This document shows positions 1 to 64,000 of a stretch of 64,000 nt of DNA, in pieces. The position numbers and the translations under genes were made by a program. The DNA is taken from assembly GCF_002723615.1 (NCBI RefSeq), contig NZ_KZ304955.1, positions 62,001 through 126,000 of the forward strand, given 5' to 3'. Source of the stretch: Limimaricola cinnabarinus (GTDB taxonomy: Bacteria > Pseudomonadota > Alphaproteobacteria > Rhodobacterales > Rhodobacteraceae). Positions within the stretch are counted from its first letter, which is position 1. Every line of letters starts with the position of its first letter. The notes below the pieces were generated by a model. It saw nothing but the letters and a program-made list of their open reading frames with translations, did no database searches and was not told the origin of the DNA.

Positions 1-1585
1 TGGTCGGACAATCGGCGAGCAGGTTGTTGAAGCTCTCATTGCCGGTGTTGTTCTGCAGCTTGTTGATGACCGCGAAACCGCCATTGTCGAGCACCAGCAC
101 GATCAGCTTTTTTCGGCTCAGAACAGAGGAGTAGAGATCGCTGTTCATCATCATGTAGGAGCCGTCGCCGATGAAGACGATGGTGTCGCGCTCGGGCTCG
201 CGCTGCTCCTGGGCGATCCGCGCGCCCCAGGCGCCCGAGATCTCGTAGCCCATGCAGGAAAAGCCGAACTCGACATCGACCGTGCCGATATCCAGCGTGC
301 GCCAGTTCGCGGTGACCTCGGCCGGAAGCCCGCCTGCCGCCGCCACGATCCGGTCGCGCTCGTGGCACAGCTCGTTCACCACGCCGATCGCCTGCGCGTA
401 GGAGTTGGGGCCATTGCCGGGCTTCACGTTCCGGGCCACGTAGGCGTCCCAGTCGCGCCGCTCGGCCTGTGCCTCTTCCACCCATTCGGCGGGGGCGGCG
501 TAATCGAGCCCCCGCCCCAGCGCCTCCAGCGACCGCTTCGCATCGCCCACGACGGGCAGCGCGCGGTGTTTGCCCGCATCGTGCCGTGCGGCGTTGATCG
601 CCACGATCTGCGCGCCTGCGTCGAAGGCGGTCCAGGAGCCGGTGGTGAAATCCTGAAGCCGCGTGCCGACCGCGAGGATCACATCCGCCTTTTGCGCGAT
701 GGCATTGGCGCTGTCGGAGCCGGTGACGCCGATGGGGCCGATGTTGAACGGGTGGTCCGCCAGAAGGTTCGCCCGCCCCGCGATGGTCTCGACCACCGGG
801 ATGCGATGCGCCTCGGCAAAGGCGGCAAGGTCTTCGGCCGCGCGGGAATACTGCACGCCGCCGCCGGCGATGATCATCGGGCGCTTTGCCGCAAGCAATG
901 CCGCGCGCGCATCCGCGATCTCGGCCTCGTCGGGGGCGATGCGGCGGATGCGGTGGATCTTCTTCTCGAACAGCTCTTGGGGGAAATCCCAGGCCCAACC
1001 CTGCACGTCCTGCGGCAGGCCGATGAAGGCCGGGCCGCAATCGGCCGGATCGAGCATCGTGGCCAGCGCGGCGGGCAGCGACTGGATCACCTGCGCGGGG
1101 TGGGTGATCCGGTCCCAGTAGCGCACCACCGGCTTGAAGGCATCGTTCACGCCGAAGGTCGGGTCGCCGTAATTCTCCATCTGCTGCAGCACCGGGTCGG
1201 GTAGCCGGGTGAGGAAGCCGTCGCCGCACAGCATCAGCATCGGCAACCGGTTGGCATGCGCAAGGCCCGCGGCGGTGAGCAGGTTCATCGTGCCGGGACC
1301 GGCGCTGGCGGTGCAGAACATGAAGCGCTGGCGCAGCCACTGCTTGGCGTAACCGGCGGCGGCAAAGCCCATGCCCTGTTCGTTCTGGCCCCGATACAGC
1401 GGCAGCTCCTCCTGCATGCCGTGCAGCGCCTCGCCGAGGCAGGTGACGTTGCCATGGCCGAAGATGCCGAATCCGCCACCGCAGACGCGCAGCTCCTCCC
1501 CGTCGATCTCGATATACTGGCTGGCCAGCCAGCGGATGATGGCCTGTGCCGTGGTCAGGCGGATGGTGCCTTGTATCGACGTCAT
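1..1585 (-). CDS. iolD: 3D-(3,5/4)-trihydroxycyclohexane-1,2-dione hydrolase, C-terminus cut by window edge
   Basis: ThDP-dependent enzyme that opens the ring of the trione/dione intermediate of myo-inositol breakdown in the cytoplasm. Reading from the ATG at 1585 gives about 528 residues beginning MTSIQGTIRLTTAQAI, with the ThDP-activating glutamate in GQNEQGMGFAAAGYAK near residue 70 and the diphosphate/Mg motif GDGSYMMMNSDLYSSV near residue 475. IolD proteins are usually a little over 600 residues, so roughly 90-110 residues lie beyond base 1. It is divergent from the oxidoreductase gene at 1721, and a LacI-type operator lies between them. No iolB or iolC is visible here. The acetolactate-synthase superfamily is broad, but the inositol context makes IolD the best call. 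Confidence 0.85.
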   Translation of the reverse strand, partial: MTSIQGTIRLTTAQAIIRWLASQYIEIDGEELRVCGGGFGIFGHGNVTCLGEALHGMQEELPLYRGQNEQGMGFAAAGYAKQWLRQRFMFCTASAGPGTMNLLTAAGLAHANRLPMLMLCGDGFLTRLPDPVLQQMENYGDPTFGVNDAFKPVVRYWDRITHPAQVIQSLPAALATMLDPADCGPAFIGLPQDVQGWAWDFPQELFEKKIHRIRRIAPDEAEIADARAALLAAKRPMIIAGGGVQYSRAAEDLAAFAEAHRIPVVETIAGRANLLADHPFNIGPIGVTGSDSANAIAQKADVILAVGTRLQDFTTGSWTAFDAGAQIVAINAARHDAGKHRALPVVGDAKRSLEALGRGLDYAAPAEWVEEAQAERRDWDAYVARNVKPGNGPNSYAQAIGVVNELCHERDRIVAAAGGLPAEVTANWRTLDIGTVDVEFGFSCMGYEISGAWGARIAQEQREPERDTIVFIGDGSYMMMNSDLYSSVLSRKKLIVLVLDNGGFAVINKLQNNTGNESFNNLLADCPT

Positions 1586-1675
1586 TCGTGCGAATCCTCC
1601 CTGGAAAATTCCGGCCCCTGTATTTCCGATCCCTGCCGAAATCATGCTTGCGAGATATCTAGACCTACGATACAT

Positions 1676-1697
1676 CTTTTGCAACCGGTTGCAAAAG
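1676..1697. promoter_or_regulatory. LacI-type operator, perfect 22-bp palindrome
   Basis: Core GCAACCGGTTGC flanked by CTTTT and AAAAG, a perfect 22-bp palindrome with the central CG typical of LacI-family operators. It lies between divergent iolD and the oxidoreductase gene at 1721, about 10 bases before the latter's ribosome binding site. A weak promoter (TTGCGA 1648-1653, 17-base spacer, TACATC 1671-1676) would place it at the transcription start. The same core recurs at 6011-6024, and a LacI gene lies at 4922-5929, the likely binder. Confidence 0.8.
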
Positions 1698-1720
1698 CAA
1701 AAAGCATGGGGAGGGCGATG

Positions 1721-2824
1721 ATGGCACGGATCGGGATCGGCATTCTGGGCGGCGGCTACATGGGCAAGGCGCATGCGGTGGCCATGTCGTCGGTCGGCGC
1801 GATCTTCGACACCGCGCTCAAGCCCCGGCTCGAGATGGTCTGCGCGACCAGCCCTGAGAGCGCCGAGCGCTACCGCGCCGCCTACGGCTTCGAGCGCGGC
1901 ACCGATGATTGGCGCGCGCTGGTCGATGATCCGAAGGTCGAGGCCGTGGTGATCGCCACGCCGCAGGAAACCCACCGCGAGATCGCCGAGGCCGCCTTTG
2001 CGCTCGGCAAGCCGGTGTTCTGCGAAAAGCCGCTTGGTGCCTCGCTCGAGGACAGCGCCGCGATGGTGGCCGCCGCCGAGGCCGCGGGCGCGGTCAACAT
2101 GGTGGGGTTCAACTACATCCGCACGCCCGCGAGCCAGTTCGCCCGGCAATTGATCGCCCAAGGCGCGATCGGCGAGATCACCTGGTTTCGCGGTGAGCAT
2201 ACCGAGGATTTCTACGCCGATCCCGAGGCCCCGGCCACGTGGCGCACCACCGGCATGGCCAATGGCACGATGGGCGATCTCGCGCCGCACATGATCAACG
2301 GTGCGCTGGCGCTGATGGGGCCGATCTCGCGCGTCATGGGCACCCATGAGACGGTGCATCGCAGCCGCCCCGGGGGCGAGGTCAGCAATGACGACCACGC
2401 GCAGCTCATGTGCCGCTTTGGCAATGGCGCCATGGGGCAGATGTATTTCAGCCGCGTCGCGACCGGGCGCAAGATGGGCTACGCCTACGAGATCACCGGC
2501 ACCAAGGGTGCGATCCGCTTCGATCAGGAGGATCAGAACGCGCTCTGGCTCTACCGGATGGAGGGGCCCGAGGCGACGCGCGGCTTCACCAAGATCCTGA
2601 CCGGCCCGGCCCATCCCGATTACGCCCCCTTCTGCCAGGGGCCGGGGCATGGCACCGGCTATCAGGACCAGATCATCATCGAGGCCAAGGACTTCCTGAC
2701 CGCGATCGCGCAAGGCAAGCCGCTCTGGCCCAGCTTCCGCGACGGGCACGAGGTCAACCGGGTGATCGCCGCGACGCTGGCCTCGGCGCGAGACGAGGCC
2801 TGGAAAGACCTCACAGATTTCTGA
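1721..2824 (+). CDS. Gfo/Idh/MocA family NAD(P)-dependent oxidoreductase (inositol-dehydrogenase-like)
   Basis: 367-residue cytoplasmic dehydrogenase. The N-terminal Rossmann motif GILGGGYMGKAHA (residues 6-18) and the family CEKPLG motif carrying the conserved lysine are clear; the rest is the alpha/beta substrate domain. The family oxidises inositols, sugars and related polyols at one carbon. The start at 1721 follows GGGGAGGG (1708-1715); an ATG at 1718 directly before it is less well spaced. The neighbouring iolD, IolE-like and second Gfo/Idh/MocA genes suggest an inositol isomer as substrate, but the exact one cannot be read from sequence. It probably starts the 1721-4882 operon under the operator at 1676-1697. 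Confidence 0.85.
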   Translation: MARIGIGILGGGYMGKAHAVAMSSVGAIFDTALKPRLEMVCATSPESAERYRAAYGFERGTDDWRALVDDPKVEAVVIATPQETHREIAEAAFALGKPVFCEKPLGASLEDSAAMVAAAEAAGAVNMVGFNYIRTPASQFARQLIAQGAIGEITWFRGEHTEDFYADPEAPATWRTTGMANGTMGDLAPHMINGALALMGPISRVMGTHETVHRSRPGGEVSNDDHAQLMCRFGNGAMGQMYFSRVATGRKMGYAYEITGTKGAIRFDQEDQNALWLYRMEGPEATRGFTKILTGPAHPDYAPFCQGPGHGTGYQDQIIIEAKDFLTAIAQGKPLWPSFRDGHEVNRVIAATLASARDEAWKDLTDF

Positions 2825-2843
2825 GAACGGGAGACATCGAGAC

Positions 2844-3737
2844 ATGAGCATCAGAATTGGCAACGCGCCGTGCTCCTGGGGCGTGGAGTTCGCCGCCGAT
2901 CCGCGCAATCCGTCCTGGCAGCACGTGCTCGAGGAATGCGCCGCCGCGGGCTACAAGGGGATCGAGCTTGGCCCGGTGGGCTTCATGCCCGAGGAGCCGG
3001 AGATCCTGCGCGAGGGGCTGGAGCGGCACGGCTTGGAGCTCATCGGCGGGGTGGTGTTTCGCCCCTATCACGACCCCGACGCCTGGGACGACGTGCTCGA
3101 CGCCACCCACCGCACGGCGAAGGCGCTGAAGGCGCATGGCGCGCAGCATCTGGTGCTGATCGACTCGATCTCGCCGCGCCGCGCGCCGACCGCCGGTCGC
3201 GCCGGTGAGGCCGAGCAGATGGACCGCGCCGAATGGACCGCCTACCGCGACCGGATCGCCGAATCCGCGCGCATCGGCGCCGAGGAATACGGGCTGACCG
3301 TGGGCATCCACGCCCATGCCGCGGGCTTCATGGATTTCGAACCCGAGCTGGAGCGGCTCTTGGAGGAGGTGGACGAAAACATCCTCAAGATCTGCTTCGA
3401 CACCGGCCATCATTCCTATGCGGGCTTCGATCCGGTGGCCTTCATGAAAAAGCATATGAGCCGCATTTCCTACATGCATTTCAAGGATGTAGACCCCGAA
3501 GTCAAAGCGCGCGTGATCGAGAACCGGACCGGCTTCTACGATGCCTGCGGCCAGGGGATCTTCTGCAATCTGGGCGAGGGCGACGTCGATTTCGAGGCGG
3601 TGCGGCAAGTGCTGCTCGACAATGATTTCCAGGGCTGGTGCACCGTCGAGCAGGATTGCGACCCGACGCTCGACCCCGACACGCTGGGGGATGCGCGCAA
3701 GAACCGCGAATACCTCGAATCCATCGGCTTCAAGTAA
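2844..3737 (+). CDS. iolE: IolE-like TIM-barrel dehydratase/isomerase (2-keto-myo-inositol dehydratase family)
   Basis: 297-residue TIM-barrel protein of the AP-endonuclease-2/sugar phosphate isomerase superfamily. The start MSIRIGNAPCSWGVEF matches the IolE pattern of a short first strand followed by an AP-W turn. Likely metal ligands lie in GIHAHAAGFMDFEPE, CFDTGHHSY and YMHFKDVDPEV. IolE dehydrates 2-keto-myo-inositol to the dione that IolD hydrolyses, which fits the divergent iolD. The gene follows the oxidoreductase stop by 19 bases with ribosome binding site ACGGGAGA at 2827-2834. Other family members are keto-sugar epimerases or isomerases, so the specific reaction is inferred from context. 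Confidence 0.65.
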   Translation: MSIRIGNAPCSWGVEFAADPRNPSWQHVLEECAAAGYKGIELGPVGFMPEEPEILREGLERHGLELIGGVVFRPYHDPDAWDDVLDATHRTAKALKAHGAQHLVLIDSISPRRAPTAGRAGEAEQMDRAEWTAYRDRIAESARIGAEEYGLTVGIHAHAAGFMDFEPELERLLEEVDENILKICFDTGHHSYAGFDPVAFMKKHMSRISYMHFKDVDPEVKARVIENRTGFYDACGQGIFCNLGEGDVDFEAVRQVLLDNDFQGWCTVEQDCDPTLDPDTLGDARKNREYLESIGFK

Positions 3738-3748
3738 GGGGCACGGAC

Positions 3749-4882
3749 ATGACGAAACTGAACTGGGGCATGATCGGTGGCGGCGAAGGCAGCCAGATCG
3801 GGCCCGCGCACCGGCTGGGCGCCCTCGCCGACGGGCGCTTTGCCCTTGCCGCCGGCGCGCTGGATCACCGGCCCGAAGAAGGCCGCGCCTATGCGCAGCG
3901 GCTCGGCATCGCCGAGGACCGCGCCTATGGCGACTGGACCGAGATGCTGGCGGGCGAAAAGGGGCGCGACGACCGGATCGACCTCGTCACCGTGGCCACG
4001 CCCAACGCCACGCATTTCGAGATCACCAAGGCCTTTCTCGAAGCGGGCTTCAACGTCTTGTGCGAAAAGCCGATGACGCTCACCGTGGAGGAAGGCGAGG
4101 AGATCGTGCGCGTGGCCCGCAAGGCCGGCCGGATCTGCGCCGTCAACTACTGCTACTCGGCCTATCCGATGGTGCGGCAGGCGCGCGCCATGGTGCGCGC
4201 GGGCGAGCTGGGTAAGGTGCGGCTCGTCGTCACCAATTTCAGCCATGGCCATCACGGCGATGCGGGTGATGCCGACAATCCGCGCGTGCGCTGGCGCTAT
4301 GATCCCGCCATGGCGGGGGTCTCGGGGCAGTTCGCCGATTGCGGCATCCACGCGCTGCACATGGCGAGCTTCATCTGCGACGACGAGGTCGAGAAGCTCT
4401 CGGCCGATTTCGCCTCGACCATCCCGAGCCGCGAGCTGGAGGATGACGCGATGGTCAACTTCCGCCTTTCGGGCGGGACGGTGGGCCGCCTGTGGACCTC
4501 CTCGGTGGCGATCGGGCGGCAGCACGGCTTCGACATCCAGATCTTCGGAGAGACCGGCGGGCTGCGCTGGATGTCCGAACAGCCCAACCAGCTGCTCTAC
4601 ACGCCCGTGGGCGGGCGTAGCCAGATCATCGAAAAGGGCGAGGCGGGGCTGCATGCCGAGGCGCAGCGGCTGAGCCGGGTGTCGATCGCCCATCCCGAGG
4701 GCTTCCCGCTGGCCGTGGCCAACATCTACTGCGATCTCGCGGATGCGATCTCGGGCGAGACCCGCGACGGGCTGCCCGATGCCGAGGCCGGCGTGCGCTC
4801 TATGGCGGCGGTGCATCAGGCCGTGGCCTCGGCGCGCGCGAATGGCGCCTGGGTCGACGCGCGCCCGCCGATGTTCCGCTAG
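3749..4882 (+). CDS. Second Gfo/Idh/MocA family oxidoreductase
   Basis: 377-residue dehydrogenase only distantly like the one at 1721. Its nucleotide-binding motif is GMIGGGEGSQIGPAHR (residues 7-22), and CEKPMTLTVEEGEE carries the family lysine. The GGGEGSQIG-type N-terminus is seen in a subgroup of inositol and sugar dehydrogenases. It starts 11 bases after the IolE-like stop and ends the operon; the LacI gene is convergent with 39 bases between. Two dehydrogenases of this family in one inositol operon commonly act on different isomers (myo, scyllo, D-chiro) or keto-inositols. The substrate is not assignable here. Confidence 0.8.
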   Translation: MTKLNWGMIGGGEGSQIGPAHRLGALADGRFALAAGALDHRPEEGRAYAQRLGIAEDRAYGDWTEMLAGEKGRDDRIDLVTVATPNATHFEITKAFLEAGFNVLCEKPMTLTVEEGEEIVRVARKAGRICAVNYCYSAYPMVRQARAMVRAGELGKVRLVVTNFSHGHHGDAGDADNPRVRWRYDPAMAGVSGQFADCGIHALHMASFICDDEVEKLSADFASTIPSRELEDDAMVNFRLSGGTVGRLWTSSVAIGRQHGFDIQIFGETGGLRWMSEQPNQLLYTPVGGRSQIIEKGEAGLHAEAQRLSRVSIAHPEGFPLAVANIYCDLADAISGETRDGLPDAEAGVRSMAAVHQAVASARANGAWVDARPPMFR

Positions 4883-4921
4883 ACCATCTGGCGCGGGGCA
4901 TGCGACAAGGCCCCGCGCCCC

Positions 4922-5929
4922 TCACCCCGCCTCGGGCAAGGGGCGCAACGTGGCGCGTTCGATGATCCGGCAAGGAAACACCCGCGCCTCGGGATAGCGA
5001 TCCGGCTCGCCCAGCATCGCCATCATCAGCTCGATCGAGGAGGTGACGATCTGCCGGATCGGCTGGTGGATCGTCGTCAGGTCGATCCCCGCCCAGCCCG
5101 CCATCTCCATGTCGTTGAGGCCCAGAACGCCGACCTCTTCGGGCACCGAGACCCCGTGATCGCGCAGCGCCGAGAGCGCGCCGATCGACAGCACGTCATC
5201 GCCGCAGAAATAGGCCTCCGCCGGGGGGGCCTGCAGCAGCCTTTGCATTTCGCGCCGACCGGCCTCGAAGGAATAGGCCCCGGCGAAGGAGATGCTGGCC
5301 TCGAGGCCGGGATGCGCCGCGAGCTCGGCCATGAAGCCCGCATGGCGGTCCTGCGTCGAGGTCGCCGCCTCCGGCCCGCCCATGAAGGCGATGCGCCGGT
5401 AGCCGCGCGCGGCGAAGCTTTTCACCGCGAGGCGTCCGCAGGCGATGTTGTCGATGCCGACGGTGTGCACGCGCGGATCGGAGGCGTAGCGCCCGAAGGC
5501 GTTGACCACCGGGATGCCGGCCTCGTGAAAAGCAGGCGCGAAATCCGTGGGCAGGGTCGAAGAGGCGACGATCGCGCCATCGACCGAATATTGCCGCAGC
5601 ATGCGCACCGAGTTCCCCGGCGCGGTCTCGTCGGAAAGATTGACGAGAAGCGGGCGCAGCCCGCGTTCCTGCAGGCCGCGGGTGAAGAGATCGAAGATCT
5701 CCAGGAAGATGGGGTTGTGGAAGTTGTTCGACACCAGCCCGATCAGCTTGGTCCGCCCGGTGGTGAGGGAGGAGGCCAGCGCATTGGGGCTGTAGCCCAG
5801 TTCGCGCGCTGCCTTCTCGACCTTGGCGCGCGTGCGCGCCGAGACCGAGGCACCCTCGGTGAAGCTGCGCGACACCGCCGAACGCGACACGCCCGCCAGC
5901 TCGGCCACATCCTTGAGCGTCACCGCCAT
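4922..5929 (-). CDS. LacI-family transcriptional regulator of the inositol-type module
   Basis: 335 residues from the ATG at 5929, which follows a GGGAGG site; an in-frame ATG at 5959 would add ten residues. The helix-turn-helix is VTLKDVAELAGVSRSAVSRSF (first ~22 residues), with hinge segment YSPNALASSL and a periplasmic-binding-like effector domain after residue 60. It lies between the catabolic operon (1721-4882) and the divergent transporter operon (6120-9040). The only LacI-like palindromes noticed, at 1676-1697 and 6011-6024, precede exactly these operons, so it probably represses both and is released by an inositol or derivative. The effector is inferred. Confidence 0.9.
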   Translation of the reverse strand: MAVTLKDVAELAGVSRSAVSRSFTEGASVSARTRAKVEKAARELGYSPNALASSLTTGRTKLIGLVSNNFHNPIFLEIFDLFTRGLQERGLRPLLVNLSDETAPGNSVRMLRQYSVDGAIVASSTLPTDFAPAFHEAGIPVVNAFGRYASDPRVHTVGIDNIACGRLAVKSFAARGYRRIAFMGGPEAATSTQDRHAGFMAELAAHPGLEASISFAGAYSFEAGRREMQRLLQAPPAEAYFCGDDVLSIGALSALRDHGVSVPEEVGVLGLNDMEMAGWAGIDLTTIHQPIRQIVTSSIELMMAMLGEPDRYPEARVFPCRIIERATLRPLPEAG

Positions 5930-6010
5930 TCCACCCCGCCTCCCGTCTTGCGATTTCATGTCCTACCCCGTGATACGACTGGAACCAGCATGGGTTCCGA
6001 TGCAGCTTTT

Positions 6011-6048
6011 TGCAACCGGTTGCATAAATCCTCCGAATGTGCTCTAAC
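6011..6048 (+). promoter_or_regulatory. LacI-type operator overlapping a candidate promoter of the transporter operon
   Basis: TGCAACCGGTTGCA at 6011-6024 is a perfect 14-bp palindrome with the same core as the site at 1676-1697. It overlaps a candidate promoter: TTGCAT at 6020-6025, a 17-base spacer, and TCTAAC at 6043-6048. Bound repressor would cover the -35 element. The first gene of the transporter operon starts at 6120 and the LacI gene at 5929 is divergent, so the site may also autoregulate the repressor. Confidence 0.75.
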
Positions 6049-6119
6049 TTTGACTCGAAGGGCCGGTGGAGGACCGCTCTTCCACGACGATACCGAGTGC
6101 AACAGGGAGAGAGAGACCG

Positions 6120-7067
6120 ATGATACCGATGCACAAGCTGATGTTGGCCGCGACCGTCGCCGCCACGCCGCTGATCGCCGCCACCGCCGCCCAGGCCGAG
6201 GGTGAGAAATACATTCTCGTCAGCCATGCCCCCGACAGCGACAGCTGGTGGAACACGGTCAAGAACGCCATCGCGCTGGCGGGCGAGCAGATGGATGTCG
6301 AGGTGGAATACCGCAACCCGCCGACCGGCGATCTGGCCGACATGGCGCGGATCATCGAGCAGGCCGCCGCCAGCGGCCCCGACGGCATCATCACCACCCT
6401 GGCCGATTACGACGTGCTCTCCGGCCCGATCCGCTCGGCCGTCGACAGCGGCGTCGACGTCATCATCATGAACTCGGGCTCGCCCGACCAGGCGCGCGAG
6501 CTCGGCGCCTTGATGTATGTCGGCCAGCCCGAATATGACGCGGGCCTCGCCGCGGGCCAGCGCGCCAAGGGCGACGGCGTCGAGAGCTTCCTGTGCGTGA
6601 ACCACTACATCAGCTCGCCCGCCTCGAGCGAGCGCTGCCAGGGCTTTGCCGATGGGCTCGGCGTCGAACTGGGCGAGCAGATGATCGACAGCGGCCAGGA
6701 CCCTTCCGAGATCAAGAACCGGGTGCAGGCCTATCTTTCGTCCAACCCCGACACCGACGCGGTGCTGACGCTCGGGCCGACCTCGGCCGACCCGACGCTG
6801 CAGGCGCTCGACGAAACCGGGCTTGCCGGCGACATCTATTTCGGCACCTTCGATCTCGGCGCCGAAATCGTGCAGGGCATCAAGGACGGCATCATCAACT
6901 GGGGCATCGACCAGCAGCCCTTCCTGCAGGCCTATCTGCCGGTCGTGGTGATGACCAACTACCACCGCTACGGCGTGCTGCCGGGCAACAACATCAACTC
7001 CGGCCCCGGCTTCGTGACCGCCGACGCGCTGGAGATGGTCGAGAAGTTCGCCGGCGAATACCGCTGA
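6120..7067 (+). CDS. Sugar/inositol ABC transporter periplasmic binding protein
   Basis: 315-residue solute-binding protein of the ribose/galactose/inositol class (Peripla_BP_4). A signal peptide is evident: MHKLMLAATVAATPLIAATAAQA, with cleavage after AQA near residue 26. The mature protein starts with the typical strand KYILVSHAPDSDSWWNTV. The start at 6120 follows AGGGAGAGAGAG; an ATG at 6129 is also possible. It is first in an operon with the permease at 7141 and ATPase at 8261, under the LacI-type operator. Inositol is the most likely ligand because the operator is shared with the iol-type genes; xylose- or fructose-type ligands cannot be excluded. Confidence 0.88.
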   Translation: MIPMHKLMLAATVAATPLIAATAAQAEGEKYILVSHAPDSDSWWNTVKNAIALAGEQMDVEVEYRNPPTGDLADMARIIEQAAASGPDGIITTLADYDVLSGPIRSAVDSGVDVIIMNSGSPDQARELGALMYVGQPEYDAGLAAGQRAKGDGVESFLCVNHYISSPASSERCQGFADGLGVELGEQMIDSGQDPSEIKNRVQAYLSSNPDTDAVLTLGPTSADPTLQALDETGLAGDIYFGTFDLGAEIVQGIKDGIINWGIDQQPFLQAYLPVVVMTNYHRYGVLPGNNINSGPGFVTADALEMVEKFAGEYR

Positions 7068-7074
7068 GCCTCAA

Positions 7075-7106
7075 GGGGGCGGCCCCCTCCCCCTCGCGCC
7101 GCCCCC
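7075..7106 (+). repeat. G+C-rich stem-loop after the binding-protein gene
   Basis: GGGGGCGGC (7075-7083) pairs perfectly with GCCGCCCCC (7098-7106) across a 14-base loop, starting eight bases after the binding-protein stop. No T-run follows, so it is probably an mRNA-stabilising or attenuating element rather than a full terminator. Similar hairpins follow the other three binding-protein genes of this window. Confidence 0.65.
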
Positions 7107-7140
7107 GCCTTTGCAAACGATCTTCCGGAGTCAGTGGGTC

Positions 7141-8259
7141 ATGGCAGACACACCGCAGCTCGTGATGGACGAGCGAATCAAACAGATCTCCCCCATGCGC
7201 CGCGCGCTGATCCGGCCCGAGCTGGGCGGCATCGTCGGCACCGTGGCGGTCTTCGTCTTCTTCGGCCTCTTCGCCTTCGACAGCGGCATGTTCAACAGCC
7301 AGGGCATCATGAACTGGTCGGTCGTCTCGGCGCAGTTCATGATCATCGCCGTCGGCGCCTGCCTGTTGATGATCGCGGGCGAGTTCGACCTTTCGGTCGG
7401 TTCGATGATCGGCTTTGCCGGCATGATGATCGCCATCTTCGGCGTGACGCTGGGCTGGCCGATGTGGATCGCCATTCTCGTGACCTTCGCGCTATGCGTC
7501 TCGATCGGCGCGCTCAACGGCTTCATCGTGGTGCGCACCGGCCTGCCGAGCTTCATCGTGACGCTGGCCTTCCTGTTCATCCTGCGCGGCTTCACGATCT
7601 TCCTTCCGCAGACCATCGAGCGCAAGACCATCATCGGCGGCATCCGCGAGGCGGCCGAGGGCGACTGGCTCGCCAATCTCTTCGGCGGCACCATCGGCAA
7701 GGGTCTCTTCACCTGGATGGGCGAGGCCGGGATGATCGCCACTTTCGAACGCGGCACGCGGGCCGGCGAGCCGGTGGTCGACGGCATCCCGATGCTGATC
7801 GTCTGGGCGCTCGGCCTCGTCGCGGTGGGCCACGTGCTGCTGACGCGCACCCGCTTCGGCAACTGGATCTTCGCCGCCGGCGGCGACGCCGAGGCCGCGC
7901 GCAATTCGGGCGTGCCGGTCAACCGGGTCAAGATCACCATGTTCATGTTCACCGCCTTCTGCGCCACCGTCTTCGCCGCCTGCCAGGTGATGGAGTTCGG
8001 CTCCGCCGGTGCCGATCGCGGCCTTCTCAAGGAATTCGAGGCGATCATCGCGGTGGTGATCGGCGGCGCGCTGCTGACGGGCGGCTACGGCTCGGTGATC
8101 GGGGCGGCGCTTGGCGCGCTGATCTTCGGCGTGGTCCAGCAGGGGCTGTTCTTCGCGGGTGTCGAAAGCTCGCTCTTCCGGGTGTTCCTCGGGGTGATCC
8201 TGCTCTTCGCCGTGATCCTCAACACCTATATCCGCCGCATCATTACCGGAGAGCGCTGA
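7141..8259 (+). CDS. Sugar/inositol ABC transporter permease
   Basis: 372-residue inner-membrane permease of the BPD_transp_2 (ribose/inositol/fructose) family with about nine to ten hydrophobic segments. The family signature [16 protein letters not shown] follows the early membrane segments, and [19 protein letters not shown] lies near the C-terminus. Between them is a long polar loop (about residues 160-215) typical of the variant found with single-domain ATPases. The ATG at 7141 follows CCGGAG; upstream in-frame alternatives lack a site. It is separated from the ATPase by one base. It would form the homodimeric channel taking substrate from the binding protein at 6120. Confidence 0.9.
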
Positions 8260-8260
8260 G

Positions 8261-9040
8261 ATGTCCGATCCCCTGATCCAGATGAAGAACATCGAAAAGC
8301 ATTTCGGCTCGGTCATCGCGCTCGCCGGCGTCTCGGTCGATATCCATGCCGGGGAATGCCACTGCCTTCTGGGCGATAACGGCGCGGGCAAGTCGACCTT
8401 CATCAAGACGCTGTCGGGCGTGCACAAGCCGACCAAGGGCGAGATCCTGTTCGAAGGGCGCGACATGCACTTCGCCGATCCGCGCGATGCCATCGCCGCC
8501 GGGATCGCCACCGTGCACCAGCATCTCGCGATGATCCCGCTGATGTCGGTGAGCCGCAACTTCTTCATGGGCAACGAGCCCGTGCGCAAGGTCGGGCCCT
8601 TCTCCTTCTTCGACCACGACCTCGCCAACCGGGTGACCATGACCGAAATGGAGAAGATGGGCATCGTGCTGCGCGGCCCCGACCAGGCGGTCGGCACGCT
8701 GTCGGGCGGTGAACGCCAGACCGTCGCCATCGCGCGCGCGGTGCATTTCGGCGCCCGCGTGCTGATTCTCGACGAGCCGACCTCGGCCTTGGGCGTGCGC
8801 CAGACCGCCAATGTCCTCGCCACCATCGACAAGGTGCGCAAGCAGGGCGTGGCGGTTGTGTTCATCACCCACAATGTGCGCCACGCCATGGCGGTGGGCG
8901 ACCGTTTCACCGTGCTCAACCGCGGCCGCACCTATGGCACCGCGCTGCGCGGCGAGATCACGCCCGAGGAATTGCAGGACATGATGGCCGGCGGCCAGGA
9001 GTTGGCGACGCTGGAGGGCAGCCTCGGCACCACCGTCTGA
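8261..9040 (+). CDS. Sugar ABC transporter ATPase, single-domain type
   Basis: 259-residue ATPase. Walker A is GDNGAGKST (about residues 38-46), the signature is LSGGERQ and Walker B is [12 protein letters not shown]. Most ribose-type importers carry a fused tandem ATPase (~500 residues), as at 24951; this one has a single domain like the FrcA/IatA group, so two copies would power the importer. The ATG follows the permease stop by one base, implying coupled translation. The glycine after DEPTSAL replaces the usual aspartate or serine. It is the last gene before the terminator at 9068-9101. Confidence 0.9.
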
Positions 9041-9067
9041 GCAGGCGCGGCATCCCGCCCCACGAAA

Positions 9068-9101
9068 CGCGCACCTTGCCACGGCGAGGTGTGCGATTTT
9101 T
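9068..9101 (+). terminator. Intrinsic terminator of the inositol-type transporter operon
   Basis: A 12-bp stem with two G-U pairs, CGCGCACCTTGC (9068-9079) with GCGAGGTGTGCG (9084-9095), closes a four-base loop and is followed directly by ATTTTT (9096-9101). It sits 28 bases after the ATPase stop. The rest of the gap to the convergent AraC-type gene at 9271 holds nothing I can support. Confidence 0.8.
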
Positions 9102-9270
9102 CGTCCGCGCCCCATCGCGGATCATGTCCGTGAACGCATCGCTGCCAAGTCCCGATGGATCAGGCGGATGGTCAGCGGTATTCTCTCGCATGTGGCATAT
9201 CCCTTTCCCGGTAGGGAATTGGCGGCGCTTCGACACCGCCATGATCGAGCCGCGCCGGTCCTTCCCCCGG

Positions 9271-10194
9271 TCACGCGCCCATGCGGCGGGTGGCCGAGAG
9301 CGAGCGGCCGAATTGCTGGCTGTAGGCGCGCGACAGGGTCGAGGCCGAGGCGAAGCCGCAGCGCAGCGCGATGTCGCGCAGCGGCAGGCCGGTCTCGACC
9401 AGCAGGTTCTGCGCCCGCGTGAGACGCAGCGCGCGGTAATATGCGCCGGCCGAGGTGCCGAGCTCGCGCCGGCAGAGCCGGTCGAGCGTGCGTTGCGAGA
9501 CCGCCGCATGGGCCGCGATCTCCGACAGGCCGCGCGGCTCCTCGATCGCGTCGAGCATGAACCGCACCGCGCGGCCCAGCTGCGGCGACAGCGCGCCGCT
9601 CTCGGCGCGGCGGCGCTCGACGTCGTCATGCACGAACAGCGTGCGCACGTCGTAGGCCAGCGCATCGCCGCCCATCCGGCGGATCGTCTCGAGCGACAGC
9701 TCCATCGCCGATGTGGCGCTGCCCGCGCTCTGCCGGTCGCCATCGGTGACATAGCTTTCGGCAACCGCCTCGACACCGGGAAACGCCTCGGCGAAGGCCT
9801 CGACCTCGTGCCAGTGCACGGTGGCGCGGTAGCCTTCGAGCAGACCCGCCGCCGCCATCAGCCAGGCCCCCATGTCGAGCCCCGTCACCGCCCGCGACTG
9901 CCGCGCCGCCGCGCGGATCGCCGGCAGCACCTCGGCCCGGGCCGCGGTCTCGCGGGCGCCGTAGCCCGCGATCAGCACCAGCGCGTCGCAGCGCCCCGCC
10001 TCGCCCAGCGGCAGCTCGGCCGCCAGCCGCAACCCCGATGAGCTGCAGGCGGCCGCGCCGCCCGGCGTCGCCACGCACCAGTCGAACAGCTGTCGCCCGG
10101 ACAGGTCGCAGGCTGCGCGCAGCGGCTCGATGGCGCTGGCAAGCACCATGTTGGAGAAGCCGTCAAAGGGCAGAAAGACGATCCGAAAGGCCAT
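9271..10194 (-). CDS. GlxA-type AraC-family regulator (carnitine-catabolism regulator-like)
   Basis: 307 residues. The N-terminal DJ-1/PfpI-like domain (about 1-175) begins MAFRIVFLPFDGFSNMVLAS, and the C-terminal AraC domain (about 205-300) shows LSEIAAHAAVSQRTLDRLCRRE and LPLRDIALRCGFASASTLSR. This architecture is that of CdhR/GbdR-type regulators of carnitine and betaine catabolism. It is divergent from the carnitine operon beginning at 10302, which supports that role. The start at 10194 is chosen because the domain begins there; no strong ribosome binding site is visible, and an upstream start at 10233 is less likely. The effector is probably carnitine or dehydrocarnitine (inference). Confidence 0.88.
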   Translation of the reverse strand: MAFRIVFLPFDGFSNMVLASAIEPLRAACDLSGRQLFDWCVATPGGAAACSSSGLRLAAELPLGEAGRCDALVLIAGYGARETAARAEVLPAIRAAARQSRAVTGLDMGAWLMAAAGLLEGYRATVHWHEVEAFAEAFPGVEAVAESYVTDGDRQSAGSATSAMELSLETIRRMGGDALAYDVRTLFVHDDVERRRAESGALSPQLGRAVRFMLDAIEEPRGLSEIAAHAAVSQRTLDRLCRRELGTSAGAYYRALRLTRAQNLLVETGLPLRDIALRCGFASASTLSRAYSQQFGRSLSATRRMGA

Positions 10195-10202
10195 GGTTGT
10201 CC

Positions 10203-10220
10203 GTATATGCAATGTATATG
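10203..10220. promoter_or_regulatory. Direct-repeat candidate site in the araC/carnitine divergent region
   Basis: GTATATG occurs at 10203-10209 and again at 10214-10220, one helical turn (11 bp) apart. It lies in the 107-base gap between the AraC-type gene (start 10194) and the carnitine operon (start 10302). Direct repeats spaced by about a turn are the usual AraC-family binding arrangement. This is the only A+T-rich block in the gap, so it may also be promoter DNA. Confidence 0.45.
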
Positions 10221-10301
10221 GCCGGAATGGCAACGGAGTGGCGCCCGAAGGCGGCTAGGTTCGCCCCAATCGACATTTTCAATCCGATCGGAGGCGCGAC
10301 C

Positions 10302-11195
10302 GTGAACTGGGACGCATTCATCACCTGTGCCGTGACGGGCTCGGGCCAGAGCCACCTCAAGAGCGACAAGGTGCCGGTGACGCCAAAGGAGATCGCCGCG
10401 GCCTGCGTCGAGGCGGCGGGGGCCGGCGCGGCCATCGCCCATGTCCATGTGCGCGACCCCGAGACCGGCGCGCCCTCGCGCGATCCGGCGCTCTACCGCG
10501 AGGTGGTGGCGCGGGTCCGCGACAGCGGCACCGACGTGATCCTCAACCTCACCGCCGGGATGGGCGGCGACATCGTGCTCGGCTCGGCCGAGGCGCCGCT
10601 GCCGCTCGACGAGGCGGGCACCGACCTGATCGGCGCCACCGAGCGGCTGGTGCATGTCGAGGAGCTGCTGCCCGAGATCTGCACGCTCGACTGCGGCACG
10701 ATGAACTTCGCCGAGGCCGATTACGTGATGACCAACACGCCCGGCACGCTGCGCGCCATGGCGCGGCGGATCCAGGCGGCGGGGGTGAAGCCCGAGATCG
10801 AGGTGTTCGACCTCGGCCATCTGTGGCTTGCCAAGACGCTGGTGAACGAGGGGCTGATCGACGATCCGGTGCTGGTGCAGCTGTGCATGGGCATTCCCTT
10901 CGGCGCGCCCAATGATCTCAACTCGCTCACCGCGCTGACCAACAACATGCCCGAGGGCTGGGTCTATTCGATGTTCTCGATCGGCCGGATGCAGCTGCCC
11001 TTCGCGGCGCAGGCGGTGCTGGCGGGCGGCAATGTCCGCGTCGGGCTCGAGGACAACATCTGGCTGGAGCGCGGCGTGCCCGCCTCGAACGGCGACCTGG
11101 TGGAGCGCGCGGCGACGATGCTCTCGGCGATGAACGTCAACCTCATGACGCCCGCGCAGGTGCGCGAGAAGCTGAAGCTGAAGAAGCGCTGGTAA
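10302..11195 (+). CDS. 3-dehydrocarnitine cleavage enzyme (BKACE/DUF849 family)
   Basis: 297-residue beta-keto acid cleavage enzyme. The family zinc motif HVHVRD lies at residues 47-52, and the barrel continues with LNLTAGMGGD, SLDCGTMNF-like (TLDCGTMNF) and GNVRVGLEDN. BKACE enzymes use acetyl-CoA to split a beta-keto acid; the carnitine-linked members convert 3-dehydrocarnitine plus acetyl-CoA to betainyl-CoA plus acetoacetate. The dehydrogenase/thioesterase fusion at 12870 supplies the steps before and after, so the substrate assignment is well supported by context. The start is GTG at 10302, seven bases after GGAGG (10290-10294). It is first in the operon and divergent from the regulator. 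Confidence 0.85.
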   Translation: MNWDAFITCAVTGSGQSHLKSDKVPVTPKEIAAACVEAAGAGAAIAHVHVRDPETGAPSRDPALYREVVARVRDSGTDVILNLTAGMGGDIVLGSAEAPLPLDEAGTDLIGATERLVHVEELLPEICTLDCGTMNFAEADYVMTNTPGTLRAMARRIQAAGVKPEIEVFDLGHLWLAKTLVNEGLIDDPVLVQLCMGIPFGAPNDLNSLTALTNNMPEGWVYSMFSIGRMQLPFAAQAVLAGGNVRVGLEDNIWLERGVPASNGDLVERAATMLSAMNVNLMTPAQVREKLKLKKRW

Positions 11196-11257
11196 CCCCC
11201 CCACCCCATCACATGCCGCGCGCGGCCCCGCGCCCGGCCGATTTCAGGGAGATTTGC

Positions 11258-12802
11258 ATGACACTCACCGATATCAGCCGGCGCGGCTTTCTGGCCACCG
11301 GCACCGCCGCCCTCGCCCTCGGGCCCACCGCGCTGCGCGCGCAGGCCGGGCCCAGGCGCGGCGGCGCGATCCGCATCGGCCATTCGGGCGGCGCCACCTC
11401 CGACACGATCGATCCCGCGACCTATGCCGCGGGACCGGTGGTCACCGCCATGCTCGGCGGCGTGTGCAACAACCTCGTGGAGATCGACGCCGAGGGGCGG
11501 GCCGCGCCCGAGCTGGCCGAGAGCTTCGAGCCCGACGCCGAGGCGCGGGTCTGGACCTTCAAGCTGCGCGACGTGGCCTTCTCGAATGGCGCCCGGCTCA
11601 CCGCCGCCGACGTGATCGCCTCGTTCAACCATCACCGCGGCGAGGACACCAAGTCGGGCGCCAAGGGGCTCCTTGAACAAGTCGCCGAGATCCGCGCCGA
11701 TGGTGACCGCGTGGTGGTGTTCGAGCTGACCGCCGGCAATGCCGATTTCCCCTTCGTCGCCGCCGACTACCACTTCGTCATCATGCCCGATGACGGGTCG
11801 GGCCGGATCGACTGGCAGGCCGGGATCGGCACCGGCGGCTACACGCTCGAAGAGCACGAGCCGGGCGTGCGCATCCGGCTCAAGCGGCGCGACGACTACT
11901 GGAAGGAGGACCGCGCCTGGTTCGACGAGGTGACGCTGCTGACCATCAACGACCCCACCGCGCGGCAGAACGCGCTGGTCACCGGCGAGGTCGACATCAT
12001 CAACGGCGTGCCGCCCAAGACCGTGCACCTGCTGGGCCGCCGTCCCGGCCTGTCGCTGGTCGAGGTCACCGGCACCGCGCATTACCCCTTCCCGATGCAT
12101 TGCGACACCGCGCCCTTCGACGACGTGAACGTGCGGCTTGCGCTCAAGCACGCGATCGACCGGCAGGAGATGCTCGACAAGGTGCTCAAGGGCCATGGCT
12201 CGCTCGGCAACGACCACCCGATCGCGCCGGGCAACCGCTTTCACGCCGCCGATCTCGAACAGCGCGCCCATGACCCCGACCGCGCGAAATACCACCTCAA
12301 GCAGGCCGGGCTCGACAGCCTCGATGTCTCGCTCTCGACCTCTGACGCGGCCTTCGCGGGGGCGGTGGACGCGGCCGTGCTGTTTCAGGAGTCCGCCGGG
12401 CGTGCGGGCATCCGCGTCAATGTCGACCGCAAGCCCGCCGATGGCTACTGGTCGAATGTCTGGCTGAAGGACCCCTTCGCCATGAGCTACTGGAACGGCC
12501 GCCCGACCGAGGACTGGATGTTCAGCCTGGTCTATGCCGACGGGGCCGAATGGAACGAGAGCCGCTGGAGCAACCCGCGCTTCAACGAGCTCCTGGTCGC
12601 CGCCCGGGCCGAGCTCGACGAGGGGCTGCGCGCCGAGATGTATCACGAGATGCAGGCGCTGTGCCGCGACGATGGCGGCTCGATCATCCCGATGTTCGCC
12701 AATTACATCGACGGCAAGAACGACCGCATCGCGCATGGCGAGGTCGCCTCGAACCGCTTCCTCGACGGCTGGAAGGTCGTCGAACGCTGGTGGGCCGTCT
12801 GA
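11258..12802 (+). CDS. Dipeptide/oligopeptide-type ABC binding protein of the carnitine operon (Tat-exported)
   Basis: 514-residue family-5 solute-binding protein (SBP_bac_5). The N-terminus MTLTDISRRGFLATGTAALAL is a Tat signal with SRRGFLA, so it should be exported folded. The start at 11258 follows AGGGAG. The fold landmarks GGAIRIGHSGG, LAESFEPDAEARVWTFKLRD and ALKHAIDRQEML are typical of DppA/OppA-like proteins. It serves the permeases at 14375 and 15335 and the fused ATPase at 16167. In this operon the ligand is more likely carnitine, an acylcarnitine or a related quaternary ammonium compound than a peptide; this is inferred from neighbours. Confidence 0.88.
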   Translation: MTLTDISRRGFLATGTAALALGPTALRAQAGPRRGGAIRIGHSGGATSDTIDPATYAAGPVVTAMLGGVCNNLVEIDAEGRAAPELAESFEPDAEARVWTFKLRDVAFSNGARLTAADVIASFNHHRGEDTKSGAKGLLEQVAEIRADGDRVVVFELTAGNADFPFVAADYHFVIMPDDGSGRIDWQAGIGTGGYTLEEHEPGVRIRLKRRDDYWKEDRAWFDEVTLLTINDPTARQNALVTGEVDIINGVPPKTVHLLGRRPGLSLVEVTGTAHYPFPMHCDTAPFDDVNVRLALKHAIDRQEMLDKVLKGHGSLGNDHPIAPGNRFHAADLEQRAHDPDRAKYHLKQAGLDSLDVSLSTSDAAFAGAVDAAVLFQESAGRAGIRVNVDRKPADGYWSNVWLKDPFAMSYWNGRPTEDWMFSLVYADGAEWNESRWSNPRFNELLVAARAELDEGLRAEMYHEMQALCRDDGGSIIPMFANYIDGKNDRIAHGEVASNRFLDGWKVVERWWAV

Positions 12803-12811
12803 TCCCGCCGC

Positions 12812-12837
12812 GCCCCGCCGCCCGATGGCGGCGGGGC
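12812..12837 (+). repeat. G+C-rich stem-loop after the binding-protein gene
   Basis: GCCCCGCCGCC (12812-12822) pairs perfectly with GGCGGCGGGGC (12827-12837) around a CGAT loop, followed by only CTTTCC. It lies between the binding-protein stop (12802) and lcdH (12870). It could protect the binding-protein message and lower downstream transcription. Confidence 0.7.
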
Positions 12838-12869
12838 CTTTCCAAGGACATTTCCGAAAGGCCCATCGC

Positions 12870-14375
12870 ATGACCCGCACCCTCTCCCGCGCCGCCTGCA
12901 TCGGCGGCGGCGTCATCGGCGGCGGCTGGATCGCCCGCTTCCTGCTCGACGGCACCGACGTCGCCGTCCACGATCCCCACCCCGACGCGCGCCGGATCAT
13001 CGGCGAAGTGCTCGACAACGCCCGCCGCGCCCGCGCCCGGCTGATCTCCGCGCCGCCCGTGCCCGAAGGGCGCCTGAGCTTTCACGACGACATCGCGGGC
13101 GCGGTCGAGGGCGCGGAGTATATCCAGGAGAGCGTGCCCGAGCGGCTCGATCTCAAGCACGAGGTCTTCGCCGCGATCGAGGCTGCGGCCGCGCCGGGGG
13201 CGCTGATCGGCTCCTCGACCTCGGGCTTCAAGCCCTCCGAGCTGCGCGAGGGCGCCACCCATCCCGAGCGGATCTTCGTGGCCCACCCGTTCAACCCGGT
13301 CTATCTCGTGCCGCTGGTCGAGCTGGTGGGATCGGGGCCGCAGGACGAGGCCATCCTCGACCGCGCCGCCGACATTCTCGCCCGGACCGGGATGCACCCG
13401 CTCAAGATCCGCCGCGAGATCGACGCGCATATCGCCGACCGGCTGCTCGAGGCGGTCTGGCGCGAAAGCCTCTGGCTGGTGAAGGACGACATCGCCACCA
13501 CGCAGGAGATCGACGACGCGATCCGCTTCGGCTTCGGGCTTCGCTGGGCGCAGATGGGGCTGTTCGAGACCTACCGCATCGCCGGTGGCGAGGCGGGGAT
13601 GAAGCATTTCATCGACCAGTTCGGCCCGGCGCTGAAATGGCCCTGGACCAAGCTCATGGACGTGCCCGAGATGACCGAGGAGCTCTCGGCCAAGATCGCC
13701 GCGCAGTCCGACGCGCAATCGGGGCAGCACACGATCCGCGAGCTGGAGCGGATCCGCGACGACAACCTGATCGGCATCCTGCACGCGCTGCGCGCCAATG
13801 GCTGGGGCGCGGGCGAGACGCTGCGCGCCATGGAGGAGCGCGCCTTCGCGCAGGCCCATGCCCGCGCCGCCCATGCCGCGCCCGACCCCGCCGCGCCGCT
13901 GGAGCTGCACCGCGCCAAGGTCGGCGGCGACTGGCTCGACTATAACGGCCACATGACCGAGTTCCGCTATCTTCAGGTCTTCGGCGACGCCACCGACGCC
14001 TTTCTCGGCCATATCGGCATGGATGCCGATTACCGCGCGCAGGGGCTGTCGGTCTACACGGTCGAGACGCATATCCGCCACCTCGCCGAGACCGGCGCCG
14101 GCGCGAATCTCACCGTCCGCACGACGCTTCTGGGCTTCGACGCCAAGCGCATCCGCCTGCATCACGAGATGGTCGACGGCGCCGGCACGGTGCAGGCCAC
14201 GGCCGAGCACATGCTGATGCATGTCGACACGCAGGCGGGCCGCGCCTGCCCGATGGGCGCACCGCTGACCGAGCGGCTGGCCGCGCTGGCCCCGGGCCAG
14301 AGCGCGCTGCCCGCGCCCGATCATGCGGGCCGCCCGATCCGCGACATCGGCTGGCCGCTCGGGGAGCCCGCCTGA
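12870..14375 (+). CDS. lcdH: L-carnitine 3-dehydrogenase fused to betainyl-CoA thioesterase
   Basis: 501-residue two-domain protein. Residues 1-320 are a 3-hydroxyacyl-CoA-dehydrogenase-type NAD enzyme: nucleotide motif IGGGVIGGGW (11-20), IQESVPERLDLKHEVF, STSGFKPSEL and HPFNPVYLVPLVELV, the pattern of L-carnitine dehydrogenases. Residues from about 345 form a hotdog thioesterase beginning HRAKVGGDWLDYNGHMTEFRY. The first domain oxidises L-carnitine to 3-dehydrocarnitine; after BKACE (10302) makes betainyl-CoA, the second should release glycine betaine. The fusion is known in some alphaproteobacteria, while others keep separate proteins. It ends in a TGATG overlap with the permease at 14375. 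Confidence 0.9.
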   Translation: MTRTLSRAACIGGGVIGGGWIARFLLDGTDVAVHDPHPDARRIIGEVLDNARRARARLISAPPVPEGRLSFHDDIAGAVEGAEYIQESVPERLDLKHEVFAAIEAAAAPGALIGSSTSGFKPSELREGATHPERIFVAHPFNPVYLVPLVELVGSGPQDEAILDRAADILARTGMHPLKIRREIDAHIADRLLEAVWRESLWLVKDDIATTQEIDDAIRFGFGLRWAQMGLFETYRIAGGEAGMKHFIDQFGPALKWPWTKLMDVPEMTEELSAKIAAQSDAQSGQHTIRELERIRDDNLIGILHALRANGWGAGETLRAMEERAFAQAHARAAHAAPDPAAPLELHRAKVGGDWLDYNGHMTEFRYLQVFGDATDAFLGHIGMDADYRAQGLSVYTVETHIRHLAETGAGANLTVRTTLLGFDAKRIRLHHEMVDGAGTVQATAEHMLMHVDTQAGRACPMGAPLTERLAALAPGQSALPAPDHAGRPIRDIGWPLGEPA

Positions 14376-15331
14376 TGCATCCCCTCTTGCGCATGACGGT
14401 GCAGCGGCTGGCGTTCGGGCTGCTGACGCTCTTCGCGATCTCGCTGTTCATCTTCCTGGCGATCGAGCTTCTGCCCGGCGACCTGACCGAGGAGATCCTC
14501 GGCCAGTCCGCCACGCCGGAGACGGTCGCCGCCTTCCGCCGCGAGCTGGGCCTCGATCAGCCGGCGCATCTGCGCTATCTCGACTGGCTCGGCGGCGCGC
14601 TCACGGGCGATTTCGGCACCTCGCTGGCCAATGGCCGCGAGATCGGCGAGCTTCTGGCCGCGCGCTTCGGCAACACGCTCTTTCTCGCCGCCTATGCCGC
14701 GGCGATCTCGGTGCCGCTGGCGCTCTTTCTGGGGCTTCTCGCGGCGCTCTACCGGGGCAGCTGGTTCGACCGTTTCGTCAACGTGGCGACGCTGAGCTCG
14801 ATCTCGTTCCCCGAATATTTCGTGGCCTATATCCTGCTGCTGTTTTTGTCGGTCAAATGGGGGCTGTTCCCTTCCATCGCCGATTTCGGCAGCGGCGCGG
14901 ATCTCGGCACCATGCTCTACCGCACCTTCCTGCCGGCGCTGACGCTGGTGCTCGTGGTCACCGCGCACATGATGCGGATGACCCGCGCCGCGATCATCAA
15001 CCTGCTGGCCCAGCCCTATATCGAGATGGCCCGGCTCAAGGGCGCCTCGCCCGCGCGGGTGATCCTGCGCCACGCCCTGCCCAACGCGCTGTCGCCGATC
15101 ATCAACGTGGTGGCGCTCAACCTCGCCTATCTGATCACCGGCGTGGTGATCGTCGAGGTGGTCTTCGTGTTTCCGGGGCTGGGGCAGCTGATGGTCGATT
15201 CCGTGGCCAAGCGCGACATCCCGGTGGTGCAGGCCGCCTGCCTGATCTTCGCGGGCATCTACATCCTGCTCAATCTCGCCGCCGATCTGCTGGCCATCGC
15301 CACCAATCCGCGGCTGATGCACGGGAAATGA
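14375..15331 (+). CDS. DppB-type ABC transporter permease
   Basis: 318-residue inner-membrane permease with six hydrophobic segments. It has the DppB N-terminus RLAFGLLTLFAISLFIFLAI followed by ELLPGD, and the EAA-loop region AQPYIEMARLKGASPARVIL. It pairs with the DppC-like protein at 15335 to form the channel of a dipeptide-type importer. Its first codon overlaps the lcdH stop by one base (TGATG), so the transporter is translationally coupled to carnitine oxidation. Its substrate is set by the binding protein at 11258. Confidence 0.9.
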   Translation: MHPLLRMTVQRLAFGLLTLFAISLFIFLAIELLPGDLTEEILGQSATPETVAAFRRELGLDQPAHLRYLDWLGGALTGDFGTSLANGREIGELLAARFGNTLFLAAYAAAISVPLALFLGLLAALYRGSWFDRFVNVATLSSISFPEYFVAYILLLFLSVKWGLFPSIADFGSGADLGTMLYRTFLPALTLVLVVTAHMMRMTRAAIINLLAQPYIEMARLKGASPARVILRHALPNALSPIINVVALNLAYLITGVVIVEVVFVFPGLGQLMVDSVAKRDIPVVQAACLIFAGIYILLNLAADLLAIATNPRLMHGK

Positions 15332-15334
15332 CCG

Positions 15335-16156
15335 ATGACGCTGACTGACATCAAGACCGCCCCGCCGACGGCGCTGTTCGGCATCGCCGTGATCGCGCTC
15401 TACATCCTCGTGGCGCTCTTCGCCCCGCTCATCGCGCCCTTCGGCGAGACCGAGATCGTCGGCATGGAGTTCGAGCCATGGAGCGGCGCCTACCCCTTGG
15501 GCACCGACAATCTCGGGCGCGACGTGGTCTCGCGGCTGATCTGGGGCACGCGCAATTCGCTCGGCATCGCGCTGGCGACGACCGTGCTGGCCTTTGGTGC
15601 GGGCGCGGGGCTGGGGCTTCTCGCGGCGGTGACGGGGGGCTGGATCGACCAGCTCCTGTCGCGGCTCGTCGACATGCTGATCGCGATCCCGGCGCTTCTC
15701 TTCGCGCTCCTGCTGCTGTCGATCTACGGCACCGGCATCGTCAACCTCGTGATCGTCATCGCGGTGATCGAGGCGACGCGGGTGTTCCGCCTCGCCCGCG
15801 CCGTGGCGATGGACGTGGTGGTCATGGATTACGTCGAAGCCGCGCGGCTCAGGGGCGAGGGGCTGGGCTGGCTGATGCGCCGCGAGATCCTGCCCAATGC
15901 CGCGGCGCCGCTGATCGCCGAGTTCGGCCTGCGCTTTTGCTTCGTGTTCCTCGCGATCTCGGCCCTGTCCTTCCTCGGGCTCGGCATCCAGCCGCCGACC
16001 GCGGATCTGGGCTCCATGGTGCGCGACAACGCGGCCCTCATCACCTTCGGGGACATCACCCCGCTCCTGCCTGCCGCCGCCATCGCGCTCCTGACGGTGG
16101 CGATCAATTTCGTCGTCGATTGGGTGCTGCACCGCGCCTCCGGCCTCAAGGACTGA
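15335..16156 (+). CDS. DppC-type ABC transporter permease
   Basis: 273-residue partner permease. The hallmark YPLGTDNLGRDVVSRLIWGTR follows the first membrane segment, and the EAA motif is MDYVEAARLRGEGLGWLMR. The C-terminal half carries the usual membrane segments ending in a short basic tail. It starts three bases after the DppB-like stop and is followed by the fused ATPase. At 273 residues it is slightly shorter than many DppC proteins because the N-terminal cytoplasmic extension is short. Confidence 0.9.
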   Translation: MTLTDIKTAPPTALFGIAVIALYILVALFAPLIAPFGETEIVGMEFEPWSGAYPLGTDNLGRDVVSRLIWGTRNSLGIALATTVLAFGAGAGLGLLAAVTGGWIDQLLSRLVDMLIAIPALLFALLLLSIYGTGIVNLVIVIAVIEATRVFRLARAVAMDVVVMDYVEAARLRGEGLGWLMRREILPNAAAPLIAEFGLRFCFVFLAISALSFLGLGIQPPTADLGSMVRDNAALITFGDITPLLPAAAIALLTVAINFVVDWVLHRASGLKD

Positions 16157-16166
16157 GAGGTTCAAG

Positions 16167-17789
16167 ATGACCGATCCCCTCCTCACCATCCGCGACCTCA
16201 GGATCGAGGGCCGACAGGACCGGGGCTGGACCCCGATCGTCAAGGGCGTCGACCTGGAGCTGAAGCGCGGCGAGATCCTCGGCCTGATCGGCGAGAGCGG
16301 CGCGGGCAAGTCGACGCTGGGCCTTGCCGCCATGGGCTATGCCCGCGACGGCACCCGCATCTCGGGCGGCTCGATCACCTTCGATGGGCAGGAGCTGATG
16401 GCGCTGTCGGAGCGGCGCCGGCGCGGCCTGCGCGGCCGCCGCATCGCCTATGTCGCGCAATCGGCGGCGGCCAACTTCAACCCCGCGCACCGGCTGATCC
16501 GCCAGTTCGCCGAAAGCCCGACCGAGATCCACCGCATCAAGGGCCGCGACGAGACCGAGGCCGAGGGCCGCGCGCTCTATGCCCGGATGCGGCTCCCGAA
16601 CCCCGGCGAAATCGGCTTTCGCTACCCGCACCAGGTCTCGGGCGGGCAATTGCAGCGGGCGATGACCGCGATGGCGATGTCCTGCCGCCCCGACCTCATC
16701 ATCTTCGACGAGCCGACCACGGCGCTCGACGTGACCACCCAGATCGAGGTGCTGGCGGCGATCCGCGACGCGGTGCGCGAGTTCGGCACCTCGGCGATCT
16801 ACATCACCCATGATCTCGCGGTGGTGGCCCAGATGGCCGACCGGATCAAGATCCTGCGCCATGGCGAGGAGGTCGAGGAGCAGCCGACCCGCGCCATGCT
16901 CGCCGCCCCGCGCGAGGAGTACTCGAAATCGCTCTGGGCCGTGCGCAGCCATGAGGCCGCGCCCCGCCCGGCCCCCGTCGCGGACGAAACCCCGGTGCTG
17001 CGGCTGTCGAAGGTCTCGGCCGAATATGTGCGCGGCACGCGGGTGCTGCGCGATGTCAGCTTCGACATCCCCAAGGGCCGCACCGTCGCGGTGGTGGGCG
17101 AAAGCGGCTCTGGCAAATCGACGACGGCAAGGGTGCTGACCGGGCTGCTGCCGCTCAGCACGGGCCGGGTCGAGCTCGACGGCGCGCCCCTGCCCGACCG
17201 GCTTGCCGGGCGCTCCAAGGACCAGCTGCGGCAGATCCAGATGATCTACCAGATGGCCGATACCGCGCTGAACCCCAAGCAGACGATCCGCGAGATCATC
17301 GGCCGGCCGCTGCGCTTCTATCTCGGGCTCAGGGGCGCGGCGCAGGAGGCGCGGATCCGCGAGCTGCTGACGGCGATCGAACTCGACCCGGACAGCTATA
17401 TCGACCGCCTGCCCGGCGCGCTTTCGGGCGGGCAGAAACAGCGCATCGGCATCGCCCGCGCGCTCGCGGCCGAGCCCAGGCTCATCGTCTGCGACGAGGT
17501 GACGAGCGCGCTCGACCAGCTCGTGGCCGACGGCATCCTGCGGCTTCTGCGGCGCCTGCAGGAGGAGCGGGGGCTGAGCTACATGTTCATCACCCATGAC
17601 CTCGCCACCGTCCGCGCCATCGCCGACCACGTGGTGGTGATGCAAGGCGGCGAGGTGGTCGAGCAGGGGCCGAGGGACGAGATGTTCGCGCCGCCGCACC
17701 ACCCCTATACCGAGACCCTGCTCGCCTCGGTGCCGCAGATGGATGCGGACTGGCTCGACCACGCCCTGGCCCGCCGCGAGGGCCGCTGA
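16167..17789 (+). CDS. Fused dipeptide-type ABC ATPase (DppD-DppF fusion)
   Basis: 540 residues with two complete ATPase domains. The first (about 1-265) has Walker A GESGAGKST near residue 41, signature VSGGQLQ and Walker B LIIFDEPTTALD. The second (about 275-530) has GESGSGKST near residue 310, LSGGQKQR and LIVCDEVTSALD, where the usual DEP is DEV. Separate DppD and DppF proteins are commoner; the fusion is frequent in alphaproteobacteria. It energises the importer formed by 14375, 15335 and 11258. It begins 11 bases after the permease and ends one base before the hydrolase gene. Confidence 0.92.
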   Translation: MTDPLLTIRDLRIEGRQDRGWTPIVKGVDLELKRGEILGLIGESGAGKSTLGLAAMGYARDGTRISGGSITFDGQELMALSERRRRGLRGRRIAYVAQSAAANFNPAHRLIRQFAESPTEIHRIKGRDETEAEGRALYARMRLPNPGEIGFRYPHQVSGGQLQRAMTAMAMSCRPDLIIFDEPTTALDVTTQIEVLAAIRDAVREFGTSAIYITHDLAVVAQMADRIKILRHGEEVEEQPTRAMLAAPREEYSKSLWAVRSHEAAPRPAPVADETPVLRLSKVSAEYVRGTRVLRDVSFDIPKGRTVAVVGESGSGKSTTARVLTGLLPLSTGRVELDGAPLPDRLAGRSKDQLRQIQMIYQMADTALNPKQTIREIIGRPLRFYLGLRGAAQEARIRELLTAIELDPDSYIDRLPGALSGGQKQRIGIARALAAEPRLIVCDEVTSALDQLVADGILRLLRRLQEERGLSYMFITHDLATVRAIADHVVVMQGGEVVEQGPRDEMFAPPHHPYTETLLASVPQMDADWLDHALARREGR

Positions 17790-17790
17790 G

Positions 17791-18702
17791 ATGCGCGTGA
17801 CCGATCCCGAGATGCTGCGCTTCATCGCCGAGACCGAGGCGGCCTACCCGGCCGAGGCCAATTCCGCCTCCGCGCAGGAGAACCGCCGCCATTACGACGC
17901 GATGTGCGCGGTGTTCCGCAGCCCCCGCCCCGAAGGCATCATTGTCACCGACGAGACGCTGGCAGGCGTGCCGATACGCCGCTACCGGCCGCGCGGCGCG
18001 GCGGGGCCGTTCCTGCTCTACCTGCATGGCGGCGGCTATGTGGTGGGCTCGCTCGACAGCCATGACGACGTCTGCGCCGAGATCGCGCAGGCCACGGGGG
18101 CGGAGCTGGTCGCGGTCGATTACCGCCTCGCGCCCGAGCATCTCTACCCCGCGCAGCTCGACGACGTGGAAACGGTCTGGCGGGCCGAGAGCGCGCGCCG
18201 CCCCGGCCTCGTGCTGGGCGACAGCGCGGGCGGCGCGCTGTCGGCGGCGCTGTGCCTGCGCATGCGGCGCAAGGGCGGGCCGATGCCGCTGGCGCAATGC
18301 CTGATCTATCCGGGGCTGGGCGGCGACATGTCCGCGCCCTCCTATGCCGAGAACGCCGAGGCGCCGCTCCTGCGCACCGCGGATATCGCGCATTACGCGG
18401 GCGTGCTGACGGGGGGCGACACGAGCCTGCGCGAGACGGACCCCGAGCTGTCGCCGCTGCGCGCCGCCGGTTTCGAAGACCTGCCCCCGGCCCTCGTCGT
18501 CACCGCCGATGTCGATCCGCTGCGCGATGACGGCCCGGCCTATGTCGACAGGCTGGCCGCCGCGGGGATCGAGGCCAGCTGGCGCAACGAGCCGCAGCTG
18601 GTGCATGGCTACCTGCGGGCGCGGCATCGCAGCACCCGCGCCGGGCAGAGCTTCGAGGCGATCTGCAGCTGGCTGCGGGGGCGGCTGCGCTTGATCGGCT
18701 GA
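17791..18702 (+). CDS. Alpha/beta-hydrolase of the HSL/GDXG family, possible acylcarnitine esterase
   Basis: 303-residue cytoplasmic esterase with no signal peptide. The oxyanion motif LHGGGYVVG is near residue 78, the nucleophile elbow GDSAGG near 143, and the acid and base in DVDPLRDDG (near 240) and LVHGYL (near 270). The start is one base after the ATPase stop, so it is the last gene of the carnitine operon. Because the other products take carnitine to betaine, an esterase here most simply frees carnitine from O-acylcarnitines after import; this is an inference. A lactonase or unrelated carboxylesterase role remains possible. Confidence 0.85.
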   Translation: MRVTDPEMLRFIAETEAAYPAEANSASAQENRRHYDAMCAVFRSPRPEGIIVTDETLAGVPIRRYRPRGAAGPFLLYLHGGGYVVGSLDSHDDVCAEIAQATGAELVAVDYRLAPEHLYPAQLDDVETVWRAESARRPGLVLGDSAGGALSAALCLRMRRKGGPMPLAQCLIYPGLGGDMSAPSYAENAEAPLLRTADIAHYAGVLTGGDTSLRETDPELSPLRAAGFEDLPPALVVTADVDPLRDDGPAYVDRLAAAGIEASWRNEPQLVHGYLRARHRSTRAGQSFEAICSWLRGRLRLIG

Positions 18703-18838
18703 CCCGCCCGGGCGCTGCCTTCCGTCGCAGCCTGGCCCGAGCCCGGCTCTTTCCATGGAGCGGCCGCCCCGATCGGGGCGACCGAGACCGTTCTCGCGCG
18801 ATGGCCGGCGGCAGGCGTGACGCCGATCCCGAAGGCCC

Positions 18839-19771
18839 TCAGAGCTTCAGGTCGCCCGCCCCGCTCTCGATATGCGGCGCCCAGAAGGCGATGCTTTCGG
18901 CGATCGCCGGGATCACGTTGCGGTCGTCCGGCTCGCGCTCCTTGAAGGACAGCTCGAGGCAGATCTCGTTGTCGCGCGCGCCGCCCTCGGCCAGCGCCGC
19001 CAGCAGCGGTTCGGGCTGCACCCGGCCGGTCGCGTTGTGCTCGGCGGTGAAGGGGCGATGCCCGCCCTTGTCCATCTTGGACTGCTTGATGTGGATGATC
19101 GGCGAAACCTCGGGCACCGCCCGCGCCCAGGCATAGGGATCGGTGTCGTCGGGATCTGGGCTGGTGACGTCGCCATGGTCGATATCGGCCATCATCCACA
19201 TCGGCACCGCCATCCCGGCTGCGGTCAGCCGCTCCTGCAGCGCCAGGGTCTCGGCGATGGTCGGCCCGAATTCGCGCCCCACGCTCATCGGCTCCCAGAA
19301 CACGTGATCGAGCCCCGCCGCCTTGGCATGCTCGGCCACCTCCGCCCAGCAGTCGATGGCGATGCGGATCATCTCCTCGCGCCGCGCCGCGTCGTCGAAA
19401 TCGCGATAGGTCAGGATCGCGAACTGGGTGCCGACCGACCGGCCGCCCAGATCGCCGATGATATCGGCGAAACTCTTGAACCAATCGACATAATAGCGCC
19501 GCACGTCACGATCCGGGTGCCCGAAATGGTTGAGACGGCCATAGGGGCCGGTCATGCCCGAGGTCACCCGCACACCGCTGCGCTCCAGCGCCCGGCCCAT
19601 CTCGCGCGTCAGCCGGCGGATCACCGGGGCGGGCCAGGACGGGTTGATGAATTCATGCGTCAATTGCAGGTCGCGGATGCGCAGGTCGCGGGCCACGGTG
19701 TCGATGAGATCATCCGCTTCGGCGAACCGGTTCACCAAAGGGTTGGTGTTGAGCGAAAGCGTCAGCGCCAT
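18839..19771 (-). CDS. eryC: EryC-like sugar phosphate isomerase/racemase, TIM barrel
   Basis: 310-residue AP-endonuclease-2-type TIM barrel. Likely metal ligands lie in VFWEPMSVG, MMADIDHGD, IIHIKQSK and EICLELSFKE. In Brucella the protein in this operon position racemises 3-tetrulose-4-phosphate during erythritol catabolism. The gene overlaps eryB by one base (TGATG at 19769-19773) and ends the eryD-A-B-C transcription unit. It is convergent with the esterase gene at 17791; the 136-base gap holds only a weak CGCCCC-GATC-GGGGCG hairpin (18765-18780). Family membership is certain; the racemase call rests on operon context. Confidence 0.8.
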   Translation of the reverse strand: MALTLSLNTNPLVNRFAEADDLIDTVARDLRIRDLQLTHEFINPSWPAPVIRRLTREMGRALERSGVRVTSGMTGPYGRLNHFGHPDRDVRRYYVDWFKSFADIIGDLGGRSVGTQFAILTYRDFDDAARREEMIRIAIDCWAEVAEHAKAAGLDHVFWEPMSVGREFGPTIAETLALQERLTAAGMAVPMWMMADIDHGDVTSPDPDDTDPYAWARAVPEVSPIIHIKQSKMDKGGHRPFTAEHNATGRVQPEPLLAALAEGGARDNEICLELSFKEREPDDRNVIPAIAESIAFWAPHIESGAGDLKL

Positions 19772-21279
19772 CACGCGGCCTCCCTGAGCGTGCCGTCGAA
19801 CCATTTGGAGAATTCCGCCTGCTCGGCAGCGCTCAGCCGGAGCCGGTGCTTTGTACGCCGCCAGATCACGTCCTCCGCGGTCCGGGCCCATTCATGCGCC
19901 GCCAGATAGCGCGCCTCGGCTTCGTAGAGCAGGCCGCCGAAATGCCGCCCCAGCCCCTCGATCGAGCTGGCGCCATCCACGACCATGTCGATCCGCGTGC
20001 CGTAGAGCCGGGCGTAGTGCCGGCGCAGATCGCGCGGCATCCAGGGATAGCGGCCCCGCAGGCTCTCGCGGAAAGCCTCGAAATCGGCGTTCTCGATCGC
20101 GCCGCCGGGCAGCGGCGCGTTCTCGGTCCAGTCGTCCTTCATGCCGGGAAAGAGGCCCCCCAGCTTGTGCATGCCCCGCTCGGCCAGCTCGCGGAAGGTG
20201 GTGATCTTGCCGCCGAACACGTTCAGGAGCGGCGCGCCGCCGGTCTCGTCGAGGTCGAAGACATAGTCGCGTGTTACCGCCGAAGGGTTGCCCTGCCCAT
20301 CGTCGAACAGGGGCCGGACGCCCGAGAAGCTCTCGAGCACGTCCTCGCGCGCGAGCTTTTCCTTGAAGTAGCGGTTCACGGCGGCGAGCAGGTACTCGAT
20401 CTCGGCCTCGTCCGCCGTCACCTCCTCGGCGCGGCCCTCATAGGCGACATCGGTGGTACCGATCAGCGCCTTGTCGCCCTCATAGGGGTTGATGAAGATC
20501 ACGCGCTTGTCGTGGTTCTGCACGAGATAGGCGTTGGAGCCTTCCCAGAACTTGGGCACCACGATGTGGCTGCCCTTGACCAGCCGGACATTGCGCGAAG
20601 AGTTCGCCCCGGCCACCCGGCGGACGACATCGGTGACCCAAGGGCCTGCCGCGTTGACCAGGACGCGGGCGCGGTGCTCGCGCGTTTCGCCGGTCTCGCT
20701 GTCGCGGGTGGTGACGATCCAGTGGCCCTCCGCGCGCCGGGCCGAGACGCAGGGGCTGCGGGTCAGCACCTCGGCGCCGCGCTCGGCGGCGTCGACGGCA
20801 TTGAGGACGACGAGCCGCGCGTCATCGACCCAGCAGTCGGAATATTCGAAGCCGCGGGTGTACTTGTCGAGGATCGGCGCGCCTTCGGGGTCGCGCTTCA
20901 GATCGAGCGTGCGGGTGCCGGGCAGGCGCTTGCGGCCCCCCAGATGGTCGTAGAGGAACAGCCCCAGCCGCACCAGCCAGGCGGGCCGGTCCTCGGGGCT
21001 GTGCGGCAGCACGAAGCGCAGGGGCCAGATGATGTGCGGCGCGTTGCGCATCAGCACCTCGCGCTCGATCAAGGCCTCGCGCACCAGCCGGAACTCGTAA
21101 TATTCGAGGTAGCGCAAGCCGCCATGCACCAGCTTGCCCGAGCGCGACGAGGTTCCCTCGGCGAGATCGTCCTTCTCGCACAGCACCACGCTCAGGCCGC
21201 GCCCGGCGGCATCGCGGGCGATGCCGGCGCCATTGATGCCGCCGCCGATCACGAAGAGGTCGATGGGCTCGTCGTTCAT
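19771..21279 (-). CDS. eryB: Erythritol-4-phosphate dehydrogenase-like FAD enzyme (EryB)
   Basis: 502-residue FAD-dependent member of the glycerol-3-phosphate dehydrogenase family. The FAD motif VIGGGINGAGIARDAAGRG is at residues 9-27, followed by the family segment SSRSGKLVHGGLRYLEYYEF. GVRPLFDD and GGKITTFRELAE lie further on. In the erythritol pathway it oxidises the phosphate made by EryA to a 3-tetrulose phosphate at the membrane, passing electrons to quinone. It overlaps eryA by four bases (ATGA, 21276-21279) and eryC by one. A plain GlpD role is possible from sequence alone, but the EryA/C/D neighbours favour EryB. Confidence 0.82.
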   Translation of the reverse strand: MNDEPIDLFVIGGGINGAGIARDAAGRGLSVVLCEKDDLAEGTSSRSGKLVHGGLRYLEYYEFRLVREALIEREVLMRNAPHIIWPLRFVLPHSPEDRPAWLVRLGLFLYDHLGGRKRLPGTRTLDLKRDPEGAPILDKYTRGFEYSDCWVDDARLVVLNAVDAAERGAEVLTRSPCVSARRAEGHWIVTTRDSETGETREHRARVLVNAAGPWVTDVVRRVAGANSSRNVRLVKGSHIVVPKFWEGSNAYLVQNHDKRVIFINPYEGDKALIGTTDVAYEGRAEEVTADEAEIEYLLAAVNRYFKEKLAREDVLESFSGVRPLFDDGQGNPSAVTRDYVFDLDETGGAPLLNVFGGKITTFRELAERGMHKLGGLFPGMKDDWTENAPLPGGAIENADFEAFRESLRGRYPWMPRDLRRHYARLYGTRIDMVVDGASSIEGLGRHFGGLLYEAEARYLAAHEWARTAEDVIWRRTKHRLRLSAAEQAEFSKWFDGTLREAA

Positions 21280-22865
21280 GTCGCTGTCCTTTCATTGGCC
21301 GCCATCGCGGCCCGGTGTTGAGCGAGCCCGTCCCAGACCGGCGCCAGCGCGGCGCGGGCCCGGGCATAGGCCGGAAAGAGCGAGGCGTAGGTGTCGCGCA
21401 GCACCGGGTCGGGCGGCTCGGCCGCGCCGAGGAGCGGCGTCACCCATTCGGCGATGCACGCCTCCATGTCCGGGTAGGCGCCGATCGCCACCGCCGCCAT
21501 CATCGCCGCGCCTGCCGCGCCGGCCTCCTCGCGGGCCGAGACCCGCACCGCAGAGCCGGTCGCCGCCGCCAGCACGCCGCGCAGGGCCCGCGACCGCGCG
21601 GCCCCGCCGGTCAGCCGCAGCTCGGCGGGCATGTCGCCCATCGCGGCGTAGCAATCCCGCGCCGCCAGCCCCAGCCCCTCGACCACGGCGCGGATCAGAT
21701 CGGGAAAGCGGTGTCCCTGGCTCAGGCCGACGAAGCCCGCCCGCGCATCGGCATCGACGAAGGGGCCGCGCTCTCCGGCCTCGGAGATATAGGGGTGATA
21801 GAGGATCTCGCCGGGGCGACTGCGCGCGAGCCAGCCCTCGATCCGGGCGACGAGATCGGCATGCGACGCCTCGACCCCCATCTCGGCCATCAGCTCGCCC
21901 GCCAGCGCCAGCGCCCAGTCGATGTTGAGCGTCGCGGCCATGTTGGTCTGCACCTGCGTCACCATCCCGGGGGCGGGCAGCGCGATGACATAGCCGGTAC
22001 CGGCCTCGTTCAGCACGACATCCGTGTCGCGCACCGCGCGCATGTGCACGCCGGTGGAGCCCACCGTCGAACAGGCGGCGCCGGGCGTGCCGGTATGGAC
22101 CCCCGCGCCGAGCGCGGTCATCACCATGTCGACATGGCCGAGGCTCACCGGCGTCCCGGCCCTGAGCCCGGTTTCGCGCGCCGCGGCCGGGCTCAGCGGA
22201 TGCGTCTGCCGCGTGCCGTCGACGATCTCGGGCAGCAAATGGCGGCGATGCTCCAGCCCCAGCGCGGCGATGACGGTGTCGTCATAGGCGCGGCTGCGGA
22301 AATTGCCGAAGGTGAAGCTCGCTTCGGAGGGGTCGGTGGCGCGGATGCCGGTGAGCTTCAGATAGAGCCAGTCCTTGCAATGCAGCGCCGTCTCGGCGCG
22401 ATCGAGCCGCTCGGGCTCGGTCGCGTCGATATGCGCCATCTGCGCCCCCATCTGGCAGGTGTTGAGGCCGGTGCCGGTGGCTTCGAAGCGGGCCCGCTCC
22501 AGCGGCCCCGATTTCAGCCGCGACACCGCCGGCGCTGCGCGCGCGTCGAGCCAGAGCCAGGCGTCGCCGACCGGCGCGTCGCCCGCCCCGACCAGCCAGG
22601 TGCCGTCGCCCTGCGCGGTCACCGCGAGCGCGGCGCAGCGCTCGGGCAGCCGGTCGATGCGGTCGCCCAGGGCGCGAAGCGCCCGCGCGCAATCCTCCCA
22701 GGTCCGCGCCAATGGCTGGGTGGCGACGCCGCCCGAGGCGGTGTCGTAGCGGTTCGGCACGGCGGCGGCGGCGATCTGGCGGCCGGAAAGGTCGAACCCC
22801 ACCGCCTTGATCACCGAGGTGCCGGCATCGATGCCGATGATGAGGTCGCCCGTCCCTGCGGTCAT
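21276..22865 (-). CDS. eryA: Erythritol kinase (FGGY family, EryA)
   Basis: 529-residue FGGY kinase. The phosphate-1 motif IIGIDAGTSVIKAVGFDLSG is at about residues 9-28, with ATP-binding GGAARSRALRGVLAAATG near 415 and HCKDWLYLKLTG in the first domain. The length agrees with Brucella EryA. It phosphorylates the imported tetritol as the first step after uptake by 24301-28617. The ATG at 22865 follows GGGGAGAAAAG. It lies 22 bases after the eryD stop and overlaps eryB. Related FGGY kinases use ribitol or xylulose; the complete eryABCD set makes erythritol most likely. Confidence 0.83.
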   Translation of the reverse strand: MTAGTGDLIIGIDAGTSVIKAVGFDLSGRQIAAAAVPNRYDTASGGVATQPLARTWEDCARALRALGDRIDRLPERCAALAVTAQGDGTWLVGAGDAPVGDAWLWLDARAAPAVSRLKSGPLERARFEATGTGLNTCQMGAQMAHIDATEPERLDRAETALHCKDWLYLKLTGIRATDPSEASFTFGNFRSRAYDDTVIAALGLEHRRHLLPEIVDGTRQTHPLSPAAARETGLRAGTPVSLGHVDMVMTALGAGVHTGTPGAACSTVGSTGVHMRAVRDTDVVLNEAGTGYVIALPAPGMVTQVQTNMAATLNIDWALALAGELMAEMGVEASHADLVARIEGWLARSRPGEILYHPYISEAGERGPFVDADARAGFVGLSQGHRFPDLIRAVVEGLGLAARDCYAAMGDMPAELRLTGGAARSRALRGVLAAATGSAVRVSAREEAGAAGAAMMAAVAIGAYPDMEACIAEWVTPLLGAAEPPDPVLRDTYASLFPAYARARAALAPVWDGLAQHRAAMAANERTAT

Positions 22866-22887
22866 GCTTTTCTCCCCTGCCCGGCGG

Positions 22888-23850
22888 TCAGTCCGGCAGC
22901 GCCGCCAGCGCCTGCGCCGTCGCCTCGTCGGTGATCAGCCCATCGAGCCAGCCGCCGCGCAGCACCGCCGCGATCGCGGCCACCTTGTCCGGCCCGCCGG
23001 CAAGCGCCACGACCCGGCGGCTCCGCAGCACCTCGAGCGCCGGCGCGACGGTCCGCGCCGAGAGCCCGGTGGCCACGGGGCGCCCCTCGGCATCGAGAAA
23101 ATGCCCCAGGATCTCGCCCACCGCGCCGCCGCGCGTCACCTCGCGGATCTCCTCCGCGCGGATCATCCGGCTTGCCACCAGCTGCGCGTCGGGCTCGGTC
23201 GTGCCGATGCCGACCAGCATCAAATCGGCCTGCGCGGCCATGTCGAAGACCTCGCGCACCCCGGGCTGGGCCAGCAGCACGTCGCGGTCGGCGCTCGAAT
23301 TGGCGAAGAAGGGCAGCGGCAGCACATAGGCCTCGGCGCCGCTGCGGCCCGCCAGCCGGTGCATCACGTCGTGCGGGTTGGCGGCATAGTTGCGCGCGAG
23401 CCCGCCCAGAAGCGACACGAAGCGCGATCCCAGGGCATCGAAGGGCGGCATGGATTCGACCGCCGCGGCCAGCGTCCGCCCGTGTCCGATGCCGATGACC
23501 CCGCCCGGATGCTGCGCGATCTGCCGCTGCAGGAAAGCGGCCCCCGCGGGGCCGAGCGCCCGCAGCGGCAGCCCCGGCTCGCCCAGATCGGGCACCACCT
23601 CGCAGCCGCGCAGGCCAAATCGTCCGGTCAGCTGCGCCTCCAGCCGCGCGCAATCGGCGATCTCGCCGACCACGGAGACCTTGACCGCGCCGTTCTGCGC
23701 CGCCCAGTTGACCAGCCGATGCGCCTTGACGGGCGAGACGCCGATGCGCTCGGCCACCTCGGCCTGGGTCAGCCCGCCGGCGTAGTGCAGCCAGGCCGCC
23801 CGGATTGCCAGGCTCTCGTCGATCTCGCGTCGCTTCGCTGTCGTCGCCAT
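22888..23850 (-). CDS. eryD: EryD, SorC-family transcriptional regulator
   Basis: 320 residues from the ATG at 23850. The N-terminal helix-turn-helix LTQAEVAERIGVSPVKAHRLV lies near residues 28-48. The rest is the SorC sugar-phosphate effector domain with GVIGIGHGRTLAAAV, LLGGLARNYAANPHD and LMLVGIGTTEPDAQLV. In Brucella EryD represses the ery genes and is released by erythritol. Here eryD is first in the transcription unit, not last. A perfect inverted repeat at 23864-23896 lies immediately upstream of its start, suggesting autoregulation and control of the divergent importer. Confidence 0.87.
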   Translation of the reverse strand: MATTAKRREIDESLAIRAAWLHYAGGLTQAEVAERIGVSPVKAHRLVNWAAQNGAVKVSVVGEIADCARLEAQLTGRFGLRGCEVVPDLGEPGLPLRALGPAGAAFLQRQIAQHPGGVIGIGHGRTLAAAVESMPPFDALGSRFVSLLGGLARNYAANPHDVMHRLAGRSGAEAYVLPLPFFANSSADRDVLLAQPGVREVFDMAAQADLMLVGIGTTEPDAQLVASRMIRAEEIREVTRGGAVGEILGHFLDAEGRPVATGLSARTVAPALEVLRSRRVVALAGGPDKVAAIAAVLRGGWLDGLITDEATAQALAALPD

Positions 23851-23863
23851 GGCGCCAAAACCC

Positions 23864-23896
23864 TGCAATAAATTTCCGATATGGACATTTATTGCA
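23864..23896. promoter_or_regulatory. Candidate EryD operator: perfect 10-bp inverted repeat
   Basis: TGCAATAAAT (23864-23873) and ATTTATTGCA (23887-23896) are exact reverse complements separated by 13 bases. The repeat begins 14 bases upstream of the eryD ATG and is A+T-rich against a G+C-rich background. SorC-family regulators bind long inverted repeats of this kind. A further half-like sequence, CTTTATTGCC, occurs at 24064-24073 near the importer promoter. Confidence 0.75.
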
Positions 23897-24300
23897 CCAA
23901 CCTCCTGCGGCGGTCAAGTTAATATAACCCGCACATAACACGGACTGGGCTCATCCCGGCTGCGCGCAGGGGCAGGTCACGATCCCCGCTTGCAGCCATG
24001 AACCGGCTTCAATCTCCGTGTCACATGGGCAGTTGTGCCTGGGCAGATGCAGGCATGGATGCGCTTTATTGCCTGGGGCGCAAATTCTTTCATAATGACG
24101 TTGACAGGTGGATGTGTTCTTAACATTATCATCACACGTCCAGCTTCCCGCTGGGCCAGGCGGAGCCGGCAGGAAGGCCGGGCTGCTGCAAGTGGAGGAA
24201 GGCGTCACGCGCCGCAGCCAATCTGTTGCATCGGGGCCGCGCCGAGCTGCGAGCCCCCGTAAGTCACACCGGGATCCGTCCCGATCCGGAGGCCAGAGCC
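23897..24300 (+). promoter_or_regulatory. Divergent control region and candidate promoter of the polyol importer operon
   Basis: No gene is supported in this stretch. It holds a good sigma-70-like promoter: TTGACA at 24101-24106, a 17-base spacer and CATTAT at 24124-24129, pointing at the importer genes. About 165 bases of untranslated leader would follow. The region from 24060 to 24135 is less G+C-rich than its surroundings. GGAGG at 24288-24292 is the ribosome binding site of the gene at 24301. Confidence 0.65.
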
Positions 24301-24954
24301 ATGACCATGAAGGCCGATATATCCGAACCGCGGCACCGCGGCGGCTGGAAGATCGCCGCAGCCATCGGCGCTGCGACCCTGCTTCTCGCCGCGATGGCGC
24401 TCGACACCAAGGTGGTGGTGCTGGGCTCCGAGGAGGATCTGCGCGAGCAGGCCTTCTCGCCCGAACGCTACGGCACCGAGACGTTCCCGAGCGTCCGCGA
24501 CAGCATCCGCGACCGCGCCGTCCCGGCCGCGGAGCTGGCAGAGGCCGTGCTGGCCGACCGCACCGCCGCCGCCGAGACCTATGGCGTGGGCTCCGGCACC
24601 GGCGCGGTGATACCGGTGCGGCTTGCCGGCACGATGGGCGAGGCGAAATCGGGCATCTATACCGTCGAAGTGCCCGACATGCCCGACGAGATCACCGTGC
24701 GGGTGCAGACCGGCCCCGCCATCAACGGCACCGAGCTGCGGGACGCGACCGGCGATATCGAGTTCGGCCAGTTCAAGAACCAGATCGAGTACCAGAACGC
24801 CGGCGCCGCGCTCAACGACGCGATGAAGGCGGAGGTGCTCGGGGACATCGACACCGCCGCGCTGTCGGGCCGGGAGGTCGAGATCACCGGCGCCTTCCGG
24901 CTGATCAACCCCAAGAACTGGCTGATCACCCCGGTCGAGATGGCAGTCGAATGA
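24301..24954 (+). CDS. DUF2291 family protein of a ribose/erythritol-type ABC operon
   Basis: 217 residues. A short cytoplasmic tail is followed by one hydrophobic segment (KIAAAIGAATLLLAAMALDT, about 17-36), then a soluble domain with VQTGPAINGTELRDATGDI, FGQFKNQIEYQNA and ITGAFRLINPKNW typical of DUF2291. Many DUF2291 proteins are lipoproteins, but no lipobox cysteine is present here, so this copy looks membrane-anchored. The function is unknown; the family almost always sits first in ribose-type ABC operons. The start is set by GGAGG eight bases upstream. Its stop overlaps the ATPase start (ATGA, 24951-24954). Confidence 0.75.
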   Translation: MTMKADISEPRHRGGWKIAAAIGAATLLLAAMALDTKVVVLGSEEDLREQAFSPERYGTETFPSVRDSIRDRAVPAAELAEAVLADRTAAAETYGVGSGTGAVIPVRLAGTMGEAKSGIYTVEVPDMPDEITVRVQTGPAINGTELRDATGDIEFGQFKNQIEYQNAGAALNDAMKAEVLGDIDTAALSGREVEITGAFRLINPKNWLITPVEMAVE

Positions 24955-26480
24955 GCGGCGCCGGCACCACCGGGGAGGCCGTGCTGCAGGCCCGCGACGT
25001 CGCCAAGTCCTATGGCAACGTCCAGGCGCTCAAGGGCGTGAACTTCGACGTGCATCGCGGCCAGGTCACCACGCTGTTCGGCGAGAACGGCGCCGGGAAA
25101 TCGACGCTGATGAAGATCCTGTCCGGCGTGATCCGGCCGAGCGCGGGCGAGATCCTTCTCGACGGGCGGCCGGTCGCCTTCCACTCCACCACGGAGGCGC
25201 GCGACCTCGGCATCTCGATCATCCACCAGGAGCTCAGCCTCGCGCCCAATCTCAGCGTGCGCGACAACATCTTCATGGGCCGCGAGATCACCACCGCCAC
25301 CGGCGTCGACTACGCCGAGGAGGAGCGCCAGACCCGCGCGCTGATGGAGGAGCTGGAGGAGGAGATCGACCCGCTGACCCCGGTCGAGGATCTGCGCCTC
25401 GGCCAGCAGCAGGTGGTCGAGATCGCCCGCGCGCTGTCGGTCAATGCCCGCATCCTGATCATGGACGAGCCGACCTCCGCCCTTTCGGCCTCGGAGGTCG
25501 AGGTGCTGTTCAAGGTGATCCGCGATCTCAAGGCGCGCGGCGTCTCGATCGTCTATATCTCGCATCACCTCGAAGAAGCCTTGCAGATCACCGACCACGC
25601 CGTGGTGCTGCGCGACGGCACGATGACCGCGCGGGCGCCGCGCTCAGAGATCGATCTCGAATGGATCGTCCGCAACATGGTCGGTGAGAATTTCGATCTC
25701 GGCTCGCCGCCCGAAGGCCATGCCATAGGCGATGTGGCGCTGAAGATCGACGGTCTCAGCGTCCCCGACGCCTCGGCGACGGGACGATCGGCGGTCGATG
25801 ACCTCTCGCTCGAGCTGCGGGCGGGCGAGATCGTCTGCCTTTACGGGCTGATGGGCGCGGGCCGCACCGAAATGCTCGAATGCATCGCGGGTCGGCTGCC
25901 CAAATCCGGCGGCCGGGTGCTGCTGGAGGGGCGCGAGCTGGGCCGCGCCAGCATCGCCGAGCGCATCGCGCGCGGCCTCGTGCTGGTGCCCGAGGACCGG
26001 CAGCGCGACGGGCTGGTGCAGACCATGAGCGTCGGCGAGAACCTGTCTCTGGCCTCGATCGGGGCCTTCACGCGCGGCCTGTTCACCTCGCGCAGGCGCG
26101 AGAGGGAGCTGGTCGAGACGTCGATCCGCGACGTCACGATCAAGACCGATGGCGGCCAGGCCGCGATCGGATCGCTCTCGGGCGGCAACCAGCAGAAGGT
26201 GGTGATCGGCAAGATGCTGGCCACCAAGCCGCGCGTGGTGATGCTCGACGAGCCCTCGCGGGGCATCGACATCGGCGCCAAGGCCGAGGTGTTCCGCCTG
26301 CTGGCCGAGGGCGCGCAGCGCGGGCTGGCGGTGATCTACTCGACCTCCGAAGTGGGCGAATGCCTGTCGATCGCGCATCGCATCATCGTCATGCGGCGCG
26401 GCAAGATCTCGGCCGAATTCGGCCCCGACGCCACGAAAGAGCAGATCATGGCCGCCTCCGGCGAGGCCGTGGTCGCATGA
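24951..26480 (+). CDS. Polyol/sugar ABC transporter ATPase, tandem type (EryE-like)
   Basis: 509 residues with two ATPase domains, the usual ribose-importer form. Domain one has Walker A GENGAGKST near residue 45, a degenerate signature LRLGQQQ and Walker B ILIMDEPTSALS. Domain two (from about 260) has the degenerate P-loop GLMGAGRTEM, LSGGNQQK and VVMLDEPSRGID, the family pattern in which one site is not canonical. It overlaps the genes on both sides by four bases. It powers the importer formed by 26477 and 27661, probably for erythritol or a related polyol given the adjacent ery genes. Confidence 0.9.
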   Translation: MSGAGTTGEAVLQARDVAKSYGNVQALKGVNFDVHRGQVTTLFGENGAGKSTLMKILSGVIRPSAGEILLDGRPVAFHSTTEARDLGISIIHQELSLAPNLSVRDNIFMGREITTATGVDYAEEERQTRALMEELEEEIDPLTPVEDLRLGQQQVVEIARALSVNARILIMDEPTSALSASEVEVLFKVIRDLKARGVSIVYISHHLEEALQITDHAVVLRDGTMTARAPRSEIDLEWIVRNMVGENFDLGSPPEGHAIGDVALKIDGLSVPDASATGRSAVDDLSLELRAGEIVCLYGLMGAGRTEMLECIAGRLPKSGGRVLLEGRELGRASIAERIARGLVLVPEDRQRDGLVQTMSVGENLSLASIGAFTRGLFTSRRRERELVETSIRDVTIKTDGGQAAIGSLSGGNQQKVVIGKMLATKPRVVMLDEPSRGIDIGAKAEVFRLLAEGAQRGLAVIYSTSEVGECLSIAHRIIVMRRGKISAEFGPDATKEQIMAASGEAVVA

Positions 26481-27598
26481 GCAACAGCAACATCGGAGTC
26501 ATCGCCATGACCGACACCGGCACCATCCACAAGCGCACGCGCGGGCTATTCGGCAACGGCTTCGACCTCGGGCGGCTTCTGCTCGAAGGCCGCGCCTTCT
26601 TCGCGCTGATCGCGATCATCATCACCTTCTCGATGCTGTCGCCCTTCTACTTCTCGACCGGCAACTTCCTGATCATGGCCAGCCACGTGGCGATCTTCGG
26701 CCTGCTGGCGGTCGGCATGATGCTGGTGATCCTCACCGGCGGCATCGACCTTTCGGTCGGCTCGACGCTGGGCCTTGCCGGGGTGGTCGCGGGCTTCCTG
26801 ATGCAGGGCGTGACGCTCGAAGCCTTCGGCGTGGCGCTCTACCCGCCGGTCTGGGTCGTGGTGATCCTGACCTGCGCGGTCGGCGCGCTGGTCGGGCTCG
26901 TCAACGGCGTGCTGATCGCCGTCTTCAAGGTGCCTGCCTTCGTCGCGACGCTGGGCCTTCTCTATGTCGCGCGCGGCGTGGCGCTCTTGATGACCGACGG
27001 CCTGACCTACAACAATCTCGGCGGCAAGCCCGAGCTGGGCAATACCGGCTTCGACTGGCTCGGCTTCAACCGCGTCTTCGACGTGCCGATCGGCGTGCTG
27101 GTTCTGGCCGCGGTGGCGCTCGGGGCGAGCCTGCTGCTGAACCGCACCGCCTTCGGGCGCTGGGTCTACTCCACCGGCGGCAACGCCCGCGCCGCCGAGC
27201 TGTCGGGCGTGCCGGTCAAGCGGGTGACGGTGCTGGTCTACGTGCTGTCGGGCATCTGCGCCGCGATCGCCGGGCTCGTGCTGAGCTCGCAGCTCACCTC
27301 CGCCGGCCCCACCGCCGGCACCACCTACGAGCTGACCGCGATCGCCGCGGTGGTGATCGGCGGCGCCGCCCTGACCGGCGGGCGCGGCAATATCCGCGGC
27401 ACGCTGCTGGGCGCCTTCGTGATCGGCTTCCTGTCGGATGGCCTCGTGATCATCGGCGTCAGCTCCTACTGGCAGACCGTCTTCACCGGCGCCGTGATCG
27501 TGCTCGCCGTGCTGCTGAACTCGATCCAGTACAGCCATCGCCGCCCCGCCTCGGCGGCGAAGCCCAAGACTTCCGCGACCCAAGGCTCCAAGGCCTGA
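26477..27598 (+). CDS. Polyol/sugar ABC transporter permease (EryF-like)
   Basis: 373-residue BPD_transp_2 permease with about eight to ten membrane segments. Landmarks are ILTGGIDLSVGSTLGLAG, FVATLGLLYVARGVALL and AIAAVVIGGAALTGGRGNI. An ATG at 26477 overlaps the ATPase stop (ATGA), while a second ATG at 26507 has CGGAG eight bases upstream; either may be used, differing by ten polar residues. The C-terminal tail is basic and alanine-rich. It works with the ATPase at 24951 and the binding protein at 27661. Confidence 0.9.
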   Translation: MSNSNIGVIAMTDTGTIHKRTRGLFGNGFDLGRLLLEGRAFFALIAIIITFSMLSPFYFSTGNFLIMASHVAIFGLLAVGMMLVILTGGIDLSVGSTLGLAGVVAGFLMQGVTLEAFGVALYPPVWVVVILTCAVGALVGLVNGVLIAVFKVPAFVATLGLLYVARGVALLMTDGLTYNNLGGKPELGNTGFDWLGFNRVFDVPIGVLVLAAVALGASLLLNRTAFGRWVYSTGGNARAAELSGVPVKRVTVLVYVLSGICAAIAGLVLSSQLTSAGPTAGTTYELTAIAAVVIGGAALTGGRGNIRGTLLGAFVIGFLSDGLVIIGVSSYWQTVFTGAVIVLAVLLNSIQYSHRRPASAAKPKTSATQGSKA

Positions 27599-27660
27599 GC
27601 GCGCAAGACCGCCGGGAGACCGGCAGACCAACACCAGCCACCCCAGGGAGAGAGACCACC

Positions 27661-28617
27661 ATGCCAACCAAACGCACCATCCTGCTTGCCGGCGCCGCCG
27701 CGATCGCCACCCCGCTTCTCGCCGGTGCCGCCATGGCGCAGGATCAGGGCCTGATCTCGATCATCGTCAACGATCCCTCGAACCCCTATTGGTTCACCGA
27801 GGGCGAGGTCGCCCGCGCCACCGCCGAGGAGCTCGGCTACGAAGCCGCCGTCGCCTCCCACAAGGGCGACACCAACACCGAGAGCAACCTGGTCGACACC
27901 GCGATCACCAACCAGGCCAAGGCGATCATCCTCGACCCGGCCAATGCCGACGGCTCGGTCGGCGCGGTGCGCAAGGCGGTGGATGCGGGCATCCCGGTCT
28001 TTCTCGTCAATGCCGAGATCAACGAGGCCGGCCTCGCCAAGGCGCAGCTGGTCTCGAACAACGCCCAATGCGCCGCCGACGGCGCGATCAAGTGGATCGA
28101 GCTGGTGGGCGACAGCGGCAAGTATGTCGAGTTCTTCGGCAACCCCGCCGACAACAACGCCGCCACCCGCTCCAATGGCTACGAGACGGTGCTGAGCCAG
28201 TATCCCGACCTGGAGAAGGTCGCCGAGGAAGTCGCCAACTGGGACCGCACCCAGGGCTACAACAAGATGCAGTCGATCCTGCAGGCCAACCCCGAGGTCG
28301 ATGCGATCATCTCCGGCAACGACGAGATGGCGCTCGGCGCCATCGCGGCGCTCAAGGAGGCGGGCAAGCTCGAGGGCGTGGTGATCGGCGGCTTCGACGG
28401 CAACCCCGACGCGGTCGACGCGGTCAGGGCGGGCGAGCTGGCCTATACCGTGCTGCAGCCGGTCGCGGTCTTTGCCGAGGATGCCGTGCGGCAGGCCGAT
28501 CACTTCATCAAGAACGACGAAACCATGGTCGACCAGGAAAAGCAGCTCTTCGGCTGCGAGCTGATCACCTCCGACAATGTCGACAACTACACCGCGCCTT
28601 TCGTGCTGGAGCAGTGA
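27661..28617 (+). CDS. Polyol/sugar ABC transporter binding protein (EryG-like)
   Basis: 318-residue Peripla_BP_4 protein. The signal peptide MPTKRTILLAGAAAIATPLLAGAAMA is cleaved after AMA (residue 26), and the mature chain starts QDQGLISIIVNDPSNPYWF. GGFDGNPDAVDAVRAGELAYTV-type sequence near the C-terminus is typical of ribose-group binding proteins. AGGGAGAGAG precedes the start. It lies 62 bases after the permease and is followed by two hairpins. The ligand is inferred to be erythritol or another short polyol from the adjoining eryA-D genes. Confidence 0.9.
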   Translation: MPTKRTILLAGAAAIATPLLAGAAMAQDQGLISIIVNDPSNPYWFTEGEVARATAEELGYEAAVASHKGDTNTESNLVDTAITNQAKAIILDPANADGSVGAVRKAVDAGIPVFLVNAEINEAGLAKAQLVSNNAQCAADGAIKWIELVGDSGKYVEFFGNPADNNAATRSNGYETVLSQYPDLEKVAEEVANWDRTQGYNKMQSILQANPEVDAIISGNDEMALGAIAALKEAGKLEGVVIGGFDGNPDAVDAVRAGELAYTVLQPVAVFAEDAVRQADHFIKNDETMVDQEKQLFGCELITSDNVDNYTAPFVLEQ

Positions 28618-28625
28618 TCCTGCCT

Positions 28626-28689
28626 GCGCGCCGCCGCCCGGCGGCGCGCCCTCCTTGCGATGGCGGCTGGTCCGGCCGGCCGCCATCGC
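28626..28689 (+). repeat. Two consecutive stem-loops after the binding-protein gene
   Basis: Hairpin one: GCGCGCCGCC (28626-28635) with GGCGGCGCGC (28640-28649), four-base loop. Hairpin two: GCGATGGCGGC (28657-28667) with GCCGCCATCGC (28679-28689), 11-base loop. Both stems are perfect; neither is followed by a T-run. They separate the binding-protein gene from the DeoR gene at 28705 and probably lower read-through or protect the upstream mRNA. Confidence 0.7.
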
Positions 28690-28704
28690 TATGATGAAGA
28701 GATC

Positions 28705-29547
28705 ATGACACGGCCCATTCCCTCGCCCGCTCCCGCCATGCTGACCCTTCTGGGAGAGCAAGTGCCCGCCGACAGCCGCCAGGCACGGCAGCTGGAGCGG
28801 CGGCAACGCATGACCGAGCTGGTCATGGCCGAAGGCACGATGCGGATCGAGGATCTGACCGAGCATTTCGGCGTCAGCCTGATGACGGCGCATCGCGATC
28901 TCGATGATCTCATCGCGCGCGGCCTTCTGCGCAAGAGCCGCGGGCTGGTCACGGCGGCGCCGAGCGGCCTGGCCGAAGCCTCGGATGTCTATCGTGCGAG
29001 CCAGAAAACGGCCGAGAAAGCCGCGATCGCGCGCGAGGCCGCCAAGCTGATCGAGCCGGGGCAGGCGATCTTCATGGACGATTCCACCACGGCGCTGCAG
29101 ATGGTGCCGTATCTGGGCGATCTGGCCCCGCTCACGATCATCACCAACGGCCTGACCCTGATGGGGGCCCTGCGCGGTCAACGGGACCTGACCCTGATCG
29201 GGCTGGGCGGAGAGCTGCACAACTGGTGCAACGCCTTTCTGGGCCGAATGACCACCGGCGAGGTCGCGCGGCTGAGAGCCGATACCGTGTTCCTGTCCAT
29301 GTCGGCCATCGACGGCGATGTCGTGCTGCACCAGTTCGCGGAGGTGGTGGACGTCAAGCGCGCGATGTTCGATGCCGCCGCTCGGCGGGTGCTGCTGACC
29401 GATCACAGCAAGTTCGGCCGCCGGGCCCTGCACGCCATGGCCCGGATCGACGAGTTCGACGTGGTGATCACCGACCAGGGCACACCGGCCGAGATCCGCG
29501 AGGCCATCGCGGCGCAGGGCGTCGAGGTGATCGTCGCCCCGCTCTAG
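28705..29547 (+). CDS. DeoR-family transcriptional regulator
   Basis: 280 residues. An unusual 30-residue N-terminal extension precedes the winged helix (RRQRMTELVMAEGTMRIEDL, then TEHFGVSLMTAHRDLDDL). The effector domain carries the DeoR features AIFMDDSTTALQMVPYL, IITNGLTLMGAL and LTDHSKFGRRALH. It follows the importer genes in the same direction behind two hairpins and is convergent with ribH, with only five bases between stops. It may regulate the importer or the ribH-rpiB-tpiA unit; its target site is not evident. The ATG at 28705 has a weak GAAGAG site. Confidence 0.87.
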   Translation: MTRPIPSPAPAMLTLLGEQVPADSRQARQLERRQRMTELVMAEGTMRIEDLTEHFGVSLMTAHRDLDDLIARGLLRKSRGLVTAAPSGLAEASDVYRASQKTAEKAAIAREAAKLIEPGQAIFMDDSTTALQMVPYLGDLAPLTIITNGLTLMGALRGQRDLTLIGLGGELHNWCNAFLGRMTTGEVARLRADTVFLSMSAIDGDVVLHQFAEVVDVKRAMFDAAARRVLLTDHSKFGRRALHAMARIDEFDVVITDQGTPAEIREAIAAQGVEVIVAPL

Positions 29548-29552
29548 AGCGC

Positions 29553-29987
29553 TCAGAGCTCCAGATCGGCGATGGCCAGGACCGCCGCGGCCGCCTCCCG
29601 GCCCTTCTTGACGAAATGCGCGGTATAAAAGCCGCGATGCTCGGTCGTGTCCTGGAAGTGATGCGGCGTCAGCGACACCGAGAACACCGGCACGCCGGTC
29701 TCCATCTGCGCCTGCATCAGGCCCGATACCACGGCCTGCGCCACGAAATCATGCCGGTAGATGCCGCCATCCACCACCAGCGCCGCCGCGACCACCGCGT
29801 CGAAGCGGCCGGTCTGCGCCAGCCGCTTGGCCAGCAGCGGCATCTCGAAGGCGCCGGGCACCTCGAAGGGCGTCACCGCAGCGGCGCGGCCGCTTTCGGC
29901 AATGGCGGCGTCGAAGCCCTCCTGCGCGCGGTCGACGATATCGGCGTGCCAGCGCGCCTTGATGAAGGCGATTGAAAGATCGGTCAT
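29553..29987 (-). CDS. ribH: 6,7-dimethyl-8-ribityllumazine synthase, RibH2 type
   Basis: 144-residue lumazine synthase that condenses 3,4-dihydroxy-2-butanone-4-phosphate with the ribitylaminouracil precursor of riboflavin. The sequence IAFIKARWHADIVDRAQEGF, FEVPGAFEMPL, DGGIYRHDFVAQAVVSGLM and PVFSVSLTPHHF closely follows the RibH2 isozymes of Brucella and rhizobia. These differ from housekeeping RibH in carrying a tryptophan in ARWHA and IYRHDF instead of the usual TxHFD-like motif. An FMN riboswitch lies immediately upstream (30066-30200). Its place among erythritol genes is discussed in findings. Confidence 0.92.
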   Translation of the reverse strand: MTDLSIAFIKARWHADIVDRAQEGFDAAIAESGRAAAVTPFEVPGAFEMPLLAKRLAQTGRFDAVVAAALVVDGGIYRHDFVAQAVVSGLMQAQMETGVPVFSVSLTPHHFQDTTEHRGFYTAHFVKKGREAAAAVLAIADLEL

Positions 29988-30065
29988 GGCTGTTTCCCTG
30001 TCGTTTCGCTCGATCAGGGGACGCGCAACGGCAAGCGTGGCGGTGCCGATCGGCCCGCCCCCGCT

Positions 30066-30200
30066 TCATCCGTTCCCTCTCATCCGGACTATGACCGTCG
30101 GCACCGGAATTTCACCGGACTCTGCTGACCCCCGGCCATGCGGCCGGGGCGCTCGCGGGCTTTCACCGCCGGTGGGGAGTTTCACCCCGCCCCGAGAACA
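30066..30200 (-). promoter_or_regulatory. FMN riboswitch (RFN element) upstream of ribH
   Basis: Reading the minus strand from 30200: GTTCTCGGGGCGGGGTGAAA, ACTCCCCACCGGCGGTGAAA, GCCCGCGAGC, a variable G+C hairpin, GGTCAGCAGAGTCCGGTGAA, ATTCCGGTGCCGACGGTCAT, AGTCCGGATGAGAGGGAAC. These are the conserved RFN blocks in the correct order, and GTTC/GAAC can close P1. About 78 bases separate it from the ribH ATG (29987). No clear T-run terminator is seen there, so control may be translational. Confidence 0.95.
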
Positions 30201-30210
30201 TGCGTGATCT

Positions 30211-30232
30211 GCCCCGGATCGGCCTCCGGGGC
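30211..30232 (-). repeat. Stem-loop between rpiB and the FMN riboswitch
   Basis: GCCCCGGA (30211-30218) and TCCGGGGC (30225-30232) form a perfect 8-bp stem with a six-base loop, just after the rpiB stop and before the riboswitch. There is no T-run, so it is at best a weak terminator separating ribH control from the rpiB transcript. Confidence 0.5.
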
Positions 30233-30240
30233 AAGGCCCC

Positions 30241-30699
30241 TCAGCGGGTCTCGTGATAGCGCGCGTCGAGCGCGTCGATGGCCTTCACGTTGTCGGCCGA
30301 CTTGCCTTCGGGGTCGAAGGCGGCGCCGAGAAACGCATCGGCGATGTCCTTGGCCAGCTCCGCCCCCACGACGCGCGCGCCCATGGTGATGATCTGCGCG
30401 TTGTTCGAGGTCGCGGCCTTGCCGGCCGAATAGGTGTCGTGGGTCTGCGCGGCGCGGATGCCCGGCACCTTGTTGGCCGACAGGCACACGCCGATGCCGG
30501 TGCCGCAGCACAGGATCGCGCGCTCGTAGTCGCCCTTGAGCACGCCCTGGCAGACGCGGTCGGACAGGTCGGCGTAGAATTCGCCGCCCTGGGGCGGTGT
30601 GGACAGGTCGGACACGTCATGCCCCTTGGCGCTCAGATGTTCGGCCAGCGCCTTGACCAGCGGCACGCCCGCGCTGTCGCCTGCGATCGCGAGTTTCAT
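30241..30699 (-). CDS. rpiB: RpiB-family isomerase (EryI-like erythrose/erythrulose-4-phosphate isomerase)
   Basis: 152 residues of the LacAB/RpiB fold. The start [20 protein letters not shown], catalytic-cysteine region [19 protein letters not shown] and the anion hole [16 protein letters not shown] are clear. Housekeeping RpiB interconverts ribose- and ribulose-5-phosphate; in erythritol loci the same family (EryI) isomerises tetrulose-4-phosphate to D-erythrose-4-phosphate. It lies 23 bases downstream of tpiA, in the order deoR-tpiA-rpiB as in Brucella, so the EryI role is favoured. The erythrose-4-phosphate would be used by the transketolase at 32394. Confidence 0.88.
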
Positions 30700-30722
30700 G
30701 ATGGATCTCCTTCCGTATTGAG

Positions 30723-31481
30723 TCAGATGACGGCGGCACAGCGGCGCAGGATGTCGAGATACCCCGCGACATCCCAGGCCGAGCGCCCGATGAACAGCCC
30801 GTCGATCGCGGGCCGGGTGATGAGTTCGGCGCAGTTGCCGGGGTTGACGCTGCCGCCATAAAGGCAGGGCAGCGGCTGCCCCGCGATGCGGGCCGAGACC
30901 TCCTTGATGCGGGCATGACGCGCCTCGGCATATTCGGCCGAGGCCGGCACGCCGCCCTCCCCGATCGCCCAGACGGGCTCGTAGGCGAGCAGGATGCCGG
31001 CCCCCTTCTGCCCCTCATCGAGCCGCGCCAGAGCGCCCTCGACCTGCGCGGCCAGCACCGCGTCGGCGCGGCCCGCCGCCTTGTCCTCGGCGGTCTCGCC
31101 GATGCAGATCAGCGGCACCAGCCCGTGCCGGATGGCGGCCTCGGTCTTGAGCCCGACCGTCTCGTCGGTCTCGGCGAAATGGGCGCGGCGTTCGGAATGG
31201 CCCAGCTCGACGATGTCGAGCCCGCAATCGGTCAGCATCGGCGGCGAGATCTCGCCCGTCCAGGCGCCTTGATCCGCCCAATGCATGTTCTGGGCGCCGA
31301 CCTTCACATCGCTCGTCGCCAGCATCGCGGCGACCTCGCGCGCGGCGGTGAAGGGCGGGATCACGAAGCGCTGGATGCGCGGATCGCCCTCGGCTTCCGC
31401 CAGCCCTTCGGCAAAGGCGCGGGCCTCGGCCAGCGTCTTGTTCATCTTCCAGCTGGTGCCGATCCAGAGCCGGTCGTCCAT
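30723..31481 (-). CDS. tpiA: Triose-phosphate isomerase family protein (EryH-like)
   Basis: 252-residue TIM paralogue. The catalytic lysine is in GTSWKMNKT (K12), histidine in ELGHSERR, glutamate in [13 protein letters not shown] and the phosphate loop in [10 protein letters not shown]. The start [18 protein letters not shown] and the [13 protein letters not shown] segment are typical of the second TIM found in erythritol loci (EryH), which isomerises L-3-tetrulose-4-phosphate. It follows the DeoR gene with one base between stop and start. A housekeeping tpiA would be expected elsewhere, so this copy is probably polyol-specific. Confidence 0.87.
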
Positions 31482-31482
31482 G

Positions 31483-32250
31483 TCAGTCCCCTTCCGCGAA
31501 ATGTAGCCTGATGCCGTCCTGGCGCAGCGCCTCGGCGCGGGCGCGTTCCAGCGCGTCGCTGGTCACCACACCGTCGAAATCCTCCAGATCGGCGAGGAGA
31601 TGCAGCGCCGTGCGCCCGAATTTCTGATGATCCACCATCAGGTAGCGCCGCGCCGCCGAGGCGATCATCGCCCGCTTGACCCCCAGCACCTCCTGGTCCT
31701 GATGAAAGGCGCTTCGCCCCGAGACCGCCGAGGAGGAGAGAAGCGCCATGTCGGCGCGCAGGTCGCGCAGCGCGGTTTCCGTCAGCACGCCGAAAAAGCC
31801 GTTGAACTTCGACGCGTAATTGCCGCCAAGCGCGATCAGCTCGATGCCCGGCTTGCCGGACAGCTCGGAGATCAGCCCCAGATTGTTGGTGATCACGGTA
31901 AGCGGCCGGATCGCCGCCAGATGCGGCGCCAGGGCCTGGCTGGTCGATCCGTCATCGACCATCACGCTCATCCCCGGCTCGACGAAGCCCGCGGCATGCC
32001 GGGCGATCCGCGCCTTTTCCTCGCCCGCCATGCGCGCGCGGTAGCGGAAATCGCTCTCGAACTGGCCCGAGGATTCGAGCGTCGCGCCGCCGCGCAGCTT
32101 GCGCAGCCGCCCCTCGGCCTCCAGCGCGTCGAGATCGCGGTGGATCGTCATCTTCGACACGCCGAAATGCTCCGCCAGCGCCTCAAGCGTGGCGCTGCCC
32201 TGCTCGACCAGCATCTCGACGATTTCGTGGCGGCGGTCCTCGGGTCTCAA
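31483..32250 (-). CDS. DeoR-family regulator of the tpiA-rpiB and transketolase operons
   Basis: 255 residues. The N-terminal winged helix RRHEIVEMLVEQGSATLEAL, AEHFGVSKMTIHRDLDALEAEG is followed by LRKLRGGATL and an effector domain with VMVDDGSTSQALAPHLA, VITNNLGLISEL and MVDHQKFGRTALH. It is first in the minus-strand unit deoR-tpiA-rpiB and divergent from the transketolase operon. The shared 143-base gap contains repeated TGTGAT motifs (32284-32352), the likely operator. The corresponding Brucella locus also has a DeoR gene ahead of eryH-eryI. Confidence 0.9.
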   Translation of the reverse strand: MRPEDRRHEIVEMLVEQGSATLEALAEHFGVSKMTIHRDLDALEAEGRLRKLRGGATLESSGQFESDFRYRARMAGEEKARIARHAAGFVEPGMSVMVDDGSTSQALAPHLAAIRPLTVITNNLGLISELSGKPGIELIALGGNYASKFNGFFGVLTETALRDLRADMALLSSSAVSGRSAFHQDQEVLGVKRAMIASAARRYLMVDHQKFGRTALHLLADLEDFDGVVTSDALERARAEALRQDGIRLHFAEGD

Positions 32251-32283
32251 ATGAAGTATCCTTGTCTTCCTGCCCGAGGAAAT

Positions 32284-32352
32284 ATCACAAGCTCACGGCC
32301 ATTACAACATCATATATGTGATATTGTGATTTAGAGTTGTGATATTTGTGAT
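32284..32352. promoter_or_regulatory. TGTGAT repeat array between divergent deoR and transketolase genes
   Basis: TGTGAT occurs at 32317-32322, 32325-32330, 32338-32343 and 32347-32352, with one inverted copy (ATCACA) at 32284-32289. The copies form two longer near-identical units, TGTGATATTGTGAT and TGTGATATTTGTGAT. The block is strikingly A+T-rich. Multiple short direct repeats are typical of DeoR-family operators, and the array lies between the DeoR start (32250) and the transketolase start (32394). Confidence 0.8.
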
Positions 32353-32393
32353 CCTGCGCTAGGACATGTCACGACTCGAACAGGGAGCTCCCG

Positions 32394-34418
32394 ATGACCG
32401 AACACGCCCCGGCGCTGGCCCGCGCCGCCACCGATGCTCGCGCCTTCGCGCTGGCCAACTGCATCCGCGCGCTCGCCATCGACGGTGTCGAGGCCGCGAA
32501 GTCCGGCCATCCCGGCGCGCCGATGGGCATGGCCGAAGCGGCCACCATGCTCTGGACGCGGCACATGAAATTCGACGCCGCGCGGCCCGACTGGCCCGAC
32601 CGCGACCGCTTCGTGCTGTCGAACGGCCATGGCTCGATGCTGCTCTACGCGCTGCTGCATCTCACCGGCTTCGAGGACATGCCGATCGAGGAGCTGAAGA
32701 ATTTCCGCCAATGGGGCGCCCGGACCGCCGGCCACCCCGAATACGGCCACGCCGCGGGCGTCGACATCACGACCGGCCCGCTGGGACAGGGTCTCGCCGG
32801 GGCGGTCGGCATGTGCATGGCGGAGGCGCATCTCGCGGCGCGTTTCGGCCGCGAGGTGGTCGACCACCGCACTTGGGTGTTCTGCGGCGATGGGTGCCTG
32901 ATGGAGGGCATCAGCCAGGAGGCGATCTCCCTGGCCGGTCACCTGAAGCTGGACAGGCTCTGCGTGCTCTATGACGACAATGGCATCTCGATCGACGGCG
33001 CCACCGACAAGGCCTTCACCGAGGACACCACCGGCCGTTTCGAGGCGGCCGGCTGGCAGGTGATCGCCTGCGACGGCCATGACGTGGCCGCGCTCGACGA
33101 CGCGATCACGCGCGCCAAGGCCGAGACGGCTCGCCCGACGCTGATCCGCATGCGCACGGTGATCGGCCTGGGCTCGCCCAACAGGGCCGGGACCGCCGCC
33201 TCGCATGGCGCGCCGCTGGGCGCCGAGGAGCGCGCACTGGTGCGCCAGGCGCTCGACTGGGCCAACGAGGATTTCTCGGTTCCCGCGGAGCTGCTGGCCG
33301 AATGGCGCGCCGCCGGGGCGCGGGGCGCCACCGAGCGCGAAGCCTGGGAGGCGCGGCTCGCGGCCCTGCCAGCAGAGCGGCGCGCCGAATTCGAACGCCG
33401 GATCGCGGGCGAGATGCCCGATGGTTTCGACGCCGCCGTCGCGCGGGCCCGCGAGAGCCTCTTTGCCGAACCGCAGAAGGTCGCCACCCGCAAGGCCAGC
33501 CAGATCGCCCTCGAGACGCTGGCCGAAGCCTGCCCCGAGATGATCGGCGGCTCGGCCGATCTGACCGGCTCCAACCTGACCCGGGTCAAGGCCGTCGACA
33601 GCGATTTCCAGGCCGACAGCCCCGAAGGGCGCTATGTCTCCTGGGGCGTGCGCGAGTTCGGCATGGCCGCGGCGATGAACGGCATGAGCGTGCATGGCGG
33701 CGTCATCCCCTATGGCGGCACCTTCCTCGTCTTTTCGGACTATGCGCGCAATGCGATCCGCCTCTCGGCGCTGATGGGCGTCGGCACGATCCATGTCATG
33801 ACCCATGACAGCATCGGGCTGGGCGAGGACGGCCCGACTCACCAGCCGGTCGAGCATCTGATCTCGCTGCGCGCCATCCCGGGGCTGACCGTGTTCCGCC
33901 CCGCCGATGCGGTGGAGGCGCTGGAATGCTGGGAGCTGGCGATCCGGTCGCGCCGCGCGCCCTCGCTGCTGGCGCTGTCGCGCCAGGCCGTGCCGCAGCT
34001 GCGCGGAGCGGGCGAGGAGAATCTGAGCGCGCGCGGCGCCTATGTCATCCGGCAGTTCGGCGAAAGCCGCGATGTCACGCTGATCGCCACCGGCACCGAG
34101 GTCGCCCTCGCCGTCGAGGCCGCCGAGGCGCTGCATGCGAAGGGCCATGGCGTCGCGGTGGTCTCGATGCCGAGCTGGGAGCTGTTCGACGCGCAGGTGC
34201 CGGAGTATCGGGCCGAGGTGCTGGGCACCGCGCCGCGCATCGCCGTCGAGGCCGCGAGCAAGCTCGGCTGGACCCGCTATGTCGCGTCCGAGGAGGATGT
34301 GATCGGCATGGACGGCTTCGGCGCCTCCGCCCCCGCCGAGGTGCTCTACGAGAAGTTCGGCATCACCGGCGACGCCATCGTGGCGCGGGCCGCGGCGCTG
34401 ATCGGGGCGGCCTCGTGA
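32394..34418 (+). CDS. tkt: Transketolase
   Basis: 674 residues, full length for the family. The ThDP domain shows SGHPGAPMGMAEAATMLW, GPLGQGLAGAVGMCMAEA and GDGCLMEGISQEAISLAGHL. The middle domain has REFGMAAAMNGMSVHGG (catalytic glutamate) and HDSIGLGEDGPTHQPVEHL; the C-terminal domain follows from about 540. It moves two-carbon units between pentose, tetrose, triose and hexose phosphates. GGGAG precedes the ATG. It starts an operon with fbp and fba behind the DeoR operator, so it probably draws off erythrose-4-phosphate made by the ery genes rather than serving the Calvin cycle. Confidence 0.93.
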   Translation: MTEHAPALARAATDARAFALANCIRALAIDGVEAAKSGHPGAPMGMAEAATMLWTRHMKFDAARPDWPDRDRFVLSNGHGSMLLYALLHLTGFEDMPIEELKNFRQWGARTAGHPEYGHAAGVDITTGPLGQGLAGAVGMCMAEAHLAARFGREVVDHRTWVFCGDGCLMEGISQEAISLAGHLKLDRLCVLYDDNGISIDGATDKAFTEDTTGRFEAAGWQVIACDGHDVAALDDAITRAKAETARPTLIRMRTVIGLGSPNRAGTAASHGAPLGAEERALVRQALDWANEDFSVPAELLAEWRAAGARGATEREAWEARLAALPAERRAEFERRIAGEMPDGFDAAVARARESLFAEPQKVATRKASQIALETLAEACPEMIGGSADLTGSNLTRVKAVDSDFQADSPEGRYVSWGVREFGMAAAMNGMSVHGGVIPYGGTFLVFSDYARNAIRLSALMGVGTIHVMTHDSIGLGEDGPTHQPVEHLISLRAIPGLTVFRPADAVEALECWELAIRSRRAPSLLALSRQAVPQLRGAGEENLSARGAYVIRQFGESRDVTLIATGTEVALAVEAAEALHAKGHGVAVVSMPSWELFDAQVPEYRAEVLGTAPRIAVEAASKLGWTRYVASEEDVIGMDGFGASAPAEVLYEKFGITGDAIVARAAALIGAAS

Positions 34419-35368
34419 CACCGCTGCCGCTGCCCGGCGACGCGGCCATCGCGGCGCCGACGCTCGAGGCGCATCTGGACGCGCGCGGCGCGGACCCGGC
34501 GCTCTCCGCCCTCGCCTGTGCCATCGCCCATGCCGCCGCGCCGATCGCGGCGCGGCTGGCCCTGGCCGCGCTTCCGGGGGACCCGGCCCGGATCGTCGGC
34601 ACCAATGACAGCGGCGATCGGCAGAAGGCGCTCGACCGCGCAGCACATGAGCACCTGCTCGAGGCATTGGCGCGCGCCGATGTGCGCGCCGTGGTCTCGG
34701 AGGAGGCCGTGGGCGAAATCTCCCTGCATCCCGAGGGTCGCTTCGACGTCGCCATCGACCCGATCGACGGCTCGGGCAGCATCGGGATCGGCGCGCCGCT
34801 GGGGCTTCTGTTTTGCGTGTTCGAGGCGGGCGAGACGCCAATGCGTCCGGGCGCGGACATCGTGGCGGCGGGCTACGTCTCCTTCGGTCACAGCACCGAC
34901 ATGGGGCTGAGCTTCGGCGCGGGGGTGGACCTCTTCACCCTGGAGCCGGCCTCCGGCCGCTTCCGCCTTGCCCATGAGCGGGTCCGCATTCCCGAAAGCA
35001 AACCGATGATCGCCCACAATGCGTCGAACACCGGCCATTGGCCCGCCCTTCTGCGCGATCACGTCGAGAGCCGCATCGCGGCCGGCGCCAACATGCGCTG
35101 GATCGCGGCCGCGGTGGGCGATCTGCACCGGATCCTGCTGCAGGGCGGGATCTTCCTCTACCCGGCAGACAGGCGGAAGGGCTACGAAAACGGCCGCCTG
35201 CGGCTGCTCTACGAGGCCTTTCCGATCGCCTTCCTGATCGAACAGGCGGGCGGCGCGGCCACCGACGGGGCGAACCGCATCCTCGATCGCACGCCCGAAA
35301 GCCTGCACCAGCACTGCCCGCTCATCTTCGGCGACCGCGAGATGGTCGCTGCCATTCCCCGCCACTGA
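34415..35368 (+). CDS. fbp: Class I fructose-1,6-bisphosphatase
   Basis: 317 residues from a GTG at 34415 that overlaps the transketolase stop (GTGA). Metal- and substrate-binding elements are VVSEEAVGEI, DVAIDPIDGSGSIGIG (normally DPLDGSSNID), and GIFLYPADRRKGYENGRLRL with the following LLYEAFPIAFLIEQAGG. The DGSGSIGIG variant is typical of CbbF-like proteins of alphaproteobacteria. It hydrolyses fructose-1,6-bisphosphate (and possibly sedoheptulose bisphosphate), making flux through the aldolase next to it gluconeogenic. No RuBisCO or phosphoribulokinase is in the window. Confidence 0.9.
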   Translation: MTPLPLPGDAAIAAPTLEAHLDARGADPALSALACAIAHAAAPIAARLALAALPGDPARIVGTNDSGDRQKALDRAAHEHLLEALARADVRAVVSEEAVGEISLHPEGRFDVAIDPIDGSGSIGIGAPLGLLFCVFEAGETPMRPGADIVAAGYVSFGHSTDMGLSFGAGVDLFTLEPASGRFRLAHERVRIPESKPMIAHNASNTGHWPALLRDHVESRIAAGANMRWIAAAVGDLHRILLQGGIFLYPADRRKGYENGRLRLLYEAFPIAFLIEQAGGAATDGANRILDRTPESLHQHCPLIFGDREMVAAIPRH

Positions 35369-35379
35369 GGAGACACCCC

Positions 35380-36423
35380 ATGGCCCGCATCACGCTTCGC
35401 CAGCTTCTCGACCACGCCGCCGAAAATGGCTACGGCGTGCCTGCGTTCAACATCTCCAACATGGAGCAGGGCCTCGCCGTCATGGCCGCCGCGGACAAGG
35501 CACAGGCGCCCGTCATTCTCCAGGCCAGCCGCGGCGCGCGCGCCTATGCCGGCGATGGCGTTCTGGCCCGGCTGATCGACGCGCTGGTCGACCAGTACCC
35601 GCATATCCCCGTCTGCATGCATCTCGATCACGGCAATGATCTCGCCACCTGCGTCACCGCGATCCAGAACGGCTTTACCTCGGTGATGATGGATGGCTCG
35701 CTCAAGGCCGACGGCACCACCCCGGCGGATTACGCCTACAACCGCGACATCACCCGCCGCGTCGTCGAGATGGCGCATGCCGCCGGGGTCTCCGTCGAAG
35801 GCGAGCTGGGCGTGCTTGGCAGCCTCGAAACCGGGATGGGCGACCAGGAGGACGGCCACGGCGCCACGGAAAAGCTGTCCCACGAGCAGCTTCTCACCGA
35901 TCCCGAGGAGGCCGAGCGCTTCGTCGCCGAGACCGGCGTCGACGCGCTCGCCGTCGCCATGGGCACCAGCCACGGCGCCTACAAGTTCACCCGCGAACCC
36001 GATGGCGAGGTGCTGGCGATGGGCGTGATCGAGGCGATCCACAAGCGCTTGCCCGATACCCACCTGGTGATGCACGGCTCCTCCTCGGTGCCGCAGGATC
36101 TCTGCGCGACGATCAACGCCCATGGCGGCGCGATCCGTCCGACCTGGGGTGTGCCGATGGAGGAAATCCGGCGCGGCATCCGCCACGGCGTGCGCAAGAT
36201 CAACATCGACACCGACATTCGGCTGGCGATCACCTCCGCCATTCGCGAAACCATGGCGAACGACCCGGCCGAGTTCGACCCGCGCAAATACATGAAGCCC
36301 GCCATGGCCGCGGTGACGAAGCTGTGCGTCGAGAAGTTCGAAGCCTTCGGCACCGCCGGTCATGCCGAACGCATCCGCGCCCTGCCGCTCGACAAGATGG
36401 CGGCATTCCACCGCGCGGCCTGA
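35380..36423 (+). CDS. fba: Class II fructose-bisphosphate aldolase
   Basis: 347 residues. Zinc ligands lie in MHLDHGNDLATC, the following VEGELGVLGSLETG, AMGTSHGAYKF and VMHGSSSVP; the phosphate site is RKINIDTDIRLA. The length and motifs match the subtype often found in cbb operons. It condenses dihydroxyacetone phosphate with glyceraldehyde-3-phosphate or with erythrose-4-phosphate (giving sedoheptulose bisphosphate). GAGGAG (35367-35372) sets the ATG at 35380, 11 bases after fbp. In this polyol context it would link tetrose- and triose-phosphates to hexose synthesis. Confidence 0.92.
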   Translation: MARITLRQLLDHAAENGYGVPAFNISNMEQGLAVMAAADKAQAPVILQASRGARAYAGDGVLARLIDALVDQYPHIPVCMHLDHGNDLATCVTAIQNGFTSVMMDGSLKADGTTPADYAYNRDITRRVVEMAHAAGVSVEGELGVLGSLETGMGDQEDGHGATEKLSHEQLLTDPEEAERFVAETGVDALAVAMGTSHGAYKFTREPDGEVLAMGVIEAIHKRLPDTHLVMHGSSSVPQDLCATINAHGGAIRPTWGVPMEEIRRGIRHGVRKINIDTDIRLAITSAIRETMANDPAEFDPRKYMKPAMAAVTKLCVEKFEAFGTAGHAERIRALPLDKMAAFHRAA

Positions 36424-36472
36424 GCAAGGCCGGGGCCGGGGCCGGGGCGCGTCGGGCCGCACGGCACGAAAC

Positions 36473-36506
36473 GGCCCCCTCCGAGGCAGCAAGCCCGGAG
36501 GGAGCC
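36473..36506 (+). repeat. Stem-loop between fba and the FGGY kinase gene
   Basis: GGCCCCCTCCG (36473-36483) pairs with CGGAGGGAGCC (36496-36506) at ten of eleven positions over a 12-base loop. It lies in the 153-base gap, which otherwise holds a GGGGCC-type triple repeat (about 36429-36448). There is no T-run, so it may attenuate rather than end the operon. Confidence 0.55.
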
Positions 36507-36576
36507 GCCTTGATCATGGGCGGGATCGCACGGCAGGCTCGGCCCGATCATCACCGCATCCCAAGGGAGAGCTGAC

Positions 36577-38082
36577 ATGACGCAGTACCTGCTCGGCCTC
36601 GACAGTGGCCTGACAGTCACCAAAGCGGTGGTGTTCCGCACGGACGGCACGGTGGTCGCGCAGGGAAAATGCTCGGTGCCCCGGATCGAGGACGTCGCGC
36701 ATCACGTGGAGCGCGACATGGCACAGCATTGGGAGGCCTCCGCTCGTGCCATCCGCGCCGCGCTGGAGGCGGCCGCGCAAGCGGAGGGCAACGGCGTCAC
36801 CCCCGCGGCCGTCGCGATCGCCGGGCATGGCGACGGGCTCTACCTGCTCGATCGCGCGGGGGCGCCACTGGGCCCCGCGGCGACCTCGCTCGACAGCCGG
36901 GCGCAAAAGCTCGTCGAAGGCTGGGACGCCGATGGCACGACGGATCGGGCCCTCGCCTTGTGCGGCCAGCAACCCTTTCCCGCCTCCCCCTCGGCCCTGC
37001 TTGCCCATATCCGCGACAACGACCCCGGCCGATATGTCCGCATCGGCGCGATCCTGTCCTGCAAGGACTGGCTGCGCTATTGCCTGACCGGCGACATCGG
37101 AACCGACTTCACCGAAGCCAGCGTCGCCTTCACCGACATGCGCAGCCAATCCTACAGCACGCAGGCGCTGGCGCTTTTCGGTCTTGGCGACCTGTCGGGG
37201 GCGCTGCCACCGGTGCATCTTCCCGGCGCGGTCGCAGGTCACGTCACGCGCGAAGCCGCGGCGGCCACGGGCCTGCCCATCGGCCTGCCGGTCGCCGCAG
37301 GCTTGCACGATGTCGTCGCCTGCGCGGTAGGGTCCGGCGTCACCGGGCCGGATGTTCTCGCTCTGGTGGCCGGCACCTATTCGATCAACGAGACCTTTCG
37401 CACCGCGCCGCGGTCCGGCCCCGGCTGGCTGACCCGCAACGGTCTCATGCCCGGTCAATGGAACTGCATGTCCATCTCGCCCGCCTCCAGCGCCAATCTC
37501 GACTGGTTCGTGCAGCAGGCGGCGCGTGACGCGCTGGCAACCGAGGATCCCTTCTCGATGCTGCAACAGGAACTCGACGCGGTCGAGCAGGACCCCTCGG
37601 ACATTCTCTATCTTCCCTATCTCTTCGGCTCGCCCTACCGGTCGGACATGGCGGGCGCCTTTCTGGGCCTGCGCGGCTGGCACGGGCGCGGTCACATGCT
37701 GCGCGCCGTGGCCGAGGGCATCGCCTTCAACCATCGCCAGCACGTCGATGCGCTCGACCCCGAGCGACGCATCGCCTCGGTGCGGCTGACCGGCGGCAGC
37801 AGCCGCAACCCCTATTTCGCGCAGATGATGGCCGACACGCTCGAACGGCGGGTCGAGGTCCCGACGACGCTCGAGGCCGGCGCGCTCGGCGTCGCGATCT
37901 GCGCCGGGCTCGCTTGCGGGATCTACGCCGATTGGGAGGAGGCCCGGGCGCGCACCACCGGGCCGCTCATGAGCTACGAGCCCGGCGATGCGGCGGCTGC
38001 CCGGCTGCGGCAGGGCTATGCCCGCTACAGGGACGCCGCCGCCGCCCTGATCGATCTTCAGACAAGGGCAGGACGGATATGA
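36577..38082 (+). CDS. FGGY-family carbohydrate kinase (second polyol kinase)
   Basis: 501-residue FGGY kinase. The phosphate motif is LLGLDSGLTVTKAVVFRTDG (residues 5-24); the catalytic-aspartate segment is AAGLHDVVACAVGSGV, and ATP binding is RLTGGSSRNPYFAQMMADTL. It differs clearly from EryA (21276) and from glycerol kinase signatures. GGGAGAG precedes the start. It forms a translationally coupled pair with the FAD dehydrogenase at 38079, mirroring eryA-eryB. A polyol or ketose substrate is implied; ribitol, xylulose or threitol are all possible and the sequence does not decide. Confidence 0.87.
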   Translation: MTQYLLGLDSGLTVTKAVVFRTDGTVVAQGKCSVPRIEDVAHHVERDMAQHWEASARAIRAALEAAAQAEGNGVTPAAVAIAGHGDGLYLLDRAGAPLGPAATSLDSRAQKLVEGWDADGTTDRALALCGQQPFPASPSALLAHIRDNDPGRYVRIGAILSCKDWLRYCLTGDIGTDFTEASVAFTDMRSQSYSTQALALFGLGDLSGALPPVHLPGAVAGHVTREAAAATGLPIGLPVAAGLHDVVACAVGSGVTGPDVLALVAGTYSINETFRTAPRSGPGWLTRNGLMPGQWNCMSISPASSANLDWFVQQAARDALATEDPFSMLQQELDAVEQDPSDILYLPYLFGSPYRSDMAGAFLGLRGWHGRGHMLRAVAEGIAFNHRQHVDALDPERRIASVRLTGGSSRNPYFAQMMADTLERRVEVPTTLEAGALGVAICAGLACGIYADWEEARARTTGPLMSYEPGDAAAARLRQGYARYRDAAAALIDLQTRAGRI

Positions 38083-39797
38083 GCGACACCGGGCGCGATG
38101 CCCTTTTGCAGCGCCTGCGCGAGACGCGGCACGTCCCGGTGCTGATCGTGGGCGGCGGGATCAACGGGATGGGGACCTTCCGCGACCTGGCCCTGCAGGG
38201 GGTCGATTGCCTCTTGGTCGAGCGCGGCGATTTCTGCTCGGGCACCAGCCGCGCGCCGTCGCGCATGATCCATGGCGGCCTGAAATATCTCGAAACCGGG
38301 GATTTCCGCCTGGTTCGCGAAAGCGCGGAGGAGCGCAACCGCCTGCTTCGGAACGCCGCGCATTATGTCCACCCTCTCGAGATGATCATCCCGATCTATT
38401 CCTGGACGGCCGGCATCCTTCCGGCGCTGCGCCGGTTCCTGCGCCGTCCGGCAAAGCTGACCGAGCGCGGCGCGGCGGTGATCAAGCTCGGGCTGACGCT
38501 TTACGACATCTATGGCCGGCTGAACCGCGTCATGCCCCGGCACCGGATGATCCGGCGCGAGGATGCGCTGCGCGAGATCCCGGATCTCGATCCGCGGATC
38601 CGCATTGCTGCCTCCTATTACGACGCCTGGATCACCTCGCCCGAAAGGCTGGTGGTCGAACTGGCGCTCGACGGGATGGAGGCGAACCCTGCCAGCATGG
38701 CGCTGAACCATGTCTGCTTCGACGGGATCGAGAGCGGCCGGGCGCGGTTGCGCGATGCCATGACGGGCGAAATCTTCCTGGTGGGCTGCGACCTGATGAT
38801 CAATGCCGCGGGCCCGTGGATCGACCGGGTGAACGCCGCCGCGGGCGAGGAAGGCCGCATGATCGGCGGCACGAAGGGCAGCCACCTGCTGCTCGACCTG
38901 CCGGTCTTCGCGCGCAGCCTCGAAGGGCGGATGATGTATTTCGAAGCGGAAGGCGGGCGGATCTGCCTTGTCTCCAACTTCATGGGGCACGTGCTTCTGG
39001 GCTCGACCGACATCCCGACCGAAGACCCCGACGGGGTGGTCTGCACCGACGAGGAGGTCGACTACCTGCTCGACGCCTTCCGGCGGATTTTCCCCAAGGT
39101 GGCCGTGACGCGGGACCACATCTTCTTCAGCTATGCCGGGGTGCGCCCGCTGCCCGCGCAGGACGCCTCGGACCCGGGCGCGATCAGCCGCGATCATTCC
39201 ATGCCCGTCCGCCCTGCCACCCAGGGCCGCGGCTTTCCGATCCTGTCACTGGTGGGCGGCAAATGGACGACCTTCCGCTCCTTCTCGGCCGGGGTGACGG
39301 ATGCGGCGCTGTCCTGTCTGGGCCGGGAGCGGCGGCGCACGACGGAAGAGCTGGCGATCGGTGGCGGCACCGGCCTGTCGCAAGGGACCGGCGATGCGGA
39401 GGCGCTCCTGTCGGAGCTTGCCGCCACGGGCCTGTCGCGGGGCCGGGCGGCCCGGCTTCTGGCCTGTTATGGCTCGCGGGCGCGGCTGATCGCGAACGCC
39501 TTCAAGGGGCCGGAGACTTTCCTGACGCATCTCCCCGAGGTCTCGCACGAAGAGCTCGCCTTCATCGCGCGGCACGAGGTGGTCCACAGCGCGCAGGATG
39601 TTCTCTTCGGGAGGGGGGCGCTGTTTCTGGAACGCCCCCTGCCCCGCGCCGCGCTGTCGGAGCTGGTCCGGGCGCTCGCCGGCATTCTCGATTGGGACGC
39701 GGCGCGCATCGCCCGCGAAGAGGAAAGCCTGGTCGAGCGCTACAGGCGGCATCATCGCATCGGTTTCGATGCCGAGGGCATGCCGCAATTTATCTGA
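38079..39797 (+). CDS. Glycerol-3-phosphate-dehydrogenase-family FAD enzyme (second polyol-phosphate dehydrogenase)
   Basis: 572 residues, 70 longer than EryB in the same window. The FAD motif LIVGGGINGMGTFRDLALQG lies near residues 22-41, followed by SGTSRAPSRMIHGGLKYLET. GTKGSHLLLDLPVF, GSTDIPTEDPDGV and LSVVGGKW-like SLVGGKWTTFRSF complete the family pattern. It overlaps the kinase by four bases (ATGA, 38079-38082), so it should oxidise the kinase's product, feeding quinone. It could be a GlpD-like enzyme, but pairing with a non-GlpK kinase argues for another polyol phosphate. Last gene before the ECF sigma gene. Confidence 0.85.
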   Translation: MSDTGRDALLQRLRETRHVPVLIVGGGINGMGTFRDLALQGVDCLLVERGDFCSGTSRAPSRMIHGGLKYLETGDFRLVRESAEERNRLLRNAAHYVHPLEMIIPIYSWTAGILPALRRFLRRPAKLTERGAAVIKLGLTLYDIYGRLNRVMPRHRMIRREDALREIPDLDPRIRIAASYYDAWITSPERLVVELALDGMEANPASMALNHVCFDGIESGRARLRDAMTGEIFLVGCDLMINAAGPWIDRVNAAAGEEGRMIGGTKGSHLLLDLPVFARSLEGRMMYFEAEGGRICLVSNFMGHVLLGSTDIPTEDPDGVVCTDEEVDYLLDAFRRIFPKVAVTRDHIFFSYAGVRPLPAQDASDPGAISRDHSMPVRPATQGRGFPILSLVGGKWTTFRSFSAGVTDAALSCLGRERRRTTEELAIGGGTGLSQGTGDAEALLSELAATGLSRGRAARLLACYGSRARLIANAFKGPETFLTHLPEVSHEELAFIARHEVVHSAQDVLFGRGALFLERPLPRAALSELVRALAGILDWDAARIAREEESLVERYRRHHRIGFDAEGMPQFI

Positions 39798-39925
39798 CAG
39801 GCGCATCGATGCCGCCGGGGGGCGGTCACATCCCCGGCGCCCGGCCAGATCGGACCTTCGCCGGGCCTGCGACCTTCAGAGAGCTTCTTCTCCGCGGCGC
39901 GGCCCCGTGGTAGAGGCCATACACC

Positions 39926-40429
39926 ATGCAGTTGCACCGTCAGATCGAAGTCCTGTTTCCTGAGTTGCGGGCCTATGCGGGCGCGATCTGCGACGCCCGG
40001 CACGAGGCCCAGGATCTCGTTCAGGACGCCGTCGAGCGGGCGATGCGGGCAAAGGCCCCGCCGCGCAGGATCGACGAGCTGCGCCCCTGGCTGTTCCGGG
40101 TGCTTCGCCACCTGCATTACGACGAGCTGCGAAAGCGCAGGGTGCGCCGGGAATATTCCGAAGGCGAGAGACGTCTATTGAACGAGACGCCGCAAATGGG
40201 GGGCACCGAACGGGTGGTGCTGACGAGAATGGCCTATGCCAAGCTGCCGCCGGCCTGCCGGGAGGTTCTGTTTCTGGTGGACATCATGGGGCTGAAATAC
40301 CGCGAGGCGGCCGAAGTCATGGATATTCCGGTCGGAACCGCCATGAGCCGCCTGAGCCGGGCGCGCAGGCACATGCTCGATCTTCTCGGACGCGACAGGC
40401 CGCATGGCGCGGGGGAGCCCTCGGGATGA
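39926..40429 (+). CDS. ECF RNA polymerase sigma factor, probably sulfite-responsive
   Basis: 167 residues. Region 2 shows ARHEAQDLVQDAVERAMRAK and the following ELRPWLFRVLRHLHYDELRK; region 4 shows LPPACREVLFLVDIMGLKYR and EAAEVMDIPVGTAMSRLSRA. It overlaps the anti-sigma gene by four bases (ATGA at 40426). The convergent genes encode a sulfite dehydrogenase and its cytochrome. In Sinorhizobium meliloti, ECF26-group sigma factors RpoE1 and RpoE4 control the sulfite dehydrogenase SorT, and the arrangement here is comparable. A matching candidate promoter lies upstream of the dehydrogenase gene (42878-42905). Confidence 0.9.
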   Translation: MQLHRQIEVLFPELRAYAGAICDARHEAQDLVQDAVERAMRAKAPPRRIDELRPWLFRVLRHLHYDELRKRRVRREYSEGERRLLNETPQMGGTERVVLTRMAYAKLPPACREVLFLVDIMGLKYREAAEVMDIPVGTAMSRLSRARRHMLDLLGRDRPHGAGEPSG

Positions 40430-41169
40430 CGGAAATGAACGATCGGGACTGGATGCTGCTCGGCGCCTATCTGGATGACGAGCTCGGCTCGAAGGAGCAG
40501 GCGGAGCTCGCGCGGCGGCTCGAGAGGGAGCCGTCGCTCGCGCGGGTTCTGGACGAGATGCGCGGCCTCAAGCACGATCTCGGGGCCCTGCGCCCGACCG
40601 GCGATGCCGCGAATTTGCGCGACGTCCCGATCGGGCGATGGCGCCGAAGGGGCGCGCAGGTTGGCGGGCTGACTGGCTGGCTGGCTGGCGGTCTGGGCAT
40701 CAGCCTGGCCGCCGGTCTGGCCGCGGTCGCCCTGCTGGGGGTCGACCCCTTCGACCGATCCCCCTCGGCAAGCGAGATCCATGCGAGCTTTCTGGCGCGG
40801 GAGACGGCTTCGCTCACCGAGGCGCCCCGCGCTGCGGCGCTGTCGCCGCAGGCAGGCTTGCCCGATCTGGAGCTGGCGGGGCTGGCCCTCATGGCCGAGC
40901 GCGAGATCGGTGGCATCAAGGCGGGCCACTATGTGGGCCGCAATGGCTGCCGCCTCACCCTTCTTGTCGCAGATGCGCCGATCCACGAAGACGACCCGGC
41001 GCTGATGCAGGTCGCCTGGCGCGACGGGGCCACGCATCATTTGATGGTGGCCCGCGCCATGGACCCCCGCCGTTTCGCCTCCATCGCCGCCTATCTGCGC
41101 GCCGGCGCGGGCTCGCGAAACGCGCCTGTCCTGGCGGGACGCCTGAAAACGGCGCGCGCATGCGGCTGA
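40426..41169 (+). CDS. Anti-sigma factor partner of the ECF sigma
   Basis: 247 residues. The N-terminal cytoplasmic part (1-80) has the short helical start LLGAYLDDELGSKEQAELAR used by anti-sigma factors to hold sigma, without the cysteine-histidine zinc motif. One membrane helix follows (LTGWLAGGLGISLAAGLAAV, about 80-105), then a periplasmic domain (about 110-247). Coupling to the sigma gene through ATGA supports the partner role. It may sense sulfite or a periplasmic redox signal; this is inferred from the neighbouring sulfite dehydrogenase. The next gene is convergent, 24 bases on. Confidence 0.82.
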   Translation: MTEMNDRDWMLLGAYLDDELGSKEQAELARRLEREPSLARVLDEMRGLKHDLGALRPTGDAANLRDVPIGRWRRRGAQVGGLTGWLAGGLGISLAAGLAAVALLGVDPFDRSPSASEIHASFLARETASLTEAPRAAALSPQAGLPDLELAGLALMAEREIGGIKAGHYVGRNGCRLTLLVADAPIHEDDPALMQVAWRDGATHHLMVARAMDPRRFASIAAYLRAGAGSRNAPVLAGRLKTARACG

Positions 41170-41193
41170 AGGCATGCCGGCCGGCAACCGGCT

Positions 41194-41577
41194 TCAGGAG
41201 GCGTCGGTGGTATCGGGGTCAGACGGCATCTCCGCCTTGCTTCCTTCCGGCTCCGCCGCCCCGGTGACACCGGCCACATAGGCGGAGATGGCCTCGATCT
41301 CGTCTTCGCCGAGATCCTCCGAGAAGGCCGGCATGATGCCGATCCCGCTGGTGACCGCCGCGCGCACCTGGTCGATGGTCGGGGCGAATTCGTCGAGGTC
41401 GGGGCCGACCGCCCCTTCCGCCTCGGCATCGGCCAGCGCGTGACAGGCGCTGCAGGGCATGAGGGCATTGTCGTTGAAGAGCGCGCGCCCGCGCTCGTGA
41501 TCCGGCGCCGCCGCGGCGCCGCCGCCCATGGCGGTCGCGAGGGCCAGGCCCATGAGCGGTGTCTTGAAGCGTGTCAT
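41194..41577 (-). CDS. Small periplasmic c-type cytochrome, likely electron acceptor of sulfite dehydrogenase
   Basis: 127 residues from the ATG at 41577 (site GGGGAA). A signal peptide ends in GGGAAAA (about residue 24). The single haem motif is CSACH at residues 42-46, with a likely axial methionine in IGIMPAFSEDLGEDEIEAIS. The acidic C-terminal tail (EPEGSKAEMPSDPDTTDAS) is unusual for a cytochrome. It follows the sulfite dehydrogenase gene by 68 bases and should pass its electrons to the oxidase chain, like SorB or SorU partners. Confidence 0.88.
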   Translation of the reverse strand: MTRFKTPLMGLALATAMGGGAAAAPDHERGRALFNDNALMPCSACHALADAEAEGAVGPDLDEFAPTIDQVRAAVTSGIGIMPAFSEDLGEDEIEAISAYVAGVTGAAEPEGSKAEMPSDPDTTDAS

Positions 41578-41645
41578 TGGATATTCCCCTGGGATTGGTG
41601 ATCCCGCCCGGCGCCCCACCGCCGGACGGGAAGATGCTTGCGCGA

Positions 41646-42827
41646 TCAGAGGACCGTCACGTCGACCGCATGGGCGCGCCAGCCATTATGGCCGTAGCCG
41701 CGCTCGTTCGGCTCGACCTCTTCGGGCTGCGCCTGCCCGCCGACGGTGGTGGCCCGGCTGGCCAGCAGGTGCGATCCCTGCCCCAGATCGGCGATCAGCA
41801 CGAAGGGACGCCAGGCATAGGGCCCCATGTCCGGCCCGAGGAACTGCGCCTCGTTCCAGCTCTGCCCGCCATCGGTGGAGACCTCGACCTTTTCGAGCGT
41901 CTCGGTGCCGCCCATCGCCACCCCGTGGATCTGCACCTTGCCGGTCTCGGCATCCTCGAGCGGGCCGGTGATCCAGGACTTCACGTTCATCTCGAACATC
42001 GAGGGCTGCGAGGGCGCGCCCTTCTCGCCCACCGGGCGGACCCGGTAGCTGGTCTGCTGGATCTTGTTGGGGGATTCCTTTTCGGTGAAGGCCAGCCGCT
42101 TGAGGTACTTCACGTTGTTGACGCCGTAATAGCCCGGGATCACCAGCCGCAGCGGTCCGCCATGGGCGAGAGGCACCGGCTGGCCGTTCATCTCCCAGGC
42201 GAGGATGGCGCGCTCCATCGCGGCCTTGGGCACCGAGCGCTCGACCTGGATCGTCTCCTTCGGCACGCCTTCGGGGATCTCCTCGCCGCCGGTGCCGGTC
42301 AGCCAGTCCATGCCATCGGCCACGCCGCCCATCGCCGCCACCACGTCGCGCACCGGCACGCCGGTCCAGACCACGTTGCCCGCGGCGCCGACCGACCACT
42401 GCGTGCCGCTGGTCTCGTGATCGAAGAAGGCGCGCCCGTTGCCCGAGCATTGCAGCACGCAGGCGACGGTCTCGACGCCGAGCGTCTTGAGCTCGCCCAA
42501 GGTGATCGCGCGCGGCTCGGCCACGCCCTCGACATTCACCTCCCAGGCATCGCGATCCGCCACGATCTCCTCGGAAGGCGCGGGCAGGTTGTTGCGGATG
42601 TAGAGATCCTCGCTCGGCGTCACCAGCCCCGAGCCGATCGCGCCGCGCCGGGTTTCCAGCGTCTGCTTGGAATGGACGATGAGGTCGTCGGCATCCTTCC
42701 AGGCCACGTAATCCGGCAGCGCCTTGCCGTCCTGCGCGACGGCCGGAAGACCGGCGGCCGCACCGATGATGCCACCGGTGCCTGCGAGCAGGAAATGGCG
42801 TCTCTTGATCCGGGGTAACAGTGTCAT
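41646..42827 (-). CDS. sorA: Sulfite dehydrogenase, molybdopterin subunit (SorA/SorT type)
   Basis: 393 residues of the sulfite-oxidase family. A Tat signal (IKRRHFLLAGTGGIIGAAAG, cleavage after AVA near 31) sends the folded molybdoenzyme to the periplasm. The molybdenum-ligating cysteine is C127 in VACVLQCSGNGR. HGGPLRLVIPGYYGVNNVKY and GVAMGGTETLEKVEVSTDGG mark the substrate and dimer domains. It oxidises sulfite to sulfate, handing electrons to the cytochrome at 41194. GGAGG seven bases upstream selects the ATG at 42827 over 42848. SoxC is an alternative in the same family, but no sox genes are present. Confidence 0.9.
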   Translation of the reverse strand: MTLLPRIKRRHFLLAGTGGIIGAAAGLPAVAQDGKALPDYVAWKDADDLIVHSKQTLETRRGAIGSGLVTPSEDLYIRNNLPAPSEEIVADRDAWEVNVEGVAEPRAITLGELKTLGVETVACVLQCSGNGRAFFDHETSGTQWSVGAAGNVVWTGVPVRDVVAAMGGVADGMDWLTGTGGEEIPEGVPKETIQVERSVPKAAMERAILAWEMNGQPVPLAHGGPLRLVIPGYYGVNNVKYLKRLAFTEKESPNKIQQTSYRVRPVGEKGAPSQPSMFEMNVKSWITGPLEDAETGKVQIHGVAMGGTETLEKVEVSTDGGQSWNEAQFLGPDMGPYAWRPFVLIADLGQGSHLLASRATTVGGQAQPEEVEPNERGYGHNGWRAHAVDVTVL

Positions 42828-42877
42828 GATCGTTCCTCCCTCCATCACTGCGCCTGTTCACGGGCAGCTTCGAAGGA

Positions 42878-42905
42878 AAGACGGATGACGAAAGGGTTTT
42901 ATTCC
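42878..42905 (-). promoter_or_regulatory. Candidate ECF-type promoter of the sulfite dehydrogenase genes
   Basis: On the minus strand GGAATA (42905-42900), a 16-base spacer and CGTCTT (42883-42878) resemble ECF promoters with a GGAA-type -35 and CGTC-type -10. The -10 lies about 50 bases from the ATG at 42827. No equally good copy was found ahead of the sigma gene at 39926. Assignment to the sigma factor at 39926 is inference. Confidence 0.55.
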
Positions 42906-43006
42906 GGCCCCGGATTGATTTTGATGGTCCGGCCCGGTTTCGCTCCGGCCCTCATGGCCAAGGAAGGCCCGGAGGAAGCCCACGGAGAGAGCGAAGCGGG
43001 TCTGCA

Positions 43007-43645
43007 TCAATCCCTCTCGCTCCCGGCCCCCGCCCCGGCGCGGCTTGCCTCGGTGGCGGGGGCATAGGTGCGAAAGGCGAAGCTTTCCAGGATCTGGAAG
43101 GTCTCGGCGGTCACGTGACGATCAGGGGCGGCCGGCCCCCCTGCGGGGGCCTGTCCCTCGCGCGTGGACAGGGTGACCGGCCCGGCCGTGGCCGTGGCCC
43201 CCGCCGCCCCGTCCAGCTTCGGCGCGCCGCCACCGAAGAGGAGCGAGACACCCTGCCATTCGAGGGCCAGCGCCACCCCGGCGGAGCGGGAGGCCGCGGC
43301 GGCGAAGGGGGCCAGAAGCAGCGGCACCGCGACCTCCTGCAGGCGCAATGCCGCCCCGGCCTTCAGCTCGTCGGCCCGGTCGCAGATCAGCGCCCCGGCG
43401 ATGATCGGGCATAGCGGCCCGCTCCGCGCGCGCCAGATCCCATCCGATGGCCGCGGCACGAGATCGGCATAGGGTGTCCCGTCATTCCGGCGCAGCAGTT
43501 CGGCCAGAAGCCAGGGGCCGGCGAACCCATTGTCGCTGAGCCAGCGCACCGCCTTGCCCGCCTCTTCGGCCAGGCCCCAGCTCATGCCGGCGCCGCGCGC
43601 CGCCTTGCGCGACAGCGCCTCGATTTCGTTGAGCGAGCAGATCAT
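43007..43645 (-). CDS. DUF3726 family protein
   Basis: 212 residues, soluble, no signal peptide. The conserved N-terminus MICSLNEIEALSRKAARGAG, then MSWGLAEEAGKAVRWLSDNG, is the DUF3726 hallmark; the middle contains GPLCPIIAGALICDRADEL and the C-terminal third is low-complexity Gly/Ala/Pro. I know of no assigned function. It is last in the minus-strand operon and overlaps the 567-residue protein by four bases (ATGA, 43642-43645), so the two are probably made in equal amounts and may form a complex. The rest of the operon suggests uptake and oxidation of a betaine-like compound. Confidence 0.8.
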   Translation of the reverse strand: MICSLNEIEALSRKAARGAGMSWGLAEEAGKAVRWLSDNGFAGPWLLAELLRRNDGTPYADLVPRPSDGIWRARSGPLCPIIAGALICDRADELKAGAALRLQEVAVPLLLAPFAAAASRSAGVALALEWQGVSLLFGGGAPKLDGAAGATATAGPVTLSTREGQAPAGGPAAPDRHVTAETFQILESFAFRTYAPATEASRAGAGAGSERD

Positions 43646-45345
43646 GGCTGCACCTCCGGCAGGGCGGGATAGATCCAGCCCGCGAACTCCATGTCGGCGA
43701 GCTCATGCGGGAAGGGCGCGTTGCGGAACATGTTGATCCGCACCCAGCGGTCGGAACGCGGATCGAAATGGCAGGCGCCGAAGAAGGAGAGCTTCGCGCG
43801 CAAAAGGTCGATGGGCAGGACATCGGCGCCGACGGTGTTGTCGCGGATCTCGGCATAGGGATGACGGGACGCGATCTGCACCCGCCGCAGGATGTGGCGA
43901 TGCTCGGGGTGGCGCAGGAGGACATCCGCGACACGGGTTTCCCCGGCTTCGCGCTTCAAGGCCTCGAACAGCAGCGCCGCGTCGCGGCCGGGCGCCAGGG
44001 GCTGCTCATAGGCCGCGACCGGCTCCAGGTGCCGTTCGCCGAGGCGCGGTTCGAGCTTTTCTGCCGAGACATACCAGGCGCGGGCCTGGGCATCGGGGCT
44101 GTCCCAGTCGATCCCGAGCGCCCAGGCATAGTCGCGCTCGAGGATGTCGCGCAGGCGCGCCACGGTCATGCCGCCCTCGATGCTGAAACCGGCGGTTTCG
44201 TCGGCGCTCATCCGCATCGGCAGATCGTCGACCAGGGCGCCATAGGGCTCCATCATCAGCGCCACGAGAAGCTCCTGCCCCTCGAGGCTCAGCGCGGTCT
44301 CGGCCCATGTATAAAGGCGATCCCAGGGCGATGCGCCCGTCAGCGCCCCGCCTGCGACATGCCTGTCCAACCGGTCGAGATCGGCCTTCAGCCCTGCGAT
44401 CCTGCCGCGCTGGACCGGGTGTTCGGACTGCCACTCATCGACATTGCGCCGCCCGCGGCGCAGCATGATCCGAAACGCCTCCGCCTCGGCGGGCAAAGCC
44501 GCCGGCAGCGCCCTGACCCGCGCCAGCGCGATCTCGCGCGTCTCGATCCAGTTGTTGAGCAGGATCGGATGGTTGAGCAGGAAGGGCGCCATGCCGAGCC
44601 CGGTCGAATTGCCGATGCCGAAGCGGCGGCGCAGGGCGGGGTCGAGGGTCACCGCGCGGGCGCCGCCCCTGACCTTCGCGAGATGCTCGACGAGGTCCAG
44701 AACGAAGCCGCGGATCAGGAAGACGGTCAGCATTTCGGCTTGGAAGGGGGCCGCGAATTCGGGGCGGTCGCAGATGCTCTCGCGGTCGGCGGCGCCGAGC
44801 TTGCCCGAGCCGTAGACGGCGGTGGTGCGCATCAGGTAGCCCACGGCGTCGATCTGCGCCCGGTCGGGCTGCGCGCCCCGGCTCAGGCACTCGACGACAT
44901 GTTCGAACAGCCGCCCCGAACGGTTGGCGCGCGACACGGTCAGCTCCGAAGAGGTGACGCGCCCGGCCTCCTGCAGCGGCACGTTGCGCGACAGGCGCTC
45001 GATGTCCGCCCCGGACGGCAGCCCGTCGAACAGGGTGAAGGTGGTGTCCCATGCGGTGGCGATCACCCGGTCAGAGCGTTGCTCGGGCGGCAGGTCATGG
45101 GCGAAGGCGACGAGGCTGTAGCTGCGCTCGGGCCCGTGCATCGTGTAGACGGCATGGCCCACGCCCTTGCCGTCGATCTCGAAGGCGCGGCGCTCGAAGC
45201 GCCAGTTCTCGGATTTCAGCCGCCGCAGCAGCACCCGCATGAAGGACAGCCGGGATTGATGGAACGAGCCCATGCGCGCGAGCCGCATCACCGTTTCGGG
45301 GGAGCGCAGCGCCACGCGGTCGGGGCTCAGCTGGTCGAGTTTCAT
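43642..45345 (-). CDS. Uncharacterised 567-residue protein of the DUF3726/BCCT operon
   Basis: 567 residues, soluble, no signal peptide or membrane segment. The ATG at 45345 has GAGGAGG seven bases upstream. I do not recognise a catalytic family. Visible features are a basic N-terminal third (RLSFMRVLLRRLKSENWRFE), a central segment FGIGNSTGLGMAPFLLNHPI followed by LLNNWIETRE that looks strongly conserved in style, and a C-terminal third with HRHILRRVQIASRHPYAEIR and FFGACHFDPRSDRWVRINMF. The coupling to DUF3726 and the BCCT and dipeptidase neighbours suggest a catabolic enzyme or assembly factor. No function is assigned. Confidence 0.8.
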   Translation of the reverse strand: MKLDQLSPDRVALRSPETVMRLARMGSFHQSRLSFMRVLLRRLKSENWRFERRAFEIDGKGVGHAVYTMHGPERSYSLVAFAHDLPPEQRSDRVIATAWDTTFTLFDGLPSGADIERLSRNVPLQEAGRVTSSELTVSRANRSGRLFEHVVECLSRGAQPDRAQIDAVGYLMRTTAVYGSGKLGAADRESICDRPEFAAPFQAEMLTVFLIRGFVLDLVEHLAKVRGGARAVTLDPALRRRFGIGNSTGLGMAPFLLNHPILLNNWIETREIALARVRALPAALPAEAEAFRIMLRRGRRNVDEWQSEHPVQRGRIAGLKADLDRLDRHVAGGALTGASPWDRLYTWAETALSLEGQELLVALMMEPYGALVDDLPMRMSADETAGFSIEGGMTVARLRDILERDYAWALGIDWDSPDAQARAWYVSAEKLEPRLGERHLEPVAAYEQPLAPGRDAALLFEALKREAGETRVADVLLRHPEHRHILRRVQIASRHPYAEIRDNTVGADVLPIDLLRAKLSFFGACHFDPRSDRWVRINMFRNAPFPHELADMEFAGWIYPALPEVQP

Positions 45346-45416
45346 CACGCGCCTCCTCGTTGCACGATACCACGTATTGATCCGGGCGGCCCCCTGCGGG
45401 CCGCCCGGCGACCTGA

Positions 45417-46976
45417 TCAGCCGCGTTCGCGACCCTTGGCGAGGGTGATCCTGAGCGCGTCCCACAGCGAGGGCAGCAGCACCAGCGAGACCGGCACCGC
45501 CGTCACCACGATGAAGCTCTGCAGCTTGCCCACACCGCCCGCGCCGAGCGAGACGAGGATGATCGCCACCAGCCCCATGCCGATCCCCCAGAACACCCGC
45601 ACCGGCATCGAGGAGCGGTCCTCGTCCGACATGGCGACCGAGATCACGTAAGTCATCGAGTCGCCGGTGGTGGCCACGAAGATCGTGGTCAGCACCAGAA
45701 ACAGCAGCGAGACGATGAAGCCCATCGGCAGCTGCTGGGTGATCGCCAGAAGCGCCGCGGGCAGGTTGAAGCCCTCGAAAGCGGTGGAGACGGAGCCCGT
45801 CTCGGCCAGCTCGAAGGCGATGCCGGAGCCGCCGATGATGGTGAACCAGAAGGTGGTGATGATCGGCGCCACCAGCGACAGCATGATCACGATCGAGCGG
45901 ATCGAGCGGCCGCGCGAAATGCGGGCGATGAACATTGCCATCAAGGGGCCGTAGCCCATGAACCAGCCCCAGAAGAACACCGTCCACCAGCCGAGCCAGC
46001 CCGGCTCACCGAACAGACCGGCTTCGCCGCGATGGAGCGCCATCTGGAAGAAATTGCCGATATAGCCGGTGAAGCCCGCGACATAGCTTTCGAAGATGAA
46101 GGCGGTCGGGCCGAACACCAGCATGAACAGCAACAGCGCGCCCGCGAGGATCACGTTGACCTTGCTCAGAAGCTGGATGCCGCGGGTGAGCCCCGACATG
46201 GCCGAGATCGTGTAGAGCGTCACCAGACCGGCGATCACCATCGCCTGCGTGGCGAAGCTGTCGGGCAGGCCGAACAGCGCGTTCAGCCCGTAGCTGACCT
46301 GTAGCCCGAGAAAGCCGATCGGCCCCACGGTGCCCGCGACGACCGCGATGATGCAGGACGCATCGGCGGCAAGTCCGATCGGCCCGCGGATCGCGCGATC
46401 TCCGAAAAGCGGGTAGAGCAGCGTGCGCGGCGCCAGAGGCAGGCCCTTTTCATAGTGGTAATGCATCAGCATCACGGTCGAGAGCGCGCCCAGGATCGCC
46501 CAGGCGAGAAAGCCCCAATGCATGAAGCTCTGCGCCAGCGCCGGGGCCACGGCCGCAGGCGTGCCGGCCTCGGCGCCGAACAGAGGCGGCGAGGACAGGA
46601 AATGCGCCATCGGCTCGCCCGCGGCCCAGAACACGCCGCCGCCCGCCAGCAGCGTGCACATGATCATCGCGCCCCACTGGAACACCGAGAATTCGGGCCG
46701 CGCGAGGCCGCCCATGATCGCCCGCCCGCCGGGCAGCACGACGAGGACAAGGCCGATCAGGAAGGTCGCCAGCAGGAGTAACTGCCAGTAGAGGCCGAAA
46801 TACCTGGCCGAAAAGGCGAAGCTCGCATCCACCATCGACGAGAGCAGCTCCAGATCGACGAGCGCGATCAGGCAGAAGAGGGCGATGAAGCCGCCGGTGA
46901 TGGCGAAGAGCGGCTTGTTGATATGGCCGGGGTCGGGCGTATCCGCCGCCGCCGGGCTCTGTGTCTGGTCCGTCAT
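45417..46976 (-). CDS. BCCT-family transporter (betaine/carnitine/choline type)
   Basis: 519 residues with about twelve membrane helices. The family signature region reads GWWTVFFWGWFMGYGPLMAM, ending FIARISRGRSIR, and QWGAMIMCTLLAGGGVFWAA precedes it. BCCT proteins import quaternary ammonium or sulfonium compounds using sodium or proton gradients. The short C-terminal tail argues for a nutrient transporter rather than an osmosensor. It lies between the dipeptidase gene (47020) and the uncharacterised protein (45345), all on the minus strand, and should supply the operon's substrate. The specific ligand is unknown. Confidence 0.92.
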   Translation of the reverse strand: MTDQTQSPAAADTPDPGHINKPLFAITGGFIALFCLIALVDLELLSSMVDASFAFSARYFGLYWQLLLLATFLIGLVLVVLPGGRAIMGGLARPEFSVFQWGAMIMCTLLAGGGVFWAAGEPMAHFLSSPPLFGAEAGTPAAVAPALAQSFMHWGFLAWAILGALSTVMLMHYHYEKGLPLAPRTLLYPLFGDRAIRGPIGLAADASCIIAVVAGTVGPIGFLGLQVSYGLNALFGLPDSFATQAMVIAGLVTLYTISAMSGLTRGIQLLSKVNVILAGALLLFMLVFGPTAFIFESYVAGFTGYIGNFFQMALHRGEAGLFGEPGWLGWWTVFFWGWFMGYGPLMAMFIARISRGRSIRSIVIMLSLVAPIITTFWFTIIGGSGIAFELAETGSVSTAFEGFNLPAALLAITQQLPMGFIVSLLFLVLTTIFVATTGDSMTYVISVAMSDEDRSSMPVRVFWGIGMGLVAIILVSLGAGGVGKLQSFIVVTAVPVSLVLLPSLWDALRITLAKGRERG

Positions 46977-47019
46977 TCCATCCTCCCTGAAGGAATTGCC
47001 GAAGATCCGTCCCGCGGCG

Positions 47020-48027
47020 CTACTCGGCCGCCGCCCTCAGCCCCGCCTCCTCCGCGGCGCCGAAGTTCTTGTCGAAGAAGCGCAGCCAGTTCTCTCCCAT
47101 GATCCCGGCCACCTCCCTTTGGTCGAAGCCCACGGCGCGCAGCCCGGCCTCGATGTTGGAGAAATCCCTGTTATCCGCGAACCATTCCGGCATGTCGGGA
47201 AAGCCGGGTGCGGCGGCCGAGCCTTCGCCGTAATCGACCCGCTTGGTCCAGCGGCCCATGCGCATCCAGTCGACCACGCTGTCGGGGTGGTCCTGGCACA
47301 GATCCGAACCGATCCCGAGGCTCTGCGCCCCCACCATCTCGGCGCTGCGCGCGACCATCTCGCAGAAGCTTTCGAGCGTGCAGCCGCCCTTGTCCTTGAG
47401 GTGATGCGGGTAGAGCGAGAAGCCGAGCATGCCGCCCGTTTCGGCCAGCGCCCGGATCACCGCGTCGCTCTTGTTGCGCCGCGCGGGCGCCCAGAAGGCC
47501 GGGTTGGCATGGGTGATGGCGATGGGCCGCGCGGAGTGCTCGATCGCCTCCAGCGTCGAGCGTTCGGCGGAATGGCTCATGTCGACGACGAGGCCGACGC
47601 GGTTCATCTCCTCGATCACCTCGCGGCCCATGCGGGTGAGGCCGGGATCTTCGGCCTCGTAGCAGCCCGTCGCCAGCAGCGACTGGTTGTTGTAGCTCAG
47701 CTGCATGAAGCGCGCGCCAAGCGTGTGGAGGACCTCGACGAGGCCGATGTCGTCCTCGATCGGCGAGGGGTTCTGGAAGCCGAAGAAGATCGCGGTGCGC
47801 CCTTCGGCCTTCGCACGGCGCACGTCGCAGCCGGTCCGGCCCTGGAAGATCAGATCCGGGAACCGCTCGAACCGGCGGTTCCAGGCCTCGATGTTGAGCA
47901 CCGTCTCGCGGAAGTTCTCGTGATAGGCGATGGTGACATGGACCGCGTCCACGCCCCCCTCGCGCATCTGGCGGAAGATCTTTTCCGACCAGTTGGCGTA
48001 TTGCAGGCCATCGATCCTGTAGGTCAC
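47020..48027 (-). CDS. M19 (renal dipeptidase) family protein with incomplete metal site
   Basis: 335 residues of the membrane-dipeptidase TIM-barrel family, cytoplasmic. Retained are DMSHSAERS and ITHANPAFWAPARRNKSD (second metal site and arginine) and LGIGSDLCQDHP. Lost are the HxD motif (DGLQYANW replaces DGHNDLP) and the bridging glutamate region (IFFGFQNPSP replaces IEGG). A similar subgroup member is encoded beside the dimethylglycine demethylase genes of Pseudomonas, linking it to N-methyl compound breakdown. It overlaps the aldehyde dehydrogenase by four bases. Likely a C-N hydrolase on a non-peptide substrate (inference). Confidence 0.87.
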   Translation of the reverse strand: MTYRIDGLQYANWSEKIFRQMREGGVDAVHVTIAYHENFRETVLNIEAWNRRFERFPDLIFQGRTGCDVRRAKAEGRTAIFFGFQNPSPIEDDIGLVEVLHTLGARFMQLSYNNQSLLATGCYEAEDPGLTRMGREVIEEMNRVGLVVDMSHSAERSTLEAIEHSARPIAITHANPAFWAPARRNKSDAVIRALAETGGMLGFSLYPHHLKDKGGCTLESFCEMVARSAEMVGAQSLGIGSDLCQDHPDSVVDWMRMGRWTKRVDYGEGSAAAPGFPDMPEWFADNRDFSNIEAGLRAVGFDQREVAGIMGENWLRFFDKNFGAAEEAGLRAAAE

Positions 48028-49493
48028 GCCAGCTCCTCCGGCGTGCCGGCCGCGATATAGGCGGTCTTGACGGTGGTGTAGAACTCGGCCGCATAAGAGC
48101 CCTGCTCGCGCGGGCCGTAGGAGGAATTGCCGCGCCCGCCGAAGGGCACGTGGTAGTCGGTCCCGGCGGTCGGCAGGTTGACCATGACGCAGCCCGTGCG
48201 CGCGTTGCGCCGGAAATGCGTGGCACGCGCGATGGAGCGGGTGACGATGCCCGAGGTCAGGCCGAACTCGGTGTCGTTCACCACGTCCAGCGCCTCGGCA
48301 TAGGAGCCGACCTTGATGACGCAGGCGATGGGGGCGAACATTTCTTCGCGGTTGATCCGCATGGCGTTCGTGGTGCCGGTGAAGACGGCGGGCGACATGT
48401 AATGGCCTTCGGTGGCAAGGCTGAGGCGTTCGCCGCCGCAGGCCAGCGTCGCCCCTTCGGATTTGCCCAGCTCGATGTAATCGAGATTGGCCTTGAGCTG
48501 CTCCTCGCTGACGACGGGGCCGATCTGCGTGCCCTCCTCCAGCGCATGGCCGACCTTCATCGCCTTGGCACCCGCGACCAGCTTCTCGACGAATGCGTCA
48601 TGCACGGCCTCGTGCACCACCAGCCGCGAGGAGGCGGTGCATTTCTGGCCGGAGCCGCCGAAGGCACCGCCGAGCGCGAGGCTGACGGCAAGGTCGAGAT
48701 CGGCGTCGTCCATCACCGCGAGCGCGTTCTTCGAGCCCATCTCCATCTGGATCTTGGTGAAGTTCTCGACCGCCGCGCGGGCGATGCCGCGCCCGACGGG
48801 GACCGAGCCGGTAAAGGAGATGGCGTCGAGCGTGGGGCTCTCGACCAGCTTCTGGCCGATTTCGCGCCCCGCCCCCATGACGAGGTTGAACAGCCCCTCG
48901 GGGATGTCCTGGCGGCTGATGATCTCGGTCAGCGCCACGGCCGAGGCGGGGGTGACATTGGCGGGCTTCCAGATCACCGCATTGCCGAAGGCCAGCGCGG
49001 GGGCGATCTTCCAGCTCGCGGTCGCGGTCGGGAAATTCCACGGGCTGATGACCGCGACGACGCCCACCGGCTCGCGCCGCACGTCGATCTCGACGCCCGC
49101 GCGCACGGAGTCGGCGGTGTCGCCGATCTGGCGCAGGCATTCGGCGGCGTAATAGGTGAAGAACTGGCCTGCGCGGTATATCTCGCCCTTGCCCTCCGCG
49201 AGCGGCTTGCCCTCCTCGCGCGACAGCAGTTCGCCCAGCTCGGCGGCGCGGGCCATCATCTCGGTGCCGATCGCCATCAGCACGTCATGGCGCCGCTCGG
49301 GGCCATGGCCCGCCCAGATCGCCTGCGCCCGCTTCGCCGCCGCCAAAGCGTCGTCGAGCTGCGCGGCGCTGGCCTGCGCGTAGCGGCCCACCAGCTCGGA
49401 CAGGTCCGAGGGGTTGCGGTTCTCGATCTCGCCGGCCCCGGCAACCCAGGCCCCTGCGATGTAATTGCGGTTGAGGTCGGTCATGGCGTTCAT
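48024..49493 (-). CDS. NAD(P)-dependent aldehyde dehydrogenase
   Basis: 489 residues, full length. Substrate/cofactor motifs are VISPWNFPTATASWKIAPAL, FTGSVPVGRGIARAA, the general base in QMEMGSKNALAVMDD and the catalytic cysteine in GGSGQKCTASSRLVV. The start at 49493 has AGGAG eight bases upstream; another ATG nine bases on is possible. It resembles ketoglutaric-semialdehyde and related dehydrogenases. As first gene of the 43007-49493 operon it should oxidise an aldehyde made from the BCCT substrate, but the substrate is not determined. Inverted repeats upstream (49561-49605) are likely regulatory. Confidence 0.9.
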   Translation of the reverse strand: MNAMTDLNRNYIAGAWVAGAGEIENRNPSDLSELVGRYAQASAAQLDDALAAAKRAQAIWAGHGPERRHDVLMAIGTEMMARAAELGELLSREEGKPLAEGKGEIYRAGQFFTYYAAECLRQIGDTADSVRAGVEIDVRREPVGVVAVISPWNFPTATASWKIAPALAFGNAVIWKPANVTPASAVALTEIISRQDIPEGLFNLVMGAGREIGQKLVESPTLDAISFTGSVPVGRGIARAAVENFTKIQMEMGSKNALAVMDDADLDLAVSLALGGAFGGSGQKCTASSRLVVHEAVHDAFVEKLVAGAKAMKVGHALEEGTQIGPVVSEEQLKANLDYIELGKSEGATLACGGERLSLATEGHYMSPAVFTGTTNAMRINREEMFAPIACVIKVGSYAEALDVVNDTEFGLTSGIVTRSIARATHFRRNARTGCVMVNLPTAGTDYHVPFGGRGNSSYGPREQGSYAAEFYTTVKTAYIAAGTPEELA

Positions 49494-49560
49494 GCGCTGT
49501 CTCCTGTCTGGACCGGGCGTCCCGGACGTGATTGCAGACAGTAGGCCCGACCGAAGCCGT

Positions 49561-49605
49561 TCAATCAAACTCGATTACATTGAATCCATTTCAGCAAAGC
49601 TGAAG
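49561..49605. promoter_or_regulatory. Two inverted repeats upstream of the aldehyde dehydrogenase operon
   Basis: TTCAAT (49561-49566) with ATTGAA (49580-49585), spacer 13; and TTCAGC-AAA-GCTGAA (49591-49605), a perfect 6+3+6 palindrome ending at the LysR stop codon. Both use TTCA/TGAA half-sites, like those in the lysR-rid gap at 50492-50518. They are good candidates for LysR-regulator binding upstream of 49493. The second could also fold as a weak terminator of lysR. Confidence 0.6.
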
Positions 49606-50490
49606 TCAGACTGTATCGCGCAGATCCGCCGTCTCTTTCTCGAGCACGCGCAGAAAGGCGCGCGCTGCCGGTGGCAGCAGGCGGCGCGGCTGCGAGACGA
49701 GGTAGAGATGCCGCCGTGCCTCGCTTTCGGCGAGCGGGAGAAAGGCGAGCCCTTCATCGTCCAGCGGCACGGCGCGGCGGGGCAGCAGCGTCAGCCCGAC
49801 GCCGCCGCGGACCAGCGCCAGCAGCGAGGCGGTATTGGGCACCGACATCGGAGCGGCGTCGAGGATCGGGGCGAAGGCGGGGTCCTCGATCAGCCGGCAC
49901 AGCCCGTTGGCGATGAAGTCGCGCCCGGCAAGATCGCGCCAGCCGACCGCATCGCCGCGCGAAGCGAGCACGTCGCCCGGCGCGCAGACCACCCCGAAAG
50001 GGTCCGAGAACAGCAGCTTGCGCTCGAAACCGGCCCCCGCCGCGATGCTGGCGATGCCGATATCGGCGCGCTCGGCTTCAAGCTCGCGCTGCACCGAGGC
50101 GCTGTCCATGTCGCGCATGTCGATCCGCACCTTCGGATGGTCGCGGCGAAAGCGGCGGATCACCGGCGGCAGTATCGCCGTCGCGACCGAGGGCGTGACC
50201 GCCAGCCGCACCTGCCCCTCCTCGGCACGCGACAGCCCCTCGATCGCCGCGACCGTGCGGCCGAAATGCTCGACCTCGCGCCTTGCCTCGCCATAGACCA
50301 TCTCGCCCAAGGGCGTCAGCCGCGACTTCCGCGCCGTCTCGAACAGGGCGGCGCCGACATGCTCCTCGAATTGCTTGAGCATCATGGAGACGGCCGAAGG
50401 GGTGCGGCCAAGCTGGCTGGCGGCCTCGTTCAGGCTGCCCTGTTGCACCACCGCGCAGAAGCAGCGCAGCATTTCGATCTTGATCGCCAA
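49606..50490 (-). CDS. LysR-family regulator of the BCCT/dipeptidase operon
   Basis: 294 residues. The N-terminal winged helix reads EMLRCFCAVVQQGSLNEAAS, QLGRTPSAVSMMLKQFEEHV; the effector domain from about 90 includes RLAVTPSVATAILPPVIRRF. It is immediately upstream of the aldehyde dehydrogenase operon on the same strand (112-base gap) and divergent from the Rid gene at 50589. Shared TTCA/TGAA repeats in both gaps suggest it controls both and itself. The inducer is unknown. Confidence 0.9.
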   Translation of the reverse strand: MAIKIEMLRCFCAVVQQGSLNEAASQLGRTPSAVSMMLKQFEEHVGAALFETARKSRLTPLGEMVYGEARREVEHFGRTVAAIEGLSRAEEGQVRLAVTPSVATAILPPVIRRFRRDHPKVRIDMRDMDSASVQRELEAERADIGIASIAAGAGFERKLLFSDPFGVVCAPGDVLASRGDAVGWRDLAGRDFIANGLCRLIEDPAFAPILDAAPMSVPNTASLLALVRGGVGLTLLPRRAVPLDDEGLAFLPLAESEARRHLYLVSQPRRLLPPAARAFLRVLEKETADLRDTV

Positions 50491-50491
50491 G

Positions 50492-50518
50492 TTCAGAATC
50501 CTTGAAGTAGATTTCAGG
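50492..50518. promoter_or_regulatory. LysR-type repeats in the lysR-rid divergent gap
   Basis: TTCAGAATCCTTGAA (50492-50506) and the overlapping TTGAAGTAGATTTCAG (50502-50517) give consecutive TTCA/TGAA half-sites, and ATTTCAG is also present at 49589-49595. The TGAA-N6-TTCA arrangement (50503-50516) fits the T-N11-A LysR box. The site starts two bases before the lysR ATG, consistent with autorepression. Confidence 0.55.
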
Positions 50519-50588
50519 TAATGAACTTTGCCTGAAGCCGCGAAGGCTGTCTACAAGGCGGGTGGATACCAATCACAAGGAGCGGCTC

Positions 50589-50945
50589 ATGACCGGCACC
50601 CTCAGGAAAATCGGCGGCTCGGCCCGCTTCTCCGCGATCGCGGTCCATAACGGGCAGGTGCATCTCGCCGGGCAGGTGTCGCAGCTCAAGGATGGCGACA
50701 TCGAGGCGCAGTCGCGCGACGTCTTCGCCAAGGTCGACGCGCTTCTCACGGAGGCGGGGTCGAGCCGCGAGGACCTGATCTCGGTGCAGATCTGGCTTGC
50801 CGACATGGCCGATTATGCCGGCATGAACGCGGTCTGGGACGAATGGGTCTCGGGCGTCACGCCGCCGACGCGGGTCTGCGTCGAGGCGCGCATGGCGCAG
50901 CCGCATTACCGCGTCGAGGTGCTGGCCATCGCGGCGGCGCGCTGA
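50589..50945 (+). CDS. RidA/YjgF family protein
   Basis: 118 residues from the ATG at 50589, which follows AAGGAG. The family elements are LRKIGGSARFSAIAVHNGQV, LAGQVSQLKDGDIEAQSRDV and a C-terminal PTRVCVEARMAQPHYRVEVL containing the arginine and acidic region used to bind ketoacids or imines. Rid proteins hydrolyse reactive enamines/imines formed by PLP enzymes or amine oxidation. Divergent placement from the LysR gene links it to the 43007-49493 operon, where imine intermediates would be expected if an amine is being oxidised (inference). Confidence 0.87.
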   Translation: MTGTLRKIGGSARFSAIAVHNGQVHLAGQVSQLKDGDIEAQSRDVFAKVDALLTEAGSSREDLISVQIWLADMADYAGMNAVWDEWVSGVTPPTRVCVEARMAQPHYRVEVLAIAAAR

Positions 50946-50984
50946 GCGGACAGCGCCTGAGCGCCCTTCCGCCTTCGGGCGATC

Positions 50985-51017
50985 AAGGCCCGCGCGACAC
51001 CCGGTCGCGCGGGCCTT
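50985..51017. terminator. Bidirectional terminator between rid and frmA
   Basis: AAGGCCCGCGCGA (50985-50997) and TCGCGCGGGCCTT (51005-51017) form a perfect 13-bp stem with a seven-base loop. The A and T pairs at the base work in both directions. It separates the convergent Rid (+) and formaldehyde dehydrogenase (-) genes. Confidence 0.75.
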
Positions 51018-51021
51018 CATC

Positions 51022-52215
<1,194 letters not shown>

Positions 52216-52290
52216 TTAATTCACCAGGCGCGTTAATCGCCGGTTCGGGAAAACACCATTGCACATGCGCAAAGATCGGAGGGGCCGGCG

Positions 52291-53169
52291 ATGCAGGATT
52301 GGGAAGGGGTCGGGGAGTTCGCGGCCGTGGCCCGCACGCTGAGCTTCACCCAAGCCGCCGCCCGGCTCGGCATCTCGACCGCGCAGGTCAGCCGCCGGGT
52401 CAGCGCGCTGGAGGCCCGGCTGGGCGTGAAGCTCCTGCACCGGACGACGCGCAGCGTTTCCCTGACCGAGCAGGGAGAAATCTACCACGCCCATATCCGG
52501 CCCGTGCTCGACGGGCTGGCCGAGGCCGAGCGCGCGGTGACCCGGATCAACGCCGCGCCGGCCGGGCGATTGTCCCTCACCGCCCCCGTCACCTTCGGCG
52601 AAAGCACCATCGGCCCGTTGGTGAACGATTTCCTCACCCGGCACCCCGCGCTCGAGCTGACGCTGACGCTGACCAACCAGAAGATCGACCTGGTGGCGGA
52701 GGGCTACGACCTCGCGATCCGGCTCGGAACGCTTCAGGATTCGAGCCTCATCGCCACGCGCCTTGCGGCCCGGACGCTGCATGTCTGCGCCAGCCCTGCC
52801 TATCTCGCCTCCCGTGGAACGCCGCAGCAGCCCGGCGACCTGTCGCACCACAACTGCCTGCAAGGCACGCTGGACCATTGGCGGTTTCGGCAGAACGGAC
52901 GCCTGCGGCAGCTGCGGGTGCATGGCAGCCTGCGGTGCAACAGCGGCTGGAGCCTGCTCGACGCGGCCGTCAAAGGGGTGGGGCTGGTGCAGCTGCCCGA
53001 CTACTACCTGCGCACCGCTCTCGCCGAAGAGACGCTCGTGCCGGTTCTGGAAGAGTTCCAGCCGCCGGAAGAAGGTGTCTGGGCGGTGTATCCACCGAAC
53101 AGGCACCTCTCGTCCAAGGTCAGGCTGCTGCTGGATTTCCTGGCCGAGCGCCTCGGCCGATCCGGCTAG
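52291..53169 (+). CDS. LysR-family regulator, divergent from frmA
   Basis: 292 residues. The helix-turn-helix is FAAVARTLSFTQAAARLGIS, TAQVSRRVSALEARLGVKLL; LHRTTRSVSLTEQGE and the effector-domain segment LRQLRVHGSLRCNSGWSLLD mark the AaeR/PerR-like subgroup common beside class III alcohol dehydrogenase genes. The 141-base gap to frmA contains TTAATTCACC and GCGTTAATCGCC, possible binding sites. It probably controls frmA in response to formaldehyde or its glutathione adduct. Its stop codon abuts the degraded nag remnant on the other strand. Confidence 0.9.
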   Translation: MQDWEGVGEFAAVARTLSFTQAAARLGISTAQVSRRVSALEARLGVKLLHRTTRSVSLTEQGEIYHAHIRPVLDGLAEAERAVTRINAAPAGRLSLTAPVTFGESTIGPLVNDFLTRHPALELTLTLTNQKIDLVAEGYDLAIRLGTLQDSSLIATRLAARTLHVCASPAYLASRGTPQQPGDLSHHNCLQGTLDHWRFRQNGRLRQLRVHGSLRCNSGWSLLDAAVKGVGLVQLPDYYLRTALAEETLVPVLEEFQPPEEGVWAVYPPNRHLSSKVRLLLDFLAERLGRSG

Positions 53170-53357
53170 GGCCCCGGGCGGCCCGACGCCCGGCCCCCAT
53201 CGGGCAGCTGCCCATCGACGATGGTGCCACACGCCTCCAGATTTTGGGTCAGCAGGGTGACCGAAGCGCGCTGCCCCGGCGCGATGCGTCCCAGCCCGAG
53301 CGCCCCGCCGTCGAACAGCGCCTCGGGCAGCAGGATCGGGTCGGTTTCGTCAGCCAG
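53166..53357 (-). pseudogene. Collapsed N-acetylglucosamine-6-phosphate deacetylase (nagA) remnant
   Basis: A 63-residue reading frame on the minus strand begins at a CTG (53357) with a perfect AGGAGG six bases upstream. It reads ADETDPILLPEALFDGGALG and then LGRIAPGQRASVTLLTQNLE, ACGTIVDGQL. The beginning resembles a NagA N-terminus (a strand carrying LFDG), and the second part the C-terminal GRIAPG-A-L-L-D-L of NagA. About 300 residues of barrel between them are missing. Position after nanE-nanK, where nagA is expected, supports the reading. No metal ligands remain, so it cannot be active. The call rests on short similarities. Confidence 0.5.
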
Positions 53358-53451
53358 GCGTCACCTCCTGCCCGTCCGGGTGAACCGTCTGGTAATACTG
53401 CCGCAGCTCCAGATCGGCGGCGGAGGGATCGGGCAGGATCAGGATCTTCAT
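53350..53451 (-). pseudogene. Collapsed glucosamine-6-phosphate deaminase (nagB) remnant
   Basis: A 33-residue frame from the ATG at 53451 reads MKILILPDPSAADLELRQYY and ends QTVHPDGQEVTPG, overlapping the nagA-like remnant by eight bases. The first ten residues look like the first strand of a NagB-type deaminase and the rest like a C-terminal tail, with the catalytic core absent. A GAAGG site precedes it. Gene order nanK, nagB, nagA would be natural for sialate catabolism. Alternatively it is an unrelated small frame; the identification is tentative. Confidence 0.4.
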
Positions 53452-53535
53452 GGTACCCGACCTTCACGGTGCCGGCGGCCATCGGCGCGCCGGTCGGCCG
53501 GGACAGGGGGAAAGGACCGCGGGCTTGCGGGCGCC

Positions 53536-54384
53536 TCAGGCCCGGGCCAGCCCCGCGATCCCGATGATGCCGGCGGCGCCGCCCAGCTCGGCGGTTCGCA
53601 GCTCGGGGCGCAGCGCGGCCGGCAGCGGCGAGAGGGCCGCGCGGATCCGGTCGAGAAAGCCGGGGGCCAGGCCGACCCCGCCGCCGATCACGATGCGGGG
53701 CGGGTCGATCAGCATCTGCAGATCCGCGCAGAGCGCCGCGGCGCGGGCCGCGGCCGTCGACACGATCTCTTCGGCCCAGCCCTCCCCGGCCCGCGCCGCC
53801 GAGAAGACGCCGCGCGCGTCGGTGTCATGCCCGACCTCGCGCGCGGCGCGGGCGATCCAGCGGCCCGACATCCGGTCCTCCAGCGGTCCCTTCTCCGGGC
53901 TCAGCCCCCTCATCTGGCCCGCATGCCCGGCCAGACCGCCGCGCCCGGACAGAAGCCGCCCCCCCGTCACGATGCCGCCCCCGATGCCGGTGGAGATCGT
54001 CAGGTAGATCATGTCCTGCCCCGCCCCCGCGCCGTGCAGATGCTCTCCCCAGGCCGCCGCCTGCGCATCATTGGCCAGCGTCACCGGGCGGCGCAGCCGC
54101 GCCTCGGCCATGGCGGCGTAGGGGGTGTCGGCCGGGATCGCCAATGTGCCGGGATTGAGCGCGGACCACAGGCCGTCCGAGACGCGACCGGTCACCGCAA
54201 TGCCGACGCGGTCATAGCGCCCCTCCCAGCGTGCCGCGAGCCCTGCCGCGGCCTCGAGCCAGGCCTCGGGGCCCGCGTCGCGGTCGGTCGGCAGGGTGGC
54301 CTGGTCGAGCACATGGCCCTCCTCGACGAGAGCGCAAAGCAGCTTGGTGCCGCCCTGATCGATGGCGAGGACCGGGCCGCTCAT
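53536..54384 (-). CDS. nanK: N-acetylmannosamine kinase, ROK family
   Basis: 282 residues. The ATP motif VLAIDQGGTKLLCALV is at residues 5-20, with ANDAQAAAWGEHLHG, ISTGIGGGIVTGG and VIGGGVGLAPGFLDRI. The usual ROK zinc cluster after the GHAGH-like histidine is missing: GHAGQMRGLSPEKGPLEDRM contains no cysteine. It phosphorylates ManNAc released by NanA, giving the substrate of NanE, which overlaps it by four bases (54381-54384). The kinase assignment is from family plus operon; the absent zinc site is worth checking. Confidence 0.87.
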   Translation of the reverse strand: MSGPVLAIDQGGTKLLCALVEEGHVLDQATLPTDRDAGPEAWLEAAAGLAARWEGRYDRVGIAVTGRVSDGLWSALNPGTLAIPADTPYAAMAEARLRRPVTLANDAQAAAWGEHLHGAGAGQDMIYLTISTGIGGGIVTGGRLLSGRGGLAGHAGQMRGLSPEKGPLEDRMSGRWIARAAREVGHDTDARGVFSAARAGEGWAEEIVSTAAARAAALCADLQMLIDPPRIVIGGGVGLAPGFLDRIRAALSPLPAALRPELRTAELGGAAGIIGIAGLARA

Positions 54385-55055
54385 GGGTGCGTTCCCGCCC
54401 CGCCCACCGCCTCGGCGAACCAGCCGGTGACATGCTCGAGGCGGGTGATCGCGGAGCCCACGACGACGGCATGCGCCCCGGCGGCGATCGCCTGCGCCGC
54501 CTGTTCGGGGCGGTGATAGCGCCCCTCGGCGATGGCGGGCAGGCCGGTGGAGGCGAGCGCCGTCACAAGCTCAAGATCCGGCCCCTCGGGCGGCGTCCCG
54601 CCATCGGTATAGCCCGACATGGTGGAGCCGAGCAGCGCCGCCCCGGCAGCGGCGGCGGCGCGCCCGTCCTCGGGCGTGGCGCAATCGGCCATGGCGAGGC
54701 GCCCGGCGGCGCGCACCGCCTCGATCAGCGTGGCCACGGCTTCGGGCCGGTCACGCCGGGTCGCGTCGACGGCGATGATATCGGCCCCGGCATCCGCCAG
54801 ATCCGCGACATCCTGCGCGAAGGGCGTGATCCGCACCGCGCTGTCGACGAGGTCGCGCTTCACGAGGCCGATGATCGGCGCATCGGTCAGGGCGCGCACC
54901 GCGCGCAGGTTGGCGATCCCCTCGATCCGCAACCCCGCCGCGCCGCCGTCGAGCGCCGCCTTCGCCATCGCGGCGACGATCTCGGGGCGGTCCATCGCCC
55001 CGCCGGTCACCGGCTGGCAGGAGACGACGAGACGGCCGCGTAGTTGTTCGATCAT
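54381..55055 (-). CDS. nanE: N-acetylmannosamine-6-phosphate 2-epimerase
   Basis: 224 residues. NanE signatures are LVVSCQPVTGGAMDRPEIVA, GGAAGLRIEGIANLRAVR, GLVKRDLVDSAVRITPF (catalytic lysine region), DIIAVDATRRDRP and AIAEGRYHRPEQA. It converts ManNAc-6-phosphate to GlcNAc-6-phosphate in the cytoplasm. The ATG at 55055 follows CGGAG. It lies 44 bases after siaM and overlaps nanK. Its product needs NagA and NagB, which in this operon survive only as remnants, so functional copies must lie elsewhere. Confidence 0.93.
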   Translation of the reverse strand: MIEQLRGRLVVSCQPVTGGAMDRPEIVAAMAKAALDGGAAGLRIEGIANLRAVRALTDAPIIGLVKRDLVDSAVRITPFAQDVADLADAGADIIAVDATRRDRPEAVATLIEAVRAAGRLAMADCATPEDGRAAAAAGAALLGSTMSGYTDGGTPPEGPDLELVTALASTGLPAIAEGRYHRPEQAAQAIAAGAHAVVVGSAITRLEHVTGWFAEAVGGAGTHP

Positions 55056-55099
55056 GTATGAGGCTCCGATCTTGCTTTGAACAAAGGGCGTCGCACGGC

Positions 55100-56374
55100 C
55101 TATCGCATCAGGCCGGGCAGGCCGGTGGCGAGGATGGGAAAGACGCAGACCAGCAGCAGCACCACCACCGGCGGGATCAGCCAGGGCAGGATCGCGCGGG
55201 CCAGCCTGTGAAACGGGATCTCGCCCACCTGCGCCACCACGAACAGCGCCATGCCCATCGGCGGGGTCAGGATCGAGATCATCAGGTTGAGGATCACGAT
55301 GATCCCGAAATGCACCGGGTCGATCCCGAAGCCCATCGCGATCGGCACGAGGATCGGCACCACGATCAGCAGGATCACGAGGCTTTCGATGAAACAGCCC
55401 AGCAGGAAGATCATCAGGTTGACCGCGATCAGGAAGGAGATCGGCCCGCCCGCCAGGTCGAGGAACATCGAGGCGATCTGCTGGGGCGCCTGCTCGCGCG
55501 CCAGAACGAAGCCCAGAAGACCCACGCCTGCGACGATGGTGGCGATCGAGGCCGAGGTCAGCGTCGAGTCGTAGATCGCGTCCCATAGCCGGCGCAGCGT
55601 CAGCTCGCGGTAGAACAGAAGATCGATCGCGATGGCATAGAGCACCGTCACCGCCGCCGCCTCGGTGGGCGAGAACAGCCCCGAGAAGATGCCGCCGACG
55701 ATCACCGCGGGCGTCAGCAGCGCCGGCAGGCTCTTGACGAAGAGAAGCCCGACGGCGCGCGCCTCGGGCCGGGGATCGCGCGGATAGTCGCGCTTCTTGG
55801 CGGTGGCATAGACCATCACCATCAGCGCCAGGGCGCACAGCACGCCCGGCACCACGCCCCCCAGAAACAGCGCCCCGATCGAGGTATTGGAGATGACGCC
55901 GTAGAGCACCATGGTGATCGAGGGCGGCACCAGCGGGCCGATCATCGAGGACGAGGCCGTCACCGCGCCCGCGAATTCCTCGTCATATCCCGCCTCGCGC
56001 ATCGCCTCGATCTCCATCTTGCCCAGGCCCCCCGCATCGGCGAGCGCCGAGCCGGACATGCCGGAGAAGAACAGCGAGGCCAGCACGTTGACATGGCCCA
56101 GACCGCCGGTGATGTGCCCGACAAGGGCGCGGGCGAAGCCGAACAGGTGATGGGTGATGCCGGCGGAATTCAGGATCGCGGCGGCGAGGATGAAGAGCGG
56201 CACCGCGAGGATCGGAAAGCTGTTGAGCCCGTCGACCATGCGCTGCATCGCAAAGCTCAGCCCCATGCCGGTGTGATAGAAATAGCCCATGGAGACGATG
56301 ATCATCGCCACGCCGATCGGCACGCCGATCAGCACCATGAAGAGCCAGACGAGGCCGACGGAGGCGAGGATCAT
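55100..56374 (-). CDS. siaM: Sialic acid TRAP transporter large membrane subunit
   Basis: 424-residue DctM-family permease with about twelve membrane helices. Landmarks are FPILAVPLFILAAAILNSAG, ASLFFSGMSGSALADAGGLG, SSMIGPLVPPSITMVLYGVI and a C-terminal NLMISILTPPMGMALFVVAQ. The ATG at 56374 overlaps the siaQ stop (TGATG region at 56371-56374). It moves substrate with sodium after delivery by SiaP. Sialic acid is inferred from nanA, nanE, nanK and nanR around it. Confidence 0.92.
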   Translation of the reverse strand: MILASVGLVWLFMVLIGVPIGVAMIIVSMGYFYHTGMGLSFAMQRMVDGLNSFPILAVPLFILAAAILNSAGITHHLFGFARALVGHITGGLGHVNVLASLFFSGMSGSALADAGGLGKMEIEAMREAGYDEEFAGAVTASSSMIGPLVPPSITMVLYGVISNTSIGALFLGGVVPGVLCALALMVMVYATAKKRDYPRDPRPEARAVGLLFVKSLPALLTPAVIVGGIFSGLFSPTEAAAVTVLYAIAIDLLFYRELTLRRLWDAIYDSTLTSASIATIVAGVGLLGFVLAREQAPQQIASMFLDLAGGPISFLIAVNLMIFLLGCFIESLVILLIVVPILVPIAMGFGIDPVHFGIIVILNLMISILTPPMGMALFVVAQVGEIPFHRLARAILPWLIPPVVVLLLVCVFPILATGLPGLMR

Positions 56375-56865
56375 GCCGCGTCCTCCGGGCCGGGGCCGGC
56401 CGGGGCCTGCATGTCGGGCCCCGCCCTGAGCCGCGCGAGGATGCGCCGCGCCACCCGGTGCAGAACGAGCACCACCGCGACGAGGCCCGCGGCATAGAGC
56501 ACCGCGTCGGTGGCGGGCAGCGTCACCGCCTCGTTGTTCCAGGTGCGCTGCACCGTCTTCCACGAGATGAGGACGAGGTGGCACAGGATGCCGCCCCAGA
56601 GCAGGTCCACGGCGATGGCGAGCCAGTGCCGCGCCCGGGCGGGCAGCGCGTCGGCGAGAAAGCCCATGCGCAGCTGCGCGTCGTTGCGCTCGACCGCGGC
56701 GATGGCGATGAAGGCCATCCACACCCAGATCCAGCGCGCCGCCTCCTCGGTCCAGACCGGCCCCCGGAACATCGGCGTGCGGCCGAAGATCTGGATCATC
56801 AGCACGGCGAAGAGGAGGATGAAGAGCGCCGAGGCGAGGATGCCTTCGAAGCTGTATCTGCGCAT
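56371..56865 (-). CDS. siaQ: Sialic acid TRAP transporter small membrane subunit
   Basis: 164-residue DctQ-family protein with four membrane helices: segments near 8-28, 45-63, 84-105 and 128-148. The family pattern VWTEEAARWIWVWMAFIAIA is clear. The start at 56865 (MRRYSFEG) follows CGGAG; an upstream ATG at 56925 would add a polar tail without a good site. It forms the membrane complex with SiaM, whose gene it overlaps. A strong hairpin lies between siaP and siaQ. Confidence 0.9.
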   Translation of the reverse strand: MRRYSFEGILASALFILLFAVLMIQIFGRTPMFRGPVWTEEAARWIWVWMAFIAIAAVERNDAQLRMGFLADALPARARHWLAIAVDLLWGGILCHLVLISWKTVQRTWNNEAVTLPATDAVLYAAGLVAVVLVLHRVARRILARLRAGPDMQAPAGPGPEDAA

Positions 56866-56927
56866 GGGGCTCCGTTCCTTCGGCTTGGAGAAATGTGGCG
56901 GCGGCGCGCCTCGCCGCCGGATCACGA

Positions 56928-56961
56928 GCGGCGGGCGGAGGGGGAGGCCCCCGCCCGCCGC
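56928..56961 (-). repeat. G+C-rich stem-loop between siaP and siaQ
   Basis: GCGGCGGGCG (56928-56937) pairs with CGCCCGCCGC (56952-56961); inner GGGG and CCCC extend the stem to about 14 pairs. It lies 11 bases after the siaP stop. As for the other binding-protein genes here, it lacks a T-run and probably favours SiaP over the membrane subunits. Confidence 0.7.
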
Positions 56962-56972
56962 CCGTCAGCGGC

Positions 56973-57932
56973 TCATTCGCCGCGGACCTCGGCGATCGCG
57001 CCCTCGCCGAACTCGGCTTCGAGCTCGTCGTAATAGGGCTGCATCGCCTCGCGGAACGGCGCGAGATCGGGGCGGGTGATGGTCAGGCCGCGCTCCTCGA
57101 AGGTGGCGATGAGATCCTCCTCGGCCTTGACGGTCATCTCGTCCGAGACCTCGCCGCCCGCCTCGATCGCCTCGCGGACCCAACCCTGCTCCTCTTCGCT
57201 CAGGCTTTCCCAGGTGTCGTCCGACATCAGGATCGCGGCGCTGGCGACGAAGTGGTTGGTCATGGCGACGTGGTCCTGCACCTCGTAGAACTTCATCGCG
57301 TCGATGGTCGGCAGCGGGTTTTCCTGCGCGTCGACCTGGTTGGTCTGCAGCGCGAGATAGACCTCCTGGAAGGCCACGGGCGCCGGGGTGGCGCCGACAT
57401 TCTCGGCATAGGCGATGAGGAACGGCACGTTGGGGGTGCGCATGCGCAGGCCCTTCATGTCGTCGATGCTCTCGATCGGCTTGTTCGCCGTGGTCTGGCG
57501 GGTGCCGTAATACCACAGGTCGAGCATCTCGACGCCCTGCTCGCCGAACTTCGCGTCCATCTCCTGGCCCCAGGGGCCGTCCACGATCTCTTCGAGATGC
57601 GCGAAATCATCGACGACATAGGGCGCGCCGACGAGCTTCAGCTCGGGGATGACATAGCTCATGTCCGGGTAGCCGGTGACGACCATGTCCAGCTCGCCCG
57701 CCTGAAGCTGCGCCACCATGGCCTTGAAGTCGCCCAGCGTGCCGGAGGGGAACAGGTTCACGGTCAGCTCGCCGCCCGACAGCTCCTCGAGCTTTTCGCC
57801 GAAGGCCTGCGCGCCCTTGAAGACGTTGGACACCTCGTTGTCCTGCATCCCGAAGGTCAGTTCGCGCGCCTGCGCGCCCCCGGCGATCAGGGCCAGCATC
57901 GCGGTCGCGGCGAGCATATTGGTATGGATCAT
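56973..57932 (-). CDS. siaP: Sialic acid TRAP transporter periplasmic binding protein
   Basis: 319 residues. The signal peptide MIHTNMLAATAMLALIAGGAQA ends at AQA (residue 22), giving mature RELTFGMQDNEVSNVFKGAQ. The DctP carboxylate-binding arginine is in LRMRTPNVPFLIAYAENVGA, and ENPLPTIDAMKFYEVQDHVA follows. AAGGAGG precedes the ATG. It is the second gene of nanR-siaP-siaQ-siaM-nanE-nanK. DctP proteins bind many carboxylates; sialic acid is inferred from the enzymes encoded nearby. Confidence 0.9.
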   Translation of the reverse strand: MIHTNMLAATAMLALIAGGAQARELTFGMQDNEVSNVFKGAQAFGEKLEELSGGELTVNLFPSGTLGDFKAMVAQLQAGELDMVVTGYPDMSYVIPELKLVGAPYVVDDFAHLEEIVDGPWGQEMDAKFGEQGVEMLDLWYYGTRQTTANKPIESIDDMKGLRMRTPNVPFLIAYAENVGATPAPVAFQEVYLALQTNQVDAQENPLPTIDAMKFYEVQDHVAMTNHFVASAAILMSDDTWESLSEEEQGWVREAIEAGGEVSDEMTVKAEEDLIATFEERGLTITRPDLAPFREAMQPYYDELEAEFGEGAIAEVRGE

Positions 57933-57974
57933 GGTCGTTCTCCTCCTTGGTATGTCGTGGGCCGCCGGATGGCG

Positions 57975-58694
57975 TCAGTCGCCCTCCGGCGGCAGGTCCA
58001 TCCCGGTGCTGCGCGGGGCCTTGAGCCGGGCGCGGTAGGATCGGGCGAGATGGCGGTCCATCACGTCGGTGGCGGTCACCACGTCGCCCGCGAGCACCGC
58101 CTCGTAGATCGCGCGGTGTTCCTCATAGGCGATGCGGTCGTAGCGGGCCGGATCGTCGGTCGGGGCGCGGCGCGCGAGCATGCCGCTCACGAACATGTCG
58201 TGCAGCGCGAGGATCACCGGGTTGTCGATCACCGTGACCAGCGCCCGGTGAAAGGCGATGTCGGTGGCGGCGAAATCGGGCGTGCCGATCGCCTCGAAAT
58301 TGCGGTCGAGCGCCGAGCGGATGCGGGTGATGCGGATGTTGTCGGCATGCATCGCCGCCTGCCGCGCCGCGCCGCTTTCGATGAACTGGCGCATCTGTTC
58401 GAGATGCGCGCGGCTTTCGTCGTCGCCCAGCACGTCGCGCAGGTGGTCGCCCGCCGCCGTCAGGACCCCTTCGAGCGACGGCGTCGCCGCGCGCGGGCGG
58501 TGGCCGGTCTGGGCCTTGAGATAGCCGCGAAGCTGCATCTGCGCGAAGGCCTCGCGCACCGTCGGACGGGAGGCGCCGAAGCGCTCGCCCAGCTCGCGTT
58601 CGGTCGGAAGCGGGGCGTCGGGGGCGATCTGCCCGTCGCGGATCTCCGCGATCAGCGTCTCGGCGATGACGCCGGATGCGCGTTGCGTCGTCAT
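57975..58694 (-). CDS. nanR: NanR-like GntR/FadR-family regulator
   Basis: 239 residues. The N-terminal winged helix contains PLPTERELGERFGASRPTVR, EAFAQMQLRGYLKAQTG; the FadR-type C-terminal helical domain has metal-site features FVSGM, DIAFHRALV and YEEHRAIYEAV. It is the first gene of the sialate transport operon and divergent from nanA, the normal setting for NanR. It probably represses both until sialic acid binds. Candidate sites lie at 58737-58793. Confidence 0.9.
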   Translation of the reverse strand: MTTQRASGVIAETLIAEIRDGQIAPDAPLPTERELGERFGASRPTVREAFAQMQLRGYLKAQTGHRPRAATPSLEGVLTAAGDHLRDVLGDDESRAHLEQMRQFIESGAARQAAMHADNIRITRIRSALDRNFEAIGTPDFAATDIAFHRALVTVIDNPVILALHDMFVSGMLARRAPTDDPARYDRIAYEEHRAIYEAVLAGDVVTATDVMDRHLARSYRARLKAPRSTGMDLPPEGD

Positions 58695-58736
58695 GCCGGC
58701 CCCTCCCTCAGCACCGATCCTCGTCTCCTCGCAGTC

Positions 58737-58793
58737 TTGGTATTTTCAGGATGCAATATTGTCAAACCAAAATCTCCCATATAGGCAATACTG
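58737..58793. promoter_or_regulatory. nanR-nanA divergent control region
   Basis: A minus-strand promoter is suggested by TTGACA (58765-58760), a 17-base spacer and TACCAA (58742-58737). GCAATATTG (58753-58761) lies in that spacer and recurs as GCAATACTG at 58785-58793, 32 bp (three turns) away. These A+T-rich direct repeats in a G+C-rich setting are the best candidates for NanR binding. The nanA start is at 58859. Confidence 0.55.
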
Positions 58794-58858
58794 GATTACA
58801 GGCACCATCTCGGGTCCGATCCTCGGGCGGTGTCCATCACCAGAGGGGGAACGCCAAG

Positions 58859-59755
58859 GTGGCCAAGCGATTTTCGGGAATGTACGCGGCGCTGATGACC
58901 GGCATGGACGAGGCCGGGGAGTTCTCGCCCGACCGCCAGCGCAACATCGACGCCTATGTGCTGCGGCAGGGGCTGGCCGGTCTCTATGTCGGCGGCAGCA
59001 GCGGTGAATCGGGGCTCTTGGGCACCGATGAGCTGATGGCGCAGCAGGCCGTGGTGGCCGAAAGCGCCAGGGGCCACGACGCCCGGCTGATCGCCCATGT
59101 CGGCGTGCCGTCGCTGCGCGATTCCCTCGCGCTGGCGCGCCGGGCCGAGGCCCTGGGGTACCACGCGCTCTCGGCCCTGCCGCCGCATGCCTACCCCTTC
59201 TCCGACGAGGAGGTGCTCGCCTATTACCGCGAGCTGTCGGCCGCGACCGCGCTGCCGCTCATCGTCTACGAGGTGCCGATCCGCACCGGCCGCCCCTTCG
59301 GCCTCGACACGCTGGTCGAGCTTCTGGAGATGCCGGGCGTCGGCGGCATCAAGTTCACCTCGACCGACCTGTTCAAGTTCTCGATGCTGCGGCGGCGCTG
59401 CCCCGAGAGCCTGTTCTTCTTCGGCTTCGACGAGATCTACATCACCGGCGCCGCGCTCGGGGCCGATGGCGGGATCGGCACGACATACAACATCCTCGGC
59501 AGGCTCTACGCGGCACTCGACGCCGCGATGCGCGCGGGCGATCTGGCGCGCGCGCAGGAGCTTCAGGACCTGTCACAGCGCTTCGTCGAGGCGCTTCTGG
59601 AGATCGGCGTGCTGCCCGGCATGAAGGCCGCGTTCCGCGCGATCGGCGTCGAGTGCGGCCCGACCCGCGCGCCGCTCACCCCGAAGATCGCGGAGGCCGA
59701 GGCGCATATGAAGGCGCTGCTGGAGCAGGCCGAGTTCAAGCGCTGGCTCGCCTGA
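58859..59755 (+). CDS. nanA: N-acetylneuraminate lyase
   Basis: 298 residues from a GTG at 58859, nine bases after GAGGGGGA; an ATG at 58880 is an alternative. The DHDPS-fold motifs are YVGGSSGESGLLGTDELMAQ, the catalytic tyrosine in IVYEVPIRTGRPFG (near 137) and the Schiff-base lysine in GIKFTSTDLFKF (near 164). KFT after the glycine-isoleucine is characteristic of sialate lyases rather than dihydrodipicolinate synthase. It splits Neu5Ac into pyruvate and ManNAc, which NanK then phosphorylates. It is divergent from nanR. Confidence 0.92.
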   Translation: MAKRFSGMYAALMTGMDEAGEFSPDRQRNIDAYVLRQGLAGLYVGGSSGESGLLGTDELMAQQAVVAESARGHDARLIAHVGVPSLRDSLALARRAEALGYHALSALPPHAYPFSDEEVLAYYRELSAATALPLIVYEVPIRTGRPFGLDTLVELLEMPGVGGIKFTSTDLFKFSMLRRRCPESLFFFGFDEIYITGAALGADGGIGTTYNILGRLYAALDAAMRAGDLARAQELQDLSQRFVEALLEIGVLPGMKAAFRAIGVECGPTRAPLTPKIAEAEAHMKALLEQAEFKRWLA

Positions 59756-59856
59756 GACGGCTCTCGCCCGGCGGCTGAAGCGGCCCGGGCAAGGCGCCCC
59801 GGTGCCGCCGTCACGGATCGCCCCGCGCGGCCCATGCCAAAAGATCGCGCCGCGCT

Positions 59857-60951
59857 TCAGGCGGCGGCGCGGTCCCCTGCCCCGTGCAGCAGCAGCCGGA
59901 TGATGTCGGAACGGGTCAGGATGCCGACCAGCCGCTCGTTATGCACCACCGGGATGACCTCGCTGCCCTGCGCCGCCAGCCGGTGCAGCAGCGCGCCGAC
60001 CGGCATGTCCTGCGGCACCGCCCGCGCGGCGGGCCGCATCACCTGCGATACGTTGCGGCGCGGCGAACGGGGCCCGAAGACCAGCGGGCGCCCTTGGGCC
60101 GCCACGGCATCGAGCAGGTCGGCCTGCAGCACGATGCCGCGCAGCGTCATGTCCTCTTCGACGACGGGCAGGCTCTTGATCGCGTGGCGGCGAAACAGCC
60201 GCGCCGCCTCCGGCAGCGGCGTGTCGGGCCGCACGGTGATCAGCCCGGTGGTCATGATGTCGGCGCAGCTCGTGCCGTCGAACCGGTGCCGGGCCGCCTC
60301 CGCCTGCGCCGCCGCCAGCATCCGGCCGAGATCCACCACGCCGAGATTGGTCGATTGGTTGAACCGGTCGAGCAGCGCGCCGAGCTGCGCCTCAGTCAGG
60401 CCGAGCGGCGGCGCGGGGTCCTCCGTCGTTTCCGGCTGGCGGAAGGGATAGACCCGCCCCGTGGCGCGGTTGTAGAGCACGGCGGCGAGCACCAGCGCCG
60501 CCGTGGCCAGCCCCACCGGCATGAGCGCGAAGAGCGGCCCCGCCTCCAGCGCCGGCCCCGGTTCGAGCGCGGTCAGCAGCGCCACCGCGCCGCCGGGCGG
60601 GTGCAGCGCCCGCAAGAGCATCATCACGCTGATCGCCGCCCCGACGGCCAGGGCGGCCGACCAGGGCGCGGGAACGACCCGGACCGTCGCCAGCGCGACG
60701 AGTGCCGCCGCCATGTTGCCGACCACCGCCGACCATGGCTGGGCCAGCGGCGAGTTCGGAACGCAGAAGACCAGCACGGCCGTCGCCCCCAGGGGGGCGA
60801 CGAGATAGAGCGAGGACAGGCCGAGCCGGGCCGCCACCGCCACCCCGAGGGCGCAAAGCCCGATCCCCAGAAGCGCGCCGAGGCCCGCGCGCAGGGCCTC
60901 GATCCCGTGAAACGCCGGAAGCGCCGGGTAGAGATGATGCCATGCCCGCAT
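59857..60951 (-). CDS. HPP family membrane protein with two CBS domains
   Basis: 364 residues. The N-terminal half (about 15-165) has four to five membrane helices and the family motif LRALHPPGGAVALLTAL. The C-terminal half holds a CBS pair: CADIMTTGLITVRPDTPLPE, FRRHAIKSLPVVEEDMTLRG and VSQVMRPAARAVPQDMPVGA, IPVVHNERLVGILTRSDIIR. HPP proteins are found in bacteria and plastids and have been linked to nitrite movement; the CBS pair may sense adenine nucleotides. AGGAGG precedes the ATG. It is convergent with nanA and has no evident link to it. Confidence 0.88.
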   Translation of the reverse strand: MRAWHHLYPALPAFHGIEALRAGLGALLGIGLCALGVAVAARLGLSSLYLVAPLGATAVLVFCVPNSPLAQPWSAVVGNMAAALVALATVRVVPAPWSAALAVGAAISVMMLLRALHPPGGAVALLTALEPGPALEAGPLFALMPVGLATAALVLAAVLYNRATGRVYPFRQPETTEDPAPPLGLTEAQLGALLDRFNQSTNLGVVDLGRMLAAAQAEAARHRFDGTSCADIMTTGLITVRPDTPLPEAARLFRRHAIKSLPVVEEDMTLRGIVLQADLLDAVAAQGRPLVFGPRSPRRNVSQVMRPAARAVPQDMPVGALLHRLAAQGSEVIPVVHNERLVGILTRSDIIRLLLHGAGDRAAA

Positions 60952-61293
60952 CCGAACCTCCTGACCGCCCGAAAACCGGGCAACTGCGAGGCCCTATGCC
61001 CCAGAAACGGGCGGTGATGAAACGCCCGCGGGGCAGGAAAAGGAGATCGTTCCTGCCGCAGGCCGGATGGAAGAACATCCATGCCGGGCGGGCTCTCGAA
61101 GCCGTCATGCGATCCGCATCGCGCTTGCGGGCCGGCCGGGACCGAAACCCCGTCGCATGAGATGCCGGCCTTGCCCGGCCGGTCGTTTCACCGCGGCAGG
61201 CGGCCGCGCGGCCGACCGCCACCGCGTCCGGTCGCAGGTGCCGAAGACCGGTCGCGGTCCCCTCCCTGCGGCCGAAGGCGAGCGCTGGGGCGG
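60952..61293. other. Intergenic stretch without a supported gene
   Basis: 342 bases between the HPP-CBS gene start and the gdhA stop. It contains the AGGAGG site of the HPP gene at its left edge. I see no convincing reading frame, RNA, repeat or T-run terminator; small frames here have composition like shadow frames. Confidence 0.5.
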
Positions 61294-62787
<1,494 letters not shown>

Positions 62788-62909
62788 TCATGCGGGCGGC
62801 TGCCGCAAGCGATGCGGGGCTGGCGAAGACCGCGCATCAGGGCCGCGCGCTTTGGTCGCATTCGGCCATATCCGCTGCCGGGGCAAGGGTTGGAGGCGCA
62901 AGGTGCGGC

Positions 62910-63968
62910 TTATGCGAGGCTTTCCGCCAAGGCGAGCCGGGCCGCGCGCGCCGCGCCGAGCACGCCCGCGCGGTTGCCGAGCGCGCTGACATGGCAGTCC
63001 GGCGGCTCCGGCATGCAGCGCGCCAGCGCCGCCGCCAGCCGCTCCTGCAGCTCGGGGCGCGAGCCGATGCTGCCGCCGAAGATCACCCGCGACGGGTCAA
63101 TCACCGCGCAGACCGACAGCACCGCCTGCGCGAGCTTCGCGGCCAGCCCGTCGAGCACGGCGGCGAAGGCCGGATCGCCGGGCCGTTCGAACAGCTCGCG
63201 CAGATTGCCGGGCGCCGTGCCGCCCCCGGCGGCATAGGCCGCGCGCAGCGCGGCGCTGGAGATCACGCTTTCCAGCGCGCCGCTGGCATGGGTGGCCGGG
63301 TCGAACGGGTCGGCGCCGATCGGCAGCGCCGCGATCTCGCCCGCCGCACCATGCGCGCCGCGCAACAGCCGGCCATGCACCATCGCGCCCATGCCGATCC
63401 CGGTGCCGAGCGCGATGAACACCACGTTCTCGCGCCCCCGCCCGTGGCCGAGCCAGCTTTCGCCCAGCACCGCCATGTTGACGTCGTTCTCGACCGCCAC
63501 CGGCAGGCCGAGCGCGCGACCGATCACGTCGCGCAGGTCGCGGCCCTCCAGGTCCGAGACGTTGGGGGCGCGGTGCAGCCGGCCGCTGCGCGGATCGACC
63601 GCGGCGGGCAGGCCGATGCCGGCGGCACGCAGCCGGTCCGGCGCGACCTGCGCGCGCTCCAGAAGCGCGGTCTTCTGGGCGCGGAGCTGTTCGACCACGG
63701 CCAGCCCGCCCTCGGGCGCGGTCGGCGCCTTCACCTCGGCCAGAACGCGGCCCGACAGGTCGCACAGCACGGATTGCGCCTTGGTGCCGCCGATGTCGCT
63801 GCCCATCAGCAACGCGGCGTCGTCGCGCAGCCCGCCCTCCGGGCCGGTCCAGTCGGTGAGGTCCTCCGGCGCCGGTCCCGCCTCACCCTCTGCCAGCGCC
63901 GCGCGCAGCCACCGGCGCGCCGGGGCCGACAATCCGGCGGCGTCGAGCCGCCCCGGCAGCGCCGTCAT
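62910..63968 (-). CDS. ROK family sugar kinase or regulator with N-terminal extension
   Basis: 352 residues. The ROK core starts at about residue 55: LLMGSDIGGTKAQSVLCDLS, then AVENDVNMAVLGESWLGHGR, VFIALGTGIGMGAMVHG, GAAGEIAALPIGADP and RVIFGGSIGSRPELQERL. The zinc-binding cysteine cluster is absent. The 54-residue extension before the core is not a recognisable DNA-binding helix-turn-helix, so a kinase is favoured over a NagC-type repressor. A start at the internal ATG 63806 (MGSDIGGTK) would give a normal-length kinase. The substrate and the operon (beyond the window) are unknown. Confidence 0.8.
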   Translation of the reverse strand: MTALPGRLDAAGLSAPARRWLRAALAEGEAGPAPEDLTDWTGPEGGLRDDAALLMGSDIGGTKAQSVLCDLSGRVLAEVKAPTAPEGGLAVVEQLRAQKTALLERAQVAPDRLRAAGIGLPAAVDPRSGRLHRAPNVSDLEGRDLRDVIGRALGLPVAVENDVNMAVLGESWLGHGRGRENVVFIALGTGIGMGAMVHGRLLRGAHGAAGEIAALPIGADPFDPATHASGALESVISSAALRAAYAAGGGTAPGNLRELFERPGDPAFAAVLDGLAAKLAQAVLSVCAVIDPSRVIFGGSIGSRPELQERLAAALARCMPEPPDCHVSALGNRAGVLGAARAARLALAESLA

Positions 63969-64000
63969 CGCCTGCGGCCGAGCGACCGCTCGGTCTTTCG

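Follow-up and report, generated by a model that had tools for sequence, protein, structure and literature searches.

The gene pair encoding P567, a 567-residue protein of an unnamed family, and its partner DUF3726 probably supplies the two subunits of one enzyme in an operon for the breakdown of homarine or of a closely similar N-methyl ring betaine, a reading that we favor with some reserve. Gene pairing, gene order, conservation, predicted folds, and linkage to Mgd-type genes in other genomes were observed, and from these we infer the complex, the substrate, and the chemistry. The window, that is, the whole 64,000-nucleotide stretch of Limimaricola cinnabarinus DNA that was analyzed, carries the pair as the last two genes of an operon that runs, in transcription order, LysR, ALDH, M19, BCCT, P567, and DUF3726.

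The P567 Frame and Its Conservation

A sequence-only reading of the window had described a protein of 567 residues at 43642–45345 with conserved-looking islands and an ATGA overlap with DUF3726. Translation recovered an uninterrupted 567-residue frame there, on the minus strand, and positions 43642–43645 are indeed common to both genes. The mechanically called ORF of 781 aa opens much further upstream, at a GTG (45987), and we placed the start at the ATG at 45345 because the closest homologs begin there and the BCCT gene ends at 45417. The DNA is GC-rich, and its plus strand also holds an ORF of 648 aa (43705–45651), which would speak for P567 being a spurious, noncoding shadow ORF or an annotation artifact. 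The probability of this is practically nil: relatives occur in 38 other genomes of the 289 in our class sample and at the 21 loci of a separate scan, those aligned lie at 29–90% identity, and this conservation already refutes the idea. Since conservation tracks the minus frame, it is the plus-strand ORF that was dismissed as the shadow.

In an alignment of 47 rows, 35 positions of P567 are invariant and both islands were found in the translation and are conserved. G243, G245, N246, G251, and P260 are invariant in the first, with T248, G249, and L250 at 90% or above; the second has F522, G523, and R536 invariant, and F527, D528, P529, S531, D532, and W534 at 90% or above. Nine arginines are invariant as well (R93, R129, R145, R173, R212, R434, R488, R516, and R536), which is compatible with a carboxylate substrate and no proof of one.

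The view of P567 as a large orphan without a known motif was borne out by the database searches. It matched no family of Pfam-A or NCBIfam at E ≤ 0.01 and nothing among PDB sequences at E ≤ 1, and a family search across 47 members returned isolated weak matches only. The PDB profile search reached E 0.11 at best; weak, scattered profile rows naming V-ATPase subunit C and tropomyosin were not accepted as relatives. The best match in a viral library had E 1.1, and a phage origin was discarded on finding no viral contig with the six peptide patterns and a viral scan that gave 0. Motifs for binding metal, flavin, or NAD were not recognized in the protein. A metal enzyme was likewise rejected: of the His and Cys residues in the window's P567 (P0002), His259 (98%) and His221 (85%) alone are conserved above 75%, and no Cys is above 70%.

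Predicted Structure of P567

An AlphaFold2 model built from 47 sequences was confidently predicted (mean pLDDT 88.6, pTM 0.91). Foldseek against the PDB produced a best match at E 0.082 with probability 0.08, and VIA a best Z of 4.3 with nothing at 5 or above, so that the profile and structure searches proposed for the protein alone ended in no confident match. MutS, a weak Foldseek row, was not accepted as a fold relative, nor were START-like proteins and red chlorophyll catabolite reductase, which came from mixed VIA rows at Z 4.3 or lower. None of these weak results shows a new fold, the model having been searched as a whole chain with its domains unsplit. Interior blocks of low pLDDT are conserved at 0.73 in comparison with 0.60 elsewhere (p = 0.056), and such conserved, poorly modeled loops are only suggestive of a site that the partner might complete.

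Pairing and Distribution of P567 and DUF3726

Among the 289 class genomes, the window's own included, P567 was matched in 39 (again counting the window's genome) and PF12525, the DUF3726 family, in 32; comparison of coordinates placed PF12525 directly beside P567 at all 32 places. The absence of co-occurrence had been named beforehand as the observation that would speak against the pairing, and what was found is this complete adjacency together with 7 of the 39 P567 genomes that have no PF12525 call (G057, G074, G077, G084, G088, G122, and G258). Fragmentary, decayed, or divergent cases are among these seven: 14 stops interrupt the longest match in G077, G088 is cut by a contig end, and in G258 (locus L068), which lacks the call, the ORF downstream of P567 still has a DUF3726-type tail. 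Because every PF12525 place adjoins P567, the coupling claim is stronger than the ATGA overlap alone would make it, and the gene pairing speaks well for the idea that the two proteins may form a complex.

The family reaches well beyond the sample. A separate scan of GTDB contigs found 21 P567 loci, gammaproteobacteria among them, and overlaps the 289-genome sample in at least one place (L016 is G120). Plasmid records with a P567 match number 168, including Ruegeria TM1040, Phaeobacter, Aminobacter, and Caballeronia, with relatives in Sinorhizobium at about 31% and in the archaeon Natrinema versiforme at 33%. Among the plasmid matches listed, the features named under P567 read hypothetical protein, and one record carries DUF3726. 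Genomes as small as 1.2–1.4 Mb hold P567. As a whole word, DUF3726 was absent from the literature searched, which left subscription papers outside its reach.

A Predicted Shortened Dehydrogenase Fold in the Partner

DUF3726 (43007–43645, minus strand; 212 aa) matches PF12525 with E 1.1e-23 and 83.3 bits against a gathering cut-off of 22.1. Its model, derived from 32 sequences, has pLDDT 91.2 and pTM 0.86, falling to pLDDT 61–64 over the last 20 or so residues. VIA aligned it with YiaK (1nxu) at Z 14.1 over 184 of the 212 residues (rmsd 3.4); the best 15 entries are all of the type-2 malate/lactate dehydrogenase kind (Z ≥ 11.3), and the next stands at 4.0. Relatives of the same enzymes fill Foldseek ranks 1–27, with a best E of 5.6e-4 and two matches at E ≤ 0.001, and these matches include the structure of delta1-piperideine-2-carboxylate reductase (1wtj), a member of PF02615 (Ldh_2). 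Judged by the model, DUF3726 is thus a shortened Ldh_2-type dehydrogenase fold.

At the sequence level, none of the 32 members matched PF02615 at E ≤ 1, and hhalign against 11 Ldh_2 neighbors aligned the first 56 residues with a probability of 19% and E 0.0012. The histidine of the SHG motif is presumably the catalytic residue of the Ldh_2 family; no histidine of the window's DUF3726 lies opposite it in either hhalign or MAFFT, which put SHG at different places of the protein, and the invariant or near-invariant columns of DUF3726 contain no histidine. On account of these two sequence differences, we did not file DUF3726 as an active Ldh_2 member. Its conserved feature is instead a C-terminal tail, TYAPATEESR..GAGAG..DND. 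Within 58 ORFs downstream of P567 (locus L038, which ran off its contig, was kept apart), the tail part S[R/Q]..[G/N]AG is present in 49 and the DND end in 25.

Operon and Genomic Neighborhoods

The genes upstream of the pair all lie on the minus strand. A BCCT (betaine/carnitine/choline) transporter (45417–46976; PF02028, E 5.3e-148) directly precedes P567, an M19 "membrane dipeptidase" family metallohydrolase (47020–48027; PF01244) and an aldehyde dehydrogenase, ALDH (48024–49568), stand before it, and a LysR regulator (49606–50490) heads the operon, the last two assigned by family profile matches. The best NCBIfam scores of the ALDH are to 2,5-dioxovalerate / alpha-ketoglutaric semialdehyde dehydrogenase, below cut-off. 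Divergent from the operon is a RidA-like gene (50562–50945, plus strand) kept in the closest relatives, being present at L002–L005, L009, and L053, with a 44% match at L054. It is followed by an S-(hydroxymethyl)glutathione (formaldehyde) dehydrogenase gene (51022–52149, minus strand; TIGR02818, 749 bits, above cut-off), whose proximity to the operon may be coincidental. A sulfite dehydrogenase pair lies after DUF3726, with SorT over its cut-off and SorU just under.

The catabolic context suggested by the sequence-only reading was supported. In a guided tblastn of 46 wide loci, counted by hand with one place entered twice and some loci cut by contig ends, M19 was the commonest P567 neighbor (39 of 46), followed by DUF3726 (32), ALDH at 54% identity or more (22), Ldh_2 (14), BCCT at 48% or more (10), and OpuAC (7). 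Automatic clustering of 41 wide-flank loci retrieved P567 in 38, M19 in 28, ALDH in 19, DUF3726 in 15, and LysR and Ldh_2 in 11 each, by a procedure whose greedy choice of ORFs loses genes.

Transport genes vary in kind from locus to locus. BCCT stands at P567 in several Rhodobacterales and an OpuAC-type glycine-betaine ABC transporter in others, the latter also in two genomes of 1.4 Mb (G030 and G259); annotated examples are the BCCT of Ruegeria TM1040 and Phaeobacter inhibens and the glycine-betaine ABC of Aminobacter. Despite these differing proteins, the betaine-type transporters point to a substrate of the betaine kind. Beside the more distant Sinorhizobium meliloti relative (31%) lies a different type of ABC transporter (SBP_bac_8, TOBE_2), and the wider family may therefore serve more than one substrate.

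Mgd-Type Genes and the Homarine Reading

Ruegeria TM1040 and Phaeobacter inhibens DSM 17395 carry an extended arrangement consisting of sarcosine-oxidase beta, delta, alpha, and gamma genes, AraC, LysR, ALDH, M19, BCCT, P567, and DUF3726, after which come Ldh_2 in TM1040 and a broken Ldh_2 match in Phaeobacter. The TM1040 beta and alpha subunits score over cut-off with TIGR01373 (soxB, 677 bits) and TIGR01372 (soxA, 1356.5 bits), and it is from the adjacency of AraC only that we read these genes as Mgd rather than Sox. The best NCBIfam score of that AraC protein is to GbdR, below cut-off. Neither a glutamine nor a glutamate synthase gene (gmaS/mgs) was found beside Mgd among three neighbors in L086 and two in L088. 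In G065, G207, and G161, P567 has matches to MgdA, MgdB, and MgdC no more than 10 kb away, and G065 additionally has MgdD and AraC.

The association extends to whole genomes. Of the 39 P567 genomes, 36 have an MgdA-like gene (E ≤ 1e-60), as do 77 of the 250 genomes without P567 (Fisher p 1.2e-13); at 60% identity or more, the matches listed put one in at least 25 of 39 versus at least 30 of 250 (p 1.2e-11), both tests ignoring kinship and genome size. The 21 genomes of the separate scan contain a match at E ≤ 1e-40 in 19 cases and one of 60% or more in 13.

In R. pomeroyi, tmaR, an AraC-type regulator gene, adjoins mgdABCD according to PMC13390433, which also describes homarine as a ubiquitous marine metabolite and reports, with reference to Ferrer-Gonzalez et al. 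2026 (Nat Microbiol), a role of Mgd in homarine catabolism. Fast drawdown of homarine by R. pomeroyi is stated in PMC12817926. Because an Mgd-type operon adjoins and Mgd has been reported in homarine catabolism, we read the operon as homarine-catabolic. Our literature search, which did not extend to subscription papers, found on homarine catabolism and homABCDER only a citation of the work.

The window's own genome gives a different picture with respect to Mgd. Nothing MgdA-like was matched in it at E ≤ 1e-60, and the soxB-type matches peak at 101 bits versus a cut-off of 529; the search with PF04267 (SoxD) was silent there and in the controls alike and is hence uninformative. For Ldh_2, the highest match in this genome is a 36% paralog elsewhere, not linked to the operon. 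In the four closest relatives, soxB-type matches reach only 48–50% in L002, L003, and L005, and 67% in L004. Two fused dimethylglycine dehydrogenase-like proteins are present in the window's genome (L072 and L073), and L060 and L062 have similar ones some 4 kb or less from P567; as a guess, they could replace Mgd in the window's genome. Because this genome is without Mgd, its copy was not filed as a tested member of the published homarine pathway, and that the window's operon works like that pathway is our claim.

Proposed Pathway and Alternatives

Homarine is N-methylpicolinate (N-methylpyridinium-2-carboxylate), with its carboxylate at C2. The catabolic genes in the work of Ferrer-Gonzalez et al. 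are reportedly named homABCDER, presumably five structural genes and a regulator, the same count as in the operon here. In the proposed scheme, BCCT, or elsewhere the OpuAC-type ABC transporter, would import the betaine, and P567-DUF3726, with a full-length Ldh_2 reductase where present, would dearomatize and open the ring. P567 would be the catalytic subunit and DUF3726 a remodeled dehydrogenase-fold partner whose C-terminal tail might reach into P567. If N-methylglutamate is to be formed, C6 must be lost and C5 converted to a carboxylate; cleavage between C5 and C6 would yield N-formyl-N-methylglutamate semialdehyde, whose aldehyde the ALDH would oxidize and whose N-formyl group the M19 metallohydrolase would take off to leave N-methylglutamate. 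MgdABCD, or another flavin demethylase in the window's genome, would then release glutamate and formaldehyde, the latter possibly cleared by the nearby glutathione-dependent formaldehyde dehydrogenase. The scheme finds a use for every conserved gene, with P567-DUF3726 left as the putative ring-attacking enzyme.

The sequence-only reading had singled out P567 as a target for a new enzyme activity. A role can now be proposed: the pair would act at one step in the breakdown of an N-methyl betaine, most likely homarine. A more far-reaching possibility, which we regard as rather unlikely, is that the pair represents a new class of pyridinium-ring-opening enzyme spread across Alphaproteobacteria and beyond, with an unseen fold and a pseudo-dehydrogenase subunit whose own active site is lost and whose GAGAG..DND tail is lent to that of P567. 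Were the proposed function true, the breaking of an N-methylpyridinium ring would fall to P567-DUF3726, made up of a catalytic protein that has no relative in the Pfam, NCBIfam, or PDB searches and a dehydrogenase fold turned partner subunit, and the two genes of this enzyme would together mark a flux of carbon and nitrogen.

The same two-subunit enzyme and operon logic could serve another N-methylated zwitterion, such as trigonelline, a proline-type betaine, or the like. Betaine-type transporters cannot tell homarine from other betaines, the window's genome lacks Mgd, and the other type of ABC transporter in S. meliloti also fits a different substrate; the Mgd-type genes and AraC that adjoin the operon in two named Roseobacteraceae, however, fit an N-methylglutamate product, and we hold this alternative to be doubtful, though of real weight. 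Even less probable, in our judgment, is that P567-DUF3726 is an accessory unit that carries substrate for M19, ALDH, or Ldh_2, activates one of them, or helps to assemble it. Such a role would suit a P567 with no recognized cofactor motif, a DUF3726 that lacks the Ldh_2 histidine, and the case of G057, where Mgd, Ldh_2, and M19 stay grouped but P567 does not adjoin them. It accords poorly with the size of P567 and its invariant positions over 47 rows, and the window's operon offers no other obvious first enzyme. We thus retain a two-subunit enzyme acting on homarine or a very close N-methyl ring betaine as the preferred reading.

Comparison with Known Systems

DUF3726 resembles the Ldh_2 family (PF02615; YiaK, ureidoglycolate dehydrogenase, and delta1-piperideine-2-carboxylate reductase) in its predicted fold, and differs from it in being some 120–130 residues shorter, in giving no PF02615 match, in having no counterpart of the SHG histidine, and in its own conserved GAGAG..DND tail. 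In trigonelline catabolism (tgnABCDE), a flavin monooxygenase pair opens the ring, and an aldehyde dehydrogenase and a hydrolytic step follow. The proposed pathway would share with it a pyridinium betaine substrate and the aldehyde dehydrogenase and hydrolysis after ring opening, whereas the proteins of the window's operon include no flavin monooxygenase pair. The trimethylamine/methylamine cluster of R. pomeroyi (tmaR, mgdABCD) is similar in having an AraC-type regulator beside mgd, and P567, DUF3726, and M19 go unmentioned in the passages of PMC13390433 that deal with it. To the bacterial homarine pathway, known here through a citation in the same source, the likeness is by Mgd; the window's genome departs from it in being without Mgd, and in TM1040 and Phaeobacter inhibens the operon resembles it in adjoining Mgd-type genes and AraC.

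Gene neighborhoods of the 567-residue protein

Directly downstream of the DUF3726 gene, the window carries a SorT/SorU-type sulfite dehydrogenase pair (41194-42848), and no SorT match was found beside P567, the 567-residue protein, in the other loci among L002-L051. Behind the DUF3726 gene of Phaeobacter inhibens DSM 17395, a match to the dehydrogenase Ldh_2 was located on the plus strand (L081, 14393-15396); since this match falls into two pieces and is missing from the listed annotation, the gene may be frameshifted.

In genome G057, an AraC regulator, the N-methylglutamate dehydrogenase (Mgd) genes MgdABCD, Ldh_2, the M19 metallohydrolase (a 76% match) and a DctM-type transporter gene are clustered (L089, 8451-19048) with P567 absent beside them, and the P567 relative of this genome (31-32%) resides on a different contig. 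In genome G065, the order M19-P567-DUF3726-Ldh_2 is directly followed by a SABATH-type methyltransferase gene (PF03492, Methyltransf_7; L091, 4274-5377, plus strand) and then by AraC-Mgd. The encoded methyltransferase may produce or regenerate a substrate that is methylated at N or O.

An archaeal relative and a possibly mislabelled record

A record titled Nocardioides marinus (L004) encodes a P567 87% identical to that of the window, with the same neighbors; it is possibly a Rhodobacterales contig, mislabelled or contaminated. An archaeal relative (33%) was detected on a Natrinema versiforme plasmid (L084, 12001-14657), where a 317-residue protein adjoins it and a BCCT transporter lies close by.
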